From Candidatus Neomarinimicrobiota bacterium (GTDB lineage: Bacteria; Fidelibacterota; SORT01), in the NCBI GenBank assembly GCA_022573815.1, contig JACZTG010000011.1, forward strand, positions 1 through 64,000: a stretch of DNA of 64,000 nucleotides, given 5' to 3'. Position 1 is the stretch's first letter. The number at the start of each line of letters is the position of its first letter. The translations under genes were made by a program, and so were the position numbers. Below, piece after piece: positions 1 through 64,000 of the stretch. The notes under the pieces are model-generated. The model was not told the DNA's origin and made no database searches. It saw nothing but the letters and a program-made list of their open reading frames with translations.

Positions 1-2491
1 CGTCAACACGGGTTTCCTCAATTCCTGATAGCCGAAATTTTAATGCATCCTGATTTCTCTCCTCTGCAACCACTGCAATCATTGCTTCCTGATGCTCGGC
101 AGATATATCATCTTTTTCCTTTGAAGCCGTTTCGACTTCTTCTATCATTTCCTCATATTTTTTCAGAAAGCCTGCCTGGTGTAGTTCAAGAGAATCTATT
201 TTAATTTGTATTTCATCTTCGGATTTGCTTAGTTTTTCGAGGATTTCCTTATCTGAACCCTCCGACTCCATTTGAGTCAGTCTATTATTTACTCTGACTA
301 TTTCTGACTCTAATCCGTTTATACTTCCCGCAAGAGTGGCGTCTTCAGTTAATATTTCTCTTATCTGAGTCGTTAATTCATCAATCAATTTCCTTGTAGT
401 CTCAAGAGAGTCTTTTGCTGATGCGTACTCTTTATTATTCTCTAATAGAGATTTTTCTACGGCTTCGATTTTATTCGAGAGTTCGATTCGAAGCTCTTTT
501 CTTCCTACTTTGCCCGAATCATCCGACTCGTATCCACCGGATTTAATCATCGCGGCGCCGTCGTACATATATCCTTTAATATCTACAACTCGGTATCCTT
601 CGGGGACTTGATAATCATTACCGTTCTTGGTTATCAATAGATCGCTGAAAAGGCTCGGGACTAATCCGTCATACCGGGAGCTCACAAATTCAGAAGCAGG
701 TAAAAATCCGTTGTGCGTACTGCCGTTTGATTTAATATTTTTTAGAGAATCAAGCGCCAGAAACGTTACGGAACCCTTCTTGGATTCCGCCACCCATTGA
801 GCGGCAGATTTGGCATTCGGAAGCGTATCTACAACAACCCAATCGCTTTCGCTGCCTAATGATTGATCAATCGCTTTCCTATAATCAGGTTTTACTTCAA
901 TCAAGTCCGCTACAGTTCCCTGTATGCCGGAAAGACCAGCGCCATTTTCAAGTAAATTTTTTACACCGCTGGAGTGCCCTCCTCTTCCCTCTATTAGTTC
1001 GCTGAGTATGCTTACTCTCGATTTGAGATTATTTTCACGGGATGTCAGATTTGATTTTTCTTCTTCCAATCTCGAAACTTTGGATTTTAATTTATCAATC
1101 TCCTCAGTAGAGGCGGACATTTTTTCTTCGAAAAGTGTTCTATCGGTTATTATCCTTTTACGGCGTCTATTTGCGTCATGTAACTCCTTTGTGGATGATT
1201 TAAGAGTCTCTTCCAACTCTCCTTTCTCGTTGAGCCTTGCTTCTCCACTGTTTTCTATCGCTTCTGCCCGGGCTATATATTTTTGTTTCTCACCGTTAAG
1301 TTTACCTATTTTTTCTATGTGAACCGCCCGCTCATGTTCAAGTTCTCTCTGATAGTTTTGTTTGGATTTTAGCTGTTCGATAGCCGAATCCAATTTCAAT
1401 TGGATTTTACCATGCTGTTCCGACTGCCTCTTTAGTAATCCCTGAGATAGTTCCAGCTGTTCAGAAAACATTTTCTCCTGATCGCCAAGAGCCTTTAATC
1501 GGACATTTGCTGATTCAATCCGATGTTCAGCATTTTCGATGGCAGTTTGCTCGGACACAATTCTTTGTTTTGCGTATCCCTGTCTTTCTTTTGAGTCAAT
1601 AAGAAGCTGCGCATGTTTTTCCACTTTTATTTCGCATGATTCTATTTCACTGTCCAACGCCTCAAGCTTCTTCTCTATTTGCCTGTGGAGCGCTTCATCC
1701 ATTTCTATCTGACTGGCTGCATCATCCCGCTGAAGTTTTTGTGTTTGCAGCTTCTTTGCCAGCGGAGCCATTTCCCGCAGAATGTCGTGATACTGATAAC
1801 GCGCTAATCGGATTTCACTTTCAATAAGTATATCTTTTTCCTGTTGATATTTTTTAAATTTATTGAGCTGATATTTTAGAGAACGAACGTTTTTCTCCAC
1901 TTCGCTAATAATATCAAATACTCTGAGAAGATCTGTTTTAGTCGCATCCAGCTTTCTAAGAGTCACCCTTCGCTGATTTTTATACTTTGTTATTCCTGCG
2001 GCTTCCTCGAACATCTTTCTACGCTCGATTGGTTCCTCAGAGAGTAAGCTATCAACCATTTTGAGCTCAATCACCGAGTACGCATCAGGACCCATTCCGG
2101 TATCCACAAATAGATCATTTATATCTTTTAACCGAACAAGATTCTTATTTATAAGATATTCGGATTCACCATCGCGAAACAGCCTTCGAGTTATCATAAC
2201 GTCCGTATATTCGATAGGAAGAACGCCTCTGTTATTATGAAGTGTTAATGATACTTCGGCGTATCCAAGCGGTTTTCTCCCTTTTGAACCGTTGAATATA
2301 ACGTCCTGCATCTTCTCTGTGCGGAGCATACTTGAACGCTGCTCACCCAATACCCACCGGATAGCGTCGACAATATTCGTTTTACCGCATCCGTTGGGAC
2401 CCACTATGCTGGTTATTCCCCTTTCAATGGGAATTACCGTCTTGGTGGCGAATGACTTAAATCCGAATATGTCTAATTTTGATAAATACAT
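1..2491 (-). CDS. smc: Chromosome segregation ATPase SMC (3' end cut by window edge)
   Basis: Structural-maintenance-of-chromosomes ATPase, which compacts and helps segregate the chromosome as part of the condensin-like SMC-ScpAB complex. About 830 codons are visible from the ATG at 2491; the second ATPase half (signature motif and Walker B) lies outside the window. Seen: Walker A GPNGCGKTN at residues 31-39 followed by IVDAIRWVLGEQ, a long heptad-rich coiled coil at about 170-505, a hinge at about 510-655 (GLSGIQGTVADLIEV), then the returning coiled coil. The P-loop has KT where many SMCs have KS, which is conservative. It is the last gene of the minus-strand run, 9 bases downstream of the HIT-protein gene. 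The identification is secure. Confidence 0.96.
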   Translation of the reverse strand, partial: MYLSKLDIFGFKSFATKTVIPIERGITSIVGPNGCGKTNIVDAIRWVLGEQRSSMLRTEKMQDVIFNGSKGRKPLGYAEVSLTLHNNRGVLPIEYTDVMITRRLFRDGESEYLINKNLVRLKDINDLFVDTGMGPDAYSVIELKMVDSLLSEEPIERRKMFEEAAGITKYKNQRRVTLRKLDATKTDLLRVFDIISEVEKNVRSLKYQLNKFKKYQQEKDILIESEIRLARYQYHDILREMAPLAKKLQTQKLQRDDAASQIEMDEALHRQIEKKLEALDSEIESCEIKVEKHAQLLIDSKERQGYAKQRIVSEQTAIENAEHRIESANVRLKALGDQEKMFSEQLELSQGLLKRQSEQHGKIQLKLDSAIEQLKSKQNYQRELEHERAVHIEKIGKLNGEKQKYIARAEAIENSGEARLNEKGELEETLKSSTKELHDANRRRKRIITDRTLFEEKMSASTEEIDKLKSKVSRLEEEKSNLTSRENNLKSRVSILSELIEGRGGHSSGVKNLLENGAGLSGIQGTVADLIEVKPDYRKAIDQSLGSESDWVVVDTLPNAKSAAQWVAESKKGSVTFLALDSLKNIKSNGSTHNGFLPASEFVSSRYDGLVPSLFSDLLITKNGNDYQVPEGYRVVDIKGYMYDGAAMIKSGGYESDDSGKVGRKELRIELSNKIEAVEKSLLENNKEYASAKDSLETTRKLIDELTTQIREILTEDATLAGSINGLESEIVRVNNRLTQMESEGSDKEILEKLSKSEDEIQIKIDSLELHQAGFLKKYEEMIEEVETASKEKDDISAEHQEAMIAVVAEERNQDALKFRLSGIEETRVD

Positions 2492-2500
2492 TTTTAATTA

Positions 2501-2857
2501 TTACCCCGGAGGCCAGAGCATCGGGCGACCACCAAGCAGGTGTAAGTGTAAATGAAACACCGTTTGTCCTGCTCCCCTTCCATTATTAATTACAAGTCGG
2601 TAACCTTCTGAGGAAATACCCTCTTCTGAGGCTAATTTATTCGCCGTGTTAAACATTGAGAAGAGTAAGTCTGAATGCGTTTCATTGATATCGGCGGCAA
2701 ATGCTATATGATCCTTTGGAATAAGGAGTATATGAGTCGGCGCTTGGGGATTAATATCCCTGAATGCCACAATGTTCTCATCTTCATATACAAAATCCGT
2801 TGGTAGGTCTCCTGATATTATTTTACAAAAAAGGCAATCGTTATCAGCTGATGCCAT
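2501..2857 (-). CDS. HIT-family (HinT-like) nucleotide hydrolase
   Basis: Histidine-triad protein of 118 aa, the usual HinT size. HinT proteins hydrolyse adenosine 5'-phosphoramidates and related nucleotide conjugates. The N-terminus DCLFCKIISGDLPTDFVYED is the family opening with a CxxC pair, RDINPQAPTHILLIPK lies mid-protein, and the catalytic triad FHLHLHLLGGR is close to the C-terminus. Its ATG overlaps the stop of the upstream rsmE by one base (TGATG), so translation is probably coupled. The exact substrate cannot be read from sequence. Confidence 0.93.
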   Translation of the reverse strand: MASADNDCLFCKIISGDLPTDFVYEDENIVAFRDINPQAPTHILLIPKDHIAFAADINETHSDLLFSMFNTANKLASEEGISSEGYRLVINNGRGAGQTVFHLHLHLLGGRPMLWPPG

Positions 2858-3609
2858 CAGTTATTATCTACTCCTTCAAAATGATTCATAATTATCGAGA
2901 CAGCCGCCGTGGATGCGGTTTCCGATCTCAAACGCCTACTGCCAAGTGATACAGGATTAAATCCCGCATTGATAGCGGTATCAATTTCTTCGCCTGAAAA
3001 ATCACCTTCAGGACCAACTATAAGCACCGCCCTGTTTATGACGGAACCATTAATGCTGCCCATAAAAGCACTCAGCGAAGAAACATTTTTATCCATTGAT
3101 GCGAGAATCTTTAAATCGTAGCTGTCAGATTCTGAGATAAATTTCTCGAATTGGATTGAATCTCTCAGCAGTGGTAATCTACATCTTCCTGACTGTTTCA
3201 TCGCCGAGACGGCAATACTATTGAGTCTACTCAAATTGACAGATTTTTTTATCGCACGGGATGTCTCCAAAGGAATAAGAGAAGATATGCCCAGCTGTGT
3301 ACAACTGTTCAGCGTTTCCTCCAAATGCGATGCCTTTAACAATCCCAATCCCACCGTTAACTTAATTTTCGGCTCGTTCAATTCATGTACTACATTTATT
3401 ATATCGCAGCTAACTGTCTCTTCAGTGATGTTACGGATAACAGCTTCATATGCATTTCCGTTTCCATCAACAGCCCAAATTTCAGCGCCTACTTCTTTTC
3501 TAAACACTTTACGCAGATGATGAGCCTCATCTCCGGTTATCTGAAGATTATCACCAGCTATGTCTGATTTATCTACAAAAAAATAATCATGATTAATTGC
3601 CGGCGACAT
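2857..3609 (-). CDS. rsmE: 16S rRNA (uracil-1498-N3)-methyltransferase RsmE
   Basis: RsmE of 250 aa, the normal length. It methylates N3 of U1498 in 16S rRNA using S-adenosylmethionine. The N-terminal part is the PUA-like RNA-binding region (ITGDEAHHLRKVFRKEVG). The C-terminal SPOUT knot is marked by IVGPEGDFSGEEID and LGSRRLRSETASTAA. It lies 10 bases below a beta-barrel gene and overlaps the HIT gene by one base. rsmE next to a HIT gene is a plain housekeeping arrangement. Confidence 0.95.
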   Translation of the reverse strand: MSPAINHDYFFVDKSDIAGDNLQITGDEAHHLRKVFRKEVGAEIWAVDGNGNAYEAVIRNITEETVSCDIINVVHELNEPKIKLTVGLGLLKASHLEETLNSCTQLGISSLIPLETSRAIKKSVNLSRLNSIAVSAMKQSGRCRLPLLRDSIQFEKFISESDSYDLKILASMDKNVSSLSAFMGSINGSVINRAVLIVGPEGDFSGEEIDTAINAGFNPVSLGSRRLRSETASTAAVSIIMNHFEGVDNN

Positions 3610-3619
3610 ATTCAGATTC

Positions 3620-4234
3620 TTATTTAATCCATTTACCGATTTCCACTCTTAAGGCAATTCCTCCAAATGGAACTCTATTATCAAGTACTTTTCCAAAATC
3701 TATGATGCTATAACCGATACTTGCGTTAATAAAATTCCCCTTACTTGTTTGGATATTCGCTCCGAGATTAAACTTTGCTCCGATAGTATAATACGCTTTG
3801 CCTTTTGAAAATTGTTCAATAAAACCTACATTATTATTTACATCTGATTCGTCTTTCATATCAAATCCCATAACGGGTCCTGCTGATATTTGAACATATG
3901 GTCTCAAGTTATCGACAATCTGGTCCACGAAGAGCATTCTCTTATAACCTATCATTACAGGGAACAACAGAAGGTTTTCATTGAATAATTTAAATGTTAT
4001 TCCTGTAAAAGGGTCCACTATTGGAACTTCATTGGGGCCATTAACGAGTATTAATTCGATGTCCATTGCAATGAAACTTTTTCGGTTCAGATTCCAGTTA
4101 TAAGCGTACCTGGCGCCTGCTCCCTTATCAGTTAGGGTAAGCCCAATTCCACGCTCGTTTGGAAACTCACCCGGAAATGCGGCAGCGGATTGGGTTAATA
4201 TAAATAATATTATTAAACTCACGTGTGTTTTCAT
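3620..4234 (-). CDS. Secreted beta-barrel-like outer membrane protein, unknown function
   Basis: About 204 aa from the ATG at 4234; a TTG four codons upstream is possible but less likely. A signal peptide is visible (MKTHVSLIILFILTQSAAAF, cleavage near AAA-F). The mature part has alternating polar/apolar strands with many Gly and aromatic residues (GARYAYNWNLN, LRPYVQISAGPVMGFDM, INASIGYSIIDFG, GGIALRVEIGKW), which suits a small outer-membrane barrel. I do not recognise a specific family. It sits between the RsbW-like kinase gene and rsmE with short gaps, so it is probably co-transcribed. Confidence 0.7.
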   Translation of the reverse strand: MKTHVSLIILFILTQSAAAFPGEFPNERGIGLTLTDKGAGARYAYNWNLNRKSFIAMDIELILVNGPNEVPIVDPFTGITFKLFNENLLLFPVMIGYKRMLFVDQIVDNLRPYVQISAGPVMGFDMKDESDVNNNVGFIEQFSKGKAYYTIGAKFNLGANIQTSKGNFINASIGYSIIDFGKVLDNRVPFGGIALRVEIGKWIK

Positions 4235-4249
4235 CGTCCGTCCCAAAAA

Positions 4250-4675
4250 TTAATTACCTCTATTTATGTACTTCACCAGCTGAACTTCTGTTCCCTGATT
4301 ATCAGACGTCACTACCACCTTGTCCATCAAAGATTTCATTATCAGGATACCTCTGCCGCTATCTTTAAGAATGTTTTCGTTTGCTCGAGGATCGCTTATT
4401 TTATCGATCTCAAAACCCCCTCCGTTATCTTTTACATATACGATAATCTTTTCCTTCTCATTCTTATACGAAATTTCTATCGCTTTTGATTCATTATTTT
4501 TATTTCCGTGTTTTATAGCATTATTCACGGCTTCGGTGACCGCTATCGAGATATCTTCTATTACGTCCTCCGATAATCCCAATTGCTCTCCAATATTTTC
4601 TGTAAATTCAGCTACCTTTTTCAGCTCGTTAACGCTGCTGCGTATCGTGAGGTTTTCTGATAGTACATCTACCAC
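4250..4675 (-). CDS. RsbW/SpoIIAB-type ATP-binding protein (anti-sigma kinase family)
   Basis: A 141-aa GHKL ATPase with a GTG start preceded by GAGG. The N-box AVTEAVNNAIKHGNK, the G1 box DNGGGFEI and the G2-like GRGILIMKSLMDKV are all present, the signature of RsbW/SpoIIAB-class serine kinases that switch anti-sigma-factor antagonists. No STAS antagonist, PP2C phosphatase or sigma factor lies next to it, so its partner is elsewhere or it acts alone. It falls between mscS and a beta-barrel gene on the minus strand. Family is confident; pathway unknown. Confidence 0.85.
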   Translation of the reverse strand: MVDVLSENLTIRSSVNELKKVAEFTENIGEQLGLSEDVIEDISIAVTEAVNNAIKHGNKNNESKAIEISYKNEKEKIIVYVKDNGGGFEIDKISDPRANENILKDSGRGILIMKSLMDKVVVTSDNQGTEVQLVKYINRGN

Positions 4676-4736
4676 ATCAACCTCTCGTCATCTTGAAGGC
4701 ACAATATATAGTATAATCGTATGATTACCAAGGGTT

Positions 4737-5834
4737 TTATTCGTTTTTTCGATTTTCTGTTTCATCGCTTTTTTCTGATTTATTCTGCTCATTCTCCGCT
4801 GATTTATCGCTGTCTGAATCTGTATTTTTTTTCTCCATTAAATTTTTTATACTCTCTATTGCTCCAGCCATCTTTTTTGTTTCTCGTTCGAATACCATTC
4901 CCCGTAATTTAGGGTCTTTTATTTCCTCTTTTGAGCCCGGCTCAGGACGAATATCAAGATTTTCTGTATTAATTTCCAAGTCCTGAGAATCCATAGAATG
5001 CATATATAGAACATTGCGGGCAAACGGTATATCCACATTTCGAGCGTCAAACCGTTGCTTGAGAATCATCCTTAAATCTCTTTCAGCGCCGCCTTGCTTT
5101 CCGGGTTGTACTTTAGCGATTATTCTCGCTGTTACTTCGCTTGCTCCGAATTCGGTAATAGCCTGAATGGACGGATGCTCAATTATAATTTCGTAATTAT
5201 CTCTTGCCCACAGGGAAGCCGCCTCTTCCATCACACTTAAAGCTTTCTCAATATCCTGTTCATAAGCGAGTCCGACATTGACATTGACTCTCATATAACC
5301 CTTGCTCTTATTACCGAAGTTAGAAAGTTCACTGCTTGGGATGTTCCTCAATTCACCGGAAAATTGCCTTACCTGGATGTACCTGATTCCGACCTTTTCA
5401 ACAGTGCCATTAATACCACCCACACTTATAGAATCACCAACAGAAATTAGATCTTCTATTATCAGCAAAACTCCGGCTATCAAATCTTTAATTATCGATT
5501 GAGCAGCCAATCCAATAGCAATACCGAACATTCCTATGACTGCTATCAATGCTGATGTATTTATACCGAATTCACCTAATATCAAAATTCCGGCTATGGT
5601 CCAGATACCGACTTTTATAAGATTTTGTAATATGGGAATGATAGTAGCTCCTTTATCATTTCCGTTTCCATCGGATTGCCTTGTTTTGAGATGATTTAAT
5701 CGGGTATGAAGCGCTCTTATAAAAACCCCTGAAACAACAAACGCAACGACTGCTATAAGTGATATTTTCAGAAGGACAGTTATGTATCGGACTATATTCT
5801 CTTCGTTCAATACGTTATAAAACAGTTCAATCAA
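4737..5834 (-). CDS. MscS-family mechanosensitive ion channel
   Basis: Small-conductance mechanosensitive channel of 365 aa that would release solutes on hypo-osmotic shock. It starts with TTG at 5834 preceded by AAGGA. There are three N-terminal membrane segments (about 15-40, 62-85, 90-125). The pore-lining helix has the Gly/Ala-rich pattern GMFGIAIGLAAQSIIKDLIAG, followed by the MscS beta-domain (VGDSISVGGINGTVEKVGIR). The last 60 residues are an acidic, Lys/Glu/Asp/Ser-rich tail of low complexity, longer than in the short E. coli-type channel. Confidence 0.92.
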   Translation of the reverse strand: MIELFYNVLNEENIVRYITVLLKISLIAVVAFVVSGVFIRALHTRLNHLKTRQSDGNGNDKGATIIPILQNLIKVGIWTIAGILILGEFGINTSALIAVIGMFGIAIGLAAQSIIKDLIAGVLLIIEDLISVGDSISVGGINGTVEKVGIRYIQVRQFSGELRNIPSSELSNFGNKSKGYMRVNVNVGLAYEQDIEKALSVMEEAASLWARDNYEIIIEHPSIQAITEFGASEVTARIIAKVQPGKQGGAERDLRMILKQRFDARNVDIPFARNVLYMHSMDSQDLEINTENLDIRPEPGSKEEIKDPKLRGMVFERETKKMAGAIESIKNLMEKKNTDSDSDKSAENEQNKSEKSDETENRKNE

Positions 5835-5859
5835 TCTTTTTCCTTATCTATCTAATTGT

Positions 5860-6045
5860 TCAATTCTCATCAATATCATCAAACTCGGCATCTTCAACAT
5901 CGTTTTTATTGTAATTCAGTTTTTTGCGTTTCACCTTTTTCCCCGGATTATCAGCTGACATAGTGGATTTTATGAATCGCGATGCTTTGAAAATATTATA
6001 AACTATCCAGACAATTGCTGCGATTATCAATATCTTAAACATCAC
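5860..6045 (-). CDS. Small single-pass membrane protein, unknown
   Basis: A 61-aa protein with one N-terminal membrane helix (FKILIIAAIVWIVYNIFKAS) and a short cytoplasmic tail, first basic (KKVKRKKLNY) then acidic (EDAEFDDIDEN). Its start overlaps the end of the deoxynucleoside kinase gene by four bases, and mscS follows 25 bases on, so it is a genuine member of this operon rather than a chance reading frame. It resembles the short DUF4834-like membrane proteins of Bacteroidota in layout, but I cannot assign a family or role. Confidence 0.65.
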   Translation of the reverse strand: MMFKILIIAAIVWIVYNIFKASRFIKSTMSADNPGKKVKRKKLNYNKNDVEDAEFDDIDEN

Positions 6046-6680
6046 ATTCCTTTAGGATTATAATATCTTGTCCCGGAAAAAGGTTGCCGGATTTTTTCCA
6101 TAAGATTTTCCTGATCTTCTTTATCATTTACAAAATCTATATCTGTAGCGTTAACTATCAGGAGCGGGCTTCGATCATATCGTAAAAAAAAATCATTATA
6201 AGCATCGTTTAATTCCTGAATATATTCCGTAGTAATCAGATCTTCGTAATATCTGCCTCTCTCCTTAATATTCGTCATCAATCTGCCTGTTGAAGACTGC
6301 AGATATATCACAAGGTCGGGGTTCGGGATATCCCTTTCAAGTAATGTGACTACAGAATTATAAAGAGTAAGCTCTTTATCGGATAAATTGATATTTGCAA
6401 ATATTTTATCTTTCACAAACATATAATCGGACACGAGCAACTTATGAAATAACTCTACCTGCATCATTTCCTGATGCTGTCTGTATCTACTCAACAGAAA
6501 ATACAGCTGTGTCTGAAATGCGAATCGCTCTTTGTCTTTATAAAAATCTTCCAAAAAAGGATTGTCCTCAAATTTCTCAAATACGACCTTCGCTGAAAAC
6601 TGTTCGCCGATAAGAGAGCAAAGGCTTGTTTTTCCAACTCCGATAACTCCTTCGACCGCAATATAATAAATATTTCTCAT
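6042..6680 (-). CDS. Deoxynucleoside kinase (dAK/dGK family)
   Basis: A 212-aa kinase of the deoxyadenosine/deoxyguanosine kinase family, which phosphorylates salvaged deoxynucleosides to dNMPs. The P-loop is VEGVIGVGKTSLCSL near the N-terminus, a substrate-side segment reads FQTQLYFLLSRYRQHQEM, and the lid-like arginine region is NIKERGRYYED. It overlaps folK by four bases upstream and the small membrane protein downstream. folB-folK-dNK is a recurring order in FCB bacteria, so the context agrees. Which deoxynucleoside it prefers cannot be said. Confidence 0.9.
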   Translation of the reverse strand: MRNIYYIAVEGVIGVGKTSLCSLIGEQFSAKVVFEKFEDNPFLEDFYKDKERFAFQTQLYFLLSRYRQHQEMMQVELFHKLLVSDYMFVKDKIFANINLSDKELTLYNSVVTLLERDIPNPDLVIYLQSSTGRLMTNIKERGRYYEDLITTEYIQELNDAYNDFFLRYDRSPLLIVNATDIDFVNDKEDQENLMEKIRQPFSGTRYYNPKGM

Positions 6681-7198
6681 ACGTGCGTATTTTCCAATCG
6701 TATAATATCTTCGTCATATATTTCGATATTATCTTTGTCATCGGCGGAGTTTACGAGCTCGGAAACGGATTTTCCTGTAACGGGGCACACAAACTCCGGG
6801 TTGATATCTTCTAACGGCTTAAGTACGAAAAGACGCTCGTACAGTAAGGGGTGCGGAATTTCGAGATTGCCGGATTTAATTATCTCTTTACCGTAAAACA
6901 AAATGTCCAAATCAATCAATCGGGGTCCATTCTTTTTATTTCTAATCCTCCCGATATCGGCTTCGATTTTAAGAAGAAGATTCAGGAGCTCCCCGGGCGA
7001 AAGAGAAGTATCAATTTCCATTACGGCATTAAGAAATTCCGGTTGTTCAATGAAATACTTGGGCTCGGACAGATATATTTTTGAAACGTTACCCACGTTT
7101 GTAGATTCGTCTCTATCCACTAATTCAACCGCCTTGCTCAGATTCTCCAATCTATCGCCTAAATTTGAACCTAACCCTATATAAGATATTTCCGCCAT
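6677..7198 (-). CDS. folK: 6-hydroxymethyl-7,8-dihydropterin pyrophosphokinase FolK
   Basis: HPPK of 173 aa, which transfers pyrophosphate from ATP to 6-hydroxymethyl-7,8-dihydropterin in folate synthesis. The opening SYIGLGSNLGDRLENL, the magnesium-binding GPRLIDLDILFYG and the downstream IPHPLLYERLFVLKPL are the family's diagnostic blocks. It lies 7 bases below folB, which makes its substrate's precursor, so the two consecutive folate enzymes are co-transcribed. Confidence 0.96.
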   Translation of the reverse strand: MAEISYIGLGSNLGDRLENLSKAVELVDRDESTNVGNVSKIYLSEPKYFIEQPEFLNAVMEIDTSLSPGELLNLLLKIEADIGRIRNKKNGPRLIDLDILFYGKEIIKSGNLEIPHPLLYERLFVLKPLEDINPEFVCPVTGKSVSELVNSADDKDNIEIYDEDIIRLENTHV

Positions 7199-7205
7199 TA
7201 TATTG

Positions 7206-7577
7206 CTATTCTACTCCATTGCTGTTTTCTCTGGAGAGTTCCACTTCCACATAATCTATCACTCCCCCGATTGGAACATTCCTCTTCCTGATCCTTACGT
7301 AAACTTTATTGACAGTGAAAGCAGATAAAATTTCTTTGGCAACATCTCCCGCAATTTTTTCTATGAGATGGTATTTAGAACCTTCAATTTTTTGCTTTAT
7401 AAGAACATATGCTTTCTGGTAATCCACCGCATCTGAAAGATCATCGGTCACGGAAGCAGCGCTAAAATCCCCGATCAAATCAATATCGACTTCAAATCTT
7501 CCGCCAATTTCCCGCTCCTCTTTCAATGTGCCGTGATAGCCGAAAAAGACCATATTTTTCAATGTAATTCTATCCAT
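7206..7577 (-). CDS. folB: Dihydroneopterin aldolase FolB
   Basis: DHNA of 123 aa, which converts 7,8-dihydroneopterin to 6-hydroxymethyl-7,8-dihydropterin. The N-terminal block ITLKNMVFFGYHGTLKEERE and GGRFEVDIDL match the tunnelling-fold aldolases, and VYVRIRKRNVPIGG is the C-terminal substrate region. It is the first gene of the folB-folK-kinase group and follows a 121-base gap after the flippase gene. That gap holds no gene or clear hairpin, so a promoter for folB is likely there. Confidence 0.94.
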   Translation of the reverse strand: MDRITLKNMVFFGYHGTLKEEREIGGRFEVDIDLIGDFSAASVTDDLSDAVDYQKAYVLIKQKIEGSKYHLIEKIAGDVAKEILSAFTVNKVYVRIRKRNVPIGGVIDYVEVELSRENSNGVE

Positions 7578-7698
7578 TAAATCGTCTTGTGTTAAACGGT
7601 ATCAAATTAACTTTATCCCTCTGCACTTTCAAGATAAAACATAATGGAAGACTGTCTAAGACTAATTAAAACATAATTATATTGATTTAAATTCTGCT

Positions 7699-8688
7699 TC
7701 ACTCTATTTCATTTGTATAAGAACTTTTTACGGCTGATTTCAGTTTGATATTACCCCGCCACATAAAGTATAAACCCATAATTGTTACAGGAATATAATT
7801 AGTAGCATGCATTACAACCGCGCCGGCTCTCGCAGCATTTGAATCGATTCCCATAAATACCAGAGAAGCGATGACAAAACCATGAAAAGTGCCGATATTT
7901 CCGGGCGCCGAAGGAATAGATACAGCGAATAGTATAAATATCAGTACAAGTAAAGATGCGCTAAATGGCAGGTCAAAGTCAAAAATCTCTAACGCAAACC
8001 AGACCCAGGACACGTTTACACTCCATAATAAAAAAGACAATAGCAGTAACCAAAGCAGCTGTTTGATATTATTAACTGCCTTCAGCCCTTCGGAAAATGA
8101 ACGGACTATCTCTTCCCCTCTCTTTCTCACCTTTTCAGAAAATCTTTTCGTCACCAAATTGTTTAACTTGACAAGTAAATTCGGATGATTTCTTCCATAA
8201 AAAGTAAATATCATCAAGACACCAAATAGGACCAAAGCTCCGTATCCGGTCGCTGTGGCCCATTCCGGAAGGGTGGGAAACGAGATTAATGCCATTCCGA
8301 ATATGGCAAGGGACATAACCAAATCAAAAATACGCTCAATGAATACCGATCCGAACGCCGCTGCTTTTTTAATGCCGGAGTATTTTGAGATTACTACAAG
8401 CCTCACTATATCTCCGATTCTGAACGGCAGGACATTATTAGCCATATAACCTATCATTGTGGCAGAAAACGCTGAACGGACGCTCACTTCCTGAATAGGA
8501 CTAAGAATGTATTTCCACCGATAACCTCGAAGCCAAAAACTCAGTACCATCGCTGCAGTTGCCGGCAGAATCCAGACATAATCCGCTTTTGCAATAGCTA
8601 TTGAAAATTCTTCTAAATTTATATCACGAAAAGCGAAGTAAATAAATACAATGCTGATAAAGATACCGGCGATCTGCTTTTTATTCAT
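7699..8688 (-). CDS. UPF0104/LPG-synthase-TM-like membrane protein (flippase-like)
   Basis: A 329-aa integral membrane protein with about eight hydrophobic segments, of the lysylphosphatidylglycerol synthase transmembrane/UPF0104 family. Family blocks are visible: NNVLPFRIGDIVRL, FGSVFIERIFDLVM and the late IPSAPGNIGTFHGF. Members lacking the soluble synthetase half, like this one, are often described as putative lipid or polyprenyl-linked flippases; the true substrate is not known. It follows the LolA-like gene with a 16-base gap. Confidence 0.85.
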   Translation of the reverse strand: MNKKQIAGIFISIVFIYFAFRDINLEEFSIAIAKADYVWILPATAAMVLSFWLRGYRWKYILSPIQEVSVRSAFSATMIGYMANNVLPFRIGDIVRLVVISKYSGIKKAAAFGSVFIERIFDLVMSLAIFGMALISFPTLPEWATATGYGALVLFGVLMIFTFYGRNHPNLLVKLNNLVTKRFSEKVRKRGEEIVRSFSEGLKAVNNIKQLLWLLLLSFLLWSVNVSWVWFALEIFDFDLPFSASLLVLIFILFAVSIPSAPGNIGTFHGFVIASLVFMGIDSNAARAGAVVMHATNYIPVTIMGLYFMWRGNIKLKSAVKSSYTNEIE

Positions 8689-8704
8689 AGAATTATCCGG
8701 TGAC

Positions 8705-9355
8705 CTATCTCAGGTCCACCGTTTCCACGCCGGAAGGAGAATCAAATTTAAAATGGGAATCATCAAAATTCGGATTAAGATTTATTTCGGTAATCTCCCA
8801 TAAAGTGACATTCTGATTTATATCTATATATTCTATGCTTCTGATAAGATAGTCCTCACCATCCACCCAGATACGAATGGCGGTCACAAAACTTCCACTC
8901 TCTTTCGGTTTAAGTTCCAAAAGATATTCACCCTCGAACTTATCCTCTTTCAACAGTTTTGCTCTATAATCTTTAGGGTAATCAGACAGAAAATCTCCCG
9001 GTAATATTGTACCCCCTGATTTGTCAATTCTATTTATTATCACCTGTTTCGTGAATGGAGTATAACTCCATACTGATTCTCCATCGCTCACAATAGTTTG
9101 TTCTTCGGTATAAAGGCGAAATTTTATGAGGTCTTGCATATCCAATTTTCCGGCTGATTTACTGCCTCTGTTAGACGATTTCCATTTATAAGACTGCTCA
9201 TAGGCTATGGAAATACTTTTTTCTTTTTTTAGAGCATTTCTCATCTTATCGAATACCTCATTAGCGCTTTGGGCTTGAACTTCCTGTGGAATTAAAAACC
9301 CAATACTGATACCGAGTAGAAGGAAAATTCGTTTAATGTTTACAATCAGTGTCAA
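8705..9355 (-). CDS. lolA: LolA-like outer-membrane lipoprotein carrier protein
   Basis: A 216-aa periplasmic protein of the LolA fold, which ferries lipoproteins to the outer membrane. It has a signal peptide (IKRIFLLLGISIGFLIPQEV then QAQS). The body has family features: ANEVFDKMRNALKKEKSISI, DMQDLIKFRLYTEEQTIVSDGESVW and the strand-rich C-terminal half. Its ATG overlaps the ftsK stop by four bases. ftsK followed by lolA is a widely conserved order (also in proteobacteria), which supports the call despite modest sequence conservation in this family. Confidence 0.83.
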   Translation of the reverse strand: MTLIVNIKRIFLLLGISIGFLIPQEVQAQSANEVFDKMRNALKKEKSISIAYEQSYKWKSSNRGSKSAGKLDMQDLIKFRLYTEEQTIVSDGESVWSYTPFTKQVIINRIDKSGGTILPGDFLSDYPKDYRAKLLKEDKFEGEYLLELKPKESGSFVTAIRIWVDGEDYLIRSIEYIDINQNVTLWEITEINLNPNFDDSHFKFDSPSGVETVDLR

Positions 9356-11715
9356 TTATTGTCCTCGTCAGTTTCGTTCTCAAGATTCTTTTTCAGGTCT
9401 GCTTCGTCCCATAATACTTCTCGCGCTTTACTCCCCTCGAACTTACCGACGACTCCCGCATTTTCAAGTTCATCTATTAATCGGGCAGCGCGTGAATATC
9501 CTACTCTTAATCGTCTTTGCAGCAAAGAAACCGAGCCTTGTTGATGAGTAACGACTAAGCGCATCGCTTCGGGTAAAAGAGAATCGTTCCCAAAAAATTC
9601 AAGATAACCCTCTCCATCCGATCTTAACGGCGCTTCTTTCATTGAAGGTAGCGGTTTTTCTTCGTACTTCGGCTGCTCATTAATATGGTTGAGCAAATTT
9701 TCTATCTCAGGAAGCGAGATGAAAGAGTTATGTACTCGTATTGCTTCAGGTTCTGTTGACGGAAGATAAAGCATATCGCCTTTGCCAAGAAGTTTATCGG
9801 CTCCGTTCATATCAATTATCGTGCGTGAATCCGTTTTAGTAGCTACCTGAAACGCCATACGGGCAGGGAAATTGGCCTTAATCACACCTGTCAGTACATC
9901 AACCGATGGTCGTTGAGTGGCAACTATCAGGTGAATACCCACAGCTCTCGCCATTTGCGCCAATCGTGAGATCGGCTCTTCAATATCTTTGGCGGCAGTA
10001 ATCATCAAATCGGCAAGCTCGTCAATTACAATCACGATATAAGGAATTTTGGGGAAATCGCCTGATGCCTCAGCTCTGTTATTATAGTCCACGATTCCTC
10101 GCACCCCTAAATCTGCTAAGAGATCATATCTCCTCTCCATCTCTACTTCAGCGCTTTTCAAAGCCAGAACAGCCAGATGCGGCGACGTAATGATATCCTC
10201 TTTCACATCCCTCATTGGCATAAGGTGATATCCTTTCAGCTTCTTATAGATTGATAATTCTATTTTCTTCGGATCTATCATAATAAATTTCAGCTCGTCG
10301 GGTCTTGCTTTGTACAGCATACTTGTGATAATGGAATTAATGCATACGCTTTTCCCTGAACCTGTTGAACCGGCAATCAGTAAATGAGGCATTGTTGCCA
10401 AATCAACACAAATAATTTCGCCGGAAGAAGTTTTCCCAAGCGCTATTGTGAGCGGTGAATCCGACGATGCGAATTTTTCCGAGTTGATGATAGACTTCAT
10501 ATAAACCGTCGCGGTTTTTTTATTCGGTATTTCTACGCCCACCGCCGCTTTTCCGGGAATAGGCGCGATAATCCGAACTCTCTTCGCCCGGAGAGCCAGA
10601 GCTATATCATCCGATAAACTGACAATCTTATTGACCTTTACTCCGGGAGCGGGTTCAAGCTCGAACCGAGTGATAACAGGACCTGGGTGAACTTCGATAA
10701 CCTTGGCGCTCACTTTAAAGCTTTCAAGGGTCTCTTCCAATAACTTTGCTTTGTCCATTATTTCTTCACGCGAGATTTGATCTTCATTTATCTTCGGTGG
10801 AGATTCAAGCAAGTCAACAGAGGGAAAATTATATTCCCGTTTAGCATACTCCTCACGCTCGGCATCGTAGTCAATTTCATTCTCTACTATTTGGTCTGTG
10901 ACTGTATATTCAGCGCTTTCATTCTTTTCCGCTGATTCTTCCACAAGGGTTTCCGTTTCATTCGTAATTGCTGAAACGGTAGATTCTTCTTCAGATAGAA
11001 AAACTTCTTTTTCTGTGCTTCCACCGTTCGATTGAGGTTGGGATTCGGTTAATTCCTTTTCTATCATTACCTCAGGGGGATTCCACTCTTCTTCTTCGAT
11101 ACTCTCTTCAGGAATATAAATATCTTCTTTTATTTCTCTTTTGACTTTCCTCTTCCGATCTTTCTTTAATCGCTTGACAGACTCAACCAACATTCTAAAC
11201 GGCATTTTTATACTTTCTGTCAATCCGTAAATACTCCAACCGAAATATCCCGTAGTCAGAAGAATCAGCGCCAATCCTATGAATATCCACGCTCCGAATA
11301 TTCCCAGAAATGTTGTAAGAAATCCCGCTAAAACACCTCCAACCGCACCCGGAACAGCCCACGATTTTCCGATTATCAATGCCGAAAAAGTTGAAAACAG
11401 TAAGGCCATAATTGATAAAAATAGCGTAAACTTGGTCAGCGCTGCCGTTTTTTTGCCGCTGAATATCCACCATCCCCATAACAACAATAAGAGTGGTATG
11501 ACTGACGAACCGAGTCCGAGAAACATTTTAATGAGGTAATGGGAGACGAATACTCCACCGATTCCCAAATAATTCGATGTCCTTAATTCGGTGATGTTGT
11601 TCGGCTCCTCAGACATATCGTAGCTGAGCATTGAAGCTGCGACCAGCACGGCAAGCGCCATAAATAGAAGCCCGATGACCTCTTTTCGTCTTTCTTGTTT
11701 CTTTTTAACAGTCAA
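9352..11715 (-). CDS. ftsK: DNA translocase FtsK
   Basis: FtsK/SpoIIIE DNA pump of 787 aa, which clears and sorts chromosome ends at the division septum. Residues 1-165 hold four to five membrane segments. An acidic linker of about 190-300 follows, much shorter than in E. coli. The motor begins at about 310; Walker A is GSTGSGKS at 449-456, and FIMIDPKKIELSIY, VIVIDELADLMI and IHLIVATQRPSVDVLTG follow. The C-terminal gamma winged helix (GSVSLLQRRLRVGYSRAARL) should read polar sequence motifs. It sits between gcvT and lolA. Confidence 0.97.
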   Translation of the reverse strand: MTVKKKQERRKEVIGLLFMALAVLVAASMLSYDMSEEPNNITELRTSNYLGIGGVFVSHYLIKMFLGLGSSVIPLLLLLWGWWIFSGKKTAALTKFTLFLSIMALLFSTFSALIIGKSWAVPGAVGGVLAGFLTTFLGIFGAWIFIGLALILLTTGYFGWSIYGLTESIKMPFRMLVESVKRLKKDRKRKVKREIKEDIYIPEESIEEEEWNPPEVMIEKELTESQPQSNGGSTEKEVFLSEEESTVSAITNETETLVEESAEKNESAEYTVTDQIVENEIDYDAEREEYAKREYNFPSVDLLESPPKINEDQISREEIMDKAKLLEETLESFKVSAKVIEVHPGPVITRFELEPAPGVKVNKIVSLSDDIALALRAKRVRIIAPIPGKAAVGVEIPNKKTATVYMKSIINSEKFASSDSPLTIALGKTSSGEIICVDLATMPHLLIAGSTGSGKSVCINSIITSMLYKARPDELKFIMIDPKKIELSIYKKLKGYHLMPMRDVKEDIITSPHLAVLALKSAEVEMERRYDLLADLGVRGIVDYNNRAEASGDFPKIPYIVIVIDELADLMITAAKDIEEPISRLAQMARAVGIHLIVATQRPSVDVLTGVIKANFPARMAFQVATKTDSRTIIDMNGADKLLGKGDMLYLPSTEPEAIRVHNSFISLPEIENLLNHINEQPKYEEKPLPSMKEAPLRSDGEGYLEFFGNDSLLPEAMRLVVTHQQGSVSLLQRRLRVGYSRAARLIDELENAGVVGKFEGSKAREVLWDEADLKKNLENETDEDNN

Positions 11716-11729
11716 TGTTAATCACGCTC

Positions 11730-12815
11730 TCACGGTGTATAAAAAGGAGGTTTAATAATCTGCGCCGATTGATTTCTCCCCCTGATGTCTATTATCAAAT
11801 TCGTACCCACCTCATGATTACCGGCAGTTACATATCCAAGTCCGATACCCGCCTGAAGAACCGGAGAAAATGTACCGCTTGTAACCTCTCCAATCAGATT
11901 ATCATCTTTCAGAATGTCATAGCCGTGTCTCGGTATAGCTTTTTTCTCCATTTTAAATGCCACTAACCTTCTTTTTAACCCTTCTTCTTTTTGTGCCTTC
12001 AAGCTGTCCGAACCGATAAATTTACCTTTCTTAAGCTTGGTAATCCAACCTAATCCAGCTTCAAGCGGATTTGTTGTTTTATCAATATCATTCCCGTATA
12101 AGCAGTAGCACATCTCTAATCGGAGTGTGTCTCTTGCTCCGAGCCCGACCGGTAATATTTCGAATTCCTCTCCTGCCGATATAAGATCGTTCCAAACATC
12201 AGGAGCATCAGCCGAATTCAGATATAGCTCGAATCCTTTTTCACCGGTGTATCCTGTTTTTGAGATTATGGCGTTTTTCCCCGAAACGCTTCCCGATTCA
12301 AATCTGTAATATTGAATTTCATCTAAATTCGTTTCCGTCAACTTTTCGATAACCTCTTTCGCGTTCTTTCCCTGTACGGCGATAAGAGCCGTTTCCTCTG
12401 ATATATTTTTTAATTTCACATCTGTCGGTTTATGGGAATCAAGCCAATCAAAATCTTTTTCAATATTGGAAGCGTTCACTACGAGCATATATTTATCAGG
12501 GAAGCGATATACTATCAGGTCATCTATCATTCCCCCGTCCTCATAACAAAGCCCGGAATATTGTGCCTGACCGAGCTCTAATTTTGATACGTCATTCAAG
12601 GTCATAAGTTGTAAAAACTCCAAGGCTCCTTCGCCCGTGACCTCGAATTCACCCATATGGGACACATCGAATATACCCACGCTATTTCTGACTGCCATAT
12701 GTTCTTTGACAATTCCGGAATATTGAACAGGCATCTCATAACCGGCAAATGGAACCATCTTAGCTCCCGCATGCACGTGAATGTCATATAGCGACGTTCT
12801 TTTATTTTGAGACAA
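11730..12815 (-). CDS. gcvT: Glycine cleavage system T protein (aminomethyltransferase)
   Basis: GcvT of 361 aa, which moves the methylene group from aminomethyl-GcvH to tetrahydrofolate and releases ammonia. Seen: MVPFAGYEMPVQY, SVGIFDVSHMGEFEV, GLGARDTLRLEMCYCLYGND and the C-terminal barrel domain (VTSGTFSPVLQAGIGLGYV). GcvP and GcvH are not in the window. The aminotransferase gene ends 2 bases upstream, and folate genes lie further along the same strand. No glycine riboswitch is possible here because the leader is only the 2-base gap. Confidence 0.95.
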   Translation of the reverse strand: MSQNKRTSLYDIHVHAGAKMVPFAGYEMPVQYSGIVKEHMAVRNSVGIFDVSHMGEFEVTGEGALEFLQLMTLNDVSKLELGQAQYSGLCYEDGGMIDDLIVYRFPDKYMLVVNASNIEKDFDWLDSHKPTDVKLKNISEETALIAVQGKNAKEVIEKLTETNLDEIQYYRFESGSVSGKNAIISKTGYTGEKGFELYLNSADAPDVWNDLISAGEEFEILPVGLGARDTLRLEMCYCLYGNDIDKTTNPLEAGLGWITKLKKGKFIGSDSLKAQKEEGLKRRLVAFKMEKKAIPRHGYDILKDDNLIGEVTSGTFSPVLQAGIGLGYVTAGNHEVGTNLIIDIRGRNQSAQIIKPPFYTP

Positions 12816-12817
12816 TA

Positions 12818-13972
12818 TTAAAGCACTCCCTCAATCCGATTCAGCGCCTCTAAAATGTTTTCTGTGGAATTCGCATACGAAAACCGAACATAACCCTCTC
12901 CATTCGAGCCGAATGATGTACCTTTCAGGACAGCGACTCCCGCTTCATTGAGAAACTTGTCCTCCGCTTCTTCTGAACTCAAACCGGTGGCGGAGATATT
13001 CGGGAACACATAAAAAGCGCCCTTTGGTGTCCTGCAGCTGATTCCGGGTATGGCGTTAAGTCCATCAACAATGACATCTTTTCTCTTCTTGAATTCGGCT
13101 ATCATATTTTCCGAGTCTTCCTGAGAACCGTTTAACGCTTCGATTCCTGCTCTTTGAGTAAAGGAAGACGTGCAGGAATTACTGTTAACCATAAATTTTG
13201 AGACCATATCCGCTACATTTTGAGGCATAACTCCGTAGCCGAGCCGCCAACCGGTCATAGCATAGGTCTTGGAAAACCCCTCTATAAGAATCGTTTTTTC
13301 TTTCATACCGTCATAGGCCAGAATGGAAGAATGTTTACCGTCATAAACCATTCGACTGTAAACCTCATCAGTCATAATTATAATATCTCTGTCGGCGACC
13401 ATATCCGCAATTTCCGCAAGGTCTTCTTCCGCCAGCACACCGCCGGTTGGGTTTTGAGGCGAATTGATAATAATCATCCGGGTATTATCATTGATTAAAT
13501 CTCTTAGTTCGTTTACGTCAAAGCTGAAATCCATTTCCTCTCTGAGCATAATCGGAACCGCCTTCCCTCCGATAAAATTAATCATTGATTCGTAAATCGG
13601 AAATCCCGGATTCGGATAGATTACCTCATCCCCTTTTTCGATGCAGGCAAGTATGGAGAAAAACATTATCGGCTTGGCTCCGGGAGTTATAACTATGTTC
13701 TCGGATCCTATGTCCAATCCTCGGGTGGATTTTATTTCCCCTATAATAGCTTTTTTGAGCTCTATGTCGCCGGAAGCAGGACCGTAGTGCGTCCAACCCT
13801 CATCCAACGCTTTATGAGCCGCTTCGATTATATGGCGCGGAGTGTCAAAATCCGGTTCACCGATCTCAAGATGAATAATTGATTTACCTTTTGCCTCAAG
13901 CGCCTTTGCTCTTGCAAGAACTTCAAACGCTGTTTCCGTCCCCAATCTTTTTGTTCTTTCAGCTAAATACAT
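12818..13972 (-). CDS. PLP-dependent aminotransferase, aspartate aminotransferase family
   Basis: A 384-aa class I/II (fold-type I) aminotransferase. The nucleotide-binding opening reads LEIGEPDFDTPRHI; INSPQNPTGGVL carries the substrate-side Asn, MTDEVYSRMVYDG the Asp that contacts the pyridine nitrogen, and GFSKTYAMTGWRLGYG the PLP-binding lysine at about residue 235. C-terminal RFSYANS carries the carboxylate-binding Arg. Subfamily Igamma fits, but whether it uses aspartate, alanine or aromatic acids is open. It lies between ruvA and gcvT in the same transcription unit. Confidence 0.92.
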   Translation of the reverse strand: MYLAERTKRLGTETAFEVLARAKALEAKGKSIIHLEIGEPDFDTPRHIIEAAHKALDEGWTHYGPASGDIELKKAIIGEIKSTRGLDIGSENIVITPGAKPIMFFSILACIEKGDEVIYPNPGFPIYESMINFIGGKAVPIMLREEMDFSFDVNELRDLINDNTRMIIINSPQNPTGGVLAEEDLAEIADMVADRDIIIMTDEVYSRMVYDGKHSSILAYDGMKEKTILIEGFSKTYAMTGWRLGYGVMPQNVADMVSKFMVNSNSCTSSFTQRAGIEALNGSQEDSENMIAEFKKRKDVIVDGLNAIPGISCRTPKGAFYVFPNISATGLSSEEAEDKFLNEAGVAVLKGTSFGSNGEGYVRFSYANSTENILEALNRIEGVL

Positions 13973-13982
13973 TTCATATTCC

Positions 13983-14588
13983 TTAGTTTAATCTACTAAG
14001 CGATTCCCGAATCAACTCTTCCGGCTCTGCCTTATCGCCCAAATTTTTAACAGATTTTTTGACTGCTTCAAAAGCCTGTTTCCGGGCATAGCCGAGAGTT
14101 TCAAGCGCCCTGACGGCAGATAATACGTTTTCTTCCAATTCAGTGTCAGCATCCGTGCCTTTCAGCCATTCATCCCCGTCAGCAATCGCTCCGAGCTTAT
14201 CCCTCAACTCAACTATCAACCTCTGAGCGGTTTTCTTTCCGATACCTTTAATTGTGGTAAGCCGTTCTACATCACCCTCTCTGACCGAATTTTTAAGCTG
14301 AACTATTCCCGTTCCGGATAAAATCCCTAAAGCGACTTTAGGTCCGATTCCCGATACTCCAATCAAATATCGAAACATCTCCAGCTCGTCCGTGTTGATG
14401 AACCCGTAAAGCGACATCTCATCCTCACGAACATGAAAATGAGTATGTAACAGCAGCGAAGAGCCTTTGTCAGGCAGCTTTTCGTATGTGCTTAAAGGGA
14501 TATTGACCTTTAATCCGAAGCCGCCGACTTCAATTGTGGCAACTGTCGGTTGTTTGTCAATAAGAGTACCCTTTATGTAACTTATCAT
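13983..14588 (-). CDS. ruvA: Holliday junction branch migration protein RuvA
   Basis: RuvA of 201 aa, which binds Holliday junctions and loads the RuvB helicase. The N-terminal OB domain starts MISYIKGTLIDKQPTVATIE, then come the two helix-hairpin-helix motifs (LIGVSGIGPKVALGILSG and LTTIKGIGKKTAQRLIVEL), then the C-terminal RuvB-contact domain (VLSAVRALETLGYARKQA). Start overlaps the ruvC stop by four bases. ruvB is not in the window. Confidence 0.97.
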   Translation of the reverse strand: MISYIKGTLIDKQPTVATIEVGGFGLKVNIPLSTYEKLPDKGSSLLLHTHFHVREDEMSLYGFINTDELEMFRYLIGVSGIGPKVALGILSGTGIVQLKNSVREGDVERLTTIKGIGKKTAQRLIVELRDKLGAIADGDEWLKGTDADTELEENVLSAVRALETLGYARKQAFEAVKKSVKNLGDKAEPEELIRESLSRLN

Positions 14589-15061
14589 CTGATCACCGGT
14601 CCATGATTAGCGTGACAAATCGCCGCAGCTAAAGCATCAGAAGCATGTTGACCTGAAAGATCGTCCAAATTAAGCAAATTTTTCACCATAAATTCCACCT
14701 GCTCTTTTGAGGCGGCGCCGTTTCCCACAACCGATTGCTTAATTTTACGCGCCGAATACTCAACACTCTTTACGTTAGATTGTGCTAACGTCAACAGGAG
14801 CGCGCCGCGAGCGTGTCCCATCTGAAGCGCCGTCTTAGCATTTGCGCCGTAAAAAGTCTCTTCGATCACGCCTACGTCAGGATTGGATTTATCAAGAGCA
14901 TCCCGAAGCCACTCGCTCAACTTAAGAAGTCGAACGCTGAAATCTGTTTTAGAATTTGTGCTGATTTCGCCTGAATCCACGTAATGGAGATGACTCCCCT
15001 CCTGTCTGATTACCCCATATCCGGCAGTCGCGAGCCCCGGATCAATTCCGAGGATAGTCAT
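14585..15061 (-). CDS. ruvC: Crossover junction endodeoxyribonuclease RuvC
   Basis: Holliday-junction resolvase. I start at the ATG at 15061 (MTILGIDPGLATAGYG), which puts the first catalytic Asp at residue 7 and has AAAGGAAG just before it; the frame is open 12 codons further upstream, but that would overlap the yebC stop. Length is then 158 aa, normal for the family. The catalytic set is visible: D7, Glu in GVIEETFYGANAKTA, and the His/Asp pair in GQHASDALAAAICH. It is coupled to ruvA by a four-base overlap. Confidence 0.96.
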   Translation of the reverse strand: MTILGIDPGLATAGYGVIRQEGSHLHYVDSGEISTNSKTDFSVRLLKLSEWLRDALDKSNPDVGVIEETFYGANAKTALQMGHARGALLLTLAQSNVKSVEYSARKIKQSVVGNGAASKEQVEFMVKNLLNLDDLSGQHASDALAAAICHANHGPVIR

Positions 15062-15074
15062 ACTTCCTTTATCT

Positions 15075-15827
15075 TCAGACAGTTGCCATTTCCTCAAGGA
15101 TTTTTTCGTCTATATCAAAATTCGAAAATACATTTTGAACGTCTTCGTGATTCTCTAATTGTTCCATAAGCTGAAGGAGCTTTCTGGCATCTGAACCATC
15201 AATATCTTTTGTAGTATTTGGAATTTGCGTAAGTTCCGCTGATTCGAATCTGATATTGGAATCGTTTAGAGCCGACTTAACGTTCTCGAAATTTTCTGGT
15301 GAAGTTATAACTTCGTACACATCCCCCTCAACTGTCATATCATCAGCGCCTGCATCCACAACTATGCTGAATAAATCGTCCTCACTCACTATTTCTTTCC
15401 TTATAGTCAGCAACCCTTTCGCCTCGAATTGCCATGCCACGCTGCCGGGTCCTGCGAGAGAACCGTCATGTTTAGTTAATAGATGCCGTATCTCTGAAAC
15501 AGTTCTGTTTTTATTATCAGTCAGAGCGTGTATTAATAGCGCCGCTCCTCCCGGACCGTATCCTTCATATGAAGCTTCCTCATAAACGATTCCCGGAAGT
15601 TCCCCGGTTCCTTTCTTTATAGCCTTTTCGATATTGGAAGCCGGCATGTTAACTGATTTTGCGGTAGAGATGGCGCTTCTCAGCCTCGGATTGGCGGACT
15701 CGTCTCCACCTCCCTCTTTTGCCGCTACCGTCAACTCTTTGATTACTTTAGTAAATATTTGTCCGCGTTTCGCATCTGCCACACCTTTCTTTCTCTTTAT
15801 AGTGCTCCATTTCGAATGTCCGGACAT
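15075..15827 (-). CDS. YebC/PmpR family protein
   Basis: A 250-aa YebC-family protein with the typical opening GHSKWSTIKRKKGVADAKRG and internal blocks NPRLRSAISTAKSVNMP and EGYGPGGAALLIHALTDNKN. Members have been described both as DNA-binding regulators (PmpR) and as translation factors that relieve ribosome stalling at proline runs; the sequence does not decide which. yebC directly before ruvC-ruvA is a classic conserved order. It is the first gene of this operon; its promoter must lie in the 236 gene-free bases up to lon (15828-16063), where I see no further gene. Confidence 0.95.
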   Translation of the reverse strand: MSGHSKWSTIKRKKGVADAKRGQIFTKVIKELTVAAKEGGGDESANPRLRSAISTAKSVNMPASNIEKAIKKGTGELPGIVYEEASYEGYGPGGAALLIHALTDNKNRTVSEIRHLLTKHDGSLAGPGSVAWQFEAKGLLTIRKEIVSEDDLFSIVVDAGADDMTVEGDVYEVITSPENFENVKSALNDSNIRFESAELTQIPNTTKDIDGSDARKLLQLMEQLENHEDVQNVFSNFDIDEKILEEMATV

Positions 15828-16063
15828 CTAAATTACCTTTGAAATCTTATGTCAATTATTATGAACATCGGTTTTATCCGATCTTTATAATGTAAATTAT
15901 GTCTCGTTCTGATGCAATGAAAACGTAATTGCAGTTCGTCTTTTTTGGAATGGAATTAACCGAATAATTTATCCGGTTTTGATTACTATGATTAGAGAGC
16001 AGTACGTCCGAAAATTCTTGAGCGAGATTCGGATTTTATACTTAAACGTAAGTTGTAGATTAG

Positions 16064-18481
16064 CTAAGCACGGCCTGATTGGATAGTAGTAGCGCCTGAA
16101 ACTTTCGATGTATGTTGCGAGTGTCTGCCGGGCGCTTTGACCAATGCGATATCTATTACCTCAAGCATATCAGATACGTAATGGAATTTCAGTCCCCTCA
16201 GAGTAGCTTTTGGAATTTCCTCAACATCCTTTCTATTCTTTTCAGGGAGAATAACCTGTTTAATTCCTGCGCGATGGGCAGCGATAACTTTTTCTCTAAT
16301 ACCTCCAACAGGAAGCACCGCTCCTCTTAAGGTAATTTCCCCTGTCATCGCCGTATCAAGTTTTAGCCGTCTTTTCGTGAGAACAGATACAAGCGCAGAC
16401 AACATTGTAACGCCTGCGGAGGGACCATCTTTAGGAATTGCTCCCGCAGGAACATGAATGTGAATATCAGTAGTTTCGATAAATTTTGGGTTAATACCGA
16501 ATTTTTCACCTTCGGAACGAATAAATGAGAGCGCAGCCTCAGCTGATTCTTTCATTACATCGCCTAATTGACCGGTGAGATTCAGCTTTCCCTTTCCGGG
16601 CATCGCTGTTGCTTCTATAAATAGGATATCGCCTCCTGTGGGAGTAAACGCAAGTCCCGTGGCAATGCCGGGTCGTTTTATCCTTTCAGCTATATCGGAG
16701 AAATACTTGGCGGGTCCAAGATATTCAGCAACACTATCGTGTTTGATTATCGTTTTCTTTTTCCTCTTGTTGCCTTCAACTATTTCCCGCACAACACCTC
16801 TGCATATATTCGCTATTTCACGCTCAAGGTTTCTGACTCCCGATTCACGCGTGTAAGAGTGTATAATTTCCCTTAAACCGGAATCTTCGAAAACAAGATT
16901 CTTGCCGGTGATACCATGTTCTTTCAGCTGTTTCGGTATGAGGAATTTGTTTGCTATCTGAGCTTTTTCCTCTTCGATGTAACCGGAGAAATTTATTATC
17001 TCCATCCTGTCTTTTAGCGCAGCAGGAATCGGATCAGAAAGGTTTGCGGTGGCGATGAACATAACTTTTGATAGATCAAATTCCACTTCTAAATAATGAT
17101 CCGAGAACGAATCGTTTTGCTCGGGGTCAAGAACCTCAAGCAGAGCTGATGACGGATCTCCTCGAAAGTCTTTCCCTACCTTATCAATTTCGTCAAGCAT
17201 AAATATAGGATTATTTGAACCGGCTTTTTTCAATCCCTGAATAATTCGTCCCGGTAATGCTCCTATGTATGTCCTTCTGTGGCCTCTTATTTCCGCTTCG
17301 TCGTGAACTCCACCGAGTGAGATACGGACAAATTTTCTGCCCATCGCTTCAGCAATCGACTTACCCACTGAAGTTTTTCCGGTCCCGGGAGGTCCGACAA
17401 AACAAAGTATTGGTCCTTTCATATCAGATTTGAGCTGTTTTACCGACAGATATTCTAATATTCTTTTCTTTACTTTTTCTAATCCGAAGTGGTCACCGTC
17501 AAGAACTTCTTTAGCGCCTTGAATATCTAAATTCTCTTCAGTCTGTATATCCCACGGAAGATCTAATAACCAATCCAAATAGGTGCGTGAAACAGTATAT
17601 TCCGGCGATGAGGGAGGTATTCTACTCAACCGGTCGAGCTCTTTTTCTGCCACTTTGACAGCTTCCTCGCTGAGATTAGCCTCTTCCATCCGGTCACGGA
17701 GCTCTTTTAACTCCATAGTGCTATCGTCATCCTCGCCTAATTCCCGCTTGATAGCCTTCAATTGCTCCCTGAGAAAGTAATCCCTCTGAGTTTTGTTGAT
17801 TTCTCCCTGAACTTCTGTTTGAATCTTTTCCCCCAATTGCAACCTTTGAAGTTCTTTGTTCAGGATAATAATTGCTTCTTCCAATCGTCTGCGAAGGTTT
17901 ACTTCCTCCAGTATGCCTTGCTTTTCCTCTGTGCGAATATTTAAAACGGATATTGCTCTGTCAACCAGCTTGCCCGGTTCATCCATATTGGACAAAAGCG
18001 AAGTATGTTCCATAGAGAGATAAGGAGCGATCTCCACAATGTCCTGAAATACAGACTTAACATTAACTACCATTGCTTCGATTTCCAGGTCTGTTTCACC
18101 TTCATCATCTCCTATTTGCTGGACAGCCGCTTTTATATATGGCTCTTCCTCTAAATAGGTTATCAATTTTATACGCTGGAGACCTTGAATGATTGCACTC
18201 TTACTGCCGTCAGGCATATCGAAAACTTTTAAAACAGCTGCGAGCGTTCCCCACGAATATAGATCGGAAGATTCGGGATGTTCGATGGAGCCGTCTTTTT
18301 GAGCTACCACTCCAATCAGCTTATCCGATTCGCTTACCTTGGAAATCAAGCTCACAGATTTTTCCCTTCCAATCGAAATTGGAATCACCTGCTGAGGAAA
18401 GAGTACCGTATTTCTTAGTGGCAATATCGGAAGCACTTCCGGAATATGTTCGTTTTCAAAGCTGTCCATTTTATCTCTCAT
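16064..18481 (-). CDS. lon: ATP-dependent protease Lon
   Basis: Lon of 805 aa, a soluble AAA+ protease that degrades misfolded and short-lived regulatory proteins. Seen: N-terminal LAN domain (VLPILPLRNTVLFPQQVIPI), a coiled linker, Walker A GPPGTGKTSVG, Walker B IFMLDEIDKVG, and the proteolytic domain with Ser at about 688 in PKDGPSAGVTM and the partner Lys in GGIREKVIAAH. Two in-frame ATGs are four codons apart at the start; either could be used. It stands alone between the yebC operon and a binding-protein gene. Confidence 0.97.
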   Translation of the reverse strand: MRDKMDSFENEHIPEVLPILPLRNTVLFPQQVIPISIGREKSVSLISKVSESDKLIGVVAQKDGSIEHPESSDLYSWGTLAAVLKVFDMPDGSKSAIIQGLQRIKLITYLEEEPYIKAAVQQIGDDEGETDLEIEAMVVNVKSVFQDIVEIAPYLSMEHTSLLSNMDEPGKLVDRAISVLNIRTEEKQGILEEVNLRRRLEEAIIILNKELQRLQLGEKIQTEVQGEINKTQRDYFLREQLKAIKRELGEDDDSTMELKELRDRMEEANLSEEAVKVAEKELDRLSRIPPSSPEYTVSRTYLDWLLDLPWDIQTEENLDIQGAKEVLDGDHFGLEKVKKRILEYLSVKQLKSDMKGPILCFVGPPGTGKTSVGKSIAEAMGRKFVRISLGGVHDEAEIRGHRRTYIGALPGRIIQGLKKAGSNNPIFMLDEIDKVGKDFRGDPSSALLEVLDPEQNDSFSDHYLEVEFDLSKVMFIATANLSDPIPAALKDRMEIINFSGYIEEEKAQIANKFLIPKQLKEHGITGKNLVFEDSGLREIIHSYTRESGVRNLEREIANICRGVVREIVEGNKRKKKTIIKHDSVAEYLGPAKYFSDIAERIKRPGIATGLAFTPTGGDILFIEATAMPGKGKLNLTGQLGDVMKESAEAALSFIRSEGEKFGINPKFIETTDIHIHVPAGAIPKDGPSAGVTMLSALVSVLTKRRLKLDTAMTGEITLRGAVLPVGGIREKVIAAHRAGIKQVILPEKNRKDVEEIPKATLRGLKFHYVSDMLEVIDIALVKAPGRHSQHTSKVSGATTIQSGRA

Positions 18482-18659
18482 TTCGTTAATGCCTTTTAAT
18501 AGTTAAAATTTGCAACTATTATGCCAATTCATCGCCTAATTCCTCAGATTCAAGCTGCTATTCAAATATAAGAAATCCAGACGTAATAATCAATTTACTT
18601 TTAAAAAATATTTACTGCCAATATGGCGTATATGCTGTCACAATCACTGAAACCGTCTG

Positions 18660-19718
18660 TCAGTTGATTATTAATTTTAGTGGGGGCAAGTACATATATT
18701 TTAACAGAGAATCAGCTGCTGTGAAATCAAAAATATCATCGATATTTTTATCTCTTATCAAGCCGAACCTTTCAGCCTTAGCAGCCATTTTCACGAGAGA
18801 AGGTCTTACGGGGTCATAGGTAGGCACTATATTGATATAGGCTTTTTCTCCAACCACTTCTGAAATATTTTCATTTATGAGAGCTAATATCCCTTTTCTG
18901 AGGATATCCAATGTCTCATTCTTATGACTCCTGATCCAAATAGTTATTTTTATGTGACTCTCCATAAATTTGAATATCACTTCCGGGTATTGATTCAAAA
19001 AATCATTTCTTACGACAATGACAGCTGTGGAATATATTGATTTCGTCCAGAGAGAGCTCTCATTTATAAACGGGTACCCTCCCTCTTCCACAATTAATTT
19101 TGAAGCCCACGGTTCGGCAATCCATGCGCCGGTTATGAGATTACTTGAAAACGATGTGATAATTTCTGAGCGGTCAAGCGGAGTGACGCTGATTCTGTGG
19201 CTTGGATTCGAAAGGTCTAATCCGTTTGAGAGAAAATAATCTCTCAGCGCCAGGTGCTGACCGGCATTATTTTCCGGAATAGCAATAATCTTTCCTCTAA
19301 AATCTTTTATCAGATGAGGGGGTATTTCTCGCTTAGCCACAAAAATGTTTCCGCCGCTGGTTACTCCCCCGATAATACGAATCAGATTTCTGTCCGAACG
19401 ACTGTGAGCTATTATAGCAGTGAGCGGATCTACAAATACGATATCAAGCTCGCCTCTCTTTAAGTCATTTATCAGCGCGGAATTTGATAAGTAACCCCTC
19501 GGTTTAAATTCTGATCCTCTTAAATTTAATTGATACTGTTTGTTATCAATTCCTACAAATGCCTGAGCATATGTGAAATCAGGCATAAATCCCAATCTGA
19601 TCTCCACAGGCATGTTTTCTTTCCGCTTTTCACCGCAGCCTGAAAGAAACAGGAGAAATATTATAAGAGGAAAAATGAACTTAATAGTTCCCTGTTTTTG
19701 CGTTTGTCTTGAAATCAT
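18660..19718 (-). CDS. NMT1/SsuA-type substrate-binding lipoprotein, orphan
   Basis: A periplasmic binding lipoprotein of 352 aa. The start is the ATG at 19718, which has AAGGA seven bases upstream; the frame is open far beyond but runs into the divergent gene. Signal peptide with lipobox (FIFPLIIFLLFLSGC, lipidated Cys after LSG). The body matches the NMT1/SsuA/TauA family that feeds ABC importers for pyrimidine precursors, sulfonates or similar: RLGFMPDFTYAQAFVGID, RGELDIVFVDPLTAIIAH, ITGAWIAEPWASKLI. No permease or ATPase gene is adjacent, so the ligand cannot be inferred. Confidence 0.85.
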   Translation of the reverse strand: MISRQTQKQGTIKFIFPLIIFLLFLSGCGEKRKENMPVEIRLGFMPDFTYAQAFVGIDNKQYQLNLRGSEFKPRGYLSNSALINDLKRGELDIVFVDPLTAIIAHSRSDRNLIRIIGGVTSGGNIFVAKREIPPHLIKDFRGKIIAIPENNAGQHLALRDYFLSNGLDLSNPSHRISVTPLDRSEIITSFSSNLITGAWIAEPWASKLIVEEGGYPFINESSLWTKSIYSTAVIVVRNDFLNQYPEVIFKFMESHIKITIWIRSHKNETLDILRKGILALINENISEVVGEKAYINIVPTYDPVRPSLVKMAAKAERFGLIRDKNIDDIFDFTAADSLLKYMYLPPLKLIIN

Positions 19719-19782
19719 TTGCAAATCCTTCTTCACAAGATTAATATAGTGATGGAAACAATTATTCAAAGGAATAGAAATC

Positions 19783-20436
19783 ATGGGTTTTTTAAACGAA
19801 TCGGATAAGGATGTTATCAGAAGTAAATTTGAAGACCTTAAAAACAACGTAAAGATTATTAATTTTACACAGACTATCGAGTGTATGTACTGCTCGGAAA
19901 CCCGGAGTCTGCTTGAGGAGGTAACCGACCTATCTGATAAAATATCCTTGGAAGTTTTTAATTTTATAACAGACGAAAAAGAGGTCAAGCAATTCAATAT
20001 CGATAAAATCCCCGCCACTGTTATTATGGGGGATAATGACTACGGTATCAGATATTACGGAATCCCATCAGGATACGAGTTTTCCAGTCTTTTGGAAGAC
20101 ATTCATATGATTTCTTCAGGTGATTCAGGGCTTTCTCAGGATACAAAGGATTCGTTAAAAGCTCTCAAAGACCCAATGCACTTGCAGGTTTATGTAACCC
20201 CTACATGACCCCATTGCCCGGCCGCGGTGCGGCTTGCGCATCAGTTCGCAATGGAGAGCGACCTTGTTACGGCGGATATGATTGAGGCGACCGAATTCCC
20301 TCAGCTTAGTATGAAATACGGTGTAAGAGGCGTTCCTATGACCATAGTCAATGAGAAGCCCGGCATAACAGGGTCTGTTCCCGAGCCGGCATTTCTTGCT
20401 CAGGCATTAGCCGCTTTGGAAAGCAATTTGACCTAA
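19783..20436 (+). CDS. Two-thioredoxin-fold disulfide oxidoreductase (PDO/glutaredoxin-like), probable selenoprotein
   Basis: Protein of 217 aa if the in-frame TGA at 20206-20208 is read as selenocysteine. Two thioredoxin folds: the first has CxxC at residues 34-37 (TIECMYCSET) and a cis-Pro region DKIPATVIM; the second has Sec142-Pro-His-Cys145 exactly where related PDOs carry CPYC, in the context VYVTPT-U-PHCPAAVRLAHQFA, and its own cis-Pro loop RGVPMTI. Reading frame, conservation and domain layout continue unchanged across the TGA, so it is not an ordinary stop. A SECIS-like hairpin follows immediately. Likely role: thiol-disulfide or peroxide-linked redox in the cytosol (no signal peptide). 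Divergent from the lipoprotein gene; rsgA follows 46 bases on. selA/selB/selC/selD are not in this window. The alternative is a nonsense mutation giving a truncated protein. Confidence 0.88.
20206..20254 (+). promoter_or_regulatory. Selenocysteine TGA with bacterial SECIS-like element
   Basis: Directly after the TGA (20206-20208) the RNA can fold into a lower stem CCATTGC/GCAATGG (20211-20217 with 20248-20254, 7 bp, perfect). It encloses an apical hairpin GCCGC-GGT-GCGGC (20221-20225 with 20229-20233) whose three-base loop is GGU, 18-20 bases past the UGA. Bacterial SECIS elements lie within the coding region just 3' of UGA and present a G or GGU in the apical loop at about this distance for SelB. 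The shape is seen; the function is inferred. Confidence 0.75.
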
Positions 20437-20482
20437 TCCCTCCTTGAGAATGTTCAAAAAATCATAAATGTATAAAAAATAA

Positions 20483-21553
20483 ATGATAACGCTTAATGAT
20501 ATTGGCTGGAACGAATTTTTTGAGGAACAATATGAACGGCTGGATATTAAGTCGGTTTCTGTTGGAAGAGTGATTAACGGGCAGAAGAGCCAATATAGGG
20601 TAATTGCTGAAGGTGGAGAGATATATCTGAAAGTGCCGGGAAGGATGTTACGAAACTCAGATTTGTCAGGTGTCCTGCCTGTTGTGGGGGATTGGGTTGT
20701 GTACGATCCTGTGCCGGGGGAGGATAAAGGCACAATCAGTTCGATCCTGCCACGTTTTAACAGCATCAGCCGGAAAGTTACCGGAAAGAAATCAGACAGG
20801 CAGATCATTGCGGCTAATATAGACATTATGTTCATCGTATCTTCATTCGACAGCGATTTCAGTATCAATAGATTAGAGCGGTACGTCACAATTGCGAAGA
20901 GTAATAACACGGAGCCGATTATCATTCTAAATAAGGCGGATTTAGTCGAGGATGTTGAAAATTATTTAGAGAAGGTGAATCAATCTCTGTCAGGTATCAC
21001 GCTGTTGACGATGAGCGCATTGGAACATATCGGAGTGGATTCCATTTTTGAGAACATAGGAAAGGGGAAGACCGCTATTATGTTTGGTTCATCCGGAGTA
21101 GGCAAGTCCACGCTCATAAATGAGCTTTTGGGCGAAAAAAAGCAGAAAGTCGAAGAAGTCAGAGCAGGCGATGACAAAGGAAGACATACGACCTCGTCTC
21201 GAGATCTCTTCTTACTCTCCAATGGCGGAATGATTATAGACAATCCGGGGATGCGAGAGATACAGCTCTGGTTGGATGAAAATGAGCTGTCGCTTTCTTT
21301 CACGGACATTGAAGAACTGTCCGCAGAATGCCGCTATGCCAATTGCCAGCACAGTAAAGAGCCATCGTGCGCGGTAAAAGAGGCGATAATAGAAGGAAAA
21401 TTGACCCAGCGGCGCCTGGACAGTTATCATAAGATAAAAAAGGAGTTGAAGCAATTGTCAAACCGTTCCGATATAAGCGCCAAGAGAGCCGAGGAACGGA
21501 AGCTGTATAAAATGTATAAACAGCCCCATGGTCAGAAAAAACATAGAAAATAG
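20483..21553 (+). CDS. rsgA: Ribosome small-subunit biogenesis GTPase RsgA
   Basis: RsgA of 356 aa, a circularly permuted GTPase that helps late 30S maturation. N-terminal OB fold (about 1-75, with VVGDWVVYDPVPGEDKG), then G4 LNKADLV (about 150), G1 GSSGVGKSTLINEL (about 203), the switch region DDKGRHTTSSRDL and G3 IIDNPGMRE. The C-terminal zinc finger CRYANCQHSKEPSCAV lies at about 282-297 with its Cys/His ligands intact. It is the second gene after the selenoprotein and is followed by a strong terminator hairpin. Confidence 0.96.
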   Translation: MITLNDIGWNEFFEEQYERLDIKSVSVGRVINGQKSQYRVIAEGGEIYLKVPGRMLRNSDLSGVLPVVGDWVVYDPVPGEDKGTISSILPRFNSISRKVTGKKSDRQIIAANIDIMFIVSSFDSDFSINRLERYVTIAKSNNTEPIIILNKADLVEDVENYLEKVNQSLSGITLLTMSALEHIGVDSIFENIGKGKTAIMFGSSGVGKSTLINELLGEKKQKVEEVRAGDDKGRHTTSSRDLFLLSNGGMIIDNPGMREIQLWLDENELSLSFTDIEELSAECRYANCQHSKEPSCAVKEAIIEGKLTQRRLDSYHKIKKELKQLSNRSDISAKRAEERKLYKMYKQPHGQKKHRK

Positions 21554-21895
21554 GCAGTTGGGAAGATTGCGTACGCTGCTGCGGTAAATCGCATACTACA
21601 ATCAGGGCAATAAAAAAGCGTCTCTTAAAGACGCTTTTCATTTTTAAATTGATTCTATCCGCTGATTAAAAAACAGGGAAATAGCGAATCAATATTTGTC
21701 TAAAATTATTGATTTCAGTGAACCGATAAGGATTTTATTCTCATTCGAATTCCTTAAAGAAAGTGGAAATTCTTCATTAGCGATAATGATACTGATTTTC
21801 ATTGGGAGTATACTTTTCTGCCAGACTGTTCGAATTATTTCAGGATAAATGGCAGCAGAGAAAATGGATTTCCCATATGATGATCTGACCGAATT
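21554..21895. other. Gene-free stretch between convergent genes
   Basis: 342 bases between the stop of rsgA and the stop of the sigma-54 activator gene. It holds the terminator at 21614-21646. The rest is AT-rich; a 60-codon frame at 21666-21848 contains a hydrophobic run but lacks a usable start and ribosome-binding site, so I do not call it. A 19-base stretch at 21782-21800 resembles a Fur box (GATAATGATACTGATTTTC), but it lies downstream of both flanking genes. Confidence 0.6.
21614..21646 (+). terminator. Rho-independent terminator after rsgA
   Basis: A ten-base perfect stem AAAAGCGTCT/AGACGCTTTT around a five-base CTTAA loop, followed by CATTTTT on the plus strand. It also has a T-run on the minus strand (TTTTTTATTG), so it could work in both directions between the convergent rsgA and sigma-54 activator genes. 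Confidence 0.85.
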
Positions 21896-23761
21896 TTAAT
21901 TATTATTGCTTCTGTCCTCGTTATCCATTCCGTACTTCTTCATTTTTCGCCAGAGAGTCGTTCTCCCGATTCCAAGAGTATCCGCCGCTTTGGAGTAATT
22001 AAAATTGTGTTTCAGCAATACTTCCTTTATGTAGTCCTGCTCTACATCTTCCAATGTAGGCTGATTGGCATTATTATCAGATACATCTGTTTTGGCAGGA
22101 TTAAGAATAGAATTCGGAAGTTCTGACGGAAGAATAACTGCCGACGTGCTGAGAATAGCAACTCTCTCTATCACATTTTGCAGCTCGCGAACATTTCCCG
22201 GCCATCCGTAATTCTTAAGCAATATAGCTGTATTTTCATGAAGAGTCAGTATTCTCCCACCGTTTTGCCGTGATTGTTCTTTTAGAAAATGCTCCGCTAA
22301 TGCAAGGATGTCTTCAGGTCTTTCTCTCAATGGTGGAACGGCGATTTCCACAACATTCAGGCGATAATATAAATCCTCCCGAAATAATCCTCGTTCCACC
22401 CTTTCAAAAAGATGTTTATTGGTGGCTGCGATAACCCGAACGTCCACTAATGCGGATTTATAGCTTCCTACCGGTTGTATTTCTCGGTCCTGAAGAACTC
22501 GCAATAGCTTTACCTGTAATGAGAGCTGGAGCTCTGCGATTTCATCAAGGAATAATACTCCTCCATCAGCGCCTTGAAACATCCCTGATCTATCAGACTC
22601 TGCTCCCGTAAATGCGCCTTTGACATATCCGAAAAGTGTACTTTCCAATAAATTTTCCGGTATCGCTCCACAGTTGACGGCCACAAAAGGTTTGTTCGCT
22701 CTCGGACCCGAACGGTGTACGGCCTTTGCTACAAGCTCTTTTCCGGTGCCCGTTTCTCCGCTGATAAGCAGTGTGGCGTTTGAGGAAGCCACACGATCTA
22801 TGAGACTGAATACTTCCTGCATCAAATGCGAACGGGCTACGATACTTTTGGAGACGTCCCATTTATCCGATTCAGTCCATATCTTAAACCGGTCAATCGC
22901 TAATTCAATTATTTTTTCCACATCTCTAACGGCATCTTTTCTAACAGATAAATTTCTCGATATAACCGGATCTAATGAACTTGCTTGTGTGTAATACAGA
23001 TCGCCAAATTTGCTCAGTCCTGAAAATGACTTTGGGTTCTCCCCGAAATCTAAAATAAGAAATGGCGAAGACTTTGATTTTAAGAATTCAATGAGATCGT
23101 CTTTATTGATATCGTCAATAGCCACCCTGCTTTTTCCAATCAAGAAAATATCCGTTTCTTTGAAAGCATCGCTCAGCCAACCAAATTCCTTTACACTGCT
23201 AACTGATTGAATTCCTCTATCGGTTAGCGTATCCACTACTTCATTTCTGAAATCAGCTGTCCCATAGACTAAAGCCTTTTTATCGTGTAATTCTCCAAAT
23301 ATTTTTTCTGCTAAATCTACCGACGCTGATATTCGGTCAACGACTCCCGATCTTATAGTGGTAGAGGCTATGATTCGTTTCAGGGTTGACTTCACATCTC
23401 TGAAAAGTCTTGATAATATCGGTCCTGCTTTAGCTTCATCACCACCAGATAAAATTTCATTCTCAAATTTTTTGAACCACCTGTCAGATCCGAGGGGTTT
23501 TAAATCTAAACCGCAGCTCAGTCTGAATATTTGTTGGATGGATTCTTCATGACCGATAAATCTGCAATTCAATTCCTGAAAGTCTTTAGCTCTGATTTTC
23601 TTAAGTTTTTCATCACCATCAGCAGATACAGCTATCAGATATAGTGAGCTATCCAGCTGAATCTTTATCATTTCGTCCGCAGCTGAAATAACTTTTTGAA
23701 TTTCCGGGGAATGAGCTTCTTTGGGGCTAACAGTATTACAAATGATTGTTAAAATTTTCAT
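21896..23761 (-). CDS. Sigma-54 activator with a degenerate glutamyl-tRNA reductase (HemA)-like sensor region
   Basis: 621 aa. Residues 1-300 align with the three domains of HemA: IFRLSCGLDLKPLG (78-91) for the HLFRVAAGLDS-VLGE block, GPILSRLFRDVKSTLKRI (113-130) and SASVDLAEKIFGEL (145-158) of the catalytic domain, a Rossmann-like part from 161, and RNLSVRKDAVRDVEKIIELA (269-288) of the dimerisation helices. The catalytic STCNR loop is replaced by AVSADGD (44-50), the His of HLF is Gln77, and the Rossmann glycine motif is GTADFR, so it should not make glutamate semialdehyde. From 310: a full AAA+ activator with Walker A GETGTGKE (335-342), GAFTGA (382-387), Walker B GGVLFLDEI (400-408), WPGNVRELQ, then a Fis-type HTH (570-612). 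It is 16 bases below the hemX-like gene. It probably activates the divergent sigma-54 promoter. The fusion and the lost residues are seen; the signal is not known. Confidence 0.9.
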   Translation of the reverse strand: MKILTIICNTVSPKEAHSPEIQKVISAADEMIKIQLDSSLYLIAVSADGDEKLKKIRAKDFQELNCRFIGHEESIQQIFRLSCGLDLKPLGSDRWFKKFENEILSGGDEAKAGPILSRLFRDVKSTLKRIIASTTIRSGVVDRISASVDLAEKIFGELHDKKALVYGTADFRNEVVDTLTDRGIQSVSSVKEFGWLSDAFKETDIFLIGKSRVAIDDINKDDLIEFLKSKSSPFLILDFGENPKSFSGLSKFGDLYYTQASSLDPVISRNLSVRKDAVRDVEKIIELAIDRFKIWTESDKWDVSKSIVARSHLMQEVFSLIDRVASSNATLLISGETGTGKELVAKAVHRSGPRANKPFVAVNCGAIPENLLESTLFGYVKGAFTGAESDRSGMFQGADGGVLFLDEIAELQLSLQVKLLRVLQDREIQPVGSYKSALVDVRVIAATNKHLFERVERGLFREDLYYRLNVVEIAVPPLRERPEDILALAEHFLKEQSRQNGGRILTLHENTAILLKNYGWPGNVRELQNVIERVAILSTSAVILPSELPNSILNPAKTDVSDNNANQPTLEDVEQDYIKEVLLKHNFNYSKAADTLGIGRTTLWRKMKKYGMDNEDRSNNN

Positions 23762-23777
23762 CGTTGAGCCAATCGGT

Positions 23778-24599
23778 CTAAAATAAATGGAAGTTTGTCA
23801 TTAGAATATTAACTACAAAAAATGTGAACAAAATTGTGAGGAATCCGGCCAACGACAGATAAACAGACAATTTTATACTTAATCTCTTTTGCATATTCCT
23901 CAGTATGAAATAACCGTAAATAAGCAGCGTAACAAAGACAGAAAGTATTTTAGGGTCTAAGTATGAAATGCCTGCTTCCGGAACTTGAGATGCGTTGAAA
24001 AACCCAAGCGAAACGCCGCCGGCGAGTAAAACGAAACCAAAGTAGATTGAAATAACCATTACCTGATGCAAGAATTGTAGAGTTGGAAGTTTGTGATATA
24101 CAATATCCAATTCCTGCTTTTTTATCTTAGCCGATAATAGCAAATGCATTATCGCAGCGATAGCGCTGAGCGATAAAGCTGCAAACGAAACGATCACGGC
24201 TATTACATGTATTTCATAAACCAGATCTTCAAGAAGTGGTGATTGAGTAGCGCTTATTTCTATGAAAATAGAAGATATTATTTGTAAGAATAGATTTAGA
24301 GGTAACACGAATATTCCAAATGATCTATCCCTCACTCCATACTCAATAAACAGATAAACCACCGATACAATTAAAACAAAAGTTGTCAGAGCTCCAAAAA
24401 GATTGCCTATAGGCAGATTGCCCGTACTGAAATATATCATTGCCAAAAAAACAATATGTAATAGCGTTGTGGCTATTAATGAAAATGTGGGCAAAGAGGA
24501 TTGCTCTTTGAGGATCCCTTTGAAATCCTTCATATAGAAGTAAAAAGTAAGCGCGTATGAAAACGGCAGTGCTATTTTTAGTGACTGAACCAGGTCCAT
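23778..24599 (-). CDS. HemX/CcsA-like cytochrome c assembly family membrane protein
   Basis: A 273-aa polytopic protein with eight hydrophobic segments. It belongs to the cytochrome c assembly (CcsA/ResC/HemX) family by layout and by blocks such as VYEIHVIAVIVSFAALSLSA and SYLDPKILSVFVTLLIYGYF, the latter a weakened form of the WxWDPKxxWS region of CcsA. The tryptophan-rich heme motif is missing, which favours HemX over a working CcsA. In Bacillus subtilis HemX is a membrane protein encoded with hemA that lowers HemA amounts. Here it is co-transcribed with the HemA-like sigma-54 activator, so it may regulate that protein. Start has GGAGGG nine bases upstream. Confidence 0.78.
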   Translation of the reverse strand: MDLVQSLKIALPFSYALTFYFYMKDFKGILKEQSSLPTFSLIATTLLHIVFLAMIYFSTGNLPIGNLFGALTTFVLIVSVVYLFIEYGVRDRSFGIFVLPLNLFLQIISSIFIEISATQSPLLEDLVYEIHVIAVIVSFAALSLSAIAAIMHLLLSAKIKKQELDIVYHKLPTLQFLHQVMVISIYFGFVLLAGGVSLGFFNASQVPEAGISYLDPKILSVFVTLLIYGYFILRNMQKRLSIKLSVYLSLAGFLTILFTFFVVNILMTNFHLF

Positions 24600-24620
24600 T
24601 ATGAAAATCCCTCCGAGTAT

Positions 24621-24649
24621 AAGATATTTTCAAATAGATTCGATGTCAA
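24621..24649 (-). promoter_or_regulatory. Sigma-70-type promoter of the hemX-like/activator operon
   Basis: On the minus strand TTGACA (24649-24644) is followed after exactly 17 bases by TATCTT (24626-24621), about 22 bases before the hemX-like ATG. The -35 is a perfect consensus. This suggests the regulator operon is expressed by the vegetative sigma factor, unlike its divergent neighbour. Confidence 0.7.
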
Positions 24650-24679
24650 GTAAGAAATATAATGTTTATTTGTTTGCTG

Positions 24680-24712
24680 TTTCATTGTGAAACGTGAAAT
24701 TTCATAATGAAA
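24680..24712. promoter_or_regulatory. Dyad array, candidate activator-binding (UAS) sites
   Basis: Two 13-base dyads, TTTCA-TTG-TGAAA (24680-24692) and TTTCAT-A-ATGAAA (24700-24712), with centres 20 bases apart, about two helical turns, and a third TGAAATTTCA palindrome (24695-24704) between them. They lie about 120-145 bases upstream of the predicted sigma-54 start, the usual position of enhancer sites for Fis-type activators. The sequence pattern is seen; binding by the neighbouring activator is inferred. Confidence 0.6.
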
Positions 24713-24803
24713 ATTATATTGAATGAACTACGGGCTTGCTCTATCATTTAAATCCAAGCTATCTATATGTTTATTAACATTTTACACTCCTGTTCCAACT
24801 TAT

Positions 24804-24818
24804 TGGCACGCTATTTGT
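24804..24818 (+). promoter_or_regulatory. Sigma-54 (-24/-12) promoter
   Basis: TGGCACG-CTAT-TTGT at 24804-24818 matches the RpoN consensus TGGCACG-N4-TTGC at all but the last base, and the GG and TG elements have the required spacing of 12 bases. The predicted start of transcription is near 24829, 26 bases before the ATG at 24855. The gene for a sigma-54 activator is on the other side of the same intergenic region. Confidence 0.7.
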
Positions 24819-24854
24819 CCCTTATTACGTAAGAATAAGGGAACGCAGTATATA

Positions 24855-25335
24855 ATGAAACATTTTTTAATCGGACTCATGTTCGTTTTCATACTTATAA
24901 CGACTTTCAGTGCATTGCTGGCCGGCACTTCCGGGGCTATTCAAGGAATAATCTTAGATGTTGAGACGCAAAAACCTCTTCAATCTGTAAATATTATTCT
25001 TGTAGGAACGAAAATGGGCGCAGTTTCAAAAGAAGACGGAACCTTTCGTATAGACAATCTATCATCAGGCAGCTACGGACTTAACGCATCAATAATCGGG
25101 TATGATAAAGGATATAAACTGGACGTAAATGTTGTTCCGAATATTGGCGCTTGGAGATCAGATTTTGTATTACACCGGAGCGCCGGATCATCTTGTAATA
25201 GGTAATGGAGAGATTTATCTGATCCGAACTGCTGAGGGTGATGTTTATAAATTACAGATTGACAGCTACTACCTCGATCCGGATCTCCCCGGTGAAAATT
25301 CGGGTTATGTATCATTCAGATTTGAAATGCTTTAA
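24855..25335 (+). pseudogene. Heme-uptake locus scar: receptor N-terminus joined out of frame to HmuY-like C-terminus
   Basis: The first frame (24855-25205, 116 codons) has a signal peptide (MKHFLIGLMFVFILITTFSA) and a carboxypeptidase-regulatory-like domain (GAIQGIILDVETQKPLQSVN, GTFRIDNLSSGSYGLNASII), the usual start of a TonB-dependent receptor, and reaches DFVLHRSA, where a receptor would go on to its plug domain. It then runs into a stop. In the +1 frame from about 25175 to 25335 the sequence reads IYLIRTAEGDVYKLQIDSYY and SGYVSFRFEML, which matches the C-terminal end of HmuY-type heme-binding lipoproteins. Receptor and HmuY genes are normally neighbours, so one deletion removing the middle of both would leave exactly this. 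A plain frameshift in a small fusion gene is the alternative. A terminator follows. Confidence 0.6.
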
Positions 25336-25364
25336 TAGCTGATTTAAAATCTTCCAGCGAAGAG

Positions 25365-25410
25365 TGGACCGTCGGGTTTTCCCTTATTTCCGGCGGTCCA
25401 TTATATTTTA
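25365..25410 (+). terminator. Rho-independent terminator after the heme-uptake remnant
   Basis: An 11-bp stem (25365-25375 with 25390-25400, TGGACCGTCGG pairing with CCGGCGGTCCA, one G-T pair) around a 14-base loop, followed by TTATATTTTA on the plus strand. It lies between the remnant and the convergent iron-sulfur gene. Confidence 0.75.
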
Positions 25411-25422
25411 CGCTAAAATATA

Positions 25423-27396
25423 CTAAAGGGAATCCGCTATTAACTGTGCTATATCTTGAGTCTTCATCTCTTCCGATCTATTTGTTTCGTTGATGCCGTC
25501 TCTAATCATCGTCTTGCAGAACGGGCATCCCGTCGCCACTGTATCAGCATTAATAGAAGCCGCTTCTTCTACACGGTTCTGATTTACTTTCGGCATTGTT
25601 TCCTCAAGCCACATCCGCCCACCGCCCGCTCCGCAGCAGAATCCGTTTTCCCGCGAGCGGGGCATTTCTGTGAGATTAACTCCCGGAATGGAATTAAGTA
25701 TATCGCGTGGACTGTCATAGACCCCGTTATGCCTTCCCATATAGCAAGAATCATGATATGTGAGTTCTAACTCTTTTCCCTCTTTAGGCTTAATTTTTCC
25801 TTCTTTTAATAGTTCCGCGATAAATTGCGTGTGATGGATAACTTCATAATTACCATCGAGTTGAGGGTATTCATTTTTAAATGTATTGAAACAGTGCGGG
25901 CACTGAGTGATAATTTTTTTCACACCATATTTCTCGAATGTCTCAATATTCTGTGCAGCAAGCAGCTGGAAGAGATACTCGTTTCCTAATCGCCGAGCGG
26001 CGTCGCCTGTGCAAGTTTCCTCTTTCCCGAGAATAGCGAATTTAATCCCTGCTTCTTTCAATATTTTAACCATTGACCGGGAAACGGGTTTATTCGCATC
26101 GTCCAATGCGCCGGCGCATCCGACCCAGTAAAGAACGTCAAATTTTTCCTCTGTTTCGCTCATCAGTGGAACTTCTAAACCGCTTGCCCATTCTTCTCTC
26201 ATTGACGCGCCGAGTCCCCATGGATTTCCGTGAGTCTCAAGATTTTTAAAAGTGTTATTAAGTTCGCTGGGGAAGCTGCTCTTTTCGAGAACCAAATGTC
26301 GTCTCATTCCGACAAATCTGTCAATGAAGTCAATAAATAACGGGCACGACTCCTCGCACGCTTTGCACATCGTGCATGCCCAGATCGTCTCTTCGGCTAT
26401 GATGCCGCCAATAAGACTTGGCCCGTCCCACTCTTCCTCAACTGAACTGCCTATGTATGATGCCTTATCATTCAGATGTTCTCTCATCTGTTCATTCACA
26501 ACCTTAGGAGAAAGGGGTTTATCAGTTGCGAATGCGGGGCAAGCATCCTGGCATCTCCCGCATTCGGTACAGGTATAGATATCGAGCAGGTCTTTCCAAC
26601 TGAATTGTTCTATTTTTGATACGCCATAGTTTTCAGCGTTTTCGATATCAAGCATAGGCAGAGCGCCGTAATTAAGCGTTCGGAAATAGACATTAAAAAG
26701 CGATGTAATCACGTGAAAATGCTTTGAAACAGGTAGATAGGCTACGAAAAACGTTAACGAGACCAGATGAAGCCACCAGGAAATCAGAAAGATGTTTTTA
26801 ACGCTGTCCGCAGCCATACCGGCAAAAAACAGAGATAATTTGTCGCCCAACGGAGAAGTCTGAACAATCGTTCCCTCTGTCCCCCTTAGTAATAAATCTG
26901 TAAGCATAAGCGTGCCGATTAAGAAGAGTATCAACGCCGCATCCGCTGATAATGTTATCCGTTTCGGTTTAATAATTACCCGCCTTACAGCTGCCCATAC
27001 TACCATCAGCAATACACCAACCTCAAAAACATCAATGAAGGGCAGATACAAATGCCCGAGAAAATCGTTTGGTCCGAACAACGGAAGACTCCAGTTATCA
27101 ATAAATCCTCTGCCGATGAAGTGAACCGAATTAATTCCCACTGAAATAAATCCCCAGAAAATCACAGCGTGCATAATTCCCGCACCGATATATTTGGGAT
27201 TCAAAATTCTGCCCTGTCCGATGAAAAACTTGATTACGCCTGATAATCTTTTTAAAACATCGCTGAATCTGTTTTGCTTTCCGGCAGATACGAGGATTTG
27301 AATCTTCCTTATCATAAACACCGAAAATGCGCTAACTGATGCAAAGAGAACAGCTACGAATATAAATGTGGTCAGGACGTTATCGGTAGGATTCAC
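25423..27396 (-). CDS. Membrane iron-sulfur oxidoreductase (NarI-like cytochrome b fused to HdrD/GlpC-like CCG protein)
   Basis: 657 aa. Residues 1-250 form five or six membrane helices with spaced histidines, of the NarI/HdrE cytochrome b type. Then two [4Fe-4S] motifs (CTECGRCQDACP at about 275-290 and CTMCKACEESCP at about 340). Then two cysteine-rich CCG-type domains (VGCAGALDD with CTGDAARRLGNEY and TQCPHCFNTF; DSCYMGRHNGVYDSPRDIL with GFCCGAGGGRMW and TGCPFCKTMI). This build occurs in DsrK/HdrDE-like and Etf-linked quinone oxidoreductases. It likely moves electrons between a cytosolic dehydrogenase and quinones at the inner membrane; the donor is unknown, and no etfAB lies nearby. The aldolase gene is 95 bases upstream. 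Confidence 0.87.
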   Translation of the reverse strand: MNPTDNVLTTFIFVAVLFASVSAFSVFMIRKIQILVSAGKQNRFSDVLKRLSGVIKFFIGQGRILNPKYIGAGIMHAVIFWGFISVGINSVHFIGRGFIDNWSLPLFGPNDFLGHLYLPFIDVFEVGVLLMVVWAAVRRVIIKPKRITLSADAALILFLIGTLMLTDLLLRGTEGTIVQTSPLGDKLSLFFAGMAADSVKNIFLISWWLHLVSLTFFVAYLPVSKHFHVITSLFNVYFRTLNYGALPMLDIENAENYGVSKIEQFSWKDLLDIYTCTECGRCQDACPAFATDKPLSPKVVNEQMREHLNDKASYIGSSVEEEWDGPSLIGGIIAEETIWACTMCKACEESCPLFIDFIDRFVGMRRHLVLEKSSFPSELNNTFKNLETHGNPWGLGASMREEWASGLEVPLMSETEEKFDVLYWVGCAGALDDANKPVSRSMVKILKEAGIKFAILGKEETCTGDAARRLGNEYLFQLLAAQNIETFEKYGVKKIITQCPHCFNTFKNEYPQLDGNYEVIHHTQFIAELLKEGKIKPKEGKELELTYHDSCYMGRHNGVYDSPRDILNSIPGVNLTEMPRSRENGFCCGAGGGRMWLEETMPKVNQNRVEEAASINADTVATGCPFCKTMIRDGINETNRSEEMKTQDIAQLIADSL

Positions 27397-27491
27397 AGCA
27401 TCCTCCTATGGACTCCGCTATTATTAAATTAGAACGGTTTACCGTTTAATAAACCACTAATTATTTTTTATCTTAACTGACGAAAGTGTTA

Positions 27492-28844
27492 CTAAACCTG
27501 CTTGAAATACTTATCCGTTTTTTCGCGAGTGTTTTCAACACCAAGTTTCTTAAAAAGAAATTCATACTTATCCTGTAAATCTGACAGGATACTTTCCTTC
27601 ACTCCGGAATCAATTCCCCAAAATTCTTTCTTAAATGGTCCGAATCCTTTCTTCCGAGTACTATAATAAAATTGGTCATCTGTCCAATCTTCCTTCCGCT
27701 CATCTGCGTTCGCTTCCGCTAAGTGAGCATAGATTGCTTGACGCAGGTCGGCAGGAAAATCAGGATGATCGTAAATCAGATTTTGGAATCCGGTAGCCAG
27801 ATGAATCTCGCCGCATCCTATCTCAGGAAATTTATTGAATACGTCATCGGGCAGTGTTGAAGCGCCATGTTGAACAGCCCCGCACATCCCATATTTGTCC
27901 CGGGCTGTTTGCGATAGCACTCCCAGCGTGTCAAGGTCAAGACTGACTTCCGCGATGCTCCCATCAGGAAGAACTACTCCCCCGTGCGACGTTCCGGTCT
28001 GAACGCTTATCTTGCTTATGCCTGTAAGACCCGCCGTAAGGCATTCGTTATAGCCATTCATAAACGCTTCCAATTCCTCGGGCGTGCTGTTCTTTTTACC
28101 CACCTCCCCTATCTCTCCACCAACTGAAACCACAACATTATAGGGTTCACGCTCTCTAATAAATTCTGTAAGCAGAGCACAATTTTCATAATTATCTCTC
28201 TGCTGTTCTCCAATTCCGTCACGGCTTAAATCAACGAGAGTGGATGTGTCTATGTCTATATTGTAGAAATTCGCGTCAATCGCTTCCAATATGATTTTTT
28301 TCACTTCGTTGAGTTCCGCTTCACGGTCTTCATTGTACGCACTCGCCTTGACCTGGAAATGGTCGCCTTGAATCAATACCGGTCCCTTATATCCGGTGGC
28401 GACAGCCGCCGCGCAAATGGAAGCCGAAAATTCTGACGGACGTTGATCGGTATATCCAATTTCCGAGCGCGCTATCTCGAATAGAAACGGTCCGACATTC
28501 AAATTCATTGCAGCTTTGAATATTGATGAAGCCACATCAAAGCTCATCCCACGAACATTTATGGCAGGTACGGTAAAACCGCTTACTTCTCCACGTCCCA
28601 TTGCTTCGTACAAATCCTGAATTGAAGCGGGATATGCGCCTAAATCTTTGGCAATTGACCGAATCAACACCTGGCATACATCTTTAGAGGAAGCTTCCTC
28701 GTGAAATACCGCCGTTTCGATAAGATTGCTCAATATACCGGATTTCAATTTGCTTTCATCTAACACTTTCGGAGTAAGATCATCTCCTAAATCCACAATA
28801 TCTTTTATGGATTCTTTTATTTCCATTACGTTTTTATAAATCAT
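27492..28844 (-). CDS. Class II fructose-bisphosphate aldolase family protein
   Basis: A 450-aa zinc-dependent aldolase family member, longer than the E. coli enzyme (about 360 aa) because of an N-terminal helical extension of about 100 residues and a long C-terminal tail. Metal- and substrate-site blocks are visible: PVLIQGDHFQVK, VVVSVGGEIGEVG, KISVQTGTSHGG and CGAVQHGASTLPDD. Probable reaction: reversible cleavage of fructose 1,6-bisphosphate; the tagatose or another sugar phosphate is possible. A second ATG six codons in could be the true start. It lies 17 bases below the ArsC/Spx-like gene. Confidence 0.85.
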   Translation of the reverse strand: MIYKNVMEIKESIKDIVDLGDDLTPKVLDESKLKSGILSNLIETAVFHEEASSKDVCQVLIRSIAKDLGAYPASIQDLYEAMGRGEVSGFTVPAINVRGMSFDVASSIFKAAMNLNVGPFLFEIARSEIGYTDQRPSEFSASICAAAVATGYKGPVLIQGDHFQVKASAYNEDREAELNEVKKIILEAIDANFYNIDIDTSTLVDLSRDGIGEQQRDNYENCALLTEFIREREPYNVVVSVGGEIGEVGKKNSTPEELEAFMNGYNECLTAGLTGISKISVQTGTSHGGVVLPDGSIAEVSLDLDTLGVLSQTARDKYGMCGAVQHGASTLPDDVFNKFPEIGCGEIHLATGFQNLIYDHPDFPADLRQAIYAHLAEANADERKEDWTDDQFYYSTRKKGFGPFKKEFWGIDSGVKESILSDLQDKYEFLFKKLGVENTREKTDKYFKQV

Positions 28845-28861
28845 TTGATATTTATCCGCTT

Positions 28862-29203
28862 TTACAGGCTCTTTAAGAAATCCTCATCAAATCCGAACAT
28901 ATTACCCGACGATGTAACAATCACAGGTCTTTTAATCAAATTCGGATCTTTCAGCATCATCTTGATAGCCTCATTTTTGCCCGGTAATTTAGAACTCATA
29001 TTGTTTTCCCTATAAATCTTACTTCGGGAATTAAGAAACGGTTTTATGTTATTAGAGTCAACGTTAGAATCGAGAAAATTTTTCGAAGGCGGAGATGAAA
29101 TTATATCTACGTATTCTATATCAAATTTATGTGAATTTAACCAGTCAACTACTTTTTGGGTGGTCTTGCATGTCGATTTGCCGAAAACTTGTATAGATTC
29201 CAA
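28862..29203 (-). CDS. ArsC/Spx-family glutaredoxin-fold protein
   Basis: 113 aa with the ArsC/Spx/YffB layout: N-terminal redox Cys in FGKSTCKTTQKVVDWL, the YVDIISSPPSKNFLDS segment, and the family's C-terminal Arg motif NLIKRPVIVTS with GFDEDFLKSL. There is one active-site cysteine, as in arsenate reductase and YffB, not the CxxC of Spx. No arsenic genes are near, so a general thiol-reductase role is at least as likely. It lies in the run between ferredoxin and aldolase. Confidence 0.85.
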   Translation of the reverse strand: MESIQVFGKSTCKTTQKVVDWLNSHKFDIEYVDIISSPPSKNFLDSNVDSNNIKPFLNSRSKIYRENNMSSKLPGKNEAIKMMLKDPNLIKRPVIVTSSGNMFGFDEDFLKSL

Positions 29204-29315
29204 TCAGAAATCGCCTAAGTTAATTATTAATTTCGAGGAATACATTTCTCTACAGATATACCCCCGAGAAAATTCGTATGGGGAAGAGACACCCTGTTGG
29301 TAGCTGTTTCTTATA

Positions 29316-29573
29316 TTAGGCGAAATAGTCTGCGTTAGTCTGAATGAAGTTTTCCCATTCAGCCGGCAGATCTGCTTCATCAAATATTGCGTCAACGGGA
29401 CAAGGATCTACGCAAGCTCCGCAATCAATACATTCATCAGGATCGATGTACAGCTGAGTTGCGCTTTCAAATTCCGATTCATCCTTTGTTGGATGAATGC
29501 AATCGACAGGACACGAATCAACGCACGCTGCGTCCTTTTCATCGATACACGGTTCAGCAATAATATATGTCAT
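29316..29573 (-). CDS. Two-cluster ferredoxin (7Fe/8Fe type)
   Basis: A small acidic ferredoxin of 85 aa. The first cluster ligands are spread as in 7Fe ferredoxins (PCIDEKDAACVDSCPVDCI), and the second is a standard CIDCGACVDPCPVDAI. The C-terminal helix (LPAEWENFIQTNADYF) is typical of this class. It should carry low-potential electrons in the cytosol. It lies 143 bases downstream of the suf operon and just above the ArsC/Spx-like gene, a sensible place for an iron-sulfur protein. Confidence 0.94.
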   Translation of the reverse strand: MTYIIAEPCIDEKDAACVDSCPVDCIHPTKDESEFESATQLYIDPDECIDCGACVDPCPVDAIFDEADLPAEWENFIQTNADYFA

Positions 29574-29716
29574 AATATTTCTCCATTCCCTTTCAAGAAC
29601 ACTATCGTTTCTAACTAAACATTTTCAAAATCGGCTGAATTTATGACTCATATAAACACAATGCAAGAATTTTCACAATCGAATATAAAATTTATTCTTA
29701 ATATTCTGAGAAGAAT

Positions 29717-30142
29717 TTAGCTTTTTATCTGACCCAATGCCTGCTTGAGAGTGTCCCATCCAAGGAGAGCACATTTTATACGCGCAGGGAACTGTTTGAC
29801 TCCCTGTAACACTTCCAATTCGCCCATGTCAAAATCTGATATTTCTTCCCCTTTCATCATTGAACGAAAATTTTCAGCCAATTTTATAATTTCATCAGGG
29901 TTTAAACCTTTAATTTGTTGAGTCATCATGGATATTGAGGCTTGACTGATTGAACAGCCATCCCCTTGAAACTTCACATCCGTAATTTTCTCGCCATCAA
30001 ACTGAAGATGCAAGGTAACCGTATCTCCACATAATGGATTGTGACCGTCAAATTCCAGGTCGGGTGATTCAAGTTCTCCCCGATTTTTCGGATTTTTATA
30101 ATGATCGAGAATTACTTCTCTATATAAATCATCTAAACTCAT
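29717..30142 (-). CDS. sufU: SufU-type iron-sulfur scaffold/sulfur-transfer protein
   Basis: A 141-aa IscU-fold protein with the three ligand cysteines in NPLCGDTV, GDGCSISQAS and ARIKCALLGW. The spacing includes the extra segment (about 18-21 residues, here around FRSMMKGEEISDFDMGELEV) that marks SufU rather than IscU. SufU accepts sulfur from SufS as a zinc-dependent transferase. Its ATG overlaps the sufS stop by four bases. No sufE gene is present, which fits. Confidence 0.93.
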   Translation of the reverse strand: MSLDDLYREVILDHYKNPKNRGELESPDLEFDGHNPLCGDTVTLHLQFDGEKITDVKFQGDGCSISQASISMMTQQIKGLNPDEIIKLAENFRSMMKGEEISDFDMGELEVLQGVKQFPARIKCALLGWDTLKQALGQIKS

Positions 30143-31368
30143 TTGAAAATATCTTTAACCTTTTGTATCGCCGAAACCAATGCATCAACTTCTGATTCAG
30201 TGTTGTAAAAATAGAAACTCGCCCGGCTGGTCGAACTAACTTTCAGCCATTTCATCAGAGGCTGCGCGCAGTGATGTCCCGCCCTGACTGCGATTCCCTC
30301 GCCGTCCAATATTTGCGCTACATCATGCGAATGAGCGCCCTCCACATTGAAAGAAATAATCCCCGAACGTCCCTCAGAAGGGCCGTAGATCTCAACTCCA
30401 CCTATTTTCTCAAGTTCCGCAAGAGCGTATTTCGCCAATTTAACTTCATGCTCATGAATTGCGTCCATTCCTAAATCAGTGAGATAATCCACAGCCGCGC
30501 CGAATCCAATCGCTTCGATGTAGTTGGGAGTTCCCGCCTCAAATTTTAAAGGGGGTTCCTTGTAGGTAGATTCGGTCAACCCAACTTCCAATATCATCTC
30601 TCCCCCGCCAAGAAACGGATTCATTTCAGTCAACAGCTCCATTTTCCCGAATAGAATTCCAACACCGGTGGGACCCAACATTTTATGAGCCGAGCAGGCA
30701 AAAAAATCACAATCCAATTCTGTTAGATCTACCTTGAAATGTGGCGCCGCCTGTGCTCCGTCAAGGAGAACGGGAATTCCCGCCGAATGAGCAATTTCAA
30801 CGATTTCTTTTACCGGATTCACATTTCCAAGGACATTTGAAGCGTAGGACACTGCCACGATCTTTACGTTTTCTGATTTCAATAATTCTCGAAGACTGTC
30901 GAGATTTAGAGAACTGTCTTCATTTAAAGCAATGAACTTTAGTTCGACGCCGATATCTTTTGAGAGTAATTGCCACGGCACCAGGTTACTATGATGCTCC
31001 ATTTCCGATAATACTACTACATCTCCCTTAGTCAAAAATTTTCTGCCCCACGAATGGGCGACAAGATTTATTGATTCCGTAGTTCCACTCGTAAATATTA
31101 TTTCTTCAGATTGAGGAGCATTGAAAAATTCAGCTATTTTTATTCGTGCATTCTCAAACGCTTCTGTGGACTTTTCACTCAGCTGATGTATTCCGCGATG
31201 CACATTACCATTATGTTTATACATATACTCATTCATCAGTTCAACAACAGAGGAAGGTTTTTGCGTGGTGGCTGCGTTGTCTAAATAGACCAACGTCTTA
31301 TTATTATGGATTTTCCGGGAGAGAATAGGAAAATCATTGCGGATGGCTTCTACGTCAAAACTACTCAC
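30139..31368 (-). CDS. sufS: Cysteine desulfurase SufS
   Basis: 409 aa, class II cysteine desulfurase, which strips sulfur from cysteine as an enzyme persulfide. YLDNAATTQKPSSVVE is the N-terminal block, PLP-binding Lys is in FACSAHKMLGPTGVGILFG, and the persulfide Cys in RAGHHCAQPLMKWL. It sits between a Rieske protein and sufU in the suf operon. Confidence 0.96.
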   Translation of the reverse strand: MSSFDVEAIRNDFPILSRKIHNNKTLVYLDNAATTQKPSSVVELMNEYMYKHNGNVHRGIHQLSEKSTEAFENARIKIAEFFNAPQSEEIIFTSGTTESINLVAHSWGRKFLTKGDVVVLSEMEHHSNLVPWQLLSKDIGVELKFIALNEDSSLNLDSLRELLKSENVKIVAVSYASNVLGNVNPVKEIVEIAHSAGIPVLLDGAQAAPHFKVDLTELDCDFFACSAHKMLGPTGVGILFGKMELLTEMNPFLGGGEMILEVGLTESTYKEPPLKFEAGTPNYIEAIGFGAAVDYLTDLGMDAIHEHEVKLAKYALAELEKIGGVEIYGPSEGRSGIISFNVEGAHSHDVAQILDGEGIAVRAGHHCAQPLMKWLKVSSTSRASFYFYNTESEVDALVSAIQKVKDIFK

Positions 31369-31371
31369 TTC

Positions 31372-31686
31372 TTAGTCCTCATCGGTAATAACGTAGATCA
31401 CATCGCTTTCTATTTCTAACGGAAATGTTTTCACGGGAACCACTGCCGGCATACTAAGCGCCTCCCCTGTCGTGACATCAAAATTCGCTCCATGGCGCGG
31501 ACAGGTGATTATTTTTCCCTGAAGAGTTCCCTGATCAAGTGGAGCGCCGTCATGAGTGCAAACATCTTCAATCGCGTAAAATTCGCCGTCCACATTGCAA
31601 ATCGCTATCTTTTTCCCGTTCAGAGAGCAGGAGAGTGTGGTTCCATTCGGTATATCACTTGTCCCCCCGACTTTCTCACGACCCAT
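31372..31686 (-). CDS. Rieske [2Fe-2S] ferredoxin in the suf operon
   Basis: 104 aa, soluble, no membrane anchor. Cluster ligands are CTHDGAPLD and CPRHGANFD (two Cys, two His), as in biphenyl-dioxygenase-type ferredoxins and NirD-like proteins. Its start directly abuts the sufD stop and sufS follows 3 bases on, so it is translated with the SUF machinery. It may supply electrons for cluster assembly; a Rieske gene inside suf operons is seen in several phyla, but its role is not settled. Confidence 0.9.
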   Translation of the reverse strand: MGREKVGGTSDIPNGTTLSCSLNGKKIAICNVDGEFYAIEDVCTHDGAPLDQGTLQGKIITCPRHGANFDVTTGEALSMPAVVPVKTFPLEIESDVIYVITDED

Positions 31687-33039
31687 TTATACTCCCAATT
31701 TACTATCAATAGCAGCCTTAAGATGTTCCCTGAGAATTTCAGAATCAACAGAATTCAACACCGGCTCAAAATAGCCGTGTATGATAAGTTTCTCCGCCTC
31801 ACCTCTTGTCATCCCCCGGCTCATAAGATAGAATAATTCATCTTCATCAAGATGCCCTGTTGTAGCTCCATGGCTTGCTTTCACATCATTGGCGTTTATT
31901 TCGAGCGTTGGAACCGAATCCGCTCTTGCATTATCGCTCAACAAGATATTATTATTCGTCAGATAAGAATCCGTGTGTTGAGCTTCTTCAGCTATTTTTA
32001 TCAGACCTCGGAATACAGAACGAGAACTATCTGTAAGTACTCCCTTATAAAGTAAATTCCCTGTAGTATGCGGCGCTTCGTGGCTAAGCAGTCCCCAAAA
32101 ATCATGGTGCTGTGTTCCGCTGCTTACAAAAAAACCTTTCGTTGTGGTAGATGCTCCCTGCTCGGAAAGAAGAGTGTCATAAAAGGATTTTGTCACTTTT
32201 CCTCCCAGGGTACCGACAACCCAATTCATAGTAGCATCCCTCTTGACTATCGCCCTTCGGGTAGAAACGTCCACGACATTATTACCCCATTTTTGAAGAG
32301 TTATATAGTTGAGAGAAGCTCCCTCTTTTACCACTACTTCGGCAACAGATGAATTGAACGAATCCGTAGCGTAGTCTTCCGATCTGCCCTGTTCGATATA
32401 CGTAGCCGAGGCTCCTCTTTCAAGTATTATCAAAGAGCGCTGAAATATTGCCCTTCCGCCGTCCGTCATCAAATTATACGTCTTGAACGGCATTTTTATT
32501 TCTACATTTTCCGGCACGTACAGGAACACTCCGCCGCTCCATAGAGCAGCGTTCAAAGAAGAAAACTTGCCATCACCAATGGGAACTAATTTCTCCATAA
32601 AATGTTCTTGAAGAAGGTCAGGGTATTTTGTGACTGCTTCTCCCATACCGCAAAATATTACTCCCTTTTCGGACAGCTCGGCGTCCATATCCCTGAATGT
32701 GGTCAGGGAATCATGCTGTATCAGCAATCCCGGTTTACACATTCCTCCATTTTTTTCAAGATGAACGGCTTCATCTGAAAGCAACGATATTGCTTCTTTC
32801 GGGAAATCTTCGAATTTCTCAACCAAACCGAAATTTGGTTCAGACAGAGGTTTTGTTCCTTTGAAATTTATCGAAGAAAAGTCCGTATATTTCCACATTT
32901 CATCCCGTATAGTGGGCATTGGAAGATTTTCAAAAGCTTTCCATGCTTTTGTCCGCTTCTCGACTATCCACTCCGGACTTCCGATTTCGCTTGAAACGTG
33001 ATCTACATCTTCACGCGCGTAACTTAATAGATCTGACAT
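31687..33039 (-). CDS. sufD: Fe-S cluster assembly protein SufD
   Basis: 450-aa paralogue of SufB that completes the SufBC2D scaffold. It has the right-handed beta-helix core (GGVFLYVPENVEIKMPFKTY, FQRSLIILERGASATYIEQG) and the C-terminal block DEDELFYLMSRGMTRGEAEK with HGYFEPVL. The SufD-specific conserved His is visible in ASHGATTGHLD. Lies between sufB and the Rieske gene. Confidence 0.94.
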   Translation of the reverse strand: MSDLLSYAREDVDHVSSEIGSPEWIVEKRTKAWKAFENLPMPTIRDEMWKYTDFSSINFKGTKPLSEPNFGLVEKFEDFPKEAISLLSDEAVHLEKNGGMCKPGLLIQHDSLTTFRDMDAELSEKGVIFCGMGEAVTKYPDLLQEHFMEKLVPIGDGKFSSLNAALWSGGVFLYVPENVEIKMPFKTYNLMTDGGRAIFQRSLIILERGASATYIEQGRSEDYATDSFNSSVAEVVVKEGASLNYITLQKWGNNVVDVSTRRAIVKRDATMNWVVGTLGGKVTKSFYDTLLSEQGASTTTKGFFVSSGTQHHDFWGLLSHEAPHTTGNLLYKGVLTDSSRSVFRGLIKIAEEAQHTDSYLTNNNILLSDNARADSVPTLEINANDVKASHGATTGHLDEDELFYLMSRGMTRGEAEKLIIHGYFEPVLNSVDSEILREHLKAAIDSKLGV

Positions 33040-33076
33040 TTACGTTTTCCTTTACTACTTAAATATATTGAATTCG

Positions 33077-34480
33077 TTAACCTACGGAGCCGTCCATTTG
33101 CAGTTCGATAAGCCTGTTCATTTCGACGGCGTATTCAAGCGGCAATGTTTTTGTGAACGGTTCTATAAATCCGTTAATTATCATATTTCTCGCCTCATCC
33201 TCCGGTATTCCCCTCTGCATCAGATAAAACAGCTGCTCGTCGGAAAGTTTTGAAACAGTGGCTTCATGCTCAATGGCAGCCGAAGGGTCTTCAATTTCTA
33301 TGTAAGGATATGTATCGGTTCCGGATGCTTCATCCAAAAGGAGCGCGTCGCAGTTTACATTACTTTTACACCCTTTCATACCCTCGTGAATTTTCACGAG
33401 ACCGCGATAAGTGGATCTTCCGATTCCCTTACTGATAGATTTCGATACGATCTTTGAGGTTGTGTACGGAGCTAAATGAACGACCTTTGAACCGACATCC
33501 TGATGCTGATTATCGCCCGCAAATGCTATAGAAATTATGTCGGCTTTTGCTCCTTTACCTGTTAGATATACAGAAGGATATTTCATAGTTACTTTGCTGC
33601 CTAAGTTGGCGTCAATCCACTCCATAGTGGCGTTTTCCTGCGCTACAGCACGCTTGGTAACGAGGTTATATACGTTGCCCGACCAATTTTGCAATGTCGT
33701 GTAGCGGACTCGTGAGTCCTTCTTGCAAATAATTTCCACAACAGCCGAATGCAGTGAATTAGTCGTATATGTGGGAGCGGTACAGCCCTCTATATACTGA
33801 ACATTTGAGCCTTCGTCGGCAATTATCATCGTTCTCTCAAACTGTCCCATATTCTGGGTGTTAATCCGGAAGTATGCCTGCAGCGGTAATCCGACACGAA
33901 CACCCTTTGGAATGTAAAGAAAACTTCCACCGCTCCATACTGCTGTGTTGAGAGCGGCAAGTTTATTGTCAGATGCGGGAACTACAGTCCCGAAATACTT
34001 TTTGAGCAATTTTTCATGCTCTCTTAGAGCGGTATCTGTGTCAACAAAGATTACTCCCTGTTTTTCCCATTCACCTTGCAGCGCGCCGTAAACTGATTCA
34101 CTATCATATTGCGCTTCAGCGCCGGCTAAGAATTTACGTTCTGACTCCGGGATACCGAGCTTTTCGAAAGTATTCTTAATTTCTTCGGGAACGTCATCCC
34201 AGTCGGTCATCTTCCTATCCGATGCGCGAACAAAATAGATGATGTCATCGAAATCTATGTCCGAAAGGTCCGCCCCCCATTCCGGCATTGGTTTCTCCAA
34301 GAATATCTCGTATGCCTTGAGACGATTTTCGGTCATCCAGCCCGGTTCGTTCTTTATGGCTGAGATATCCTCTACAGTCTGACGGCTTAAACCCTTGTCG
34401 AACTTGATTTCCGGTTTTACATCATCGGAAAATCCGTATTTATATTCTCCAACTCCTATATCAGTTGTTGAGACTGCCAT
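33077..34480 (-). CDS. sufB: Fe-S cluster assembly protein SufB
   Basis: 467 aa. The scaffold subunit on which clusters are built. [20 protein letters not shown] at the N-terminus, [40 protein letters not shown] with the conserved Cys, and [15 protein letters not shown] are all SufB signatures; the C-terminus [20 protein letters not shown] agrees. Its start lies 20 bases inside the end of sufC, an overlap that suggests coupled translation. Confidence 0.97.
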
Positions 34481-35255
34481 TATTATTACCCTTTCTCGGT
34501 TGTCCGTATTTTTCCTTTAGCCAATCATAACCCTTTTCCTCGAGTTTCTCCGCAAGCTCTCCTCCGCCCGATTCAACGATTCTACCGTCTATCATTACAT
34601 GAACTTTATCGGGTTTAATGTATCGCAAAATCCGCTGGTAATGCGTAATCAACAGTACGGAAGAATCTTCAGGCAGGAGTTCGTTCACTCCTTTAGACAC
34701 GATCTGAAGAGCGTCTATGTCAAGACCCGAATCAGTTTCGTCAAGCACAGCTAATTTCGGTTGTAAAACTGCCATTTGAAGTATCTCGTTGCGTTTCTTC
34801 TCTCCGCCGGAGAACCCATCGTTCAAATACCTGCCGGAGAATGATTCGTCTATCTCGAGAAACTCCATTTTTTCCTTGAGCATTTTTCTGAATTCCCAGA
34901 TGCTGAGCTCCTCTTTCTTTATGGCGTTATAAGCGACTCGGAGAAAGTTGTCCACGGTAACTCCCGGCACGACCGATGGATATTGAAAAGCAAGGAACAG
35001 ACCCTTTCTTGCCCGCTCATCAGGTGTCATATCAAGTAAATTCTCGCCCTCCATATGAACTGAACCACTCGTAATTTCGTGACTCGCTTTTCCTGCTAAG
35101 GCATAGGCGAGAGTGCTTTTTCCTGTGCCGTTCGGACCCATAATAGCGTGAACTTCTCCCGGTCCTATTTCCAGGTCAACGCCGTTGAGAATCTGATTAT
35201 CATCAATCTTTACTTTTAGGTCTTTTATAGTAAGCAGACCGTTCTTTCCTGTCAT
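34461..35255 (-). CDS. sufC: Fe-S cluster assembly ATPase SufC
   Basis: 264-aa ABC-type ATPase that drives conformational change of the SufB-SufD scaffold. Walker A is [16 protein letters not shown], the Q-loop region [13 protein letters not shown], signature [13 protein letters not shown], Walker [17 protein letters not shown] and the H-loop [10 protein letters not shown]. First gene of the suf operon (C-B-D-Rieske-S-U); the DUF309 gene lies 34 bases upstream and may share the transcript. Confidence 0.97.
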
Positions 35256-35289
35256 TTTTTAAATTTGTCCTTTCTTAATCATAACTGAG

Positions 35290-35697
35290 TTATGCGGCAG
35301 CTAAAATTTTCTTCCGGTCATATTCAAATTTCGGAAATGTGCCGAGTTCCAAATCGTTGAGGGGATCATTCAGAAGTTTGCTGATTTTTTCTATCCAGTT
35401 TGCAAGCGAGAGTAAAATATCAGTGACGTCTATTCCTTCGCTTGAATCGGCATAATCCGACAACTTTGTATGCGCTTTACTGAGCTGCCTGTATGCTCCA
35501 ATATGATTCGAATCTCTTAAATGGTAGAAGCCCACTGCAACATGAATTAACCCCTGTAGAAAGCGTCTCAAATCTCCCCCTTTGTCCATCCATATATCTT
35601 CAAGCGTTTCGTGACACGCAAAATATTTACCGCTATTGTGTTCCTCAAGTCCTTTTACAAGTTCCCGGCGTTCATTCCGAGTTAATTTACCGAGCAA
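35290..35697 (-). CDS. DUF309 family protein
   Basis: 135-aa all-helical protein with the DUF309 pattern FACHETLEDIWMDKGGDLRR and GLIHVAVGFYHLRDSNHIGA, where a conserved His/Glu/Asp set hints at metal binding. It starts at TTG (35697) with AAAGGA five bases ahead. Biochemical function is unknown. It precedes sufC with a 34-base gap. Confidence 0.85.
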   Translation of the reverse strand: MLGKLTRNERRELVKGLEEHNSGKYFACHETLEDIWMDKGGDLRRFLQGLIHVAVGFYHLRDSNHIGAYRQLSKAHTKLSDYADSSEGIDVTDILLSLANWIEKISKLLNDPLNDLELGTFPKFEYDRKKILAAA

Positions 35698-35740
35698 TTT
35701 ATCCTTTCACAAGCATTTGTATTTACTGCCCTTAACAAAA

Positions 35741-35840
35741 TACGACAATCTTTGTCCTAATTAATATACTTCCGCTCTAACTGATTGGCAAGGGAAATTT
35801 CATCCGTTATTTATAATTAGATTTTGTGACATTCGGGACT
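35741..35840. repeat. 100-bp direct repeat, copy 1
   Basis: Aligns without gaps to 36601-36700, exactly 860 bases away, with about 14 mismatches in 100. The best-kept core is GATTGGCAAGGGAAATTTCA. Together the two copies bracket the hicBA module and the hairpin cluster. No coding content is visible in it. Confidence 0.85.
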
Positions 35841-35893
35841 TGAGCCAATGGCTATCCAACGGAGCGCCGGCGCAATTGGAAACCACCCCAAAT

Positions 35894-35914
35894 CCCCTCC
35901 TTAGAAAGGAGGGG
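35894..35914. repeat. GC-rich hairpin (nine-base perfect stem)
   Basis: CCCCTCCTT-AGA-AAGGAGGGG, a nine-base perfect inverted repeat with a three-base loop. No T-run follows, so it looks like part of a dispersed palindromic repeat rather than a terminator. Confidence 0.7.
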
Positions 35915-35950
35915 TGAAATTTAGCGGAGCTAAAAAACGGGTCTGTAACT

Positions 35951-35965
35951 CCCCCTTCGAGGGGG
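35951..35965. repeat. GC-rich hairpin (C-run/G-run)
   Basis: CCCCCT-TCG-AGGGGG, a six-base stem, followed by more G-rich sequence with a small CTCC/GGAG hairpin (about 35970-35979). It is probably one unit with the hairpin 36 bases upstream, since such paired C-rich/G-rich palindromes commonly occur as dispersed intergenic repeats. Confidence 0.6.
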
Positions 35966-36133
35966 GTGGCTCCGCAGGAGTCGGGGGGTGTGACTTATCC
36001 TGACAAGAATGAATTTGAGACAGTGGAACGATAACACCTCCCTGACGTCAGTTAGACACGCCCTTGCGGTCAGTTTAAAAAGTTCTTGTATAAAAGTTAC
36101 TCCTAACCATACTTTGTGAGTGGAGGTTTTAGA

Positions 36134-36349
36134 ATGCATAATGAATTCACAGCTATAATCGAAAAAGATGGTGATTGGTTTATTGCATACTGTCCAGAAA
36201 TTCCGGGTGCCAACGGTCAGGGAAAGACCAAGGATGAGTGCCGGATTAGTTTAGCTGAATCTATCCATTTGATCTTGGAAGACAGAAGAAAAGATACCGA
36301 AGCGGGAATTCCCGATGATGCCATCCGTGATACGGTTATCGTAGATTGA
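36134..36349 (+). CDS. hicB: HicB-like antitoxin
   Basis: 71-aa HicB-family antitoxin, starting at the ATG at 36134 eight bases after GGAGG. The partial RNase-H-like fold is plain: FTAIIEKDGDWFIAYCPEIP, GANGQGKTKDECRISLAES and a C-terminal LILEDRRKDTEAGIP. No added DNA-binding domain, so this is the short HicB form. The hicA start overlaps its stop (TTGA). Antitoxin-before-toxin order is common for this small type. It would neutralise HicA and possibly autoregulate the pair. Confidence 0.9.
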   Translation: MHNEFTAIIEKDGDWFIAYCPEIPGANGQGKTKDECRISLAESIHLILEDRRKDTEAGIPDDAIRDTVIVD

Positions 36350-36534
36350 AAAGAAATGCGCTTCTTAAACATCTCAGGAAAAATGGCTGTTTCTTAAAGA
36401 GGGAAGGTCGTTCCCACTCACTCTGGTGCAATCCCGTTTCAGGAAAAATAGAAGCAGTTCCCCGGCATACAGAAATATCGAACAAACTCGTTAAAAAAAT
36501 CTGTCGTGGTTTGCTAATAAAAGAATTGGGTTAG
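36346..36534 (+). CDS. hicA: HicA-like mRNA interferase toxin
   Basis: 62-aa dsRBD-fold toxin that cleaves mRNAs when not bound by HicB. It starts with TTG overlapping the hicB stop. Typical features: KRNALLKHLRKNGCFLKREG, the catalytic His in GRSHSLWCNP, and AVPRHTEISNKLVKKICRGL. All key parts look intact, so the module is probably active. Confidence 0.9.
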   Translation: MKRNALLKHLRKNGCFLKREGRSHSLWCNPVSGKIEAVPRHTEISNKLVKKICRGLLIKELG

Positions 36535-36557
36535 TTTCTTCAGTATTAGTCAGGGCC

Positions 36558-36590
36558 GCCGCCGCTGGCGGGACAGGCAAGCCCTAACCC
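36558..36590. repeat. REP-like palindromic element, copy 1
   Basis: A 33-base element (core CCGCC-GCT-GGCGG, then GGACAGG and AAGCCCTAACCC). It matches 41692-41724 with four differences, and both are intergenic. An outer AGGGC/GCCCT pair could extend the hairpin. It lies between hicA and the HNH gene. Confidence 0.7.
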
Positions 36591-36600
36591 TCACTTAAAT

Positions 36601-36700
36601 TGCGACATTCTTTGTCCTAATAACTATACTTTAGCTGCTAATGATTGGCAAGGGAAATTTCATCTGTTATTAATAATTAGATTTTGTGGCAGTCGGGACT
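36601..36700. repeat. 100-bp direct repeat, copy 2
   Basis: Second copy of the repeat at 35741-35840, ungapped and about 86% identical. It follows hicA and the REP-like element and precedes the HNH gene's 3' end by about 46 bases. Confidence 0.85.
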
Positions 36701-36746
36701 TTGCTCGAAACCAAATATCAGAAATTTAAATTTTTTTACTCAGCTA

Positions 36747-37661
36747 TCAAGTGGAAAATATTTCTCCGTTATTTGCCTCTTCGAATGACATTGCGCTATG
36801 TATTTTACGCTTTAATAAATCCATAATAAATATATAGTTACCACCAGGTATTACAACATTTTTTATACTCAACTTCAATACTATGGACCCAAATAATAAA
36901 ATGAAGACCATAGTGCTGTCATTCTCTGATTCAATCCACAATCTGTGATAAGGAGCGTAGGAGTTCGTGTAGGGGAATTCTTCAATTTTAACTTGGTCAG
37001 TCATGTTTCCGTTAAGGAGAAAATCTCGAATGCCATCAAAGTGATTAACAAATATGGTATTCCCTTTTAGCAAACAAAGGAAATTATAAGCAAGTAGAGC
37101 TATAACTCGATGGTCAAGTCTTGAAGGACCAGGTTTCTGCCAAATTTCAGAATAAGATGCTTTTTTTACTCTCATACCACTTGACAAAATTAAATCCGTA
37201 CCAGTTTTAGCCTCGGAATGTTCTCTTAATGATTTTTCAATCATTTCTTTCGACATTCCTTTTTTATTTAAAATATTTCGAATATGATTTTCTACTTCTT
37301 TCGAATCGTAGATTAAACTTCCATCTTTCTCCTTGTTAACACGAGTAGTAAGTCGGCCAGCTCGAAAGATAAGTTCCCTTATTTTTCCGAAAGAATCTTT
37401 GGCCGTGTATAACGAACCGTGTTCTATGGAGTTGTATAAGGATGGTAATTGTATTCTCAAACTATTAATTGCGAGACGAATTGGGTAATATTCCTTCAAT
37501 GCAGGAAGTATGCTAGTACCAAAGCGGTCATTATTACATATCTGACATTGTGATTTAATCTCTAACAGACCACCGATGGATAACGGTAGAACATGCTCCC
37601 AAGTTAAGTTCTCATCGGAAAGACAAATCGTGCATTTATTGAATTCAAATGACGCTTTCAC
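36747..37661 (-). CDS. HNH-type putative nuclease, accessory
   Basis: 304 aa. The N-terminus carries a zinc-bound HNH-like motif: CTICLSDENLTWEHVLPLSI, then GG, then SQCQICNND, i.e. CxxC / EHV / CxxCN as in HNH-5-type proteins found in defence and mobile contexts. The remaining 250 residues are unlike anything I recognise; no membrane segment or helicase motif. It is between the repeat/hicBA region and fumC, stands alone, and is AT-richer to the eye than its neighbours, so it is probably acquired. Function (defence nuclease or other) is not established. Confidence 0.7.
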   Translation of the reverse strand: MKASFEFNKCTICLSDENLTWEHVLPLSIGGLLEIKSQCQICNNDRFGTSILPALKEYYPIRLAINSLRIQLPSLYNSIEHGSLYTAKDSFGKIRELIFRAGRLTTRVNKEKDGSLIYDSKEVENHIRNILNKKGMSKEMIEKSLREHSEAKTGTDLILSSGMRVKKASYSEIWQKPGPSRLDHRVIALLAYNFLCLLKGNTIFVNHFDGIRDFLLNGNMTDQVKIEEFPYTNSYAPYHRLWIESENDSTMVFILLFGSIVLKLSIKNVVIPGGNYIFIMDLLKRKIHSAMSFEEANNGEIFST

Positions 37662-37686
37662 ATATAATATTAGTAACTTGGAATAA

Positions 37687-39087
37687 TCATTTCTTACTGA
37701 TTCCGGGCTCGGTTAGCTTTTTGAGATTTAAGACTTTATCGAGTTTTTTGGCTGACATTATTTTTTTACTCAAAACTATCTGACGTATCGTCTTTCCGGT
37801 TTTGAATGCTTCTTTACTGATTTCCGCCGCTTTGTCATAGCCGATTATTGGAGCAAGAGGTGTGGCGTTCGCCAGCGACTGCTCCACAAGCTCCGCCGCC
37901 CTTTTTTCGTTCACTTCTATGCCGTCCACACATTTGGAAGCGAATGTTTGCGAAGCGTTGGCTAAAAGTGAAATAGACTCAAGAATATTATGCGCCATAA
38001 CAGGCATCATAACGTTAAGCTCAAGCAGACCGCCCTGCCCCGCATTCGTCACGGCGGCATCGTTGCCGATAATTTGAGCGGTAACCTGCATAACCATCTC
38101 CACCATAACAGGATTTACTTTTCCCGGCATAATTGACGAGCCGGGAGCGACTGCGGGAAGGTTCAACTCGCCGATTGCTGTCCGTGGTCCAGCGCCCATA
38201 AGCCTGATGTCGTTGGCGGTTTTGGATATTCCCACAGCGGCTGATTTAATAGCGCCCGATAAAGCTACTACAGCGTCTTTAGAACCTTGCGCTTCAAAAT
38301 GGTTATCCGCTTCTCTGAATTTGGCTCCGGTATCCAGTGAGAGTTTCCGCGCTATCCTTTTACCAAAATCGGGATGAGCGTTGATTCCCGTTCCTACCGC
38401 CGTTCCTCCCAAAGCCAGTTCTAACAGGTCATCGGATGCTGTCTTTATACGTTCAATGGCGTGAGCGACCTGAGATGCGTAACCGCCGAATTCCTGTCCA
38501 AGCCTGACAGGCGTGGCATCCTGAAGATGAGTCCTGCCTATTTTCACTATCTTATCGAATTTCTTCGCTTTAGCTGCAAATGAAGTTTCTAACTGTTTTA
38601 ATGCAGGCAGCAACTCTTCCTTTATAGCAAGATAAGAAGCGAGATGAATCGCCGCGGGAATCACATCGTTGGAAGATTGACAAAGATTTACGTGGTCGTT
38701 GGGATGAACGGGTTCACGGGAGCCGATAACTCCCCCCATAAGCTCGCTCGCTCTGTTTCCAATCACCTCATTGGCATTCATATTGGTTGAAGTGCCGGAA
38801 CCGGTCTGAAAAATATCAATGACAAATTGATCGTCAAATTTTCCGTCCACTACTTCGGTAGCCGCTTTGACGATGGCTTTTTTCCTGTCCAAATCCAAAA
38901 GATTAAGTTCGGCGTTTACCTTTGCAGCCGCTCGTTTTATCATTCCCAACGCCTGTATGAATCTTCTTGAAAACCGAATACCGCTGATAGGAAAATTCTC
39001 CACCGCTCTTTGCGTTTGCGCTCCGTAATACGAGTTTTCAGGCACTTTCATTTCGCCCATTGAGTCTTTTTCTATACGAGTTTTCAT
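37687..39087 (-). CDS. fumC: Fumarate hydratase class II
   Basis: 466-aa iron-independent fumarase of the aspartase/fumarase superfamily; interconverts fumarate and malate in the TCA cycle. GSGTSTNMNANEVIGNRASE, KIGRTHLQDATPVRLGQEF and the signature loop PGSSIMPGKVNPVMVEM with the mobile-loop Ser are present. The C-terminus is a little longer than E. coli FumC and basic. Next to a DJ-1-like gene and aconitase on the same strand, so TCA enzymes are grouped here. Confidence 0.96.
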   Translation of the reverse strand: MKTRIEKDSMGEMKVPENSYYGAQTQRAVENFPISGIRFSRRFIQALGMIKRAAAKVNAELNLLDLDRKKAIVKAATEVVDGKFDDQFVIDIFQTGSGTSTNMNANEVIGNRASELMGGVIGSREPVHPNDHVNLCQSSNDVIPAAIHLASYLAIKEELLPALKQLETSFAAKAKKFDKIVKIGRTHLQDATPVRLGQEFGGYASQVAHAIERIKTASDDLLELALGGTAVGTGINAHPDFGKRIARKLSLDTGAKFREADNHFEAQGSKDAVVALSGAIKSAAVGISKTANDIRLMGAGPRTAIGELNLPAVAPGSSIMPGKVNPVMVEMVMQVTAQIIGNDAAVTNAGQGGLLELNVMMPVMAHNILESISLLANASQTFASKCVDGIEVNEKRAAELVEQSLANATPLAPIIGYDKAAEISKEAFKTGKTIRQIVLSKKIMSAKKLDKVLNLKKLTEPGISKK

Positions 39088-39093
39088 ATTTTT

Positions 39094-39615
39094 CTATTCG
39101 CCGCTTAATTGATTAATAATTTCCCTACAGAATGCGGGCAAGTCATCCGGTTTTCTTGACGTAATGAGATTTCCGTCCACGACAACTTCCGCATCCGACC
39201 ATTGCGCACCCGCAGCTATCATATCATCTTTTATCGCCACGTAAGAGGTGACTTTCTTCCCGTCAAGAATCCGTGCGGAAACAAGCACCCAACCTGCATG
39301 GCAGATAGCCGCCACCACCTTTCCGCTGTTATACATATCGGTAACAACCGACACGGCGTGCTTGTTCATCCGAATTTTATCGGGCGCCCACCCCCCCGGA
39401 ATTATAATTGCGTCGAACTCATCTGCCGAACACTCCTCAATTTGGAGGTCCACATCAATGGGATAACCGTTTTTACCTTTATAACTTTTGTCGCCAATAC
39501 CGGCACATACGACATCCGCGCCCGCTTCGATGAACCGCAGTTTTGGATACCATACTTCCATATCCTGATAATCCGGTCCGATAGGTATAAGCACTTTTTT
39601 CCCGCTAAGTTGCAT
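39094..39615 (-). CDS. DJ-1/PfpI family protein
   Basis: 173 aa, class I glutamine-amidotransferase-like fold. The nucleophile elbow is VVAAICHAGWVLVSA with Cys-His, the early Glu region AFD-AIIIPGGWAPD, and SRKPDDLPAFCREI at the C-terminus match PfpI/YhbO-type proteins, annotated variously as proteases or as glyoxal/deglycase stress enzymes. Lies 6 bases above fumC and 12 bases below aconitase, so probably co-expressed. Confidence 0.9.
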   Translation of the reverse strand: MQLSGKKVLIPIGPDYQDMEVWYPKLRFIEAGADVVCAGIGDKSYKGKNGYPIDVDLQIEECSADEFDAIIIPGGWAPDKIRMNKHAVSVVTDMYNSGKVVAAICHAGWVLVSARILDGKKVTSYVAIKDDMIAAGAQWSDAEVVVDGNLITSRKPDDLPAFCREIINQLSGE

Positions 39616-39627
39616 CTGATAATCCTT

Positions 39628-41556
39628 TCAATTGAGATTCAGTGATTTTGTATAAGGCAATTTTCCGCCCGCAACGAGAATTTTCCGTTCCAATTCGGAG
39701 AGATCGCACCTGGCTGTGAATTCAATCCCTTTGGTATTATTTTTTATAGTAAAGTCGCTGCCCGAATCCAGGTTGGAATAAATATCTCCGATCTCCAATT
39801 CGTCACCCTGCTCGATCTTATCGTTATCGGCAGCGTCCAATAAAAGCGGGAGAATGCCAAAATTTATCAAATTAGCCCGATGGATTCGCGCAAAACTGTT
39901 TACTATGATTGCATTGATTCCCAGAAACATAGGAGCAAGCGCCGCATGTTCTCTTGACGAACCCTGACCGTAATTCGTTCCGCCGACTATCATACCGCCG
40001 GGCGATTCTTTTGCGCGTTTAGCGAAAGTATCGTCAACATTAACGTAAACAAACTCGGAAATCGCCGGTATATTGCTTCTAAAGGGCAATACTTTCGCTC
40101 CTGCGGGCATAATATGGTCTGTGGTGATATTGTCACCGACTTTTATGATTACCTCGCCCTTGAGGCTGTCTGCTAAAGGCTCTTTCACAGGAACGGCTTT
40201 GATGTTCGGTCCGCGAATTATCTTAATTTCCGAAGGATTTTCTGATGGAGGAATTATTCCCGAATCATCTATTTTATATTCAGAAGGAGCTTCAATGCGT
40301 ATTGTCTCACTGAGAGTAGTAGGGTCAACAAACTCGCCTGCTAAAGCCGACGCCGTGGCTATTTCAGGACTCACAAGATATATATTATCGCCCTGAGTTC
40401 CGCTTCTGCCGGGGAAATTCCTGTTGCCTGTCCGGAGGGAAATGCCGTCAGTGGGAGGCGCTTGTCCCATACCGATACAGAATCCGCAGGCAGATTCCAA
40501 AATCCTCGCTCCCGAGGAGATTATTGACCCGAGCCCGCCGCTTTCCGCAATCATCTGAAACACCTGTTTAGAACCCGGGGCAACGCCAAAATCCACATCG
40601 TTGTTTACCTTTTTCCCTTCAAGCATTTTCGCCACTGTCATCATATCCTCATACGATGAGTTCGTGCAGGTACCGATAAGAACCTGGCTTACTTTTTTCC
40701 CTACAAGCGATTTTATATCAACGATATTGTCGGGACTTCCGGGTTCGGCTACCAACGGCTCAAGAGAACTGAGATCGATTTCGATTATTTCGTCATACTC
40801 GGCATCATCGTCGGCAGAAAGCTCAACCCATGATTCTCCTCTTCCCTGCGCGTCCAAAAACAATTTTGTATTTTCATCAGACGGGAAGATAGAAGTTGTG
40901 GCTCCGACTTCCGTACCCATATTACTAATTGCGAACCGGTCACCCGCCGAGAGTGCTTTCACTCCGGGCCCGAAATATTCCAACACCTTTCCAACTCCGC
41001 CTTTGACCGTTAAAATCTCTAACAGCTTAAAAATAACGTTCTTGGCGTTTACATAAGGCTTTAGTTCGCCGGTTAATTTTATGCCTAATATCTGAGGATA
41101 GGTGAGAAAAAACGGACCTCCTCCCATTGCTACGGCAACGTCAAGACCACCGGCGCCTATGGATATCATTCCGAGACCGCCACCTGTGGGAGTATGCGAA
41201 TCGCTTCCCAATAAGGTTTTGCCCGGTATTCCAAACCGCTCCCGATGCACCTGATGACAAATACCGTTGCCCGGTTTAGAGAAATATATGCCGTATTTTT
41301 GCGCTACGGATTTCAGGTACGCGTGGTCGTCGGCGTTTCTGAAATCCGTTTGCAGCATATTGTGATCCACATAACTGACGGATAATTCCGTTTTCACCCT
41401 ATCAAGCCCCATCGCTTCGAATTGCAGATACGCCATTGTCCCGGTTGCGTCCTGAGTCAGGGTCTGGTCGATCTTCAGACCGATCTGAGAACCCTTCACA
41501 GGCTCTCCCTCTACTATATGCTCATTTATAATTTTTTCAGCTAACGTTAAGCCCAT
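39628..41556 (-). CDS. Aconitate hydratase
   Basis: 642-aa aconitase of the short, mitochondrial-like type; isomerises citrate to isocitrate using a [4Fe-4S] cluster. Cluster cysteines are in LIGTCTNSSYEDM and ESACGFCIGMGQAPP. GSDSHTPTGGGLGMISIGAG and the swivel domain GGTNYGQGSSREHAALAP are clear. It heads the aconitase/PfpI/fumC group. The cluster it needs could come from the SUF system encoded 6 kb away. Confidence 0.95.
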   Translation of the reverse strand: MGLTLAEKIINEHIVEGEPVKGSQIGLKIDQTLTQDATGTMAYLQFEAMGLDRVKTELSVSYVDHNMLQTDFRNADDHAYLKSVAQKYGIYFSKPGNGICHQVHRERFGIPGKTLLGSDSHTPTGGGLGMISIGAGGLDVAVAMGGGPFFLTYPQILGIKLTGELKPYVNAKNVIFKLLEILTVKGGVGKVLEYFGPGVKALSAGDRFAISNMGTEVGATTSIFPSDENTKLFLDAQGRGESWVELSADDDAEYDEIIEIDLSSLEPLVAEPGSPDNIVDIKSLVGKKVSQVLIGTCTNSSYEDMMTVAKMLEGKKVNNDVDFGVAPGSKQVFQMIAESGGLGSIISSGARILESACGFCIGMGQAPPTDGISLRTGNRNFPGRSGTQGDNIYLVSPEIATASALAGEFVDPTTLSETIRIEAPSEYKIDDSGIIPPSENPSEIKIIRGPNIKAVPVKEPLADSLKGEVIIKVGDNITTDHIMPAGAKVLPFRSNIPAISEFVYVNVDDTFAKRAKESPGGMIVGGTNYGQGSSREHAALAPMFLGINAIIVNSFARIHRANLINFGILPLLLDAADNDKIEQGDELEIGDIYSNLDSGSDFTIKNNTKGIEFTARCDLSELERKILVAGGKLPYTKSLNLN

Positions 41557-41691
41557 TTTAATCTCTTTTCCCTTTTTTCATTCTGTTTTTCATCCATCCA
41601 TGCTTATATAAGCTCTTAAATATAATAAATATAGCAAAAAGCTACAAGACAGAATATACGACAGTAGAACAGATTGCTTCGTCATCACGCA

Positions 41692-41724
41692 GCCGCCTTT
41701 GGCTGGACAGGAAAGCCCTAACCC
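41692..41724. repeat. REP-like palindromic element, copy 2
   Basis: Counterpart of 36558-36590 (29 of 33 bases the same), in the 264-base gap between aconitase (minus) and the DUF512 gene (plus). Where copy 1 has CCGCC/GGCGG, this one has AGCC/GGCT, so a small hairpin is kept by different pairs. The rest of this gap is AT-rich and must hold two divergent promoters. Confidence 0.7.
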
Positions 41725-41820
41725 GATACACGAATAAGTTATTTTTGAAATTTCGATTGCTATTATCTGTACAATTTAATTACATTCACAGGCTGTATAA
41801 AAAGTGAAAGATAAAATTTT

Positions 41821-43095
41821 ATGTTAGAGATAAAAGATATTGAAAACGGAAGTATCGCATCCGAACAAGGCATCGAACCGGGCGATAAGCTTATCAGCCT
41901 TAACGGTTGTGGAGTCAATGATATAATTGATTATCGGTTTCTCGCCACCGATGATTCGGTTGACGTGGTAGTGAAGCGTTCCGGCGAGGAAATTGCTTTT
42001 GAGATAGATAAAGAGCCTGATGAAGATTTGGGAATATCTTTTGTTCCCAAACAGTATAAATCCTGCTGCAATAAATGCGTATTTTGTTATGTGGATCAAT
42101 TGCCTGCCGGAATGAGACTCTCGCTCTATTTCCGGGATGGCGATTACAGGCTTTCTTTCCTTCATGGAAACTTTGTTACACTCACGAATACATCTTGGAA
42201 AGAACTCGAACGAATAGTCCGACAACGGCTTAGTCCTATTTATATTTCAGTCCATGTAACAGACTCGGAAGCAAGGAAATTTATGTTGGGGATTGATTTT
42301 GACGACAATATCCTCGAAAAAATCGCTTATCTCAACGACAATAACATTGCGATGCACTCGCAGGTAGTCCTCTGCCCGAAAATGAATGACGGCGAAATAT
42401 TAGAAAAAACTATCGCGGATATTTGGCAATTCAGAAAAAACGTCCGTTCTATGGCTGTCGTTCCCGTTGGTCTTACGAAGTTTCGCGCGGGACTTACCGA
42501 AATAGACGATATTACCCCCGAATATGCGCGTGAATTCATCAAAAACGCCGCTTTATGGGACGAAAAGTACCCACGCAGTGACGGAAAACGATTTGTATAT
42601 TTAGCAGACGAATGGTTTATAATGAGCGGTGAAACTCTTCCGCCCACTGAATACTACGACGAATTCCCACAGATGGAAAACGGAATCGGTCTTGTTCGTG
42701 ATTTTCTTACCACTCTTGAAAATGATAAAAAAGAGTTTCCCACGCACCTTGATGAACCCAGAGAAATTACAATTGTCACGGGCGTGGGCGCAGCGGTTGT
42801 GCTGGGCGAACATCTGATTCCATCCCTGAAGGCTATCGGAAATTTAGACGTAAAATTAAATGTAGTTAAAAACGAATTCCTCGGTGAATCGGTCACAGTA
42901 GCCGGACTCCTTTCGGGGCAGGATATTATCAAATCACTTCAGTCAGAGCCGCCGATCGGCGAAGTCTTCCTCCCTCCGCGGGTTTTAAATACGGACGGTT
43001 ATCTTTTAGATAACATTCGCCCGGAAGATATTTCGCGTGTTATCACTTCGCCTGTCAGAGTTTTTAACGATGATTTCCAAACGCTTTTCTTTTAG
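41821..43095 (+). CDS. DUF512 radical-SAM-like protein with N-terminal PDZ
   Basis: 424 aa. N-terminal PDZ-like domain (ENGSIASEQGIEPGDKLISL), then a radical-SAM core with the cluster motif KSCCNKCVFCYVDQLPAGMR and the following YFRDGDYRLSFLHGNFVTLT, then the C-terminal DUF512 (TGVGAAVVLGEHLIPSL, IGEVFLPPRVLNTDGYLLDN). The reaction is not known. In many bacteria this gene directly precedes der, as here (9-base gap), which points to a tie with ribosome or tRNA biology. Confidence 0.92.
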   Translation: MLEIKDIENGSIASEQGIEPGDKLISLNGCGVNDIIDYRFLATDDSVDVVVKRSGEEIAFEIDKEPDEDLGISFVPKQYKSCCNKCVFCYVDQLPAGMRLSLYFRDGDYRLSFLHGNFVTLTNTSWKELERIVRQRLSPIYISVHVTDSEARKFMLGIDFDDNILEKIAYLNDNNIAMHSQVVLCPKMNDGEILEKTIADIWQFRKNVRSMAVVPVGLTKFRAGLTEIDDITPEYAREFIKNAALWDEKYPRSDGKRFVYLADEWFIMSGETLPPTEYYDEFPQMENGIGLVRDFLTTLENDKKEFPTHLDEPREITIVTGVGAAVVLGEHLIPSLKAIGNLDVKLNVVKNEFLGESVTVAGLLSGQDIIKSLQSEPPIGEVFLPPRVLNTDGYLLDNIRPEDISRVITSPVRVFNDDFQTLFF

Positions 43096-43104
43096 GATAA
43101 ATTT

Positions 43105-44424
43105 ATGACCGGCACACTGCCAATTGTCTCAATAGTAGGCAGACCCAATGTTGGGAAATCCACTCTCTTCAACAGAATTATAGGTAGGCGTGACGCAATA
43201 GTTGATCCTATGGAAGGAGTGACAAGAGACAGAAAATATGCGGAGGCTTCATGGTCCGGACAGGATTTCATTCTCATAGACACGGGAGGATACGACTCCC
43301 GGTCCGATGACAAGCTGCTCGTCTCTGTGAGGGAGCAAGCAGAGTCTGCCCTTGAACAATCCGAATTAATCATCTTTGTAGTTGACGTTACCACCGGGAT
43401 TACTGCCGGTGACGATGACCTGGCTCGTCTGATGCGGAGGCAATCCAAAAAAGTTATTCTGGTGGCAAATAAAGCAGACGATAATAAACGAGAATCTACT
43501 TTATATGAATTTATGAAACTCGGGCTTGGCGAACCATACGCCGTCTCGGCAGAGTCGGGAAGAAAAACAGGCGATCTGTTAGACGTAATAATCAGTCATT
43601 TCCCGAAAGAGAAAGAAGAATCTTCTGACAAGGAAAGCGGAATTAATATCGCGGTCGTTGGGGTTCCTAATGTGGGAAAATCCTCTCTCGTGAACGGTCT
43701 TCTGAACGAAGAGAGACAGATAGTTACTGACATTCCCGGAACAACAAGAGACAGCGCTGACAGCTTATTGCTGTATGATGAGAAGAAATTTACGCTCATA
43801 GATACAGCCGGAATACGCAGAAGATCGAAGATCACGGACGGAGTGGAATTTTACAGTACCGTCAGAGCCCGGAGAGCGATGGCACGGGCTGACGTAATCG
43901 TAGCAATGATTGACGCCACGCGAGGGATGGATAAACAAGACGTGCATATTATTAACGAGGCTTGGGAAAACAATAAATGTCTCATTTGCGCGGTAAATAA
44001 ATGGGATCTGATTAAGTTGGATACACATACTCAAAAAAATTGGCGTCGTGAATTTTATGACACTCTACCCCAGCTCGTGAACTATCCCATTATATTTATT
44101 TCTGCTCTAAAAAAACAAAAAATATTCAGTGTTTTGGATTCAGTCTCAACCGTCCACAAAGAATCACAGAAAAGAATCAAGACAGCTTTGTTAGTTGATT
44201 GGCTTAAATCTGTTGTTGAAGAAACCGCACCGCCAAGTTATCGGAGCCGGTTTGTCAAGATTTCGTTCATAAATCAATCGAAATCAACAATGCCGACTTT
44301 TGTGCTGTTTACGAATGAACCGAAAGGCATCAAAGACAATTATAAGCGGTTCCTGGAATCTCGTCTGCGTGAAGAATTCGGTTTTAACGGCGTACCTATC
44401 AAACTGCTTTTCAAAGAAAAATAA
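43105..44424 (+). CDS. der: Ribosome biogenesis GTPase Der (EngA)
   Basis: 439 aa with two tandem GTPase domains, unique to Der: G1 motifs GRPNVGKSTLFN and GVPNVGKSSLVN, G3 DTGGYDS and DTAGIRR, G4 ANKADD and VNKWDL. The C-terminal KH-like domain (SYRSRFVKISFINQSK, MPTFVLFTNEPKGI) is intact. Needed for 50S maturation. It forms a two-gene unit with the DUF512 gene and lepA follows after 90 bases. Confidence 0.97.
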   Translation: MTGTLPIVSIVGRPNVGKSTLFNRIIGRRDAIVDPMEGVTRDRKYAEASWSGQDFILIDTGGYDSRSDDKLLVSVREQAESALEQSELIIFVVDVTTGITAGDDDLARLMRRQSKKVILVANKADDNKRESTLYEFMKLGLGEPYAVSAESGRKTGDLLDVIISHFPKEKEESSDKESGINIAVVGVPNVGKSSLVNGLLNEERQIVTDIPGTTRDSADSLLLYDEKKFTLIDTAGIRRRSKITDGVEFYSTVRARRAMARADVIVAMIDATRGMDKQDVHIINEAWENNKCLICAVNKWDLIKLDTHTQKNWRREFYDTLPQLVNYPIIFISALKKQKIFSVLDSVSTVHKESQKRIKTALLVDWLKSVVEETAPPSYRSRFVKISFINQSKSTMPTFVLFTNEPKGIKDNYKRFLESRLREEFGFNGVPIKLLFKEK

Positions 44425-44514
44425 CGTACATTATACTCAGCTAATTACCGCACATTGCCTTTGACTTCTGAGTCAGCAGACGTTAATATTAACAGGCTTT
44501 AAAAGGAATTCTAT

Positions 44515-46314
44515 TTGAATAGCATTAACATAAGAAATTTTTGCATCATTGCGCATATCGACCATGGGAAATCGACTTTAGCTGACCGGTTTCTTGAGCT
44601 GACAGGTACATTGGACGATAAGGAAATGATGAATCAGGTTCTTGATGATATGGACATTGAAAGAGAACGCGGTATAACCATCAAAGCCCACGCAATCACT
44701 ATGGATTACACCTCGAAAGACGGCACTAAATACATCTACAACCTAATTGACACACCCGGACATGTGGATTTTTCCTATGAGGTGAGTCGAAGCCTTGCTG
44801 CTTGCGAAGGAGCTCTCCTGTTAGTTGACGCTGCTCAAGGAGTTGAGGCTCAAACTGTCAGTAACGCTTACCTTGCTGTTGACGGCGGCTTGAAGATAAT
44901 ACCTGTGATTAATAAGATTGATTTGGGAGCAAAACAATTAGAAGCCGCGCGAACGCAGTTAATGGAGCTACTCGGTTGTAAAGAAGAAGAAATTTTTCTA
45001 ATCAGCGCTAAAACCGGTGAAGGCGTGAGCGAGATTCTTGAAGCTATCATAGAGTTAATACCACCACCCGCGTCTGACACTTCAATACCGTTTAGGGCAT
45101 TGATATTCGATTCAACTTTCGACAAATACCGAGGCGCAGTGGCATATATACGCGTTTTTGACGGGAAAATCAAAGAAGGTGAGAAGATAAAATTTTTCTC
45201 CTCCGGAAACTCCTTTGAAGCGAATGAAATAGGCATTCTTCGTATGAAACGATTGAAGAAAAAAGAGCTCTCAGCGGGAGATGTGGGTTACCTCATATCA
45301 GGCGCGAAAGAGATAAAGGACACGAAAGTCGGTGATACAATTACCTCAATGATTAATCCGGCGGCTGAGCCACTCCTCGGATATGAGGAATCCAAACCGA
45401 TGGTTTTCAGCGGAATGTTTCCTATTGACAGCGAAGATTACAGTCGCCTTAGAACATCTTTGGAAAAACTTAAGCTTAATGACGCATCTATTTCTTTTGA
45501 ACCGGAATCTTCAGAGGCATTGGGTTTTGGGTTTCGATGCGGCTATCTGGGAATGCTGCATATGGAAATAGTTCAGGAACGTCTTTCAAGAGAATTTGAA
45601 ATGGATATTATCGCCACTGTTCCAAACGTAAAATATCGCGCCACACTGCATAACGGGCAATCCATTGAAATTGATAACCCGGTGAAGCTCCCTCCATTCG
45701 GGGAAATAGATAAGTTGGAAGAACCGTTTATCAGGGCTGCCATTATCACTCCCACAGAATATATCGGCGGTATTATGAAGCTGGCTCAGGACAAAAGAGG
45801 CGTTTACAAAACTACAGAATATTTAGATGCGAATCGTGCTGAAATAATTTACGAACTTCCATTTATGGAAGTCCTCTTCGATTTTTATGACAAACTTAAA
45901 TCCATCAGCAAAGGATATGCTTCCCTTGATTATGAATTTATCGGTTACCGGGAAGGAAAGCTCACGAGACTTGATATTCTCATCAATGGCGACCGAATAG
46001 ACGCTTTTTCAATTATTGTCCACAAAGATAAAGCGTACGATTGGGGTAGGCGCGTCACAGAGAAACTTAAGAAAATAATTCCAAGACAGATGTTTGCGAT
46101 TGCTATTCAGGCGGCAATCGGAGGGAAAATCATCGCCCGCGAAACCGTAAGCGCATTGCGGAAAAATGTAACTGCTAAGTGCTACGGCGGCGATATCACC
46201 CGTAAGCGTAAACTCCTCGAAAAACAGAAAAAGGGGAAAAAGAGGATGAAGCGGGTGGGTAATGTTGAAGTACCTCAGGAAGCATTTATTGCCGTACTAC
46301 AATTAGATGATTAA
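44515..46314 (+). CDS. lepA: Elongation factor 4 (LepA)
   Basis: 599 aa translational GTPase acting on the ribosome. Start is TTG at 44515 with AAAAGGA upstream; no ATG fits. G1 [15 protein letters not shown]3 DTPGHVDF, G4 INKIDL, and the LepA-specific C-terminal domain ([34 protein letters not shown]) are all there. Clearly separate from der by a 90-base gap that can hold its promoter. Confidence 0.97.
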
Positions 46315-46338
46315 CAGCTCAAAAGCCCGGACAACCGC

Positions 46339-47085
46339 GTGATAAAATATTTTACCGACATAGAAAAGATCGAAGCGTTAAAGGATTATTATAATTCCTC
46401 TAAGTCGACATTTTATTCTTTTCTCTTCGTTGTGCCGCTCATAATGACTTATGAACTCGCCGCTTTCGTGCTTAATAAATCTGACATAGAAGGGCTTAGA
46501 AATGGCGCGGATGTTGTTACAAAACAGATTTTAAGTCTTTTCGGAATGGCGGGTTTTTACGGTCTCAGTATCCTTGTCCTAATAATCCTAATCGCTCTCT
46601 TTTATCGTGAAATGAAGGATAAAGAATTTAATCTTAATTATCGTTTTCTTTTCATAATGCTTGGAGAAAGCCTTATTTATGCCGTCCTCTTTGGTTTCAT
46701 AGTTGGAAATATTACCAAAATCATTCTTCAAGTCCCGACTTCGTTTAGTTGGAAACATCAGTTGGTGCTATCGCTGGGAGCAGGTGTTTATGAGGAATTT
46801 CTTTTTAGAGTAGTTCTGATCAGCCTATTTGCACTGATATTCAGTAAAGTCGTCGGGCTAAAACGAATTACATCTCTTGGATTGGCCGTGATAATATCGT
46901 CTCTGATTTTCTCCGGTTTTCATTATGTGGGAATATTCGGAGAGCCGTTTTTGCTGCAAACATTCGTTTTCCGGTTTATCGGCGGCTTGGTACTTTCAAT
47001 TTTATATGTTACCAGAGGTTACGGAATAACAGCCTATACACATAGTTTTTATGATTTGTTGATTGTAGCGGGGATTCTCGGATGA
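46339..47085 (+). CDS. CPBP-family intramembrane metalloprotease
   Basis: 248 aa, GTG start, six or so membrane helices. The CPBP (Abi/CAAX) motifs are present: YEEFLFRVVL (EExxxR), FSGFHYVGIF (FxxxH) and the last HSFYDLL. Members act on membrane-associated substrates or in bacteriocin immunity; the target here is not known. It overlaps the thioesterase gene by four bases (ATGA). Confidence 0.9.
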   Translation: MIKYFTDIEKIEALKDYYNSSKSTFYSFLFVVPLIMTYELAAFVLNKSDIEGLRNGADVVTKQILSLFGMAGFYGLSILVLIILIALFYREMKDKEFNLNYRFLFIMLGESLIYAVLFGFIVGNITKIILQVPTSFSWKHQLVLSLGAGVYEEFLFRVVLISLFALIFSKVVGLKRITSLGLAVIISSLIFSGFHYVGIFGEPFLLQTFVFRFIGGLVLSILYVTRGYGITAYTHSFYDLLIVAGILG

Positions 47086-47501
47086 AATATCCTTTCAAGG
47101 TAGATTTCCGGATCGCCTTTCGAGACGTAGATCTTCACGATGTGCTGCATCATTCCAACTACTTCTATTATTGCGAAAAAGGAAGAGTAGAACTTTTAAG
47201 GTCGGTGGACTTCCCATATAAAAAGGTAATGGAAATGGGGATAGGTTTAATGTTGGTTGAATGCAAACTTAAATTCATCGCTCCTGTCAAGTTTGATGAT
47301 ACGCTTAACATCAACATGGGAACTGACAAGATTGGAAAGTCCTCTTTCAAGATCGCATATTCAATGGAGGTGGATGGAAATATCGTCAGTGAGGGATATA
47401 CTCATCACGTATGTGTCAGCCTCGAATCAAAAAAACCTATGCGGTTACCGGAAAAATTATTGACAAATTTAAAGACTCTTCATATTCAGGAAAATGAATG
47501 A
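47082..47501 (+). CDS. YbgC/4HBT-family acyl-CoA thioesterase
   Basis: 139-aa hot-dog-fold thioesterase. The catalytic Asp region FRDVDLHDVLHHSNYFYYCE is close to the 4-hydroxybenzoyl-CoA/YbgC pattern (Asp followed by the His-Asn pair), with RVELLRSVDFPYKKVMEMGI after it. Likely hydrolyses short-chain or aromatic acyl-CoA. Bound by four-base overlaps to the protease gene and to the first dehydrogenase gene. Confidence 0.9.
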   Translation: MKYPFKVDFRIAFRDVDLHDVLHHSNYFYYCEKGRVELLRSVDFPYKKVMEMGIGLMLVECKLKFIAPVKFDDTLNINMGTDKIGKSSFKIAYSMEVDGNIVSEGYTHHVCVSLESKKPMRLPEKLLTNLKTLHIQENE

Positions 47502-48496
47502 AGTACCATATCACTCTTTTGGAAGGAGACGGAATCGGACCGGAGGTAATCGGAGCCGCGGTTAAAATTCTTGATGCTGCAGGTGTGGAAATCAAATGGG
47601 ATAAGGCATTAGCCGGTCAGGAGGCAATAGAAAAACAGGGAGAACCCGTTCCAGATGTGACTATTGACGCCATTAAAAACACCAAAGTAGCGCTCAAAGG
47701 TCCTGTTACAACTCCTGTGGGAAAAGGATTTCGCTCCGCCAACGTATCGCTCAGGCAAAAGTTGGATTTATACGCCTGTGTCAGACCGGTAGTTAATTTA
47801 CCCGGAATTAAAACCCGCTTTTCCAATGTGGATTTGGTGGTAGTTCGGGAGAATACGGAAGGTCTTTACTCGGGATTGGAACACAGTGTTGTTCCGGGAG
47901 TGGTGACCAGCCTGAAGATTATGTCTCGTAAAGCGTGCAACAGGATTGCAAGATATGCGTTCGATTACTGCCGACAGCATGGAAGAAGAAAAGTCACTTC
48001 CGTACATAAAGCTTCAGTAATGCCGAAATCCGATGGTTTATTTCTTGAGGAAGTAAGAAAGGTTTCTGAACACTATCCATTTATCGGCTATGAGGAAATC
48101 CCTATAGACACACTTGCAAAGCGGCTTGTGATGGACCCTACAGAGTTCGATGTTCTGGTGATGGGAAATCTATATGGCGACATAATCAGTGACCTCGCCA
48201 GCGGATTGGTAGGTGGATTAGGTGTAGTTCCCGGAGCAAATATCGGGAGTCAGTACGCAGTATTCGAGCCTGTCCACGGCAGCGCGCCCGATATTGCGGG
48301 AAAGGATATGTCAAATCCTCTTGCGGCAATCTTATCAACGGTTTTAATGCTTGAATACATAGGCGAAAAATCAGCGGCAGAACGGATTAAGCTCGCCGTA
48401 AATAAAGTTCTTGAAGAAGGTAAATCCATCACCAAGGATTTAGGCGGGAATGCAGGAACGATTGAGTTTACCGAAGCGATAATAGAGAATTTATGA
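47498..48496 (+). CDS. NAD-dependent isocitrate dehydrogenase-like, catalytic copy
   Basis: 332 aa of the isocitrate/isopropylmalate dehydrogenase family. The isocitrate set is complete: Ser80, Asn82, Arg86, Arg96, Arg117, Tyr124, Lys171, Asp204, Asp228 and Asp232 by alignment of motifs (FRSANVSLR, VVRENTEGLYSG, VHKASVM, NLYGDIISD). The cofactor loop VHGSAPDIAGKD has Asp265, which favours NAD over NADP. Ser173 replaces the usual Asn of HKAN. It is the closest to the alpha subunit of mitochondrial IDH3. The second copy follows with a four-base overlap. 3-Isopropylmalate as substrate is the alternative. Confidence 0.87.
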   Translation: MKYHITLLEGDGIGPEVIGAAVKILDAAGVEIKWDKALAGQEAIEKQGEPVPDVTIDAIKNTKVALKGPVTTPVGKGFRSANVSLRQKLDLYACVRPVVNLPGIKTRFSNVDLVVVRENTEGLYSGLEHSVVPGVVTSLKIMSRKACNRIARYAFDYCRQHGRRKVTSVHKASVMPKSDGLFLEEVRKVSEHYPFIGYEEIPIDTLAKRLVMDPTEFDVLVMGNLYGDIISDLASGLVGGLGVVPGANIGSQYAVFEPVHGSAPDIAGKDMSNPLAAILSTVLMLEYIGEKSAAERIKLAVNKVLEEGKSITKDLGGNAGTIEFTEAIIENL

Positions 48497-49488
48497 GTAG
48501 AACCGTCACACTGATACCCGGCGACTCTGTAGGACCGGAAATCGCAAAAGAAGTTATGAGAATCGTTGATTCTTCAGGGGCAAAAATCAAGTGGGACTGG
48601 CAGGAGTCCGGAGAAAAAACCTTAGCGACCCAAGGCACTGCCATTCCGCAGGAGCTTCTGGATTCTGTAAAACGAAATAAGGTCGCCCTGAAAGGGATTA
48701 TTAATCATATACCGAACTCCACATCCGAACTCCCGGTAATTACATTACGGAAATCGCTTGATTTATTTGCCAATTTAAGACCGTTCAGGAATTTTCCGGG
48801 AATCGGAAGCCGCTACGATGATATTGATATTGTTGTAGTCAGACAAAATACTCAGGGAGAATATTCCGGTATAGAACATAATGTTTCACCTGATATTGTT
48901 GAAATGATAAAAGTCGTTACAAAAGACGCTTCAGAGGAAATCGCTCGTTTCACTTTCGAATATGCCATGAAGAACAACAGAAAAAAGATAACTACTGTCC
49001 ATAAAGCAAACATTATGAAGTTGTCGGATGGATTATTTATGGACACCGCAAATGAAATTGCTGAAGATTATCCTGATATTGAGCATAACACGCTCATTAT
49101 TGATGCGTGTTGTATGAATCTCGTAATGAATCCGGAAAACTTTGACGTACTTCTAATGGGGAATCTTTACGGCGATATTGTATCTGATTTGATAACAGGA
49201 ATGGTAGGCGGAAACAGCGCTGTTTACGGCGTTAATATCGGGGATGGCTTACGTATATATGAAGCGATGGTAGGCGGCAGCATGGAAATAGAATCGAAAG
49301 AAAAGGCTAACCCGTTGCCATTGTTGATGGCTGCTATTGCTATGCTCAGTTACCTTGAGGAAAATGTTGCAGCTGATTCTATTCGCAAAGCAATTTCATT
49401 AAGTCTCGCTGAGGGGATTAAGCCTGAAAATTTAGGTGGTGAAGCGTCTCTGACTGAATTCGCCGACTCAATTATAAAACTTCTCTGA
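48493..49488 (+). CDS. IDH-like paralogue with degraded substrate and NAD sites, likely regulatory subunit
   Basis: 331 aa, aligning without gaps to the gene before it over at least 280 residues. Kept: Arg86, Arg96, Arg117, Tyr124, Lys171, Asp204, Asp228, Asp232. Lost: Ser80 to Leu and Asn82 to Val (isocitrate), Glu118 and Glu121 to Gln (VVRQNTQGEYSG), and the NAD loop VHGSAPD becomes MVGGSME with His260 to Val. It should bind NAD poorly. Its position, one ATGA overlap after the catalytic copy, suggests a hetero-oligomer like eukaryotic IDH3 or yeast IDH1/IDH2. This is inference; an independent enzyme with another substrate is possible. Ten bases further is the end of the convergent epimerase gene. 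Confidence 0.85.
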   Translation: MSRTVTLIPGDSVGPEIAKEVMRIVDSSGAKIKWDWQESGEKTLATQGTAIPQELLDSVKRNKVALKGIINHIPNSTSELPVITLRKSLDLFANLRPFRNFPGIGSRYDDIDIVVVRQNTQGEYSGIEHNVSPDIVEMIKVVTKDASEEIARFTFEYAMKNNRKKITTVHKANIMKLSDGLFMDTANEIAEDYPDIEHNTLIIDACCMNLVMNPENFDVLLMGNLYGDIVSDLITGMVGGNSAVYGVNIGDGLRIYEAMVGGSMEIESKEKANPLPLLMAAIAMLSYLEENVAADSIRKAISLSLAEGIKPENLGGEASLTEFADSIIKLL

Positions 49489-49498
49489 AAGTGGAATA

Positions 49499-50449
49499 TT
49501 AGGTAGAGTGTTTTTCCAACCATTGGATATATTTTGATATTCCCTCTTCCATATTAGTGGTGGGATTGTAATTCAGCAGCTTTTTTGCTTTACTAATATC
49601 AGCATATGTAGTGAAAACATCTCCCGGCTGCATTTCAAGATAATCTTTTTTCACCTCTTTACCGGTTAATTTCTCGATAAGAGCAATGAGAGAATTCAAT
49701 TCTATTGTCGTTGACTCTCCAAGATTGATAATCTCATATCCTAAATCCTTATGAACCGCTGAAACAACACCTTGAATTATGTCATCTATATAAGTGAAAT
49801 CCCTTGACGATCTGCCGTCGCCAAAAACGCTTATTGATTCGCCATTGTAGGCTTTTCTGATAAACTTCGCTATAGCCATCTCCGGACGCTGACGCGGACC
49901 ATAGACGGTAAAAAACCTCAGACATGTGACGGAAATACCGAACAGTTGCCAGTAGGTGTAGCATAGGACTTCCGCAGCCACTTTCGTTGCGGCATACGGC
50001 GATATTGGATTGTTCACATTCATTTCCTCATTATATGGAACGTCCTTTGAATTTCCATAGACGGAAGATGATGAAGCGAATACCAACCTCTTGAGACCTT
50101 CACTTTTCATCATTTCCAATAAATTTTGAGTTCCGTTTATGTTCACTTTTGTATAATCCAACGGATTTTCGATAGAAGGTCTCACTCCGGCTTTTGCTGC
50201 GAGGTGGATAACCACATCATATTCTTGACCGGAAAAAAGATTTTTCATATCCCCCGAATTGTTTAAATCTCCTTCAATTAAAGTGAATAATTCATTTGAA
50301 AGCGACTTCTCTAAATTGTGTTCTTTGACAGCTCTGTCATAAAACGGGTCAAAATTATCGAAACCGACTATTTGATGACCCTCGTTGAGAAGATTTTCCG
50401 AAAGATGCGAACCTATAAAACCCGCAGCGCCTGTAATTAGAATTTTCAA
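49499..50449 (-). CDS. NAD-dependent sugar epimerase (UDP-glucuronate 4-epimerase-like)
   Basis: 316-aa extended SDR. Rossmann motif ITGAAGFIGSHLSENL, then DNFDPFYDRAVKEHNL, the catalytic FASSSSVYG and YAATK (Tyr and Lys), and FFTVYGPRQRPEMAI. The NFDPFYD and RQRPEMA segments are characteristic of UDP-glucuronate 4-epimerases (CapI/LspL type). Provides activated sugar for surface polysaccharide. Divergent from the DegT aminotransferase across 155 bases. Confidence 0.9.
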   Translation of the reverse strand: MKILITGAAGFIGSHLSENLLNEGHQIVGFDNFDPFYDRAVKEHNLEKSLSNELFTLIEGDLNNSGDMKNLFSGQEYDVVIHLAAKAGVRPSIENPLDYTKVNINGTQNLLEMMKSEGLKRLVFASSSSVYGNSKDVPYNEEMNVNNPISPYAATKVAAEVLCYTYWQLFGISVTCLRFFTVYGPRQRPEMAIAKFIRKAYNGESISVFGDGRSSRDFTYIDDIIQGVVSAVHKDLGYEIINLGESTTIELNSLIALIEKLTGKEVKKDYLEMQPGDVFTTYADISKAKKLLNYNPTTNMEEGISKYIQWLEKHST

Positions 50450-50604
50450 TTATCTACTTTTGTTTAGTGTTTATCCTGACTGCTTCCGTTTAAGTACGAA
50501 GGTAATCAAAACGTTCAAAAATCTACTGATGACAGCTATGAATTTCAATAAGGAATCTTTAGATTATGGGTAATAATTTTCATAATTAACTAATAGGCAG
50601 CTGA

Positions 50605-51717
50605 ATGAAAATAAATATGGCGGATTTGAAAAAACAGCATGAAAAAATCAGATCGGAAATAGATGCTGTGATTAAAGAAGTTATTGACAACAGCCAGTTT
50701 ATTATGGGTCAAAAGGTTTCAGATTTTGAAGAACAATTCGCCGAATTTGCGGGTGCGAAATATTCAATTGGAATGGCTTCGGGGACGGCGGCGCTTCATT
50801 CCGCTTTAATTGCTTTGGATATAGGCAGAGATGATGAGGTGATCACCGTTCCATTCACATTTGCAGCTACAATTGAAACCATCTATCCGACTGGCGCTAA
50901 ACCCGTTTTGGTTGATATCGAAGAAGAATCTTTCAACATTGATCCTTCTTTGATCGAAGAAAAAATCACAAACAAAACTAAGGCAATAATGCCTGTTCAT
51001 CTTTATGGACAAATGGCGGATATGAATCCCATAATGGAAATTGCCGAGAAACACGGACTATATGTTATTGAGGATGCGGCTCAAGCTCATGGCGCTACTT
51101 ATTTTGATAAACAGGCAGGAACTCTGGGAGATATAGGCACATTCAGCTTTTACCCCGGCAAGAATCTCGGGGCGATGGGTGATGCCGGCGCTTGCGTTAC
51201 AAATAATATGGAATTGAATCAAAAGCTCAGGCTTATCTCGAATCACGGGCAGGATACGAAATATGAACATAAAATAGTAGGCTATAATTACAGATTGGAT
51301 TCAATTCAGGCAGCTATTTTGAGCGTAAAGCTTAAATATCTCTCTGAGTGGACTGCGCGAATTAGGGATATAGCAAGCCACTTTAACGAAAAACTTGCCG
51401 TAACAGGATTAAAATTACCATCGGAAGCAAACGGCAGAAAACACGCTTGGCATCAATATGTAATTAGAACATCAAAAAGAGATGAGCTGGCGAAAGCGCT
51501 GGCAGATTCGGAAATCGCCACAGCAATACACTATCCTATTCCGTTACATCTTCAGCCGTCGTTCCAATATTTGGGTTATAAAAACGGGGACTTTCCCGTT
51601 TCGGAGAAATGCAGTGGTGAAGTTCTGTCACTTCCGTTATATCCTGAACTGTCTGATGATGATGTTGATTTAATTTGCGATGAAGTGATTCTGAACTGCG
51701 AGAAATTAGGGATTTAA
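50605..51717 (+). CDS. DegT/DnrJ/EryC1-family sugar aminotransferase
   Basis: 370-aa PLP enzyme that installs amino groups on nucleotide-linked keto-sugars. Features: FEEQFAEFAGAKYSIGMASG, the Asp-Ala-Ala-Gln motif in VIEDAAQAHGATY, the PLP lysine in FSFYPGKNLGAMGDAGA, and RLDSIQAAIL. Next to an epimerase, so both likely serve a surface glycan. Its stop overlaps the stop of the convergent Omp85 gene. Exact sugar is unknown. Confidence 0.92.
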   Translation: MKINMADLKKQHEKIRSEIDAVIKEVIDNSQFIMGQKVSDFEEQFAEFAGAKYSIGMASGTAALHSALIALDIGRDDEVITVPFTFAATIETIYPTGAKPVLVDIEEESFNIDPSLIEEKITNKTKAIMPVHLYGQMADMNPIMEIAEKHGLYVIEDAAQAHGATYFDKQAGTLGDIGTFSFYPGKNLGAMGDAGACVTNNMELNQKLRLISNHGQDTKYEHKIVGYNYRLDSIQAAILSVKLKYLSEWTARIRDIASHFNEKLAVTGLKLPSEANGRKHAWHQYVIRTSKRDELAKALADSEIATAIHYPIPLHLQPSFQYLGYKNGDFPVSEKCSGEVLSLPLYPELSDDDVDLICDEVILNCEKLGI

Positions 51718-53399
51718 AAAACGCCGTTCAAACTGAGATGCACTTTACCGTTTGAAAACGTATCATCCGCGCCAATACCATAATCTATACCGATTTGACC
51801 GATAGCAGTCGTAAGCCGAATCCCGGCGCCGTAGGATAGTTTACTTTCATCTCTCCCATTCGGGGTCCCCGAAATAAATCCTGCATCTCCGAAAATGAAC
51901 ATTCTCGATAACTTACCGGTGATAACGCGATATTCAATATTGGTCCACGCCACTTGAGCGCCTCTGAATTGGTCTTCTCTATAACCTCTGAGAGTGCTTG
52001 CGCCACCCACACGATAAAGTTCAGCAAATGGTACAGAACTGTTGTTATACCTTGAATCATATCCGTTTATAATGATTGCAAGCAGGCTTCTTTTACTGAA
52101 CTTTTGGTAATACTCGGCGCGAATCCCGAATCTTCTGCCCGTTATTCTTCCTATCCCTGCTTCCTTTCTGCTTGTCCGGGTGATACTGGTTTCATAATAT
52201 ACTCCACTCATCGGATTAAAAATAAAATCACGGTCATCAAAATGGAATCCGCCTGTTACGCTCAGCGCGGAATAATCAGTTAATCCTAATTCTCTTCTCC
52301 CGAATTCACGCGCATTTACCTTCTCACGAGCTGCGCTTGCAAAAACACCCAGATTGAATGTTAAAGGAATTTTAATTCTCAGCTCCAAATCGCGTTTAAT
52401 GTAGGAGGAATCCTGCACTAACTGGGCGAAAGAGATCCCGGGTTTTATGGGATAGCCAAATGGGTAAGGTTCGTCGTAACTCAATTTTATCTCTTCACTG
52501 TTCCTATCAATTTTTTCCCAATACGCATTAAGCTCTCGCCCGCTGCCGAATATATTCCCGAATTTAAATTCCAATAAACCTGTAATAAATCCCCCCTGTC
52601 CGCTTTGGTCTTCGGGGATAAACCCGATTATGCCGTTCAGTCTGTTAGCATTGGATTCGTTTAGTTCCACAACTAAAGCGTCACTGCCGTTCTTCTGTCT
52701 TCCAATCCCGATTTGTTCCGCTTCTGAAATGTATCCGAGTCTGTTTAGCAGCGCAAGCTGACGGTTAACAGTCGTTTTGGAGTATAATTCGTTTTTTCTG
52801 AATCTCATTTCTCTCATCAGGAATCGCGGCTGAGTGGTCTTATTCCCGCGGAAAATAGCCGTATCCAGAGTCACCGCTTCACCTGTCATCACATTGAATT
52901 CGAAATTTATCTTAGAGTCACTCCCTGAATTAACGATGACGGAATTTACTTCCACAATTGAGTGCGGACGGCCTTCGTCCGCCAGCGTGGAAATAATATC
53001 TTTAGCGTCAAGGCGAACTAAATCTAAATTAATCGGCTCTCCTTTTCTGTTCGGGATATTCTTAAGAACTATATCTGAATCATTCAGTACGCTTGAGTCG
53101 CCGACTCTGTAAAGCGGGCCTTCGCTTATCACTAACTTAATAAATGTCGTATCTTCCTGTTGGGATAGCTCTAACGTATCTATCCGCGCTGAGTAATAAC
53201 CCATTTCTGCGTAATAATTCAATATCCGATCAGCGGCGGCTTTAGCATTTTCTAAAGTCGCAGACTCCAATAACTTTTCAATTTCTTTAGCATCCGCAGC
53301 TTTTACGCCTGAATACTCTAACCGGATTTCATTTGCTACGCTGAGGGATATGTTTCCCACAATAAGCAGACATAAAATTAAAATTCTGATTAGAACCAT
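51714..53399 (-). CDS. Omp85-family outer membrane protein (POTRA plus barrel)
   Basis: 561 aa with a signal peptide (VLIRILILCLLIVGNISLSVANE), an N-terminal region of about 230 aa that reads as two or three POTRA domains, and a 16-strand-type barrel. The Omp85 lid motif is visible as GGASTLRGYREDQFRG, and the chain ends in a Phe (SLNGVF). Shorter than BamA (five POTRAs, about 800 aa), closer to TamA/TpsB types; an accessory assembly or secretion pore. Its start lies inside the end of the giant-barrel gene (10-base overlap). Confidence 0.85.
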   Translation of the reverse strand: MVLIRILILCLLIVGNISLSVANEIRLEYSGVKAADAKEIEKLLESATLENAKAAADRILNYYAEMGYYSARIDTLELSQQEDTTFIKLVISEGPLYRVGDSSVLNDSDIVLKNIPNRKGEPINLDLVRLDAKDIISTLADEGRPHSIVEVNSVIVNSGSDSKINFEFNVMTGEAVTLDTAIFRGNKTTQPRFLMREMRFRKNELYSKTTVNRQLALLNRLGYISEAEQIGIGRQKNGSDALVVELNESNANRLNGIIGFIPEDQSGQGGFITGLLEFKFGNIFGSGRELNAYWEKIDRNSEEIKLSYDEPYPFGYPIKPGISFAQLVQDSSYIKRDLELRIKIPLTFNLGVFASAAREKVNAREFGRRELGLTDYSALSVTGGFHFDDRDFIFNPMSGVYYETSITRTSRKEAGIGRITGRRFGIRAEYYQKFSKRSLLAIIINGYDSRYNNSSVPFAELYRVGGASTLRGYREDQFRGAQVAWTNIEYRVITGKLSRMFIFGDAGFISGTPNGRDESKLSYGAGIRLTTAIGQIGIDYGIGADDTFSNGKVHLSLNGVF

Positions 53400-56300
53400 G
53401 CCCGCACCTCTGCTCTGCCTATATGTCTTGTATCCCGAAACGATTCGTTCTTGCCTTCGTAAGTCAACATTGCGTTAAGGTTGCTCCCAATGCGATAATC
53501 GACACCGATGCTCCATCTGAAATTGTCGCCTTCCTTAAAGCCGTTTGCCATTTCAAACGTTATCGGTGTACCATTGGGGGATACGTTTACATGCGCCCAT
53601 CCAAAAAGTAATCTGACCATACCTCTTTTCTTCAGAAAATAATTATTCCGTAACTCGATTTCCCTCAGCGTCGCCTTTAAATCCGAAGATTGTTTTGAGT
53701 CCGTATCCCATCCATATTTGATTTTGGAGCCAAATTCTATCTTGGAGCTCGGAAGGTGCGACAGATTCAGGCTCAGCTCGTTGGAGTTGATTTTTCTGCT
53801 TCTTCGCGCAAAAGACGTGAAATTTTTTAGAGTTGATTGATGATTCCCTTCAAATTCATAGCGCGTTGATGGTGATATTGTTTTCTTCCATCTGAAAGAA
53901 GTCTCCCTTGTTAGCTGCTCCTCGCCTCCCGAAACAAATTGATTGTTCATCTCTTCAAAATACCGGTATCTCAGCCGCAGTGAACTTCCATCTCTTTTTT
54001 CTAAGAGAGTCAAATCTTCCTCAAAAGTAAGATTTCCTCTGATGGTAGTGACACTATTTCTAAAAAAGGAATTTTTGAAGAGGAACAGTGAAGCAGTATC
54101 TGTTTCTCTGGATTTTTCGTCGATCCTTATAAACGTTCTTGAAGAAAACTGCTGCCAAAACCCTCTTTTACTTTTCCTTCCACGCCTGCTCTTCATTCTT
54201 TTCGGGGAAATCATCATTCGAATGCTAAGTCTCAGGTCGGTAACAGGCTCATAGATGTCCGTTTGTCTTGTCCTTAATACGAAATCTCCCGTTTCGTCAG
54301 GTACATACTCATTCACATCTTCATCGAAACGGAAATTCCCCCTACCTTCCTCCACTCGCAAGTAAACTCTCTCCTGCCCGGATATTAATTCGTTAGCAGC
54401 CCGATAATCCGTAGTTAGTCTAAATGCCCCATTGAACGGATGCAGATTGGTTCGTATGGCGATAAGATTAGATTTCGAAGCCGACTGAATAGATTTGAAT
54501 TCTCCTTTAAAACTTCTCGTCCGACGTGAAAATCTTACCGATGAAGAGAATGTTTTATTTGACGGAATTTCAAAGCCGAGAGTTTTTGAGATCGCATTGG
54601 AGCGTGGCTGAAGAATATTATCTAAAAACGATTCATCATTGCGCTCGCGATATTCGATGAAAGCATTCAGCGCACCGATTTTTTCCGCTTTTATCCCTAC
54701 GAATGATTCGGTGAATTTGAAACCAGTCATGAGACTGTCGGAATCTTTTTTGTCTTCAAATTCAAATCCCGCATATGGAGAGAATGAGCTAATCCGTTTT
54801 TCCAATCTGCCCTTTCTTCTTATCCAATCGCTTTTCGAGGAGTCACCAATACTATTGGATGAAAGGCTTTCCTGATTAAGATAATAATTACCAAATGTGG
54901 AGAAATCTCCTTTTGAGCCTAATTCAATTCTATTCGAATTCCATCTGTTTTTAATTTCAAGATTTCCGACTTTGCCATATACTTCTACCCCGTTTTTACT
55001 TAATAATTTTGCTCCGGTTTCCATAATCGTCTCTGTACCACTAAACCCGCCCGGAATATTCCATTTTCTGTCAAATTCAATTTCGTCTATTCTGCCAATA
55101 CGACTGAAATCTTTCTCAATTCTTCTGAAATAACCATCAACTATTATGCCGATTTTATTATTCTCAGTTGAGCTGTATTCACTTTTCACGAGAAATGCGC
55201 TACCGCTGTTATCTCCATCCCCAATTGAAGAAAATGTATTTCTGTCTTGCTCACTCAACCCGATTTCCGTTTCGATCTTTAAGTTTTTCGTAGGATGCAG
55301 TGACATATCAAAACTGAATATTGATTGAGACAGCGGGGTTTTTAACAGTTTCTTCGCGATGAATGAACCATTTCCCGCTCCGACGAAATCGAAAAATAAG
55401 TTACCGTCAGCCGTGACAAACAGTGAATCACCTATTCGATTATCGTAATCCCCCTTTCCTTCTCCTACTTGAGTGAAAAGTACCGCCCATTCCCCGATGA
55501 AAGAACCATCAGCTTCCTTTCCGACAAAAGAAAACACCGAATCTCCACTGTCAGAATTGAATACCTTATTATATGCTCCCATACCCGCTCCGACATGGAC
55601 TCCGCCGTCAGCAAAGGCGTTCCCGTCTCCGGACAACGATAACGCATTTATTTCATTTGAGTTAAAATCAATTCCGATAGGCTGATTCCGATCATCTGAT
55701 TCACGGATGAATCTTCCACCGAATTTAACTTTTCCATCAGACAATATGGTCGAAACGGAGGATGCTATCACGCTCCTGTTATAGCTGCGGTCAGAGAACT
55801 CATAATCCACCGTTATCCGCGAGTCGGAAGTGATTATCCTGTAAGGAGTAAATTTTAATTCTGAATTGCTGTAATCAATAACATAATCGTTCGTCTCACC
55901 CCTCACCATCCGTTCACCGTCTATATATACCTTTTCAGAACCGGCTATAACAAACACATTAATTGACCCGTCATCGCCTGTGAGCCTATATGGCCCTTGA
56001 TTGCCCTCTATTCCGATAAATGATGCCGTGCGAAACTTGCCGCGACTGACTGCCCCGGCAAAGCTGATTTCGGACGAACCGATTTTAGCGCTGCCTTTTC
56101 CTCCCTGCAATTTTCTTCGGTAATTAGCGAAATTAGTCTCTCGATAATCGACCTCTATGTCTCCAAGAATCATATTAAAATTACTACCGCTCAATCCGAT
56201 AGATATTTTATCTATTTCCTTCAGCGATTGTGTATTTCCCGAAGGTTGAAAGGGCGTATTTTGATCCGTCATAGATGCCACGAGCATCACACCCTCCGCC

Positions 56301-56860
56301 ACTTCCCCATTGAGCTGTAGTCGTAACCCCGAGTTCAGTGACAGACCTTCGCTGCTCCCTATTTTCAGCCCTCTTACCAATGACCCTCGTGATCTTATTT
56401 TTTCCTCTTCAAAAAGGCTAAACCGTTTTCCACCTGACAGAGTCCTCGATTTCGTTATCGGGGTTGAATCAGTTTCCTCATCAAGGAGAATGGGACCGTC
56501 AAATAACCGTTCACTGATAGTCTCAAACGGTTGCAGAATCGTATAAGATATAGTCAGCTGAGTTGTATCCGCCCACACCTCTCTGAATGTGATTATCCCT
56601 TTAACATAATCTATTTGATAATTCAGGTCTCTTTGAAGCGTATCGCTTTTTGAAATCACTGATTCAGATTCAGGTTCGATATTTTTATTCGGGAGAGGAA
56701 ATACTTTAACAGTCGGATAAATAGTTAAGTCGAAAACTCTATTCAGAAGAGAATAATTGGTAATTATATCAGTTGATTGAGCGAGAATGGTTGATTGAAA
56801 TCCGGTTGAAATAATCCAACTGAATATCAAAAGACTAATAATTCGGATCTGATTTCTCAT
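53390..56860 (-). CDS. Giant secreted outer-membrane beta-barrel protein, unknown
   Basis: 1156 aa, signal peptide to about residue 28 (IRIISLLIFSWIISTGFQS, then LAQS). The body is nearly all amphipathic beta strands. Early segments such as LNYQIDYVKGIITFREVW, GSEKVYIDGERMVRGE and DYSNSELKFTPYRIITSDSR, and TDQNTPFQPSGNTQ, resemble stretches in SprA/Sov-type giant barrels of the T9SS, but the protein is about half SprA's size. Near residue 870-890 there is a basic run (SRRGRKSKRGFWQQ). It overlaps the NHL gene by four bases and the Omp85 gene by ten, so the three are made together. Function unknown. Confidence 0.75.
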   Translation of the reverse strand: MRNQIRIISLLIFSWIISTGFQSTILAQSTDIITNYSLLNRVFDLTIYPTVKVFPLPNKNIEPESESVISKSDTLQRDLNYQIDYVKGIITFREVWADTTQLTISYTILQPFETISERLFDGPILLDEETDSTPITKSRTLSGGKRFSLFEEEKIRSRGSLVRGLKIGSSEGLSLNSGLRLQLNGEVAEGVMLVASMTDQNTPFQPSGNTQSLKEIDKISIGLSGSNFNMILGDIEVDYRETNFANYRRKLQGGKGSAKIGSSEISFAGAVSRGKFRTASFIGIEGNQGPYRLTGDDGSINVFVIAGSEKVYIDGERMVRGETNDYVIDYSNSELKFTPYRIITSDSRITVDYEFSDRSYNRSVIASSVSTILSDGKVKFGGRFIRESDDRNQPIGIDFNSNEINALSLSGDGNAFADGGVHVGAGMGAYNKVFNSDSGDSVFSFVGKEADGSFIGEWAVLFTQVGEGKGDYDNRIGDSLFVTADGNLFFDFVGAGNGSFIAKKLLKTPLSQSIFSFDMSLHPTKNLKIETEIGLSEQDRNTFSSIGDGDNSGSAFLVKSEYSSTENNKIGIIVDGYFRRIEKDFSRIGRIDEIEFDRKWNIPGGFSGTETIMETGAKLLSKNGVEVYGKVGNLEIKNRWNSNRIELGSKGDFSTFGNYYLNQESLSSNSIGDSSKSDWIRRKGRLEKRISSFSPYAGFEFEDKKDSDSLMTGFKFTESFVGIKAEKIGALNAFIEYRERNDESFLDNILQPRSNAISKTLGFEIPSNKTFSSSVRFSRRTRSFKGEFKSIQSASKSNLIAIRTNLHPFNGAFRLTTDYRAANELISGQERVYLRVEEGRGNFRFDEDVNEYVPDETGDFVLRTRQTDIYEPVTDLRLSIRMMISPKRMKSRRGRKSKRGFWQQFSSRTFIRIDEKSRETDTASLFLFKNSFFRNSVTTIRGNLTFEEDLTLLEKRDGSSLRLRYRYFEEMNNQFVSGGEEQLTRETSFRWKKTISPSTRYEFEGNHQSTLKNFTSFARRSRKINSNELSLNLSHLPSSKIEFGSKIKYGWDTDSKQSSDLKATLREIELRNNYFLKKRGMVRLLFGWAHVNVSPNGTPITFEMANGFKEGDNFRWSIGVDYRIGSNLNAMLTYEGKNESFRDTRHIGRAEVRAWF

Positions 56861-57753
56861 CGTAATTCGAATTGTAATAGAGTTTGAGTATCCGAATCCA
56901 ATATGAAGATTTTTTCATTTATCACGCTGATATCGACCGGTTGGACAAACCTATCCGACACTTCTGAAATATCAATAACAGAATATTCATTCATATTTTC
57001 TGAAAACAGATAAATAATTTTACTGTCACCGTCAAGAACGACTATTTGATTTGCCTTAGTAATTGCAACGGCAAGAATATCCGAAAACAAACCTTCTCCC
57101 GCGGAATTGATGTAATTGCCAAATTCGTCGAACAATATAATCAGGTTTCTTTCCCTGTCAGCGACTACGACTGTTTCATTGCCGGTTATGCCGATGCTCA
57201 CAGGCTCAATCAACCTGCCTTCGCTGTAACCCAATCCTCCGAATTTAAGTAGAAAGTCACCTTCGCTTGAATATTTGAGCAGCTGCCCGTTAACCGGATC
57301 GGCAACGTAAAAGTCACCTCTGCTTGATTGAGCAACAGCGGTCGGATATTCAAAATCTATTATACCTGTTTCTTCCGAAACGCCTTCAAGTGAAGAGATA
57401 AAATTCAGTTCGATATCGTATCGCTGAATCCTGTGATTATTCTGGTCGGCTATAAAAATATCAAGCCCGGTAACCCAAATATCCGAAGGAAGGTCGAATT
57501 GCTCATCGCTCCATCCAAATCCGCCAATCCAGTTCTGCAGTTCTCCATCGCTTGATATTTTAAGGAGTCTGTTACCTTCACTGTCGAGAGCGTATATAAT
57601 GCCTGAAGACGAATGAACGATCCGGGATAGCTTTGTTCCGTAGTCAAGCCCCTTAATTATCAGTTCTCCGGTCATTTGCCAGTGCGATTGAGCGGAAAGA
57701 TTCGAAGTTGTAAGAAACACAGCGAATAAGAGGAACACTGTTTTTATGAACAT
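56857..57753 (-). CDS. Secreted NHL-repeat (beta-propeller) protein
   Basis: 298 aa from the ATG at 57753; an in-frame TTG ten codons upstream is less likely because the signal peptide (MFIKTVFLLFAVFLTTSNLS-AQS) then fits directly. Five to six NHL-type blades, e.g. LPSDIWVTGLDIFIADQNNH with RIQRYD, YPTAVAQSSRGDFYVADPVN, EPVSIGITGNETVVVADRER. Such propellers usually bind proteins or glycans outside the inner membrane. First gene of the NHL/giant-barrel/Omp85 trio. Confidence 0.82.
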   Translation of the reverse strand: MFIKTVFLLFAVFLTTSNLSAQSHWQMTGELIIKGLDYGTKLSRIVHSSSGIIYALDSEGNRLLKISSDGELQNWIGGFGWSDEQFDLPSDIWVTGLDIFIADQNNHRIQRYDIELNFISSLEGVSEETGIIDFEYPTAVAQSSRGDFYVADPVNGQLLKYSSEGDFLLKFGGLGYSEGRLIEPVSIGITGNETVVVADRERNLIILFDEFGNYINSAGEGLFSDILAVAITKANQIVVLDGDSKIIYLFSENMNEYSVIDISEVSDRFVQPVDISVINEKIFILDSDTQTLLQFELR

Positions 57754-57878
57754 TGTAACAATCGGAACTTCCTCCGTTTTCAATATTTCAGGTTAATAAA
57801 AATCAGCACATTACCTGTAACTGTTGACGGTATCGGTTCTCCATGTTAAAGAATTAAAGAATTGAAAATATTTGCCCA

Positions 57879-58649
57879 CTAATTTTGTTTTGCGGCAGCT
57901 CTTTTCGGCGCTTTATCTGCATAAATTTTATAAATCGAATATCCTCCGATTATAATAAGAATCACGCTTGTAACTTGAGCAAGCGTAAAACTCCCCATCA
58001 CAGGAGTGTTTTTCCTGTAAAATTCGATGATGAACCGCTGAATTCCGGATAAAACAAGATATAGCCAGAAAGGCATCCAGACAGTCTGAATTTTTTTTCT
58101 GTTTACCCACATAACTCCAAAAATAACGAATAGAGCTGTCATCTCGTATAGCTGAGTCGGGTGCACCGGATAATTCACAGGATCAATCCCATTTGGAAAT
58201 GACATAGCCCACGGAACCGAGGACGCCTTTCCCCAATCGTCTCCCACGAGGAAACAGCCGATTCTTCCGATTCCCTGTCCGAGCGCCATCAACGGAGCCA
58301 TAAGACCCGCCGTGAAACCAACGGAAAGACCGTGTTTTTTTGCCCAAAACATAACTGCAAACGTGCCGCCGATAAGTCCGCCATACCAGACCAAACCCGC
58401 TCCTGAAAATATCATACCGAACGGATCAATCGCCACCGCGTCAAGGTGAGTGAGAAGGAAATTTATTTTTGATCCTATAACTCCGCCGATAGCCGCTGCC
58501 ATAATAAGTTCATAAGATAAATCAGAATCTAACTTGTTTCGGGCAAGTTCTTTCCGCAGGATCCAGGCACAGACAAGGAATGCTACAGCCATCATAAATC
58601 CAAAACTTGTTACCTGAAGAGGTCCTAATTTAAATAATATTGGAAACAC
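57879..58649 (-). CDS. lgt: Prolipoprotein diacylglyceryl transferase Lgt
   Basis: 256-aa inner-membrane enzyme that adds diacylglycerol to the lipobox Cys of prolipoproteins. About seven membrane helices. The Lgt signature is GQGIGRIGCFLVGDDWG (G-R-I-G-N/C-F), and HPTQLYEMTALF follows; YGGLIGGTFAVMFWAKKHG is the other conserved region. Cys stands where many Lgts have Asn in GRIGN. Its substrates include two lipoproteins of this window. Confidence 0.93.
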   Translation of the reverse strand: MFPILFKLGPLQVTSFGFMMAVAFLVCAWILRKELARNKLDSDLSYELIMAAAIGGVIGSKINFLLTHLDAVAIDPFGMIFSGAGLVWYGGLIGGTFAVMFWAKKHGLSVGFTAGLMAPLMALGQGIGRIGCFLVGDDWGKASSVPWAMSFPNGIDPVNYPVHPTQLYEMTALFVIFGVMWVNRKKIQTVWMPFWLYLVLSGIQRFIIEFYRKNTPVMGSFTLAQVTSVILIIIGGYSIYKIYADKAPKRAAAKQN

Positions 58650-58774
58650 TTTATTTTCTTTTCCTTATTTACTGTTCATGCGTATTTCTGTTACGCTTCC
58701 GGCCATTAAAAGTTCGGTCATAGACGTGGAAATGTAGGAACATCAGAGTAAAAATTCAAGATATTTAGTATGTT

Positions 58775-59698
58775 TCAAGGCGTGACCGGGATTAAATTAC
58801 CCTTCATATTAAGGGATGTTTGTTCATCTATTAGTCCTTCTCCTTCACATAATTCAATTGTTTTAAGCGCAAGCTCCATGTAAACAGCCCGATTCTTATC
58901 GTTTTTGTCCAAAGAACCGATATGCTTACGGACAGAATCCACATCACCTCGGGCAATTGAACCTGTTATTGCCGCAAATCCCGTTTCGTCCCAACCATTT
59001 AAAGCCGTTTTCGCTAAATCGCTGATAATGCTTTTCGGTGAATCCACTCCGGCTCGCACCATAAGCTCCTCTGAAACTGTTAGAAGTGTGTTGAGATAGC
59101 CGCTGGCGACTGTGCACGCTGCATGATACAGCGCTTTTTTTCCTGTCTCAATCATAAATGGTATGCCGCCCATAAACTTCACCAGTTCAACAGCTTCTTC
59201 GGCGTTGACCCCCTCTACGCCGAAACGAACATCTTTGAGCGGGAGTATTTTGTTTTCCGGGAACGATGCAGCCGGGTGTATTGACGCTATCCCGGCTCCC
59301 TTTTGCAAGAGCGATTCCATAATCGTTGATTCCTGAATTCCGGATGTGTGAACTATCAAAGGTTCGTGGGGGAATTTTAGATTAGAGGCTAATTTCGCAA
59401 CTACATTTTCGAGTCTGTCGTCCTGAACGGCTATGATAATCAGGTCGGTATCCTCTGTCAGGATGTCGTAACCCGTTCCGAATGAATCTGTACCGACTCT
59501 ATCAGCCAACGACTTCGCTGAATTTACCGACCCGCTTATGATAGCGGCAGGAGTATAACCGGCTTCCACAAGCGATACCATTATTGAGCGTCCCACTCGT
59601 CCTGCCCCGATGAGAGCGACATTTTTATTTGCAAGATTAATCGTCAGAACCTTCGCCGAATACTTCCGCGGAAAATACATAAATTTCCGTCTCTTCAT
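58775..59698 (-). CDS. Rossmann-fold DUF2520 protein
   Basis: 307 aa. N-terminal NAD(P)-binding domain (VALIGAGRVGRSIMVSLVEA), LIIIAVQDDRLENVV, then HTSGIQESTIMESLLQKGAG and IHPAASFP, and the C-terminal helical DUF2520 (KALYHAACTVASGYLNTLL). It looks like ketopantoate-reductase or F420-reductase relatives, but function is open. The start is unclear: ATGs at 59698 and 59680 overlap the AMMECR1 gene by 62 or 44 bases; the conserved domain only begins at about 59645, so a rare start (ATT at 59641-region, after GAAGG) is conceivable. Confidence 0.82.
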   Translation of the reverse strand: MKRRKFMYFPRKYSAKVLTINLANKNVALIGAGRVGRSIMVSLVEAGYTPAAIISGSVNSAKSLADRVGTDSFGTGYDILTEDTDLIIIAVQDDRLENVVAKLASNLKFPHEPLIVHTSGIQESTIMESLLQKGAGIASIHPAASFPENKILPLKDVRFGVEGVNAEEAVELVKFMGGIPFMIETGKKALYHAACTVASGYLNTLLTVSEELMVRAGVDSPKSIISDLAKTALNGWDETGFAAITGSIARGDVDSVRKHIGSLDKNDKNRAVYMELALKTIELCEGEGLIDEQTSLNMKGNLIPVTP

Positions 59699-60188
59699 CC
59701 TTCCAGGAACCGGATAACAGGTTCGCTTTCAGGCAGGTATGTTCCAGAAAAGTCTTACTATCCCAGTTATTTTCTGTTGCGACCTGCGGAAGCAGTAAAC
59801 CTTTGTTAGCGCCCTTTTTAATGACTATCCCGTGTTTTCCGACTTCAACTTGCTCCGGCGATTCTATCCTCTCAAGCGGGGATAGCAATGATATTTCCAG
59901 ACTGATTTCCTCTATTTCATCTTCCTTTACCGGATCAAAGCGTGGATCCCTTGTCGCCGCAGCTTCCGACATTTCAGGAATAGACTCATAAAGCGGTTTA
60001 TAACCCTCAACATAACCGATGCATCCTCTGAGTTCTTCATTTTTCCGCAGGGTAACAAATACGCCCATCGGTTCATCGCTGATATTCATCATAGCATCAT
60101 TTACTTTTATATTTTCATTTTTTGCGCATGACGAAATAACGTCACGCGCCGTACTCAGCATTAAATCTTTTTGTTCTTTGGTGAACAT
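59637..60188 (-). CDS. AmmeMemoRadiSam system protein A (AMMECR1 domain)
   Basis: 183-aa AMMECR1-domain protein. The signature is RKNEELRGCIGYVEGYKPL (LRGCIG), with EAAATRDPRFDPV and GIVIKKGANKGLLLPQVA after it. AMMECR1, Memo and a radical-SAM protein make up the three-part AmmeMemoRadiSam system of bacteria and archaea. Its ATG is 5 bases after the Memo gene. The radical-SAM partner is not in the window. Confidence 0.92.
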   Translation of the reverse strand: MFTKEQKDLMLSTARDVISSCAKNENIKVNDAMMNISDEPMGVFVTLRKNEELRGCIGYVEGYKPLYESIPEMSEAAATRDPRFDPVKEDEIEEISLEISLLSPLERIESPEQVEVGKHGIVIKKGANKGLLLPQVATENNWDSKTFLEHTCLKANLLSGSWKDEETEIYVFSAEVFGEGSDD

Positions 60189-60193
60189 CTGAA

Positions 60194-61027
60194 TTATGCT
60201 CTGATCGCCGCTGAGAGATACCCTACCACGCTTTTATAGTCTCCGCTGACGTCGCCGGAAGTGGCGTACTTCAATATATCTACATTTGAAGCCCCGAGAA
60301 GCTGAGAGGCTTTTATTACCACAGCGAGGGGATTGATACCGCAGGCTTCGCAATTACCGTTTTCACATTCATTGTAGAGCATATCAATTGACATTGATTC
60401 AAGATACTCAGCCGTACGATTATCCAAAACTTTGGCTCTTTCCTGATCGTGAAAATGAGATAGGTCGGTACTCGCTATGAGAAGGACATCTTCCTCGGCA
60501 GCTGAAATTACGCCCGCGATTGACTCGGCAATTTCAGAAGCGATATCGAGGTTAATATTTCCGATTATAAGAGGAATAATATTAAAATCATTTTTTAGTA
60601 CCTCTTGCAGGAAAGGCAGCTGAACTTCTAACGAATGTTCCTTCTCATGCCCTATCGGTGAAAACTTAATATGTTTTGAACTGTCTGATATCTTCTGTGA
60701 CAGATCGGAATTAATAGGTACTTCTCCCAGCGGAGTAGCGTAGGCGTCTCCATCGTAAAGCGTCCCGCCTGCAAAATATTCGTGGTGACTCGGCGCGAGA
60801 ATTAGAATGTTCTGTTTTTTCTTATCTTTTAATAAGTTATACGCAAATCCGGCTACCTGACCGGAATATACAATACCGGCGTGAGGAGCCACCAACGAAA
60901 TCAGATCGCTATCAGGTTCAGGAATATCGCCAATCGGAAGGCATTTTTGAATAAGCTCAGTCAAATCCTTTTCATCCTCGGGATAAAATGTCCCTGCAAC
61001 TGCCGGAGTTCGGATTTTTCTTTCCAT
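60194..61027 (-). CDS. AmmeMemoRadiSam system protein B (Memo-like)
   Basis: 277-aa Memo protein, fold related to extradiol dioxygenases. Conserved pieces: RTPAVAGTFYP, VAPHAGIVYSGQVAGFAY, the EHSLEVQLPFLQ and STDLSHFHD blocks with metal-type His/Asp, and a CEACGINPLAVVIKAS motif. It heads a Memo-AMMECR1-DUF2520 unit. The chemistry of the system is not settled in my knowledge. Confidence 0.92.
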   Translation of the reverse strand: MERKIRTPAVAGTFYPEDEKDLTELIQKCLPIGDIPEPDSDLISLVAPHAGIVYSGQVAGFAYNLLKDKKKQNILILAPSHHEYFAGGTLYDGDAYATPLGEVPINSDLSQKISDSSKHIKFSPIGHEKEHSLEVQLPFLQEVLKNDFNIIPLIIGNINLDIASEIAESIAGVISAAEEDVLLIASTDLSHFHDQERAKVLDNRTAEYLESMSIDMLYNECENGNCEACGINPLAVVIKASQLLGASNVDILKYATSGDVSGDYKSVVGYLSAAIRA

Positions 61028-61114
61028 TAGAGTAGTCTGTGCCCCTTATTCCTGCTACCTAATATATCAGTCAGCCCTGCGTAGTCAAGTAAATTATATG
61101 AGCATTATAAATAA

Positions 61115-61142
61115 TGAAGGGTCGGCAAAAGCCGACCCTTCA
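61115..61142 (-). terminator. Strong hairpin, probable terminator
   Basis: A 12-base perfect stem TGAAGGGTCGGC/GCCGACCCTTCA around AAAA (TTTT on the minus strand). On the minus strand TTATTTATAA follows. It lies 30 bases after the stop of the T9SS-signal fragment and ahead of the Memo gene, so it should end the upstream transcript. Confidence 0.75.
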
Positions 61143-61171
61143 AGTCAATCTTATATTTCAGATGAGTAACC

Positions 61172-61581
61172 CTATTTAAGAAACATCATCTTTTGAGTCT
61201 TACTGAAACCGCCGGTTGTCATTCTATAGAAATAAATTCCGGATGACAGCGGTCTTCCACGATCCGTCAAACCATTGAACTGGGTGGAATGGAAACCCGC
61301 CACCAGTTCATCATCGACCAACGTGGCAACCTTTTGACCCAGGAGATTGAAAATTACAATCTTCACATTAGCGTTTTCCGGCACCTGATAATTGATTTCA
61401 GTTGTCGGATTGAACGGGTTCGGGTAGTTCGCTGAGATTGCATACGTTTCAGGTAGAACACTATTATCAACCACTCCTACAGGAGTATTATCAACAGACG
61501 TTCCAGAAAATTCCTCAGATCATCACCTTCATATTCACTCTTCTGTTTATTTGATATAAATTTTTCTGCTTGGGCTAACAT
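61172..61581 (-). pseudogene. Remnant of a type IX-secreted protein (C-terminal sorting domain)
   Basis: The frame ending at 61172 encodes a complete T9SS type A sorting domain: SANYPNPFNPTTEINYQVP, VKIVIFNLLGQKVATLVDDE, SSGIYFYRMTTGGFSKTQKM, ending MMFLK. In-frame it is open only back to about 61520, where two stops (TGATGA) occur. In another frame an ATG at 61581 opens MLAQAEKFISNKQKSEYEGD before a stop near 61485. No signal peptide is present anywhere, so the piece cannot be exported. I read it as the 3' end of a larger surface-protein gene that has been cut and frameshifted. A GTG at 61474 could still give a 100-aa product. Confidence 0.65.
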
Positions 61582-61626
61582 TTTAATCGCCCAAGTGAAA
61601 TAAGTCAAAAATTATCTAAAAATATT

Positions 61627-62856
61627 TTAATACCGATATGAGAGCGACAGAAGGAATCGATTGTCGGATGCGTCCTCTTTTATCGTCTGAGGGAAGAATT
61701 CACTGCTGAAATTTGTCTCCCAGCTTGTTCTAACGAACGTTAAATCCACTTTCACCTGCTTGTCCAACAACACGCTCAATCCTGCAGATACGAGGAGCCT
61801 GTCGTCGCCGTCATCATCTTTATAAGGGCTTGGGTCTTTAGCCAAACCCAGTCGCAGCTTCAAATCTGTTGTGGGCAGAAGATATTCCAGTCCGATAGAA
61901 TAACCAACCGTTGTCCTTAGTTCTGAGGATATAGCTCTGTTTATTTCGCTGTCAAGCGACACGCCCTCATCAATGATTTCCGAGCTGAATTCTATCTGAC
62001 TGTAATCCGTCAGATGAATATCCGCTGCCAACAGAGTATTACCGATAAATGAAGATATTCCCGCATTAAATTTAAATGGCATTATTAGTCTGTATTCGTT
62101 GGAACCGGTATAATTGACAGATGAATCGGCATATACATCCAAAATATTCCATGAATCATCTACATTATAAATAGTGGGCGCTGTTATGCTTATACCAAAG
62201 TTTGCGTAATCACTTCTGTACAATCCTCCGAAAATCATCGAAAACCCATTATAAGTAGGGGTAAAGTTTTCCGAAATGCTCGATTCTCCGCTATTTTCCC
62301 TGAAATCATAATCGTCCGACCCCCGAAGCCAGTTGACCGAAACACCAAATGATGTTCGAGGTGATATATCAACCGCTACCGCGCCTGTCCAGGCATGAAT
62401 CTCTCCGGTTTCAATGATACTAAGACTTTCGCCTGCCCCCCCCGTTGGTACAGCTAATCTGTTATCAAACACAAACAGCGTATTCCTCCCAATTGCCCAA
62501 ACCATATTGTTCCTGCTAAGGGGACTTTTATACACAATGCCTATTCCATCAAGACGTGTATAACTTTCCGTTAACGGCGAAGCCTGATTACTCCCGAACG
62601 ATATATCAGCATCATGAGAAAGATGTCCTATGGAAGTGTAAATTGAGTTTTTTCTGATCTGAGCCAGCCCGGCTGGATTCCAAAAGGTAGCGGTAAAATC
62701 GTTGCTGATAGAAGTATATGCTCCGCCTAACGCAATAGCCCGCGCGCCTAAACCGCTTACACCTCTGAATGGTCGCAGCGCATCGGTTATATTCTGTGCG
62801 AACAGCGATGTTGCTCCCCAACACATTATAATTCCTATCAGTGTTATTTTTTTCAT
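61627..62856 (-). CDS. PorV/FadL-like outer membrane beta-barrel protein
   Basis: 409 aa from the ATG at 62856 (a TTG four codons upstream also fits). Signal peptide KKITLIGIIMCWGATSLFAQ. The mature start has the family's FRGVSGLGARAIALGGAYTS and TATFWNPAGLAQI, typical of the PorV/UPF0164/FadL-like barrels found in FCB genomes, and it ends in aromatic-terminated strands (FLLSLSYRY). PorV-type members shuttle T9SS cargo; others carry hydrophobic compounds. It lies just upstream of the T9SS cargo remnant, which fits the first role but does not prove it. Confidence 0.8.
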   Translation of the reverse strand: MKKITLIGIIMCWGATSLFAQNITDALRPFRGVSGLGARAIALGGAYTSISNDFTATFWNPAGLAQIRKNSIYTSIGHLSHDADISFGSNQASPLTESYTRLDGIGIVYKSPLSRNNMVWAIGRNTLFVFDNRLAVPTGGAGESLSIIETGEIHAWTGAVAVDISPRTSFGVSVNWLRGSDDYDFRENSGESSISENFTPTYNGFSMIFGGLYRSDYANFGISITAPTIYNVDDSWNILDVYADSSVNYTGSNEYRLIMPFKFNAGISSFIGNTLLAADIHLTDYSQIEFSSEIIDEGVSLDSEINRAISSELRTTVGYSIGLEYLLPTTDLKLRLGLAKDPSPYKDDDGDDRLLVSAGLSVLLDKQVKVDLTFVRTSWETNFSSEFFPQTIKEDASDNRFLLSLSYRY

Positions 62857-62892
62857 TTTATTTTCCAAAATTCAATGTTTGGAACAGATAAG

Positions 62893-63741
62893 TTATTTCC
62901 GTTTACTGCTTTTTTTGGTAGAACTACTCTTTTCCCCGGAGTCACTTTTTGTAATGGATCTGCTTTTACCCGACCTGCCTCGATGAGAACTTGATTTAAC
63001 GGTAGTTGTTTTTTTGCCACTGCTTTTCACTTCTTTACTCTTCCTTGAGCTTGATCTGCTTTTTACCTCTGATGTGCCTCTGCTCTTTGATTTTCTAACA
63101 GTTGCTCTTTTACTGCCTTCATTCTCATTTGTTTTTACAGACTTGATGAGCGGAATATAATATGGAGCAGGATTAGAGCCGTTCAGCGCTGATGAAGAAC
63201 CGGTATGTCTTAATCGGTTGAACTTTCTTACAGCGTTAGAATTTTGAGGAGTTCCTGACCCTGAGCCGGTTCGATATTGGTAGTAATTAGAATTAGTGCT
63301 ATGGTAATAACTTGGGTAGGACGGGTAATAATAATCATCGTAGAAGAAGGAATTATATGAGTAGTCATAATAAGGATCGAAAAAATTATAATTATCGTGC
63401 CCGTAATAACGCGACGGTCTGTAATTGTAACCGAAATAAAAACTATAGCGGCTGTTAGATCTGTAATTATACGGTCTGTACATCGAACGCCAATACCATG
63501 CGTTATTGTAACCATACATATTATAACGATTCGTATAGTTAGGATCGTAATAATATGTATTCTGCGCTGCCGTCTCGTGAGATTCGTTATATTCCCATTC
63601 GGTCTTTTCAATACGAGTGCTCTCAACAGCTGTTGACTCGTGAAATCCATCATAGTAAGCGTTGTTGTTTGGGTTACGCGCTCCGGAGAAACAACCCTGA
63701 AAGAGTAATGCTTGTAACAGTATAAACGATAATAACTTTAT
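62893..63741 (-). CDS. Tyr/Asn-rich then Ser/Lys/Arg-rich lipoprotein, non-canonical start
   Basis: 282 aa if started at ATA (63741). The frame is closed by TAG just upstream and offers no ATG, GTG or TTG before residue 75. Yet it opens with a full lipoprotein signal, KLLSFILLQALLFQGC, directly after a perfect AGGAGGT (63753-63747); ATT at 63744 or ATA at 63741 must serve as start, unless one base is misread. After the Cys: about 30 ordinary residues, then a Tyr/Arg/Asn-rich block (about 60-160, with many YY and YNYR pieces), then a Ser/Lys/Arg tail (about 195-282). Starting at the internal ATG (63519) would leave a protein with no export signal. Function unknown; perhaps a surface-coat or polyanion-binding protein. 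Confidence 0.72.
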   Translation of the reverse strand: MKLLSFILLQALLFQGCFSGARNPNNNAYYDGFHESTAVESTRIEKTEWEYNESHETAAQNTYYYDPNYTNRYNMYGYNNAWYWRSMYRPYNYRSNSRYSFYFGYNYRPSRYYGHDNYNFFDPYYDYSYNSFFYDDYYYPSYPSYYHSTNSNYYQYRTGSGSGTPQNSNAVRKFNRLRHTGSSSALNGSNPAPYYIPLIKSVKTNENEGSKRATVRKSKSRGTSEVKSRSSSRKSKEVKSSGKKTTTVKSSSHRGRSGKSRSITKSDSGEKSSSTKKSSKRK

Positions 63742-63882
63742 AATCTACCTCCTGAGAAAAGATTTTCTCATCGACTAACTCCTACTTATTATATACGGAA
63801 TTTAAGTAAAAGTTCCAACTTTCAACAATTAGCAAATCAAACAGAGCGGAAATTAAAGAAGTACTTCCAAAGCTTCTTCAAT

Positions 63883-64000
63883 ATTATTCATATTTGAAAT
63901 GATTGAAAGGGCGCTGTCTGCGCCTGCTAAAAGCTTTTTTAATTTCTTCAGCTCGTTCTTTGCTTTTTTATAATCCCCTTTGTCGAAATGCGCTTGTACC
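63883..64000 (-). CDS. C-terminal end of a TPR-like protein (partial)
   Basis: The last 38 codons of a minus-strand gene that begins beyond the window. The sequence AHFDKGDYKKAKNELKKLKK has the spacing of a tetratricopeptide helix pair, followed by LLAGADSALSI. One base change would let it continue as ISNMNNIEEALEVLL in another frame (to 63852), which reads more naturally, so a frameshift near 63898 is possible. Identification is tentative. Confidence 0.5.

Follow-up and report, generated by a model that had tools for sequence, protein, structure and literature searches.

We have identified, in a 64,000-nucleotide stretch of a Candidatus Neomarinimicrobiota genome (hereafter, the window), a gene for a protein disulfide oxidoreductase (PDO) with two thioredoxin domains; the first domain carries a CMYC active site and the second a UPHC site, in which the UGA at 20206 is, with strong confidence, read as selenocysteine (Sec). 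At the level of sequence, the recoding signal, the machinery for Sec and the conservation are all supported.

Gene, family and predicted fold

The gene begins with ATG at 19783 and is interrupted in frame only once, by the TGA at 20206-20208, from which 75 codons lead to the TAA stop; besides this TGA, the frame contains neither a further stop nor a frameshift. These coordinates are exactly those proposed in the first-pass annotation of the window, and the features of the gene are as follows.

19768..19773, + strand: Shine-Dalgarno-like AAAGGA, 9 bases 5' of the ATG, recognized from sequence
19783..20436, + strand: Sec-PDO gene, 217 codons plus the TAA stop (20434-20436), encoding two thioredoxin-like domains when translated with TGA as U
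19882..19893, + strand: first active site, C34-M-Y-C37 (TGT ATG TAC TGC), both Cys invariant in an alignment of 19 proteins
20206..20208, + strand: TGA very probably recoded as Sec142, opening the second active site UPHC and aligned with the invariant Cys of homologues
20215..20217, + strand: Cys145, predicted resolving Cys of UPHC, invariant in the alignment
20215..20240, + strand: predicted bacterial SECIS hairpin inside the coding sequence, fold -13.3 kcal/mol; upper stem 20220-20225 with 20229-20234, apical loop GGU 20226-20228, lower stem 20215-20218 with 20236-20240

With the standard table 11, as had been anticipated, the gene is split into 19783-20208 (141 aa) and 20227-20436 (69 aa, with a GTG start inside the gene); routine gene calling would cut the Sec-PDO gene into two wrong ORFs. 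The fact that a standard gene caller ends at the TGA, together with the complete CxxC in the first piece, might be taken to mean that the TGA is a true stop, which either marks a decayed pseudogene or terminates a functional 141-residue protein before the second site. The part after the TGA, however, lies within the best-matching domain of the protein, PF13192, which is hit with an E value of 2e-5 by the pre-TGA piece, 3.2e-13 by the post-TGA piece alone and 1.4e-24 by the whole protein read through. Both the frame and the homology thus run for 75 residues past the TGA, as claimed from the first inspection, and the absence of any other stop or frameshift also speaks against a stop; together with the conservation described below, we consider a true stop very unlikely.

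When read through, the protein matches NCBIfam TIGR02187 (protein disulfide oxidoreductase), the short name of which is already "PDO_seleno_TRX", with 283.6 bits (cut-off 185; model 2-208 of 209; E 7e-85), and the sequence match identifies the gene as a TIGR02187 PDO with a predicted redox activity. Among proteins of solved structure, those matching best in sequence come from Pyrococcus horikoshii and P. furiosus (PDOs 1J08 and 1A8L), and the TGA codon falls on the first Cys of CPYC in both; this agrees with the initial assignment of the TGA to the first Cys of a second CxxC. Both Cys of the first site (CMYC) are retained in the window protein. In an AlphaFold2 model, which was built from a 19-row alignment with Cys in place of Sec (mean pLDDT 94, pTM 0.91), the protein is composed of two thioredoxin folds, and the sites 34-37 and 142-145 open the helices 35-48 and 145-158, respectively. 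Both C34 and residue 142 are placed at strand-to-helix turns of the model, the usual position of the thioredoxin nucleophile.

The PDB structures nearest to the model are the archaeal and Aquifex PDOs (1J08, 1A8L, 2YWM, 2AYT, and 2HLS; TM-score 0.91-0.94), which have two thioredoxin folds like the window protein and match it in sequence with E values of 1e-50 to 4e-29. In 1A8L and 1J08, both CxxC sites are placed as in the window protein, but these two proteins, which were aligned in full, have Cys where the window protein would have Sec. The N-terminal domain of AhpF is also a homologous double thioredoxin fold (5H29, TM 0.87 to the model). AhpF is nonetheless a fused flavoprotein in which CxxC is retained by just one of the two thioredoxin folds, whereas the window protein stands alone with both sites present.

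As for the surroundings of the gene, no conserved neighbourhood was found in ten homologous loci beyond a divergent lipoprotein gene and lon, both shared with the genome G001. The lipoprotein gene beside Sec-PDO (18660-19718, - strand) encodes an SsuA-like substrate-binding protein (96.9 bits, below the cut-off of 163.5), and apparently the same gene occupies the same divergent position in G001. A search of plasmid records gave only matches with less than 60% identity, many of which are annotated as AhpF. Elsewhere in the window, a 100-residue ORF (61172-61474, - strand) consists almost only of a "NYPNPFNP" type C-terminal sorting domain with no obvious cargo in the same frame, and two overlapping genes at 47498-49488 (+ strand), both starting like isocitrate/isopropylmalate dehydrogenases, are perhaps a tandem duplication. 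Other read-through candidates in the window were rejected, as they looked like chance or adjoining genes.

Predicted SECIS hairpin and selenocysteine machinery

Downstream of the UGA, we found the two-part hairpin that had been noted in the first-pass annotation, its GGU loop occupying bases 18-20 past the UGA: GGCCGC-GGU-GCGGCU is extended by a lower stem of 4 bp, and the minimum free energy (MFE) is -13.3 kcal/mol over 39-45 nt. Bacterial SECIS (bSECIS) elements have been described by a loop of 3-9 nt, an upper stem of 4-16 bp, a G in the first two loop positions, a spacing of 16-37 nt and an MFE of -7.5 kcal/mol or lower (PMC13188914 Fig. 2). The hairpin is within all of these published limits, as expected from the first inspection; namely, it has a loop of 3 nt (GGU), a stem of 6 bp, a spacing of 17 nt and -9.3 kcal/mol for the upper stem alone. 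A scan of 20100-20400 against Rfam matched no family, which is expected because bSECIS elements do not form one sequence family.

A simplified bSECIS test was passed by 10 of 15 Sec forms of the gene and by 4 of 52 non-Sec homologues, while in the window, on both strands, 37 of 2681 TGA trinucleotides passed (1.4%) and only 4 (0.15%) had a hairpin as good at such a short spacing. The remaining 5/15 Sec forms lie above -7.5 kcal/mol in this test, which requires an unbroken stem without bulges; one of them reaches -7.3. Furthermore, 2% of synonymous recodings drawn for the window gene fold as strongly as the observed hairpin (p=0.020), and the mean synonymous z is -1.84 in Sec forms versus -0.04 in non-Sec forms. 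Because synonymous recodings give weaker folds, the hairpin is not explained by the protein sequence. Hairpins are also stronger in Sec than in Cys forms (Mann-Whitney p 4e-8), although this p value is overstated since related sequences are not independent.

Among the Sec forms, the hairpin occurs in two registers shifted by one base; a strict column-wise analysis of covariation over all Sec forms was dropped for this reason, and the registers were counted separately. In the register of the G059 type (G059, G217, G218, and three genes from the search of the Acidobacteriota phylum), both partners of two base pairs have changed with the pairing preserved, and the covariation score was reached by 9 of 500 shuffles, which is indicative given the relatedness of the sequences. 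The window's own register shows little variation and weak covariation, with 70/500 shuffles as good.

The assembly containing the window (2.39 Mb, 65 contigs, 96% complete) encodes the whole set that had been proposed as a check, i.e., selA, selB, selD and tRNA-Sec; the absence of selB and selC, which would have spoken against Sec, was not found. The tRNA-Sec scores 64.5 bits, over the Rfam cut-off, and is also called by ARAGORN as tRNA-SeC with the anticodon tca. SelB is full-length (C1:51076; 358.6 bits, 1-578 of 581), with SelA directly before it (C1:49682; 545 bits), and SelD, found at C21:1186 (358 bits), is interrupted in frame by a TGA within STSGGUACKLSP. SelD (L020, G000:C21:1186-2109) thus appears to be a selenoprotein itself, and a SECIS-like hairpin with a GGA loop follows its UGA at 17 nt. 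Across genomes, selA and tRNA-Sec over the cut-off were present in all seven Sec-form genomes tested out of 15 (the window's included), and the genomes with no detected selA (G007, G018, G042, G008, G030, and G229) all have the Cys form.

A UGA decoded as another amino acid, through a reassigned code (Trp, Gly, or Cys) or plain read-through, is highly improbable in light of these results. The genome has a tRNA-Sec, a SECIS-type hairpin lies downstream, and homologues have an invariant Cys at the site; also, TGA ends 22 of the 58 largely non-overlapping ORFs predicted in the window and is therefore an ordinary stop with no genome-wide reassignment.

Outside the window, the same genome encodes another candidate selenoprotein (L114:1094-3133, - strand; G000:C51:3593-5632, - strand), which consists of LVIVD repeats, an Ig-like (ASH) domain, an AhpC-TSA/redoxin domain and a T9SS-type C-terminal sorting domain; because of this last domain, the protein is putatively secreted or surface-bound. 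Its TGA sits in ASWUPVCGP of the AhpC-TSA/redoxin domain and is followed by a hairpin that passes the bSECIS test (loop AGUUG, 16 nt, stem -7.8, fold -14.0). In a search of 61 relatives, all eight long homologues, itself included, have TGA at this codon and none has Cys; the others are 28-76% identical, with strong conservation of the hairpin region. In the literature searched, we found no report naming both "LVIVD" and "selenoprotein", and this LVIVD-redoxin protein would be a more unusual selenoprotein candidate than Sec-PDO.

Sec and Cys forms among relatives

Homologues were searched in 61 related genomes, 245 genomes of the phylum and 396 genomes of the phylum to which one Acidobacteriota record belongs, many of which are metagenome assemblies, and also by a scan of GTDB contigs. 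Among 67 distinct aligned homologues, TGA is present at exactly the same codon in 15 (the window included), TGC or TGT in 51, and TTC in one divergent copy; the alignment with Cys homologues that had been suggested as a check therefore places Cys exactly at the TGA. The closest homologue, which belongs to another genus of the same family, shows 78% protein identity and also has TGA.

The region after the TGA is conserved as well. Between the window gene and this closest homologue, that of G001, the differences in the 75 codons that follow the TGA number 15, 4, and 41 in codon positions 1, 2, and 3 (dN 0.13, dS saturated), and those in the codons before it 21, 11, and 83 (dN 0.14). Given that the pattern of differences and dN are alike before and after the TGA, both halves appear to be under the same constraint, and the comparison indicates that purifying selection acts on the gene beyond the TGA. 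Such conservation, with mostly third-position changes and the invariant residues kept, is not expected after a true stop, and neither is the fact that 15 homologues retain the TGA in this place. An error of sequencing or assembly, in which a Cys codon one base away (TGC or TGT) was misread as TGA, is extremely unlikely because 14 further distinct genes in other assemblies, including the 78%-identical one from another genus, carry the same TGA, and the hairpin is specific to the TGA forms; the refuting result named at the outset, close relatives with TGC/TGT plus evidence of an error in reads, was not found.

With UGA read as Sec in these homologues, the Sec/Cys label requires at least seven changes by parsimony on a quick tree with the trait column masked, three of which are forced by well-supported branches; from this tree, at least three switches between Sec and Cys are deduced in the PDO homologues. 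For example, G219 (L056) has the Cys form, whereas the other three members of its genus examined (G217, G218, and G059) have the Sec form. G219 retains tRNA-Sec, selA and a SECIS-like hairpin, and looks like a case of recent Sec-to-Cys change; it resembles the recent Sec-to-Cys changes with remnant SECIS that have been described previously (PMC1794560).

Place in a predicted family and possible function

Zhang and colleagues listed the family in 2006 under the name "homolog of AhpF, amino-terminal domain" and gave it two selenoprotein members (PMC1794560), and the members listed are from Carboxydothermus hydrogenoformans and Symbiobacterium thermophilum (e.g., ABB15282.1; PMC1794560, PMC9312934, PMC13188914). 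Reviews in 2022 and 2026 list it under TIGR02187 with the motif UxxC (PMC9312934, PMC13188914), the latter counting it among the predictions of high confidence, and it was extended in 2024 to Asgard archaea with four sequences (PMC11227280). The window gene shares with the known bacterial members, as they are described, the family model, the UxxC motif and the existence of Cys homologues, and with the Asgard Sec forms, which are archaeal, it is likened by the family name alone (PMC11227280). We hence regard the window gene as almost certainly a new member of a family predicted since 2006. Compared with the known members, the set to which it belongs represents a new lineage, and what our comparisons add is this member, the Sec-form set in this phylum and Acidobacteriota, and the minimum of three switches noted above. 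No biochemical study of this AhpF-N-terminal/TIGR02187 selenoprotein family was found in the literature searched.

For the synthesis of the protein, we propose that SelD would make selenophosphate, SelA would convert Ser-tRNA to Sec-tRNA, and SelB carrying the Sec-tRNA would dock on the hairpin, the loop of which lies 17 nt past the UGA, so that Sec would be inserted at the UGA of position 20206. By the chemistry of thioredoxin-fold selenoproteins, Sec142 would then attack a substrate disulfide or peroxide, and Cys145 would resolve the intermediate to a selenenylsulfide. Electrons may come, perhaps via the first site, from the only clear thioredoxin reductase that the genome encodes, which has no TGA (C3:29218; TIGR01292, 417.7 bits). 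Several peroxiredoxin-type proteins are also encoded in the genome as possible partners of Sec-PDO, and our guess is that protein disulfides and peroxiredoxins would be the substrates. Alternatively, Sec at the second site might change the function, for example to a direct reductase of peroxides or selenium compounds, and the Cys and Sec forms would then be different enzymes; we regard this as rather unlikely.

In conclusion, a recoded gene that is split by table-11 calling was spotted from the raw sequence alone and is considered to be real. Also, G217, G218, and G059 with Sec and G219 with Cys would offer a natural pair within one genus to gauge how Sec affects an oxidoreductase with two active sites.

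Follow-up and report, generated by a model that had tools for sequence, protein, structure and literature searches.

A degenerate glutamyl-tRNA reductase as the putative input domain of a sigma-54 activator, predicted to control hemA together with a HemX-like protein

The window, i.e., the whole stretch of 64,000 nucleotides analysed here (contig JACZTG010000011.1 of a Candidatus Neomarinimicrobiota bacterium), carries on its minus strand a gene with an ATG start whose product joins a degenerate glutamyl-tRNA reductase (GluTR, HemA) to a sigma-54 activator (Table 1). A gene for a HemX-like membrane protein lies 16 bp upstream in the same operon, which is preceded by a sigma-70-like promoter and a tandem palindromic operator.

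Table 1. Positions of the fusion gene, its parts and neighbouring features in the window.
Feature	Position	Strand	Basis
Pseudo-GluTR/sigma-54 activator fusion	21896..23761	-	621 aa; kept as single gene in ~33 genomes
Degenerate GluTR region (residues 1-300) with catalytic and NADPH-type Rossmann domains plus first part of spinal helix	22862..23761	-	1gpj match, family profile, hhalign; no catalytic Cys in any of 32 fusions
Sigma-54 activator module (residues 307-612) with AAA+ domain, lid and Fis-type HTH	21926..22843	-	Pfam E 3.5e-70 / 1e-23 / 1.2e-16
HemX-like membrane protein (CcsA family, PF01578), 273 aa	23778..24599	-	PF01578 E 9.2e-20
Sigma-70-like promoter of hemX-fusion operon, TTGACA-N17-TATCTT	24621..24649	-	10/12 consensus match; just downstream of operator
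Tandem operator upstream of hemX-fusion operon, two TTTCA-N3-TGAAA 20 bp apart	24679..24713		One of two perfect tandem matches in genome
lon sigma-54 promoter	18511-18526	-	Directly upstream of lon; conserved in three relatives (among them G001 and G002)

Architecture of the fusion protein

The C-terminal part of the protein is a complete sigma-54 activator. Pfam places the module at residues 307-612, with Sigma54_activat at 307-473, AAA_lid_14, and a Fis-type helix-turn-helix (HTH_8) at 569-610, in agreement with the original prediction, made from the sequence alone, of a complete GAFTGA-type activator with a Fis HTH at residues 310-612. The Walker A (GETGTGKE) and GAFTGA motifs are present in the window protein, and among 32 aligned fusions they recur in 32/32 and 30/32, respectively. 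The recognition helix of the window HTH reads GIGRTTLWRK, of which IGRTTLWRK is nearly invariant across the fusions, as would be expected if the operator is conserved. By its AAA+ features, Walker A and B motifs and the GAFTGA loop among them, and by its HTH, the fusion can be assigned to the NtrC family. A sensor domain of the REC, GAF, PAS, V4R, ACT or CARF kind is usual in this family, without being required for membership; no Pfam match to any of these was found in residues 1-300.

Judged by sequence and profile comparison, residues 1-300 are a degenerate GluTR, made up of a catalytic domain, an NADPH domain and the first stretch of the spinal helix. When the N-terminal part of the window protein was searched against the PDB as a single sequence, only GluTRs matched well (1gpj, E 1.9e-13), and a six-member family profile likewise retrieved GluTRs only, with the M. 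kandleri enzyme (1gpj, chain residues 24-316 of 404) at E 4.3e-31. Alignment of the pseudo-GluTR with true HemA by hhalign gave a probability of 99.8% over the catalytic and NADPH domains. An AlphaFold2 model, a check proposed together with the original prediction, lends weaker support: at a pLDDT of 61, and built from an alignment of three sequences, one of them a true HemA, it retrieved six GluTR chains in Foldseek, which rank first and are the sole significant matches. The Pfam GlutR_N score of the window protein is 16.8 bits, below the cut-off of 27, so that standard annotation misses the GluTR domain.

The GluTR match ends within the spinal helix at a Trp that is invariant in 32/32 fusions (Trp295 in the window), and the dimerization domain is absent from all 32, with the AAA+ domain in its place. 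The claim that all three HemA domains are kept therefore holds for the catalytic and NADPH domains and the beginning of the spinal helix, and fails for the dimerization domain. When the 32 aligned fusions were compared with 64 true HemA sequences, the catalytic Cys of the STCNR loop was found in 0/32 fusions versus 64/64 enzymes. Two further catalytic residues are likewise lost from the fusions (Arg kept in 0/32, Asn in 1/32), as are the second Gly of the NADPH-binding Rossmann motif (kept in 1/32) and the otherwise invariant Pro after the conserved Asp of the Rossmann domain (0/32). Loss of the catalytic Cys and of the glycine motif, as predicted, thus extends to the whole family, whereas the predicted replacement of the active-site His (by Gln77 in the window protein) is not universal, His being retained in 13/32. 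The cysteine corresponding to C170, which we take to be the heme-binding cysteine of Salmonella HemA, seems not to be conserved in the fusions. By its catalytic Cys, glycine motif and dimerization domain, all lost, the GluTR part does not qualify as an enzyme; the idea that an inactive GluTR provides the input domain of a sigma-54 activator is supported, the relationship to GluTR being confirmed by sequence, profile and, weakly, the model.

Family distribution and the HemX-like neighbour

The fusion was found as one gene in approximately 33 genomes of three phyla. The two halves are not separate in relatives, a doubt that had been raised along with the original prediction, and the fusion is a real gene family rather than an assembly join. 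Within the family of the window (Neomarinimicrobiota, Fidelibacterota at NCBI) it occurs in two other genera, whose GluTR parts show 40-44% identity, and another family of the same phylum has a divergent copy (G010). A search of 388 high-completeness genomes yielded the fusion in two genomes outside this phylum (G387 and G321). More than two dozen of the 82 genomes searched in the phylum of G387 carry it, and G321 represents a third phylum-level lineage, of which two genomes were sampled. In a joint tree, a branch separates the fusions from true HemA (SH-aLRT 95); since this was a quick tree with some long branches, a single origin is compatible with it rather than shown.

Several other HemA matches were inspected and set aside. 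The long-frame HemA matches L110-L120 are not fusions to activators, and an Acidobacteriota match (L041) is an ordinary HemA beside siroheme genes. L116 (G271) is a 639-aa open frame in which a Met8/CysG-like siroheme dehydrogenase precedes HemA, probably a Met8-HemA fusion. In at least three genomes of the phylum of G387, a small Rieske ferredoxin-like gene is located downstream of the fusion (L150:10200-10532, L151:7470-7850, L153:9624-9965).

Automatic counting placed a HemX-like gene directly upstream of the fusion in 30 genomes, and G001 and G613 have one as well; among the genomes in which the neighbourhood is visible, G681 is the sole exception, where none was found beside the fusion. 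Fusion-linked and hemA-linked HemX proteins fall on opposite sides of one branch (SH-aLRT 89), and two His residues are invariant in both. The window genome encodes two other PF01578 proteins, with the sizes of CcmF and CcmC, and a single protein of the HemX type, i.e., the one beside the fusion. A function of the latter in cytochrome c maturation (CcsA/CcsB) is therefore unlikely. An AlphaFold2 model of the HemX-like protein (two sequences, pLDDT 50) was too poor for a meaningful Foldseek search.

HemX is known from Bacillus subtilis and Staphylococcus aureus for its link to GluTR, it controls GluTR abundance in other bacteria, and 94% of hemX genes adjoin gtrR (PMC5801465). In genomes with the fusion, hemX is beside hemA in only 1/20 cases, compared to 33/58 in the other genomes (Fisher p 4e-5, a value made too small by kinship among the genomes). 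As hemX in these genomes is mostly away from hemA and is found at the fusion instead, the fusion appears to have taken over HemX from hemA.

Operators and promoters of hemA and of the hemX-fusion operon

In the window genome, the true hemA heads an intact operon elsewhere (hemA-hemC-hemD-hemE-hemN-hemH-hemY-hemB-hemL), with no hemX beside it. The genome encodes RpoN (PF04552, E 4.3e-56) and seven full sigma-54 activator domains, six besides the fusion. With a hand-written promoter matrix, 16 strict -24/-12 sites were found, versus 1 in the reversed control, and the genes behind them include flagellar, pilin and chemoreceptor genes, lon and hemA. The hemA promoter, TGGCATAAATATTGC, recurs in G002 and G004. 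It is preceded, at a distance of about 130 bp, by a tandem TTTCA-N3-TGAAA palindrome, two copies 20 bp apart. The same tandem precedes the hemX-fusion operon, both in the window and in two relatives. A TTGAC(A/T) element occupies the place of the sigma-70-like promoter in two relatives. Among five genomes of the family searched, the window genome (G000) and G002 contain exactly two perfect tandems each, at the hemX-fusion and hemA operons. G001, in which the start of hemA lies off the contig, has one perfect tandem, and G004 has a one-mismatch tandem at hemA; all remaining matches in the five genomes have two mismatches.

This association extends across phyla: of the genomes with the fusion, 18/20 have the palindrome in the 400 bp before the hemA operon, versus 2/58 of the others (Fisher 1.6e-13, a value that is too small given that the genomes are related and kinship was ignored), with a count of 0 in the reversed-arm control. 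The two cases in which no fusion was detected, G015 and G668, are relatives of carriers with incomplete assemblies; the two fusion genomes without a strict operator at hemA are G664 and G673, the latter with a variant. G387, whose HemA was missed by the motif search and which therefore stands outside the 20-genome count, has the tandem at hemA too, with the copies again 20 bp apart. In 20 regions tested, a sigma-54-like element follows the operator at a distance of 96-223 bp (combined shuffle p 7e-13, likewise too small for related genomes). Outside the family of the window, the -12 element is mostly TTGA or TTGT rather than TTGC (e.g., L142, L198, the phylum of G387), at a similar spacing to the operator, which renders the use of sigma-54 less sure there and perhaps reflects a variant -12 preference in the phylum of G387. 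In single hemA upstream regions, such as that of G613, no convincing sigma-54-like element was found.

The strict operator also precedes the hemX-fusion module itself in 5/18 genomes outside the family of the window, and in eight genomes overall. Palindromes upstream of the module in G609 and G610 are unlike the operator and perhaps serve as terminators for the preceding gene. In seven genomes of the phylum of G387 (G609, G610, G611, G635, G643, G649, G684), the hemX-fusion pair is located beside or within ~15 kb of heme biosynthesis genes. Some of these loci carry siroheme decarboxylase genes (Pfam NirD/L-like), i.e., the siroheme-dependent route. In the G321 genome, which has the hemX-fusion module (L109), no match to HemA was obtained at E <= 0.001, and the gene may be absent, divergent or missing from the assembly.

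A putative heme-biosynthesis control system

Taken together, these observations suggest that HemX and the fusion probably constitute a control system for heme biosynthesis, in which a HemX/pseudo-GluTR sensor pair switches on hemA via sigma-54. Judging from its predicted DNA sites, the fusion very probably regulates hemA, which encodes the active enzyme. Both hemA as the regulon and HemX as the partner are well supported by comparative genomics, and among the signals named in the original prediction, HemX is strongly favoured by its nearly constant adjacency, while NADPH is unlikely because the glycine motif is degraded. The missing dimerization domain, the adjacent HemX-like gene, the true hemA operon elsewhere and the shared operators had not been part of that prediction.

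In the proposed scenario, an ancestral hemX-hemA pair would have been duplicated, and the GluTR copy would have lost catalysis and its dimerization domain and become attached, at a point inside the spinal helix, to an AAA+/HTH module of the NtrC type. The resulting protein is predicted to recognise TTTCA-N3-TGAAA palindromes, frequently arranged as tandems, that lie ~100-220 bp before the hemA promoter, where it would drive RNA polymerase with sigma-54. In several genomes, its binding to the same operators beside the sigma-70-like promoter of the fusion's own operon would provide autoregulation. The pseudo-GluTR would act as signal-input domain, with the co-transcribed HemX-like membrane protein as its partner. 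As for ligand and direction of the switch, we infer, by analogy with Firmicutes, where HemX holds GluTR at a low level in heme-proficient cells, that HemX may hold the activator inactive when heme is plentiful and release it when heme is short, raising hemA transcription; this is the most likely version. We lean, with some reserve, towards the further reading that the known enzyme-regulator pair of HemX and GluTR has been turned into a signalling pair, i.e., a presumed membrane heme sensor and a dead-enzyme activator of the gene for the live enzyme.

A possible, though less probable, alternative is that the pseudo-GluTR senses by binding a ligand directly (glutamyl-tRNA, heme or a tetrapyrrole), and that the HemX-like protein just shares its regulation or has true HemA as its target. 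Glu-tRNA is bound by true GluTR, some positions of the fold are retained in the pseudo-GluTR, and Salmonella HemA is reported to bind heme (Jones and Elliott 2010, cited in PMC12288459). However, residues of the catalytic pocket and the Rossmann glycine motif are degraded family-wide, and in the window genome HemX is encoded solely beside the fusion, as its close operon neighbour, with none at hemA. It is rather unlikely that the pseudo-GluTR, as a decoy subunit, pairs with true HemA or HemL, so that the activator would read the amount of free HemA instead of the state of HemX. Its descent from HemA would suit such a role, and GluTR-HemL complexes are known (PMC6399207), but without the dimerization domain, missing in all aligned fusions, the ordinary dimerization of HemA is not available to it.

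It is more doubtful still that the operators belong to another regulator, with the fusion controlling something else, e.g., lon. This gene is located ~3.4 kb away, its sigma-54 promoter is conserved in three relatives, and the genome has six other full activator domains. Yet the palindrome is absent at lon, tracks the fusion at hemA (18/20 vs 2/58) and flanks the fusion's own operon in eight genomes; lon was therefore rejected as the main target, and another activator may drive it. In Salmonella, Lon degrades HemA when heme is sufficient (PMC12288459). Finally, an assembly or annotation artefact joining two neighbouring genes, conceivable for draft genomes and for the gene of G001, which is split over two contigs, is practically eliminated, as ~33 independent assemblies from three phyla show this architecture uninterrupted by stop codons.

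Another gene near the fusion encodes an NMT1/phosphonate-type substrate-binding lipoprotein (window 18660-20018, minus strand), which adjoins the fusion in G002 and is nearby in G001. A similar protein is encoded beside the siroheme/hemA cluster of the unrelated Acidobacteriota locus L041.

The proposed hemX-fusion control system would bear on a step of general importance, as heme synthesis needs tight control at GluTR and bacterial heme sensing for this purpose is poorly understood. The mechanism of HemX and its partner contacts are an open question in the field (PMC5801465), and here HemX is tied to a dead GluTR and a promoter read-out, with a defined operator, promoter and partner that are testable in E. 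coli. If the signalling-pair reading is true, it provides evolutionary evidence that HemX directly contacts the catalytic/NADPH part of GluTR. The input domains of sigma-54 activators would also come to include one derived from an enzyme, and phyla of which hardly any members are in culture would gain a predicted heme regulon.

Among known systems, the closest parallel is the HemX-GluTR pair of B. subtilis and S. aureus, in which a PF01578 membrane protein is likewise encoded beside a GluTR-fold protein and serves heme supply (PMC5801465). There, HemX lowers the amount of active enzyme after transcription, whereas in the present system a transcription activator is attached to an inactive GluTR copy, and the PF01578 gene of the window genome is next to this GluTR-derived fusion, not next to hemA. 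With the NtrC-family activators, the fusion shares the complete AAA+ domain with GAFTGA, the lid, the Fis HTH and palindromic enhancer-like sites upstream of a -24/-12 promoter, and it differs in its input domain, a degenerate GluTR instead of REC, GAF, PAS, V4R, ACT or CARF. Text searches of the open-access literature found no description of a GluTR-derived sigma-54 activator, as the original prediction had supposed, and to our knowledge no such input domain has been described previously. Compared to GluTR itself (HemA; 1gpj, 4n7r, 5che), homology covers the catalytic and NADPH domains and the first part of the spinal helix, but the fusion lacks the catalytic Cys, Asn, Arg and the glycine motif, and its dimerization domain is replaced. 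The reuse of a metabolic enzyme fold as the sensor of a transcription factor has a counterpart in the aminotransferase-derived MocR/GabR regulators, which differ from the fusion in the enzyme, the type of DNA-binding domain and the type of promoter.
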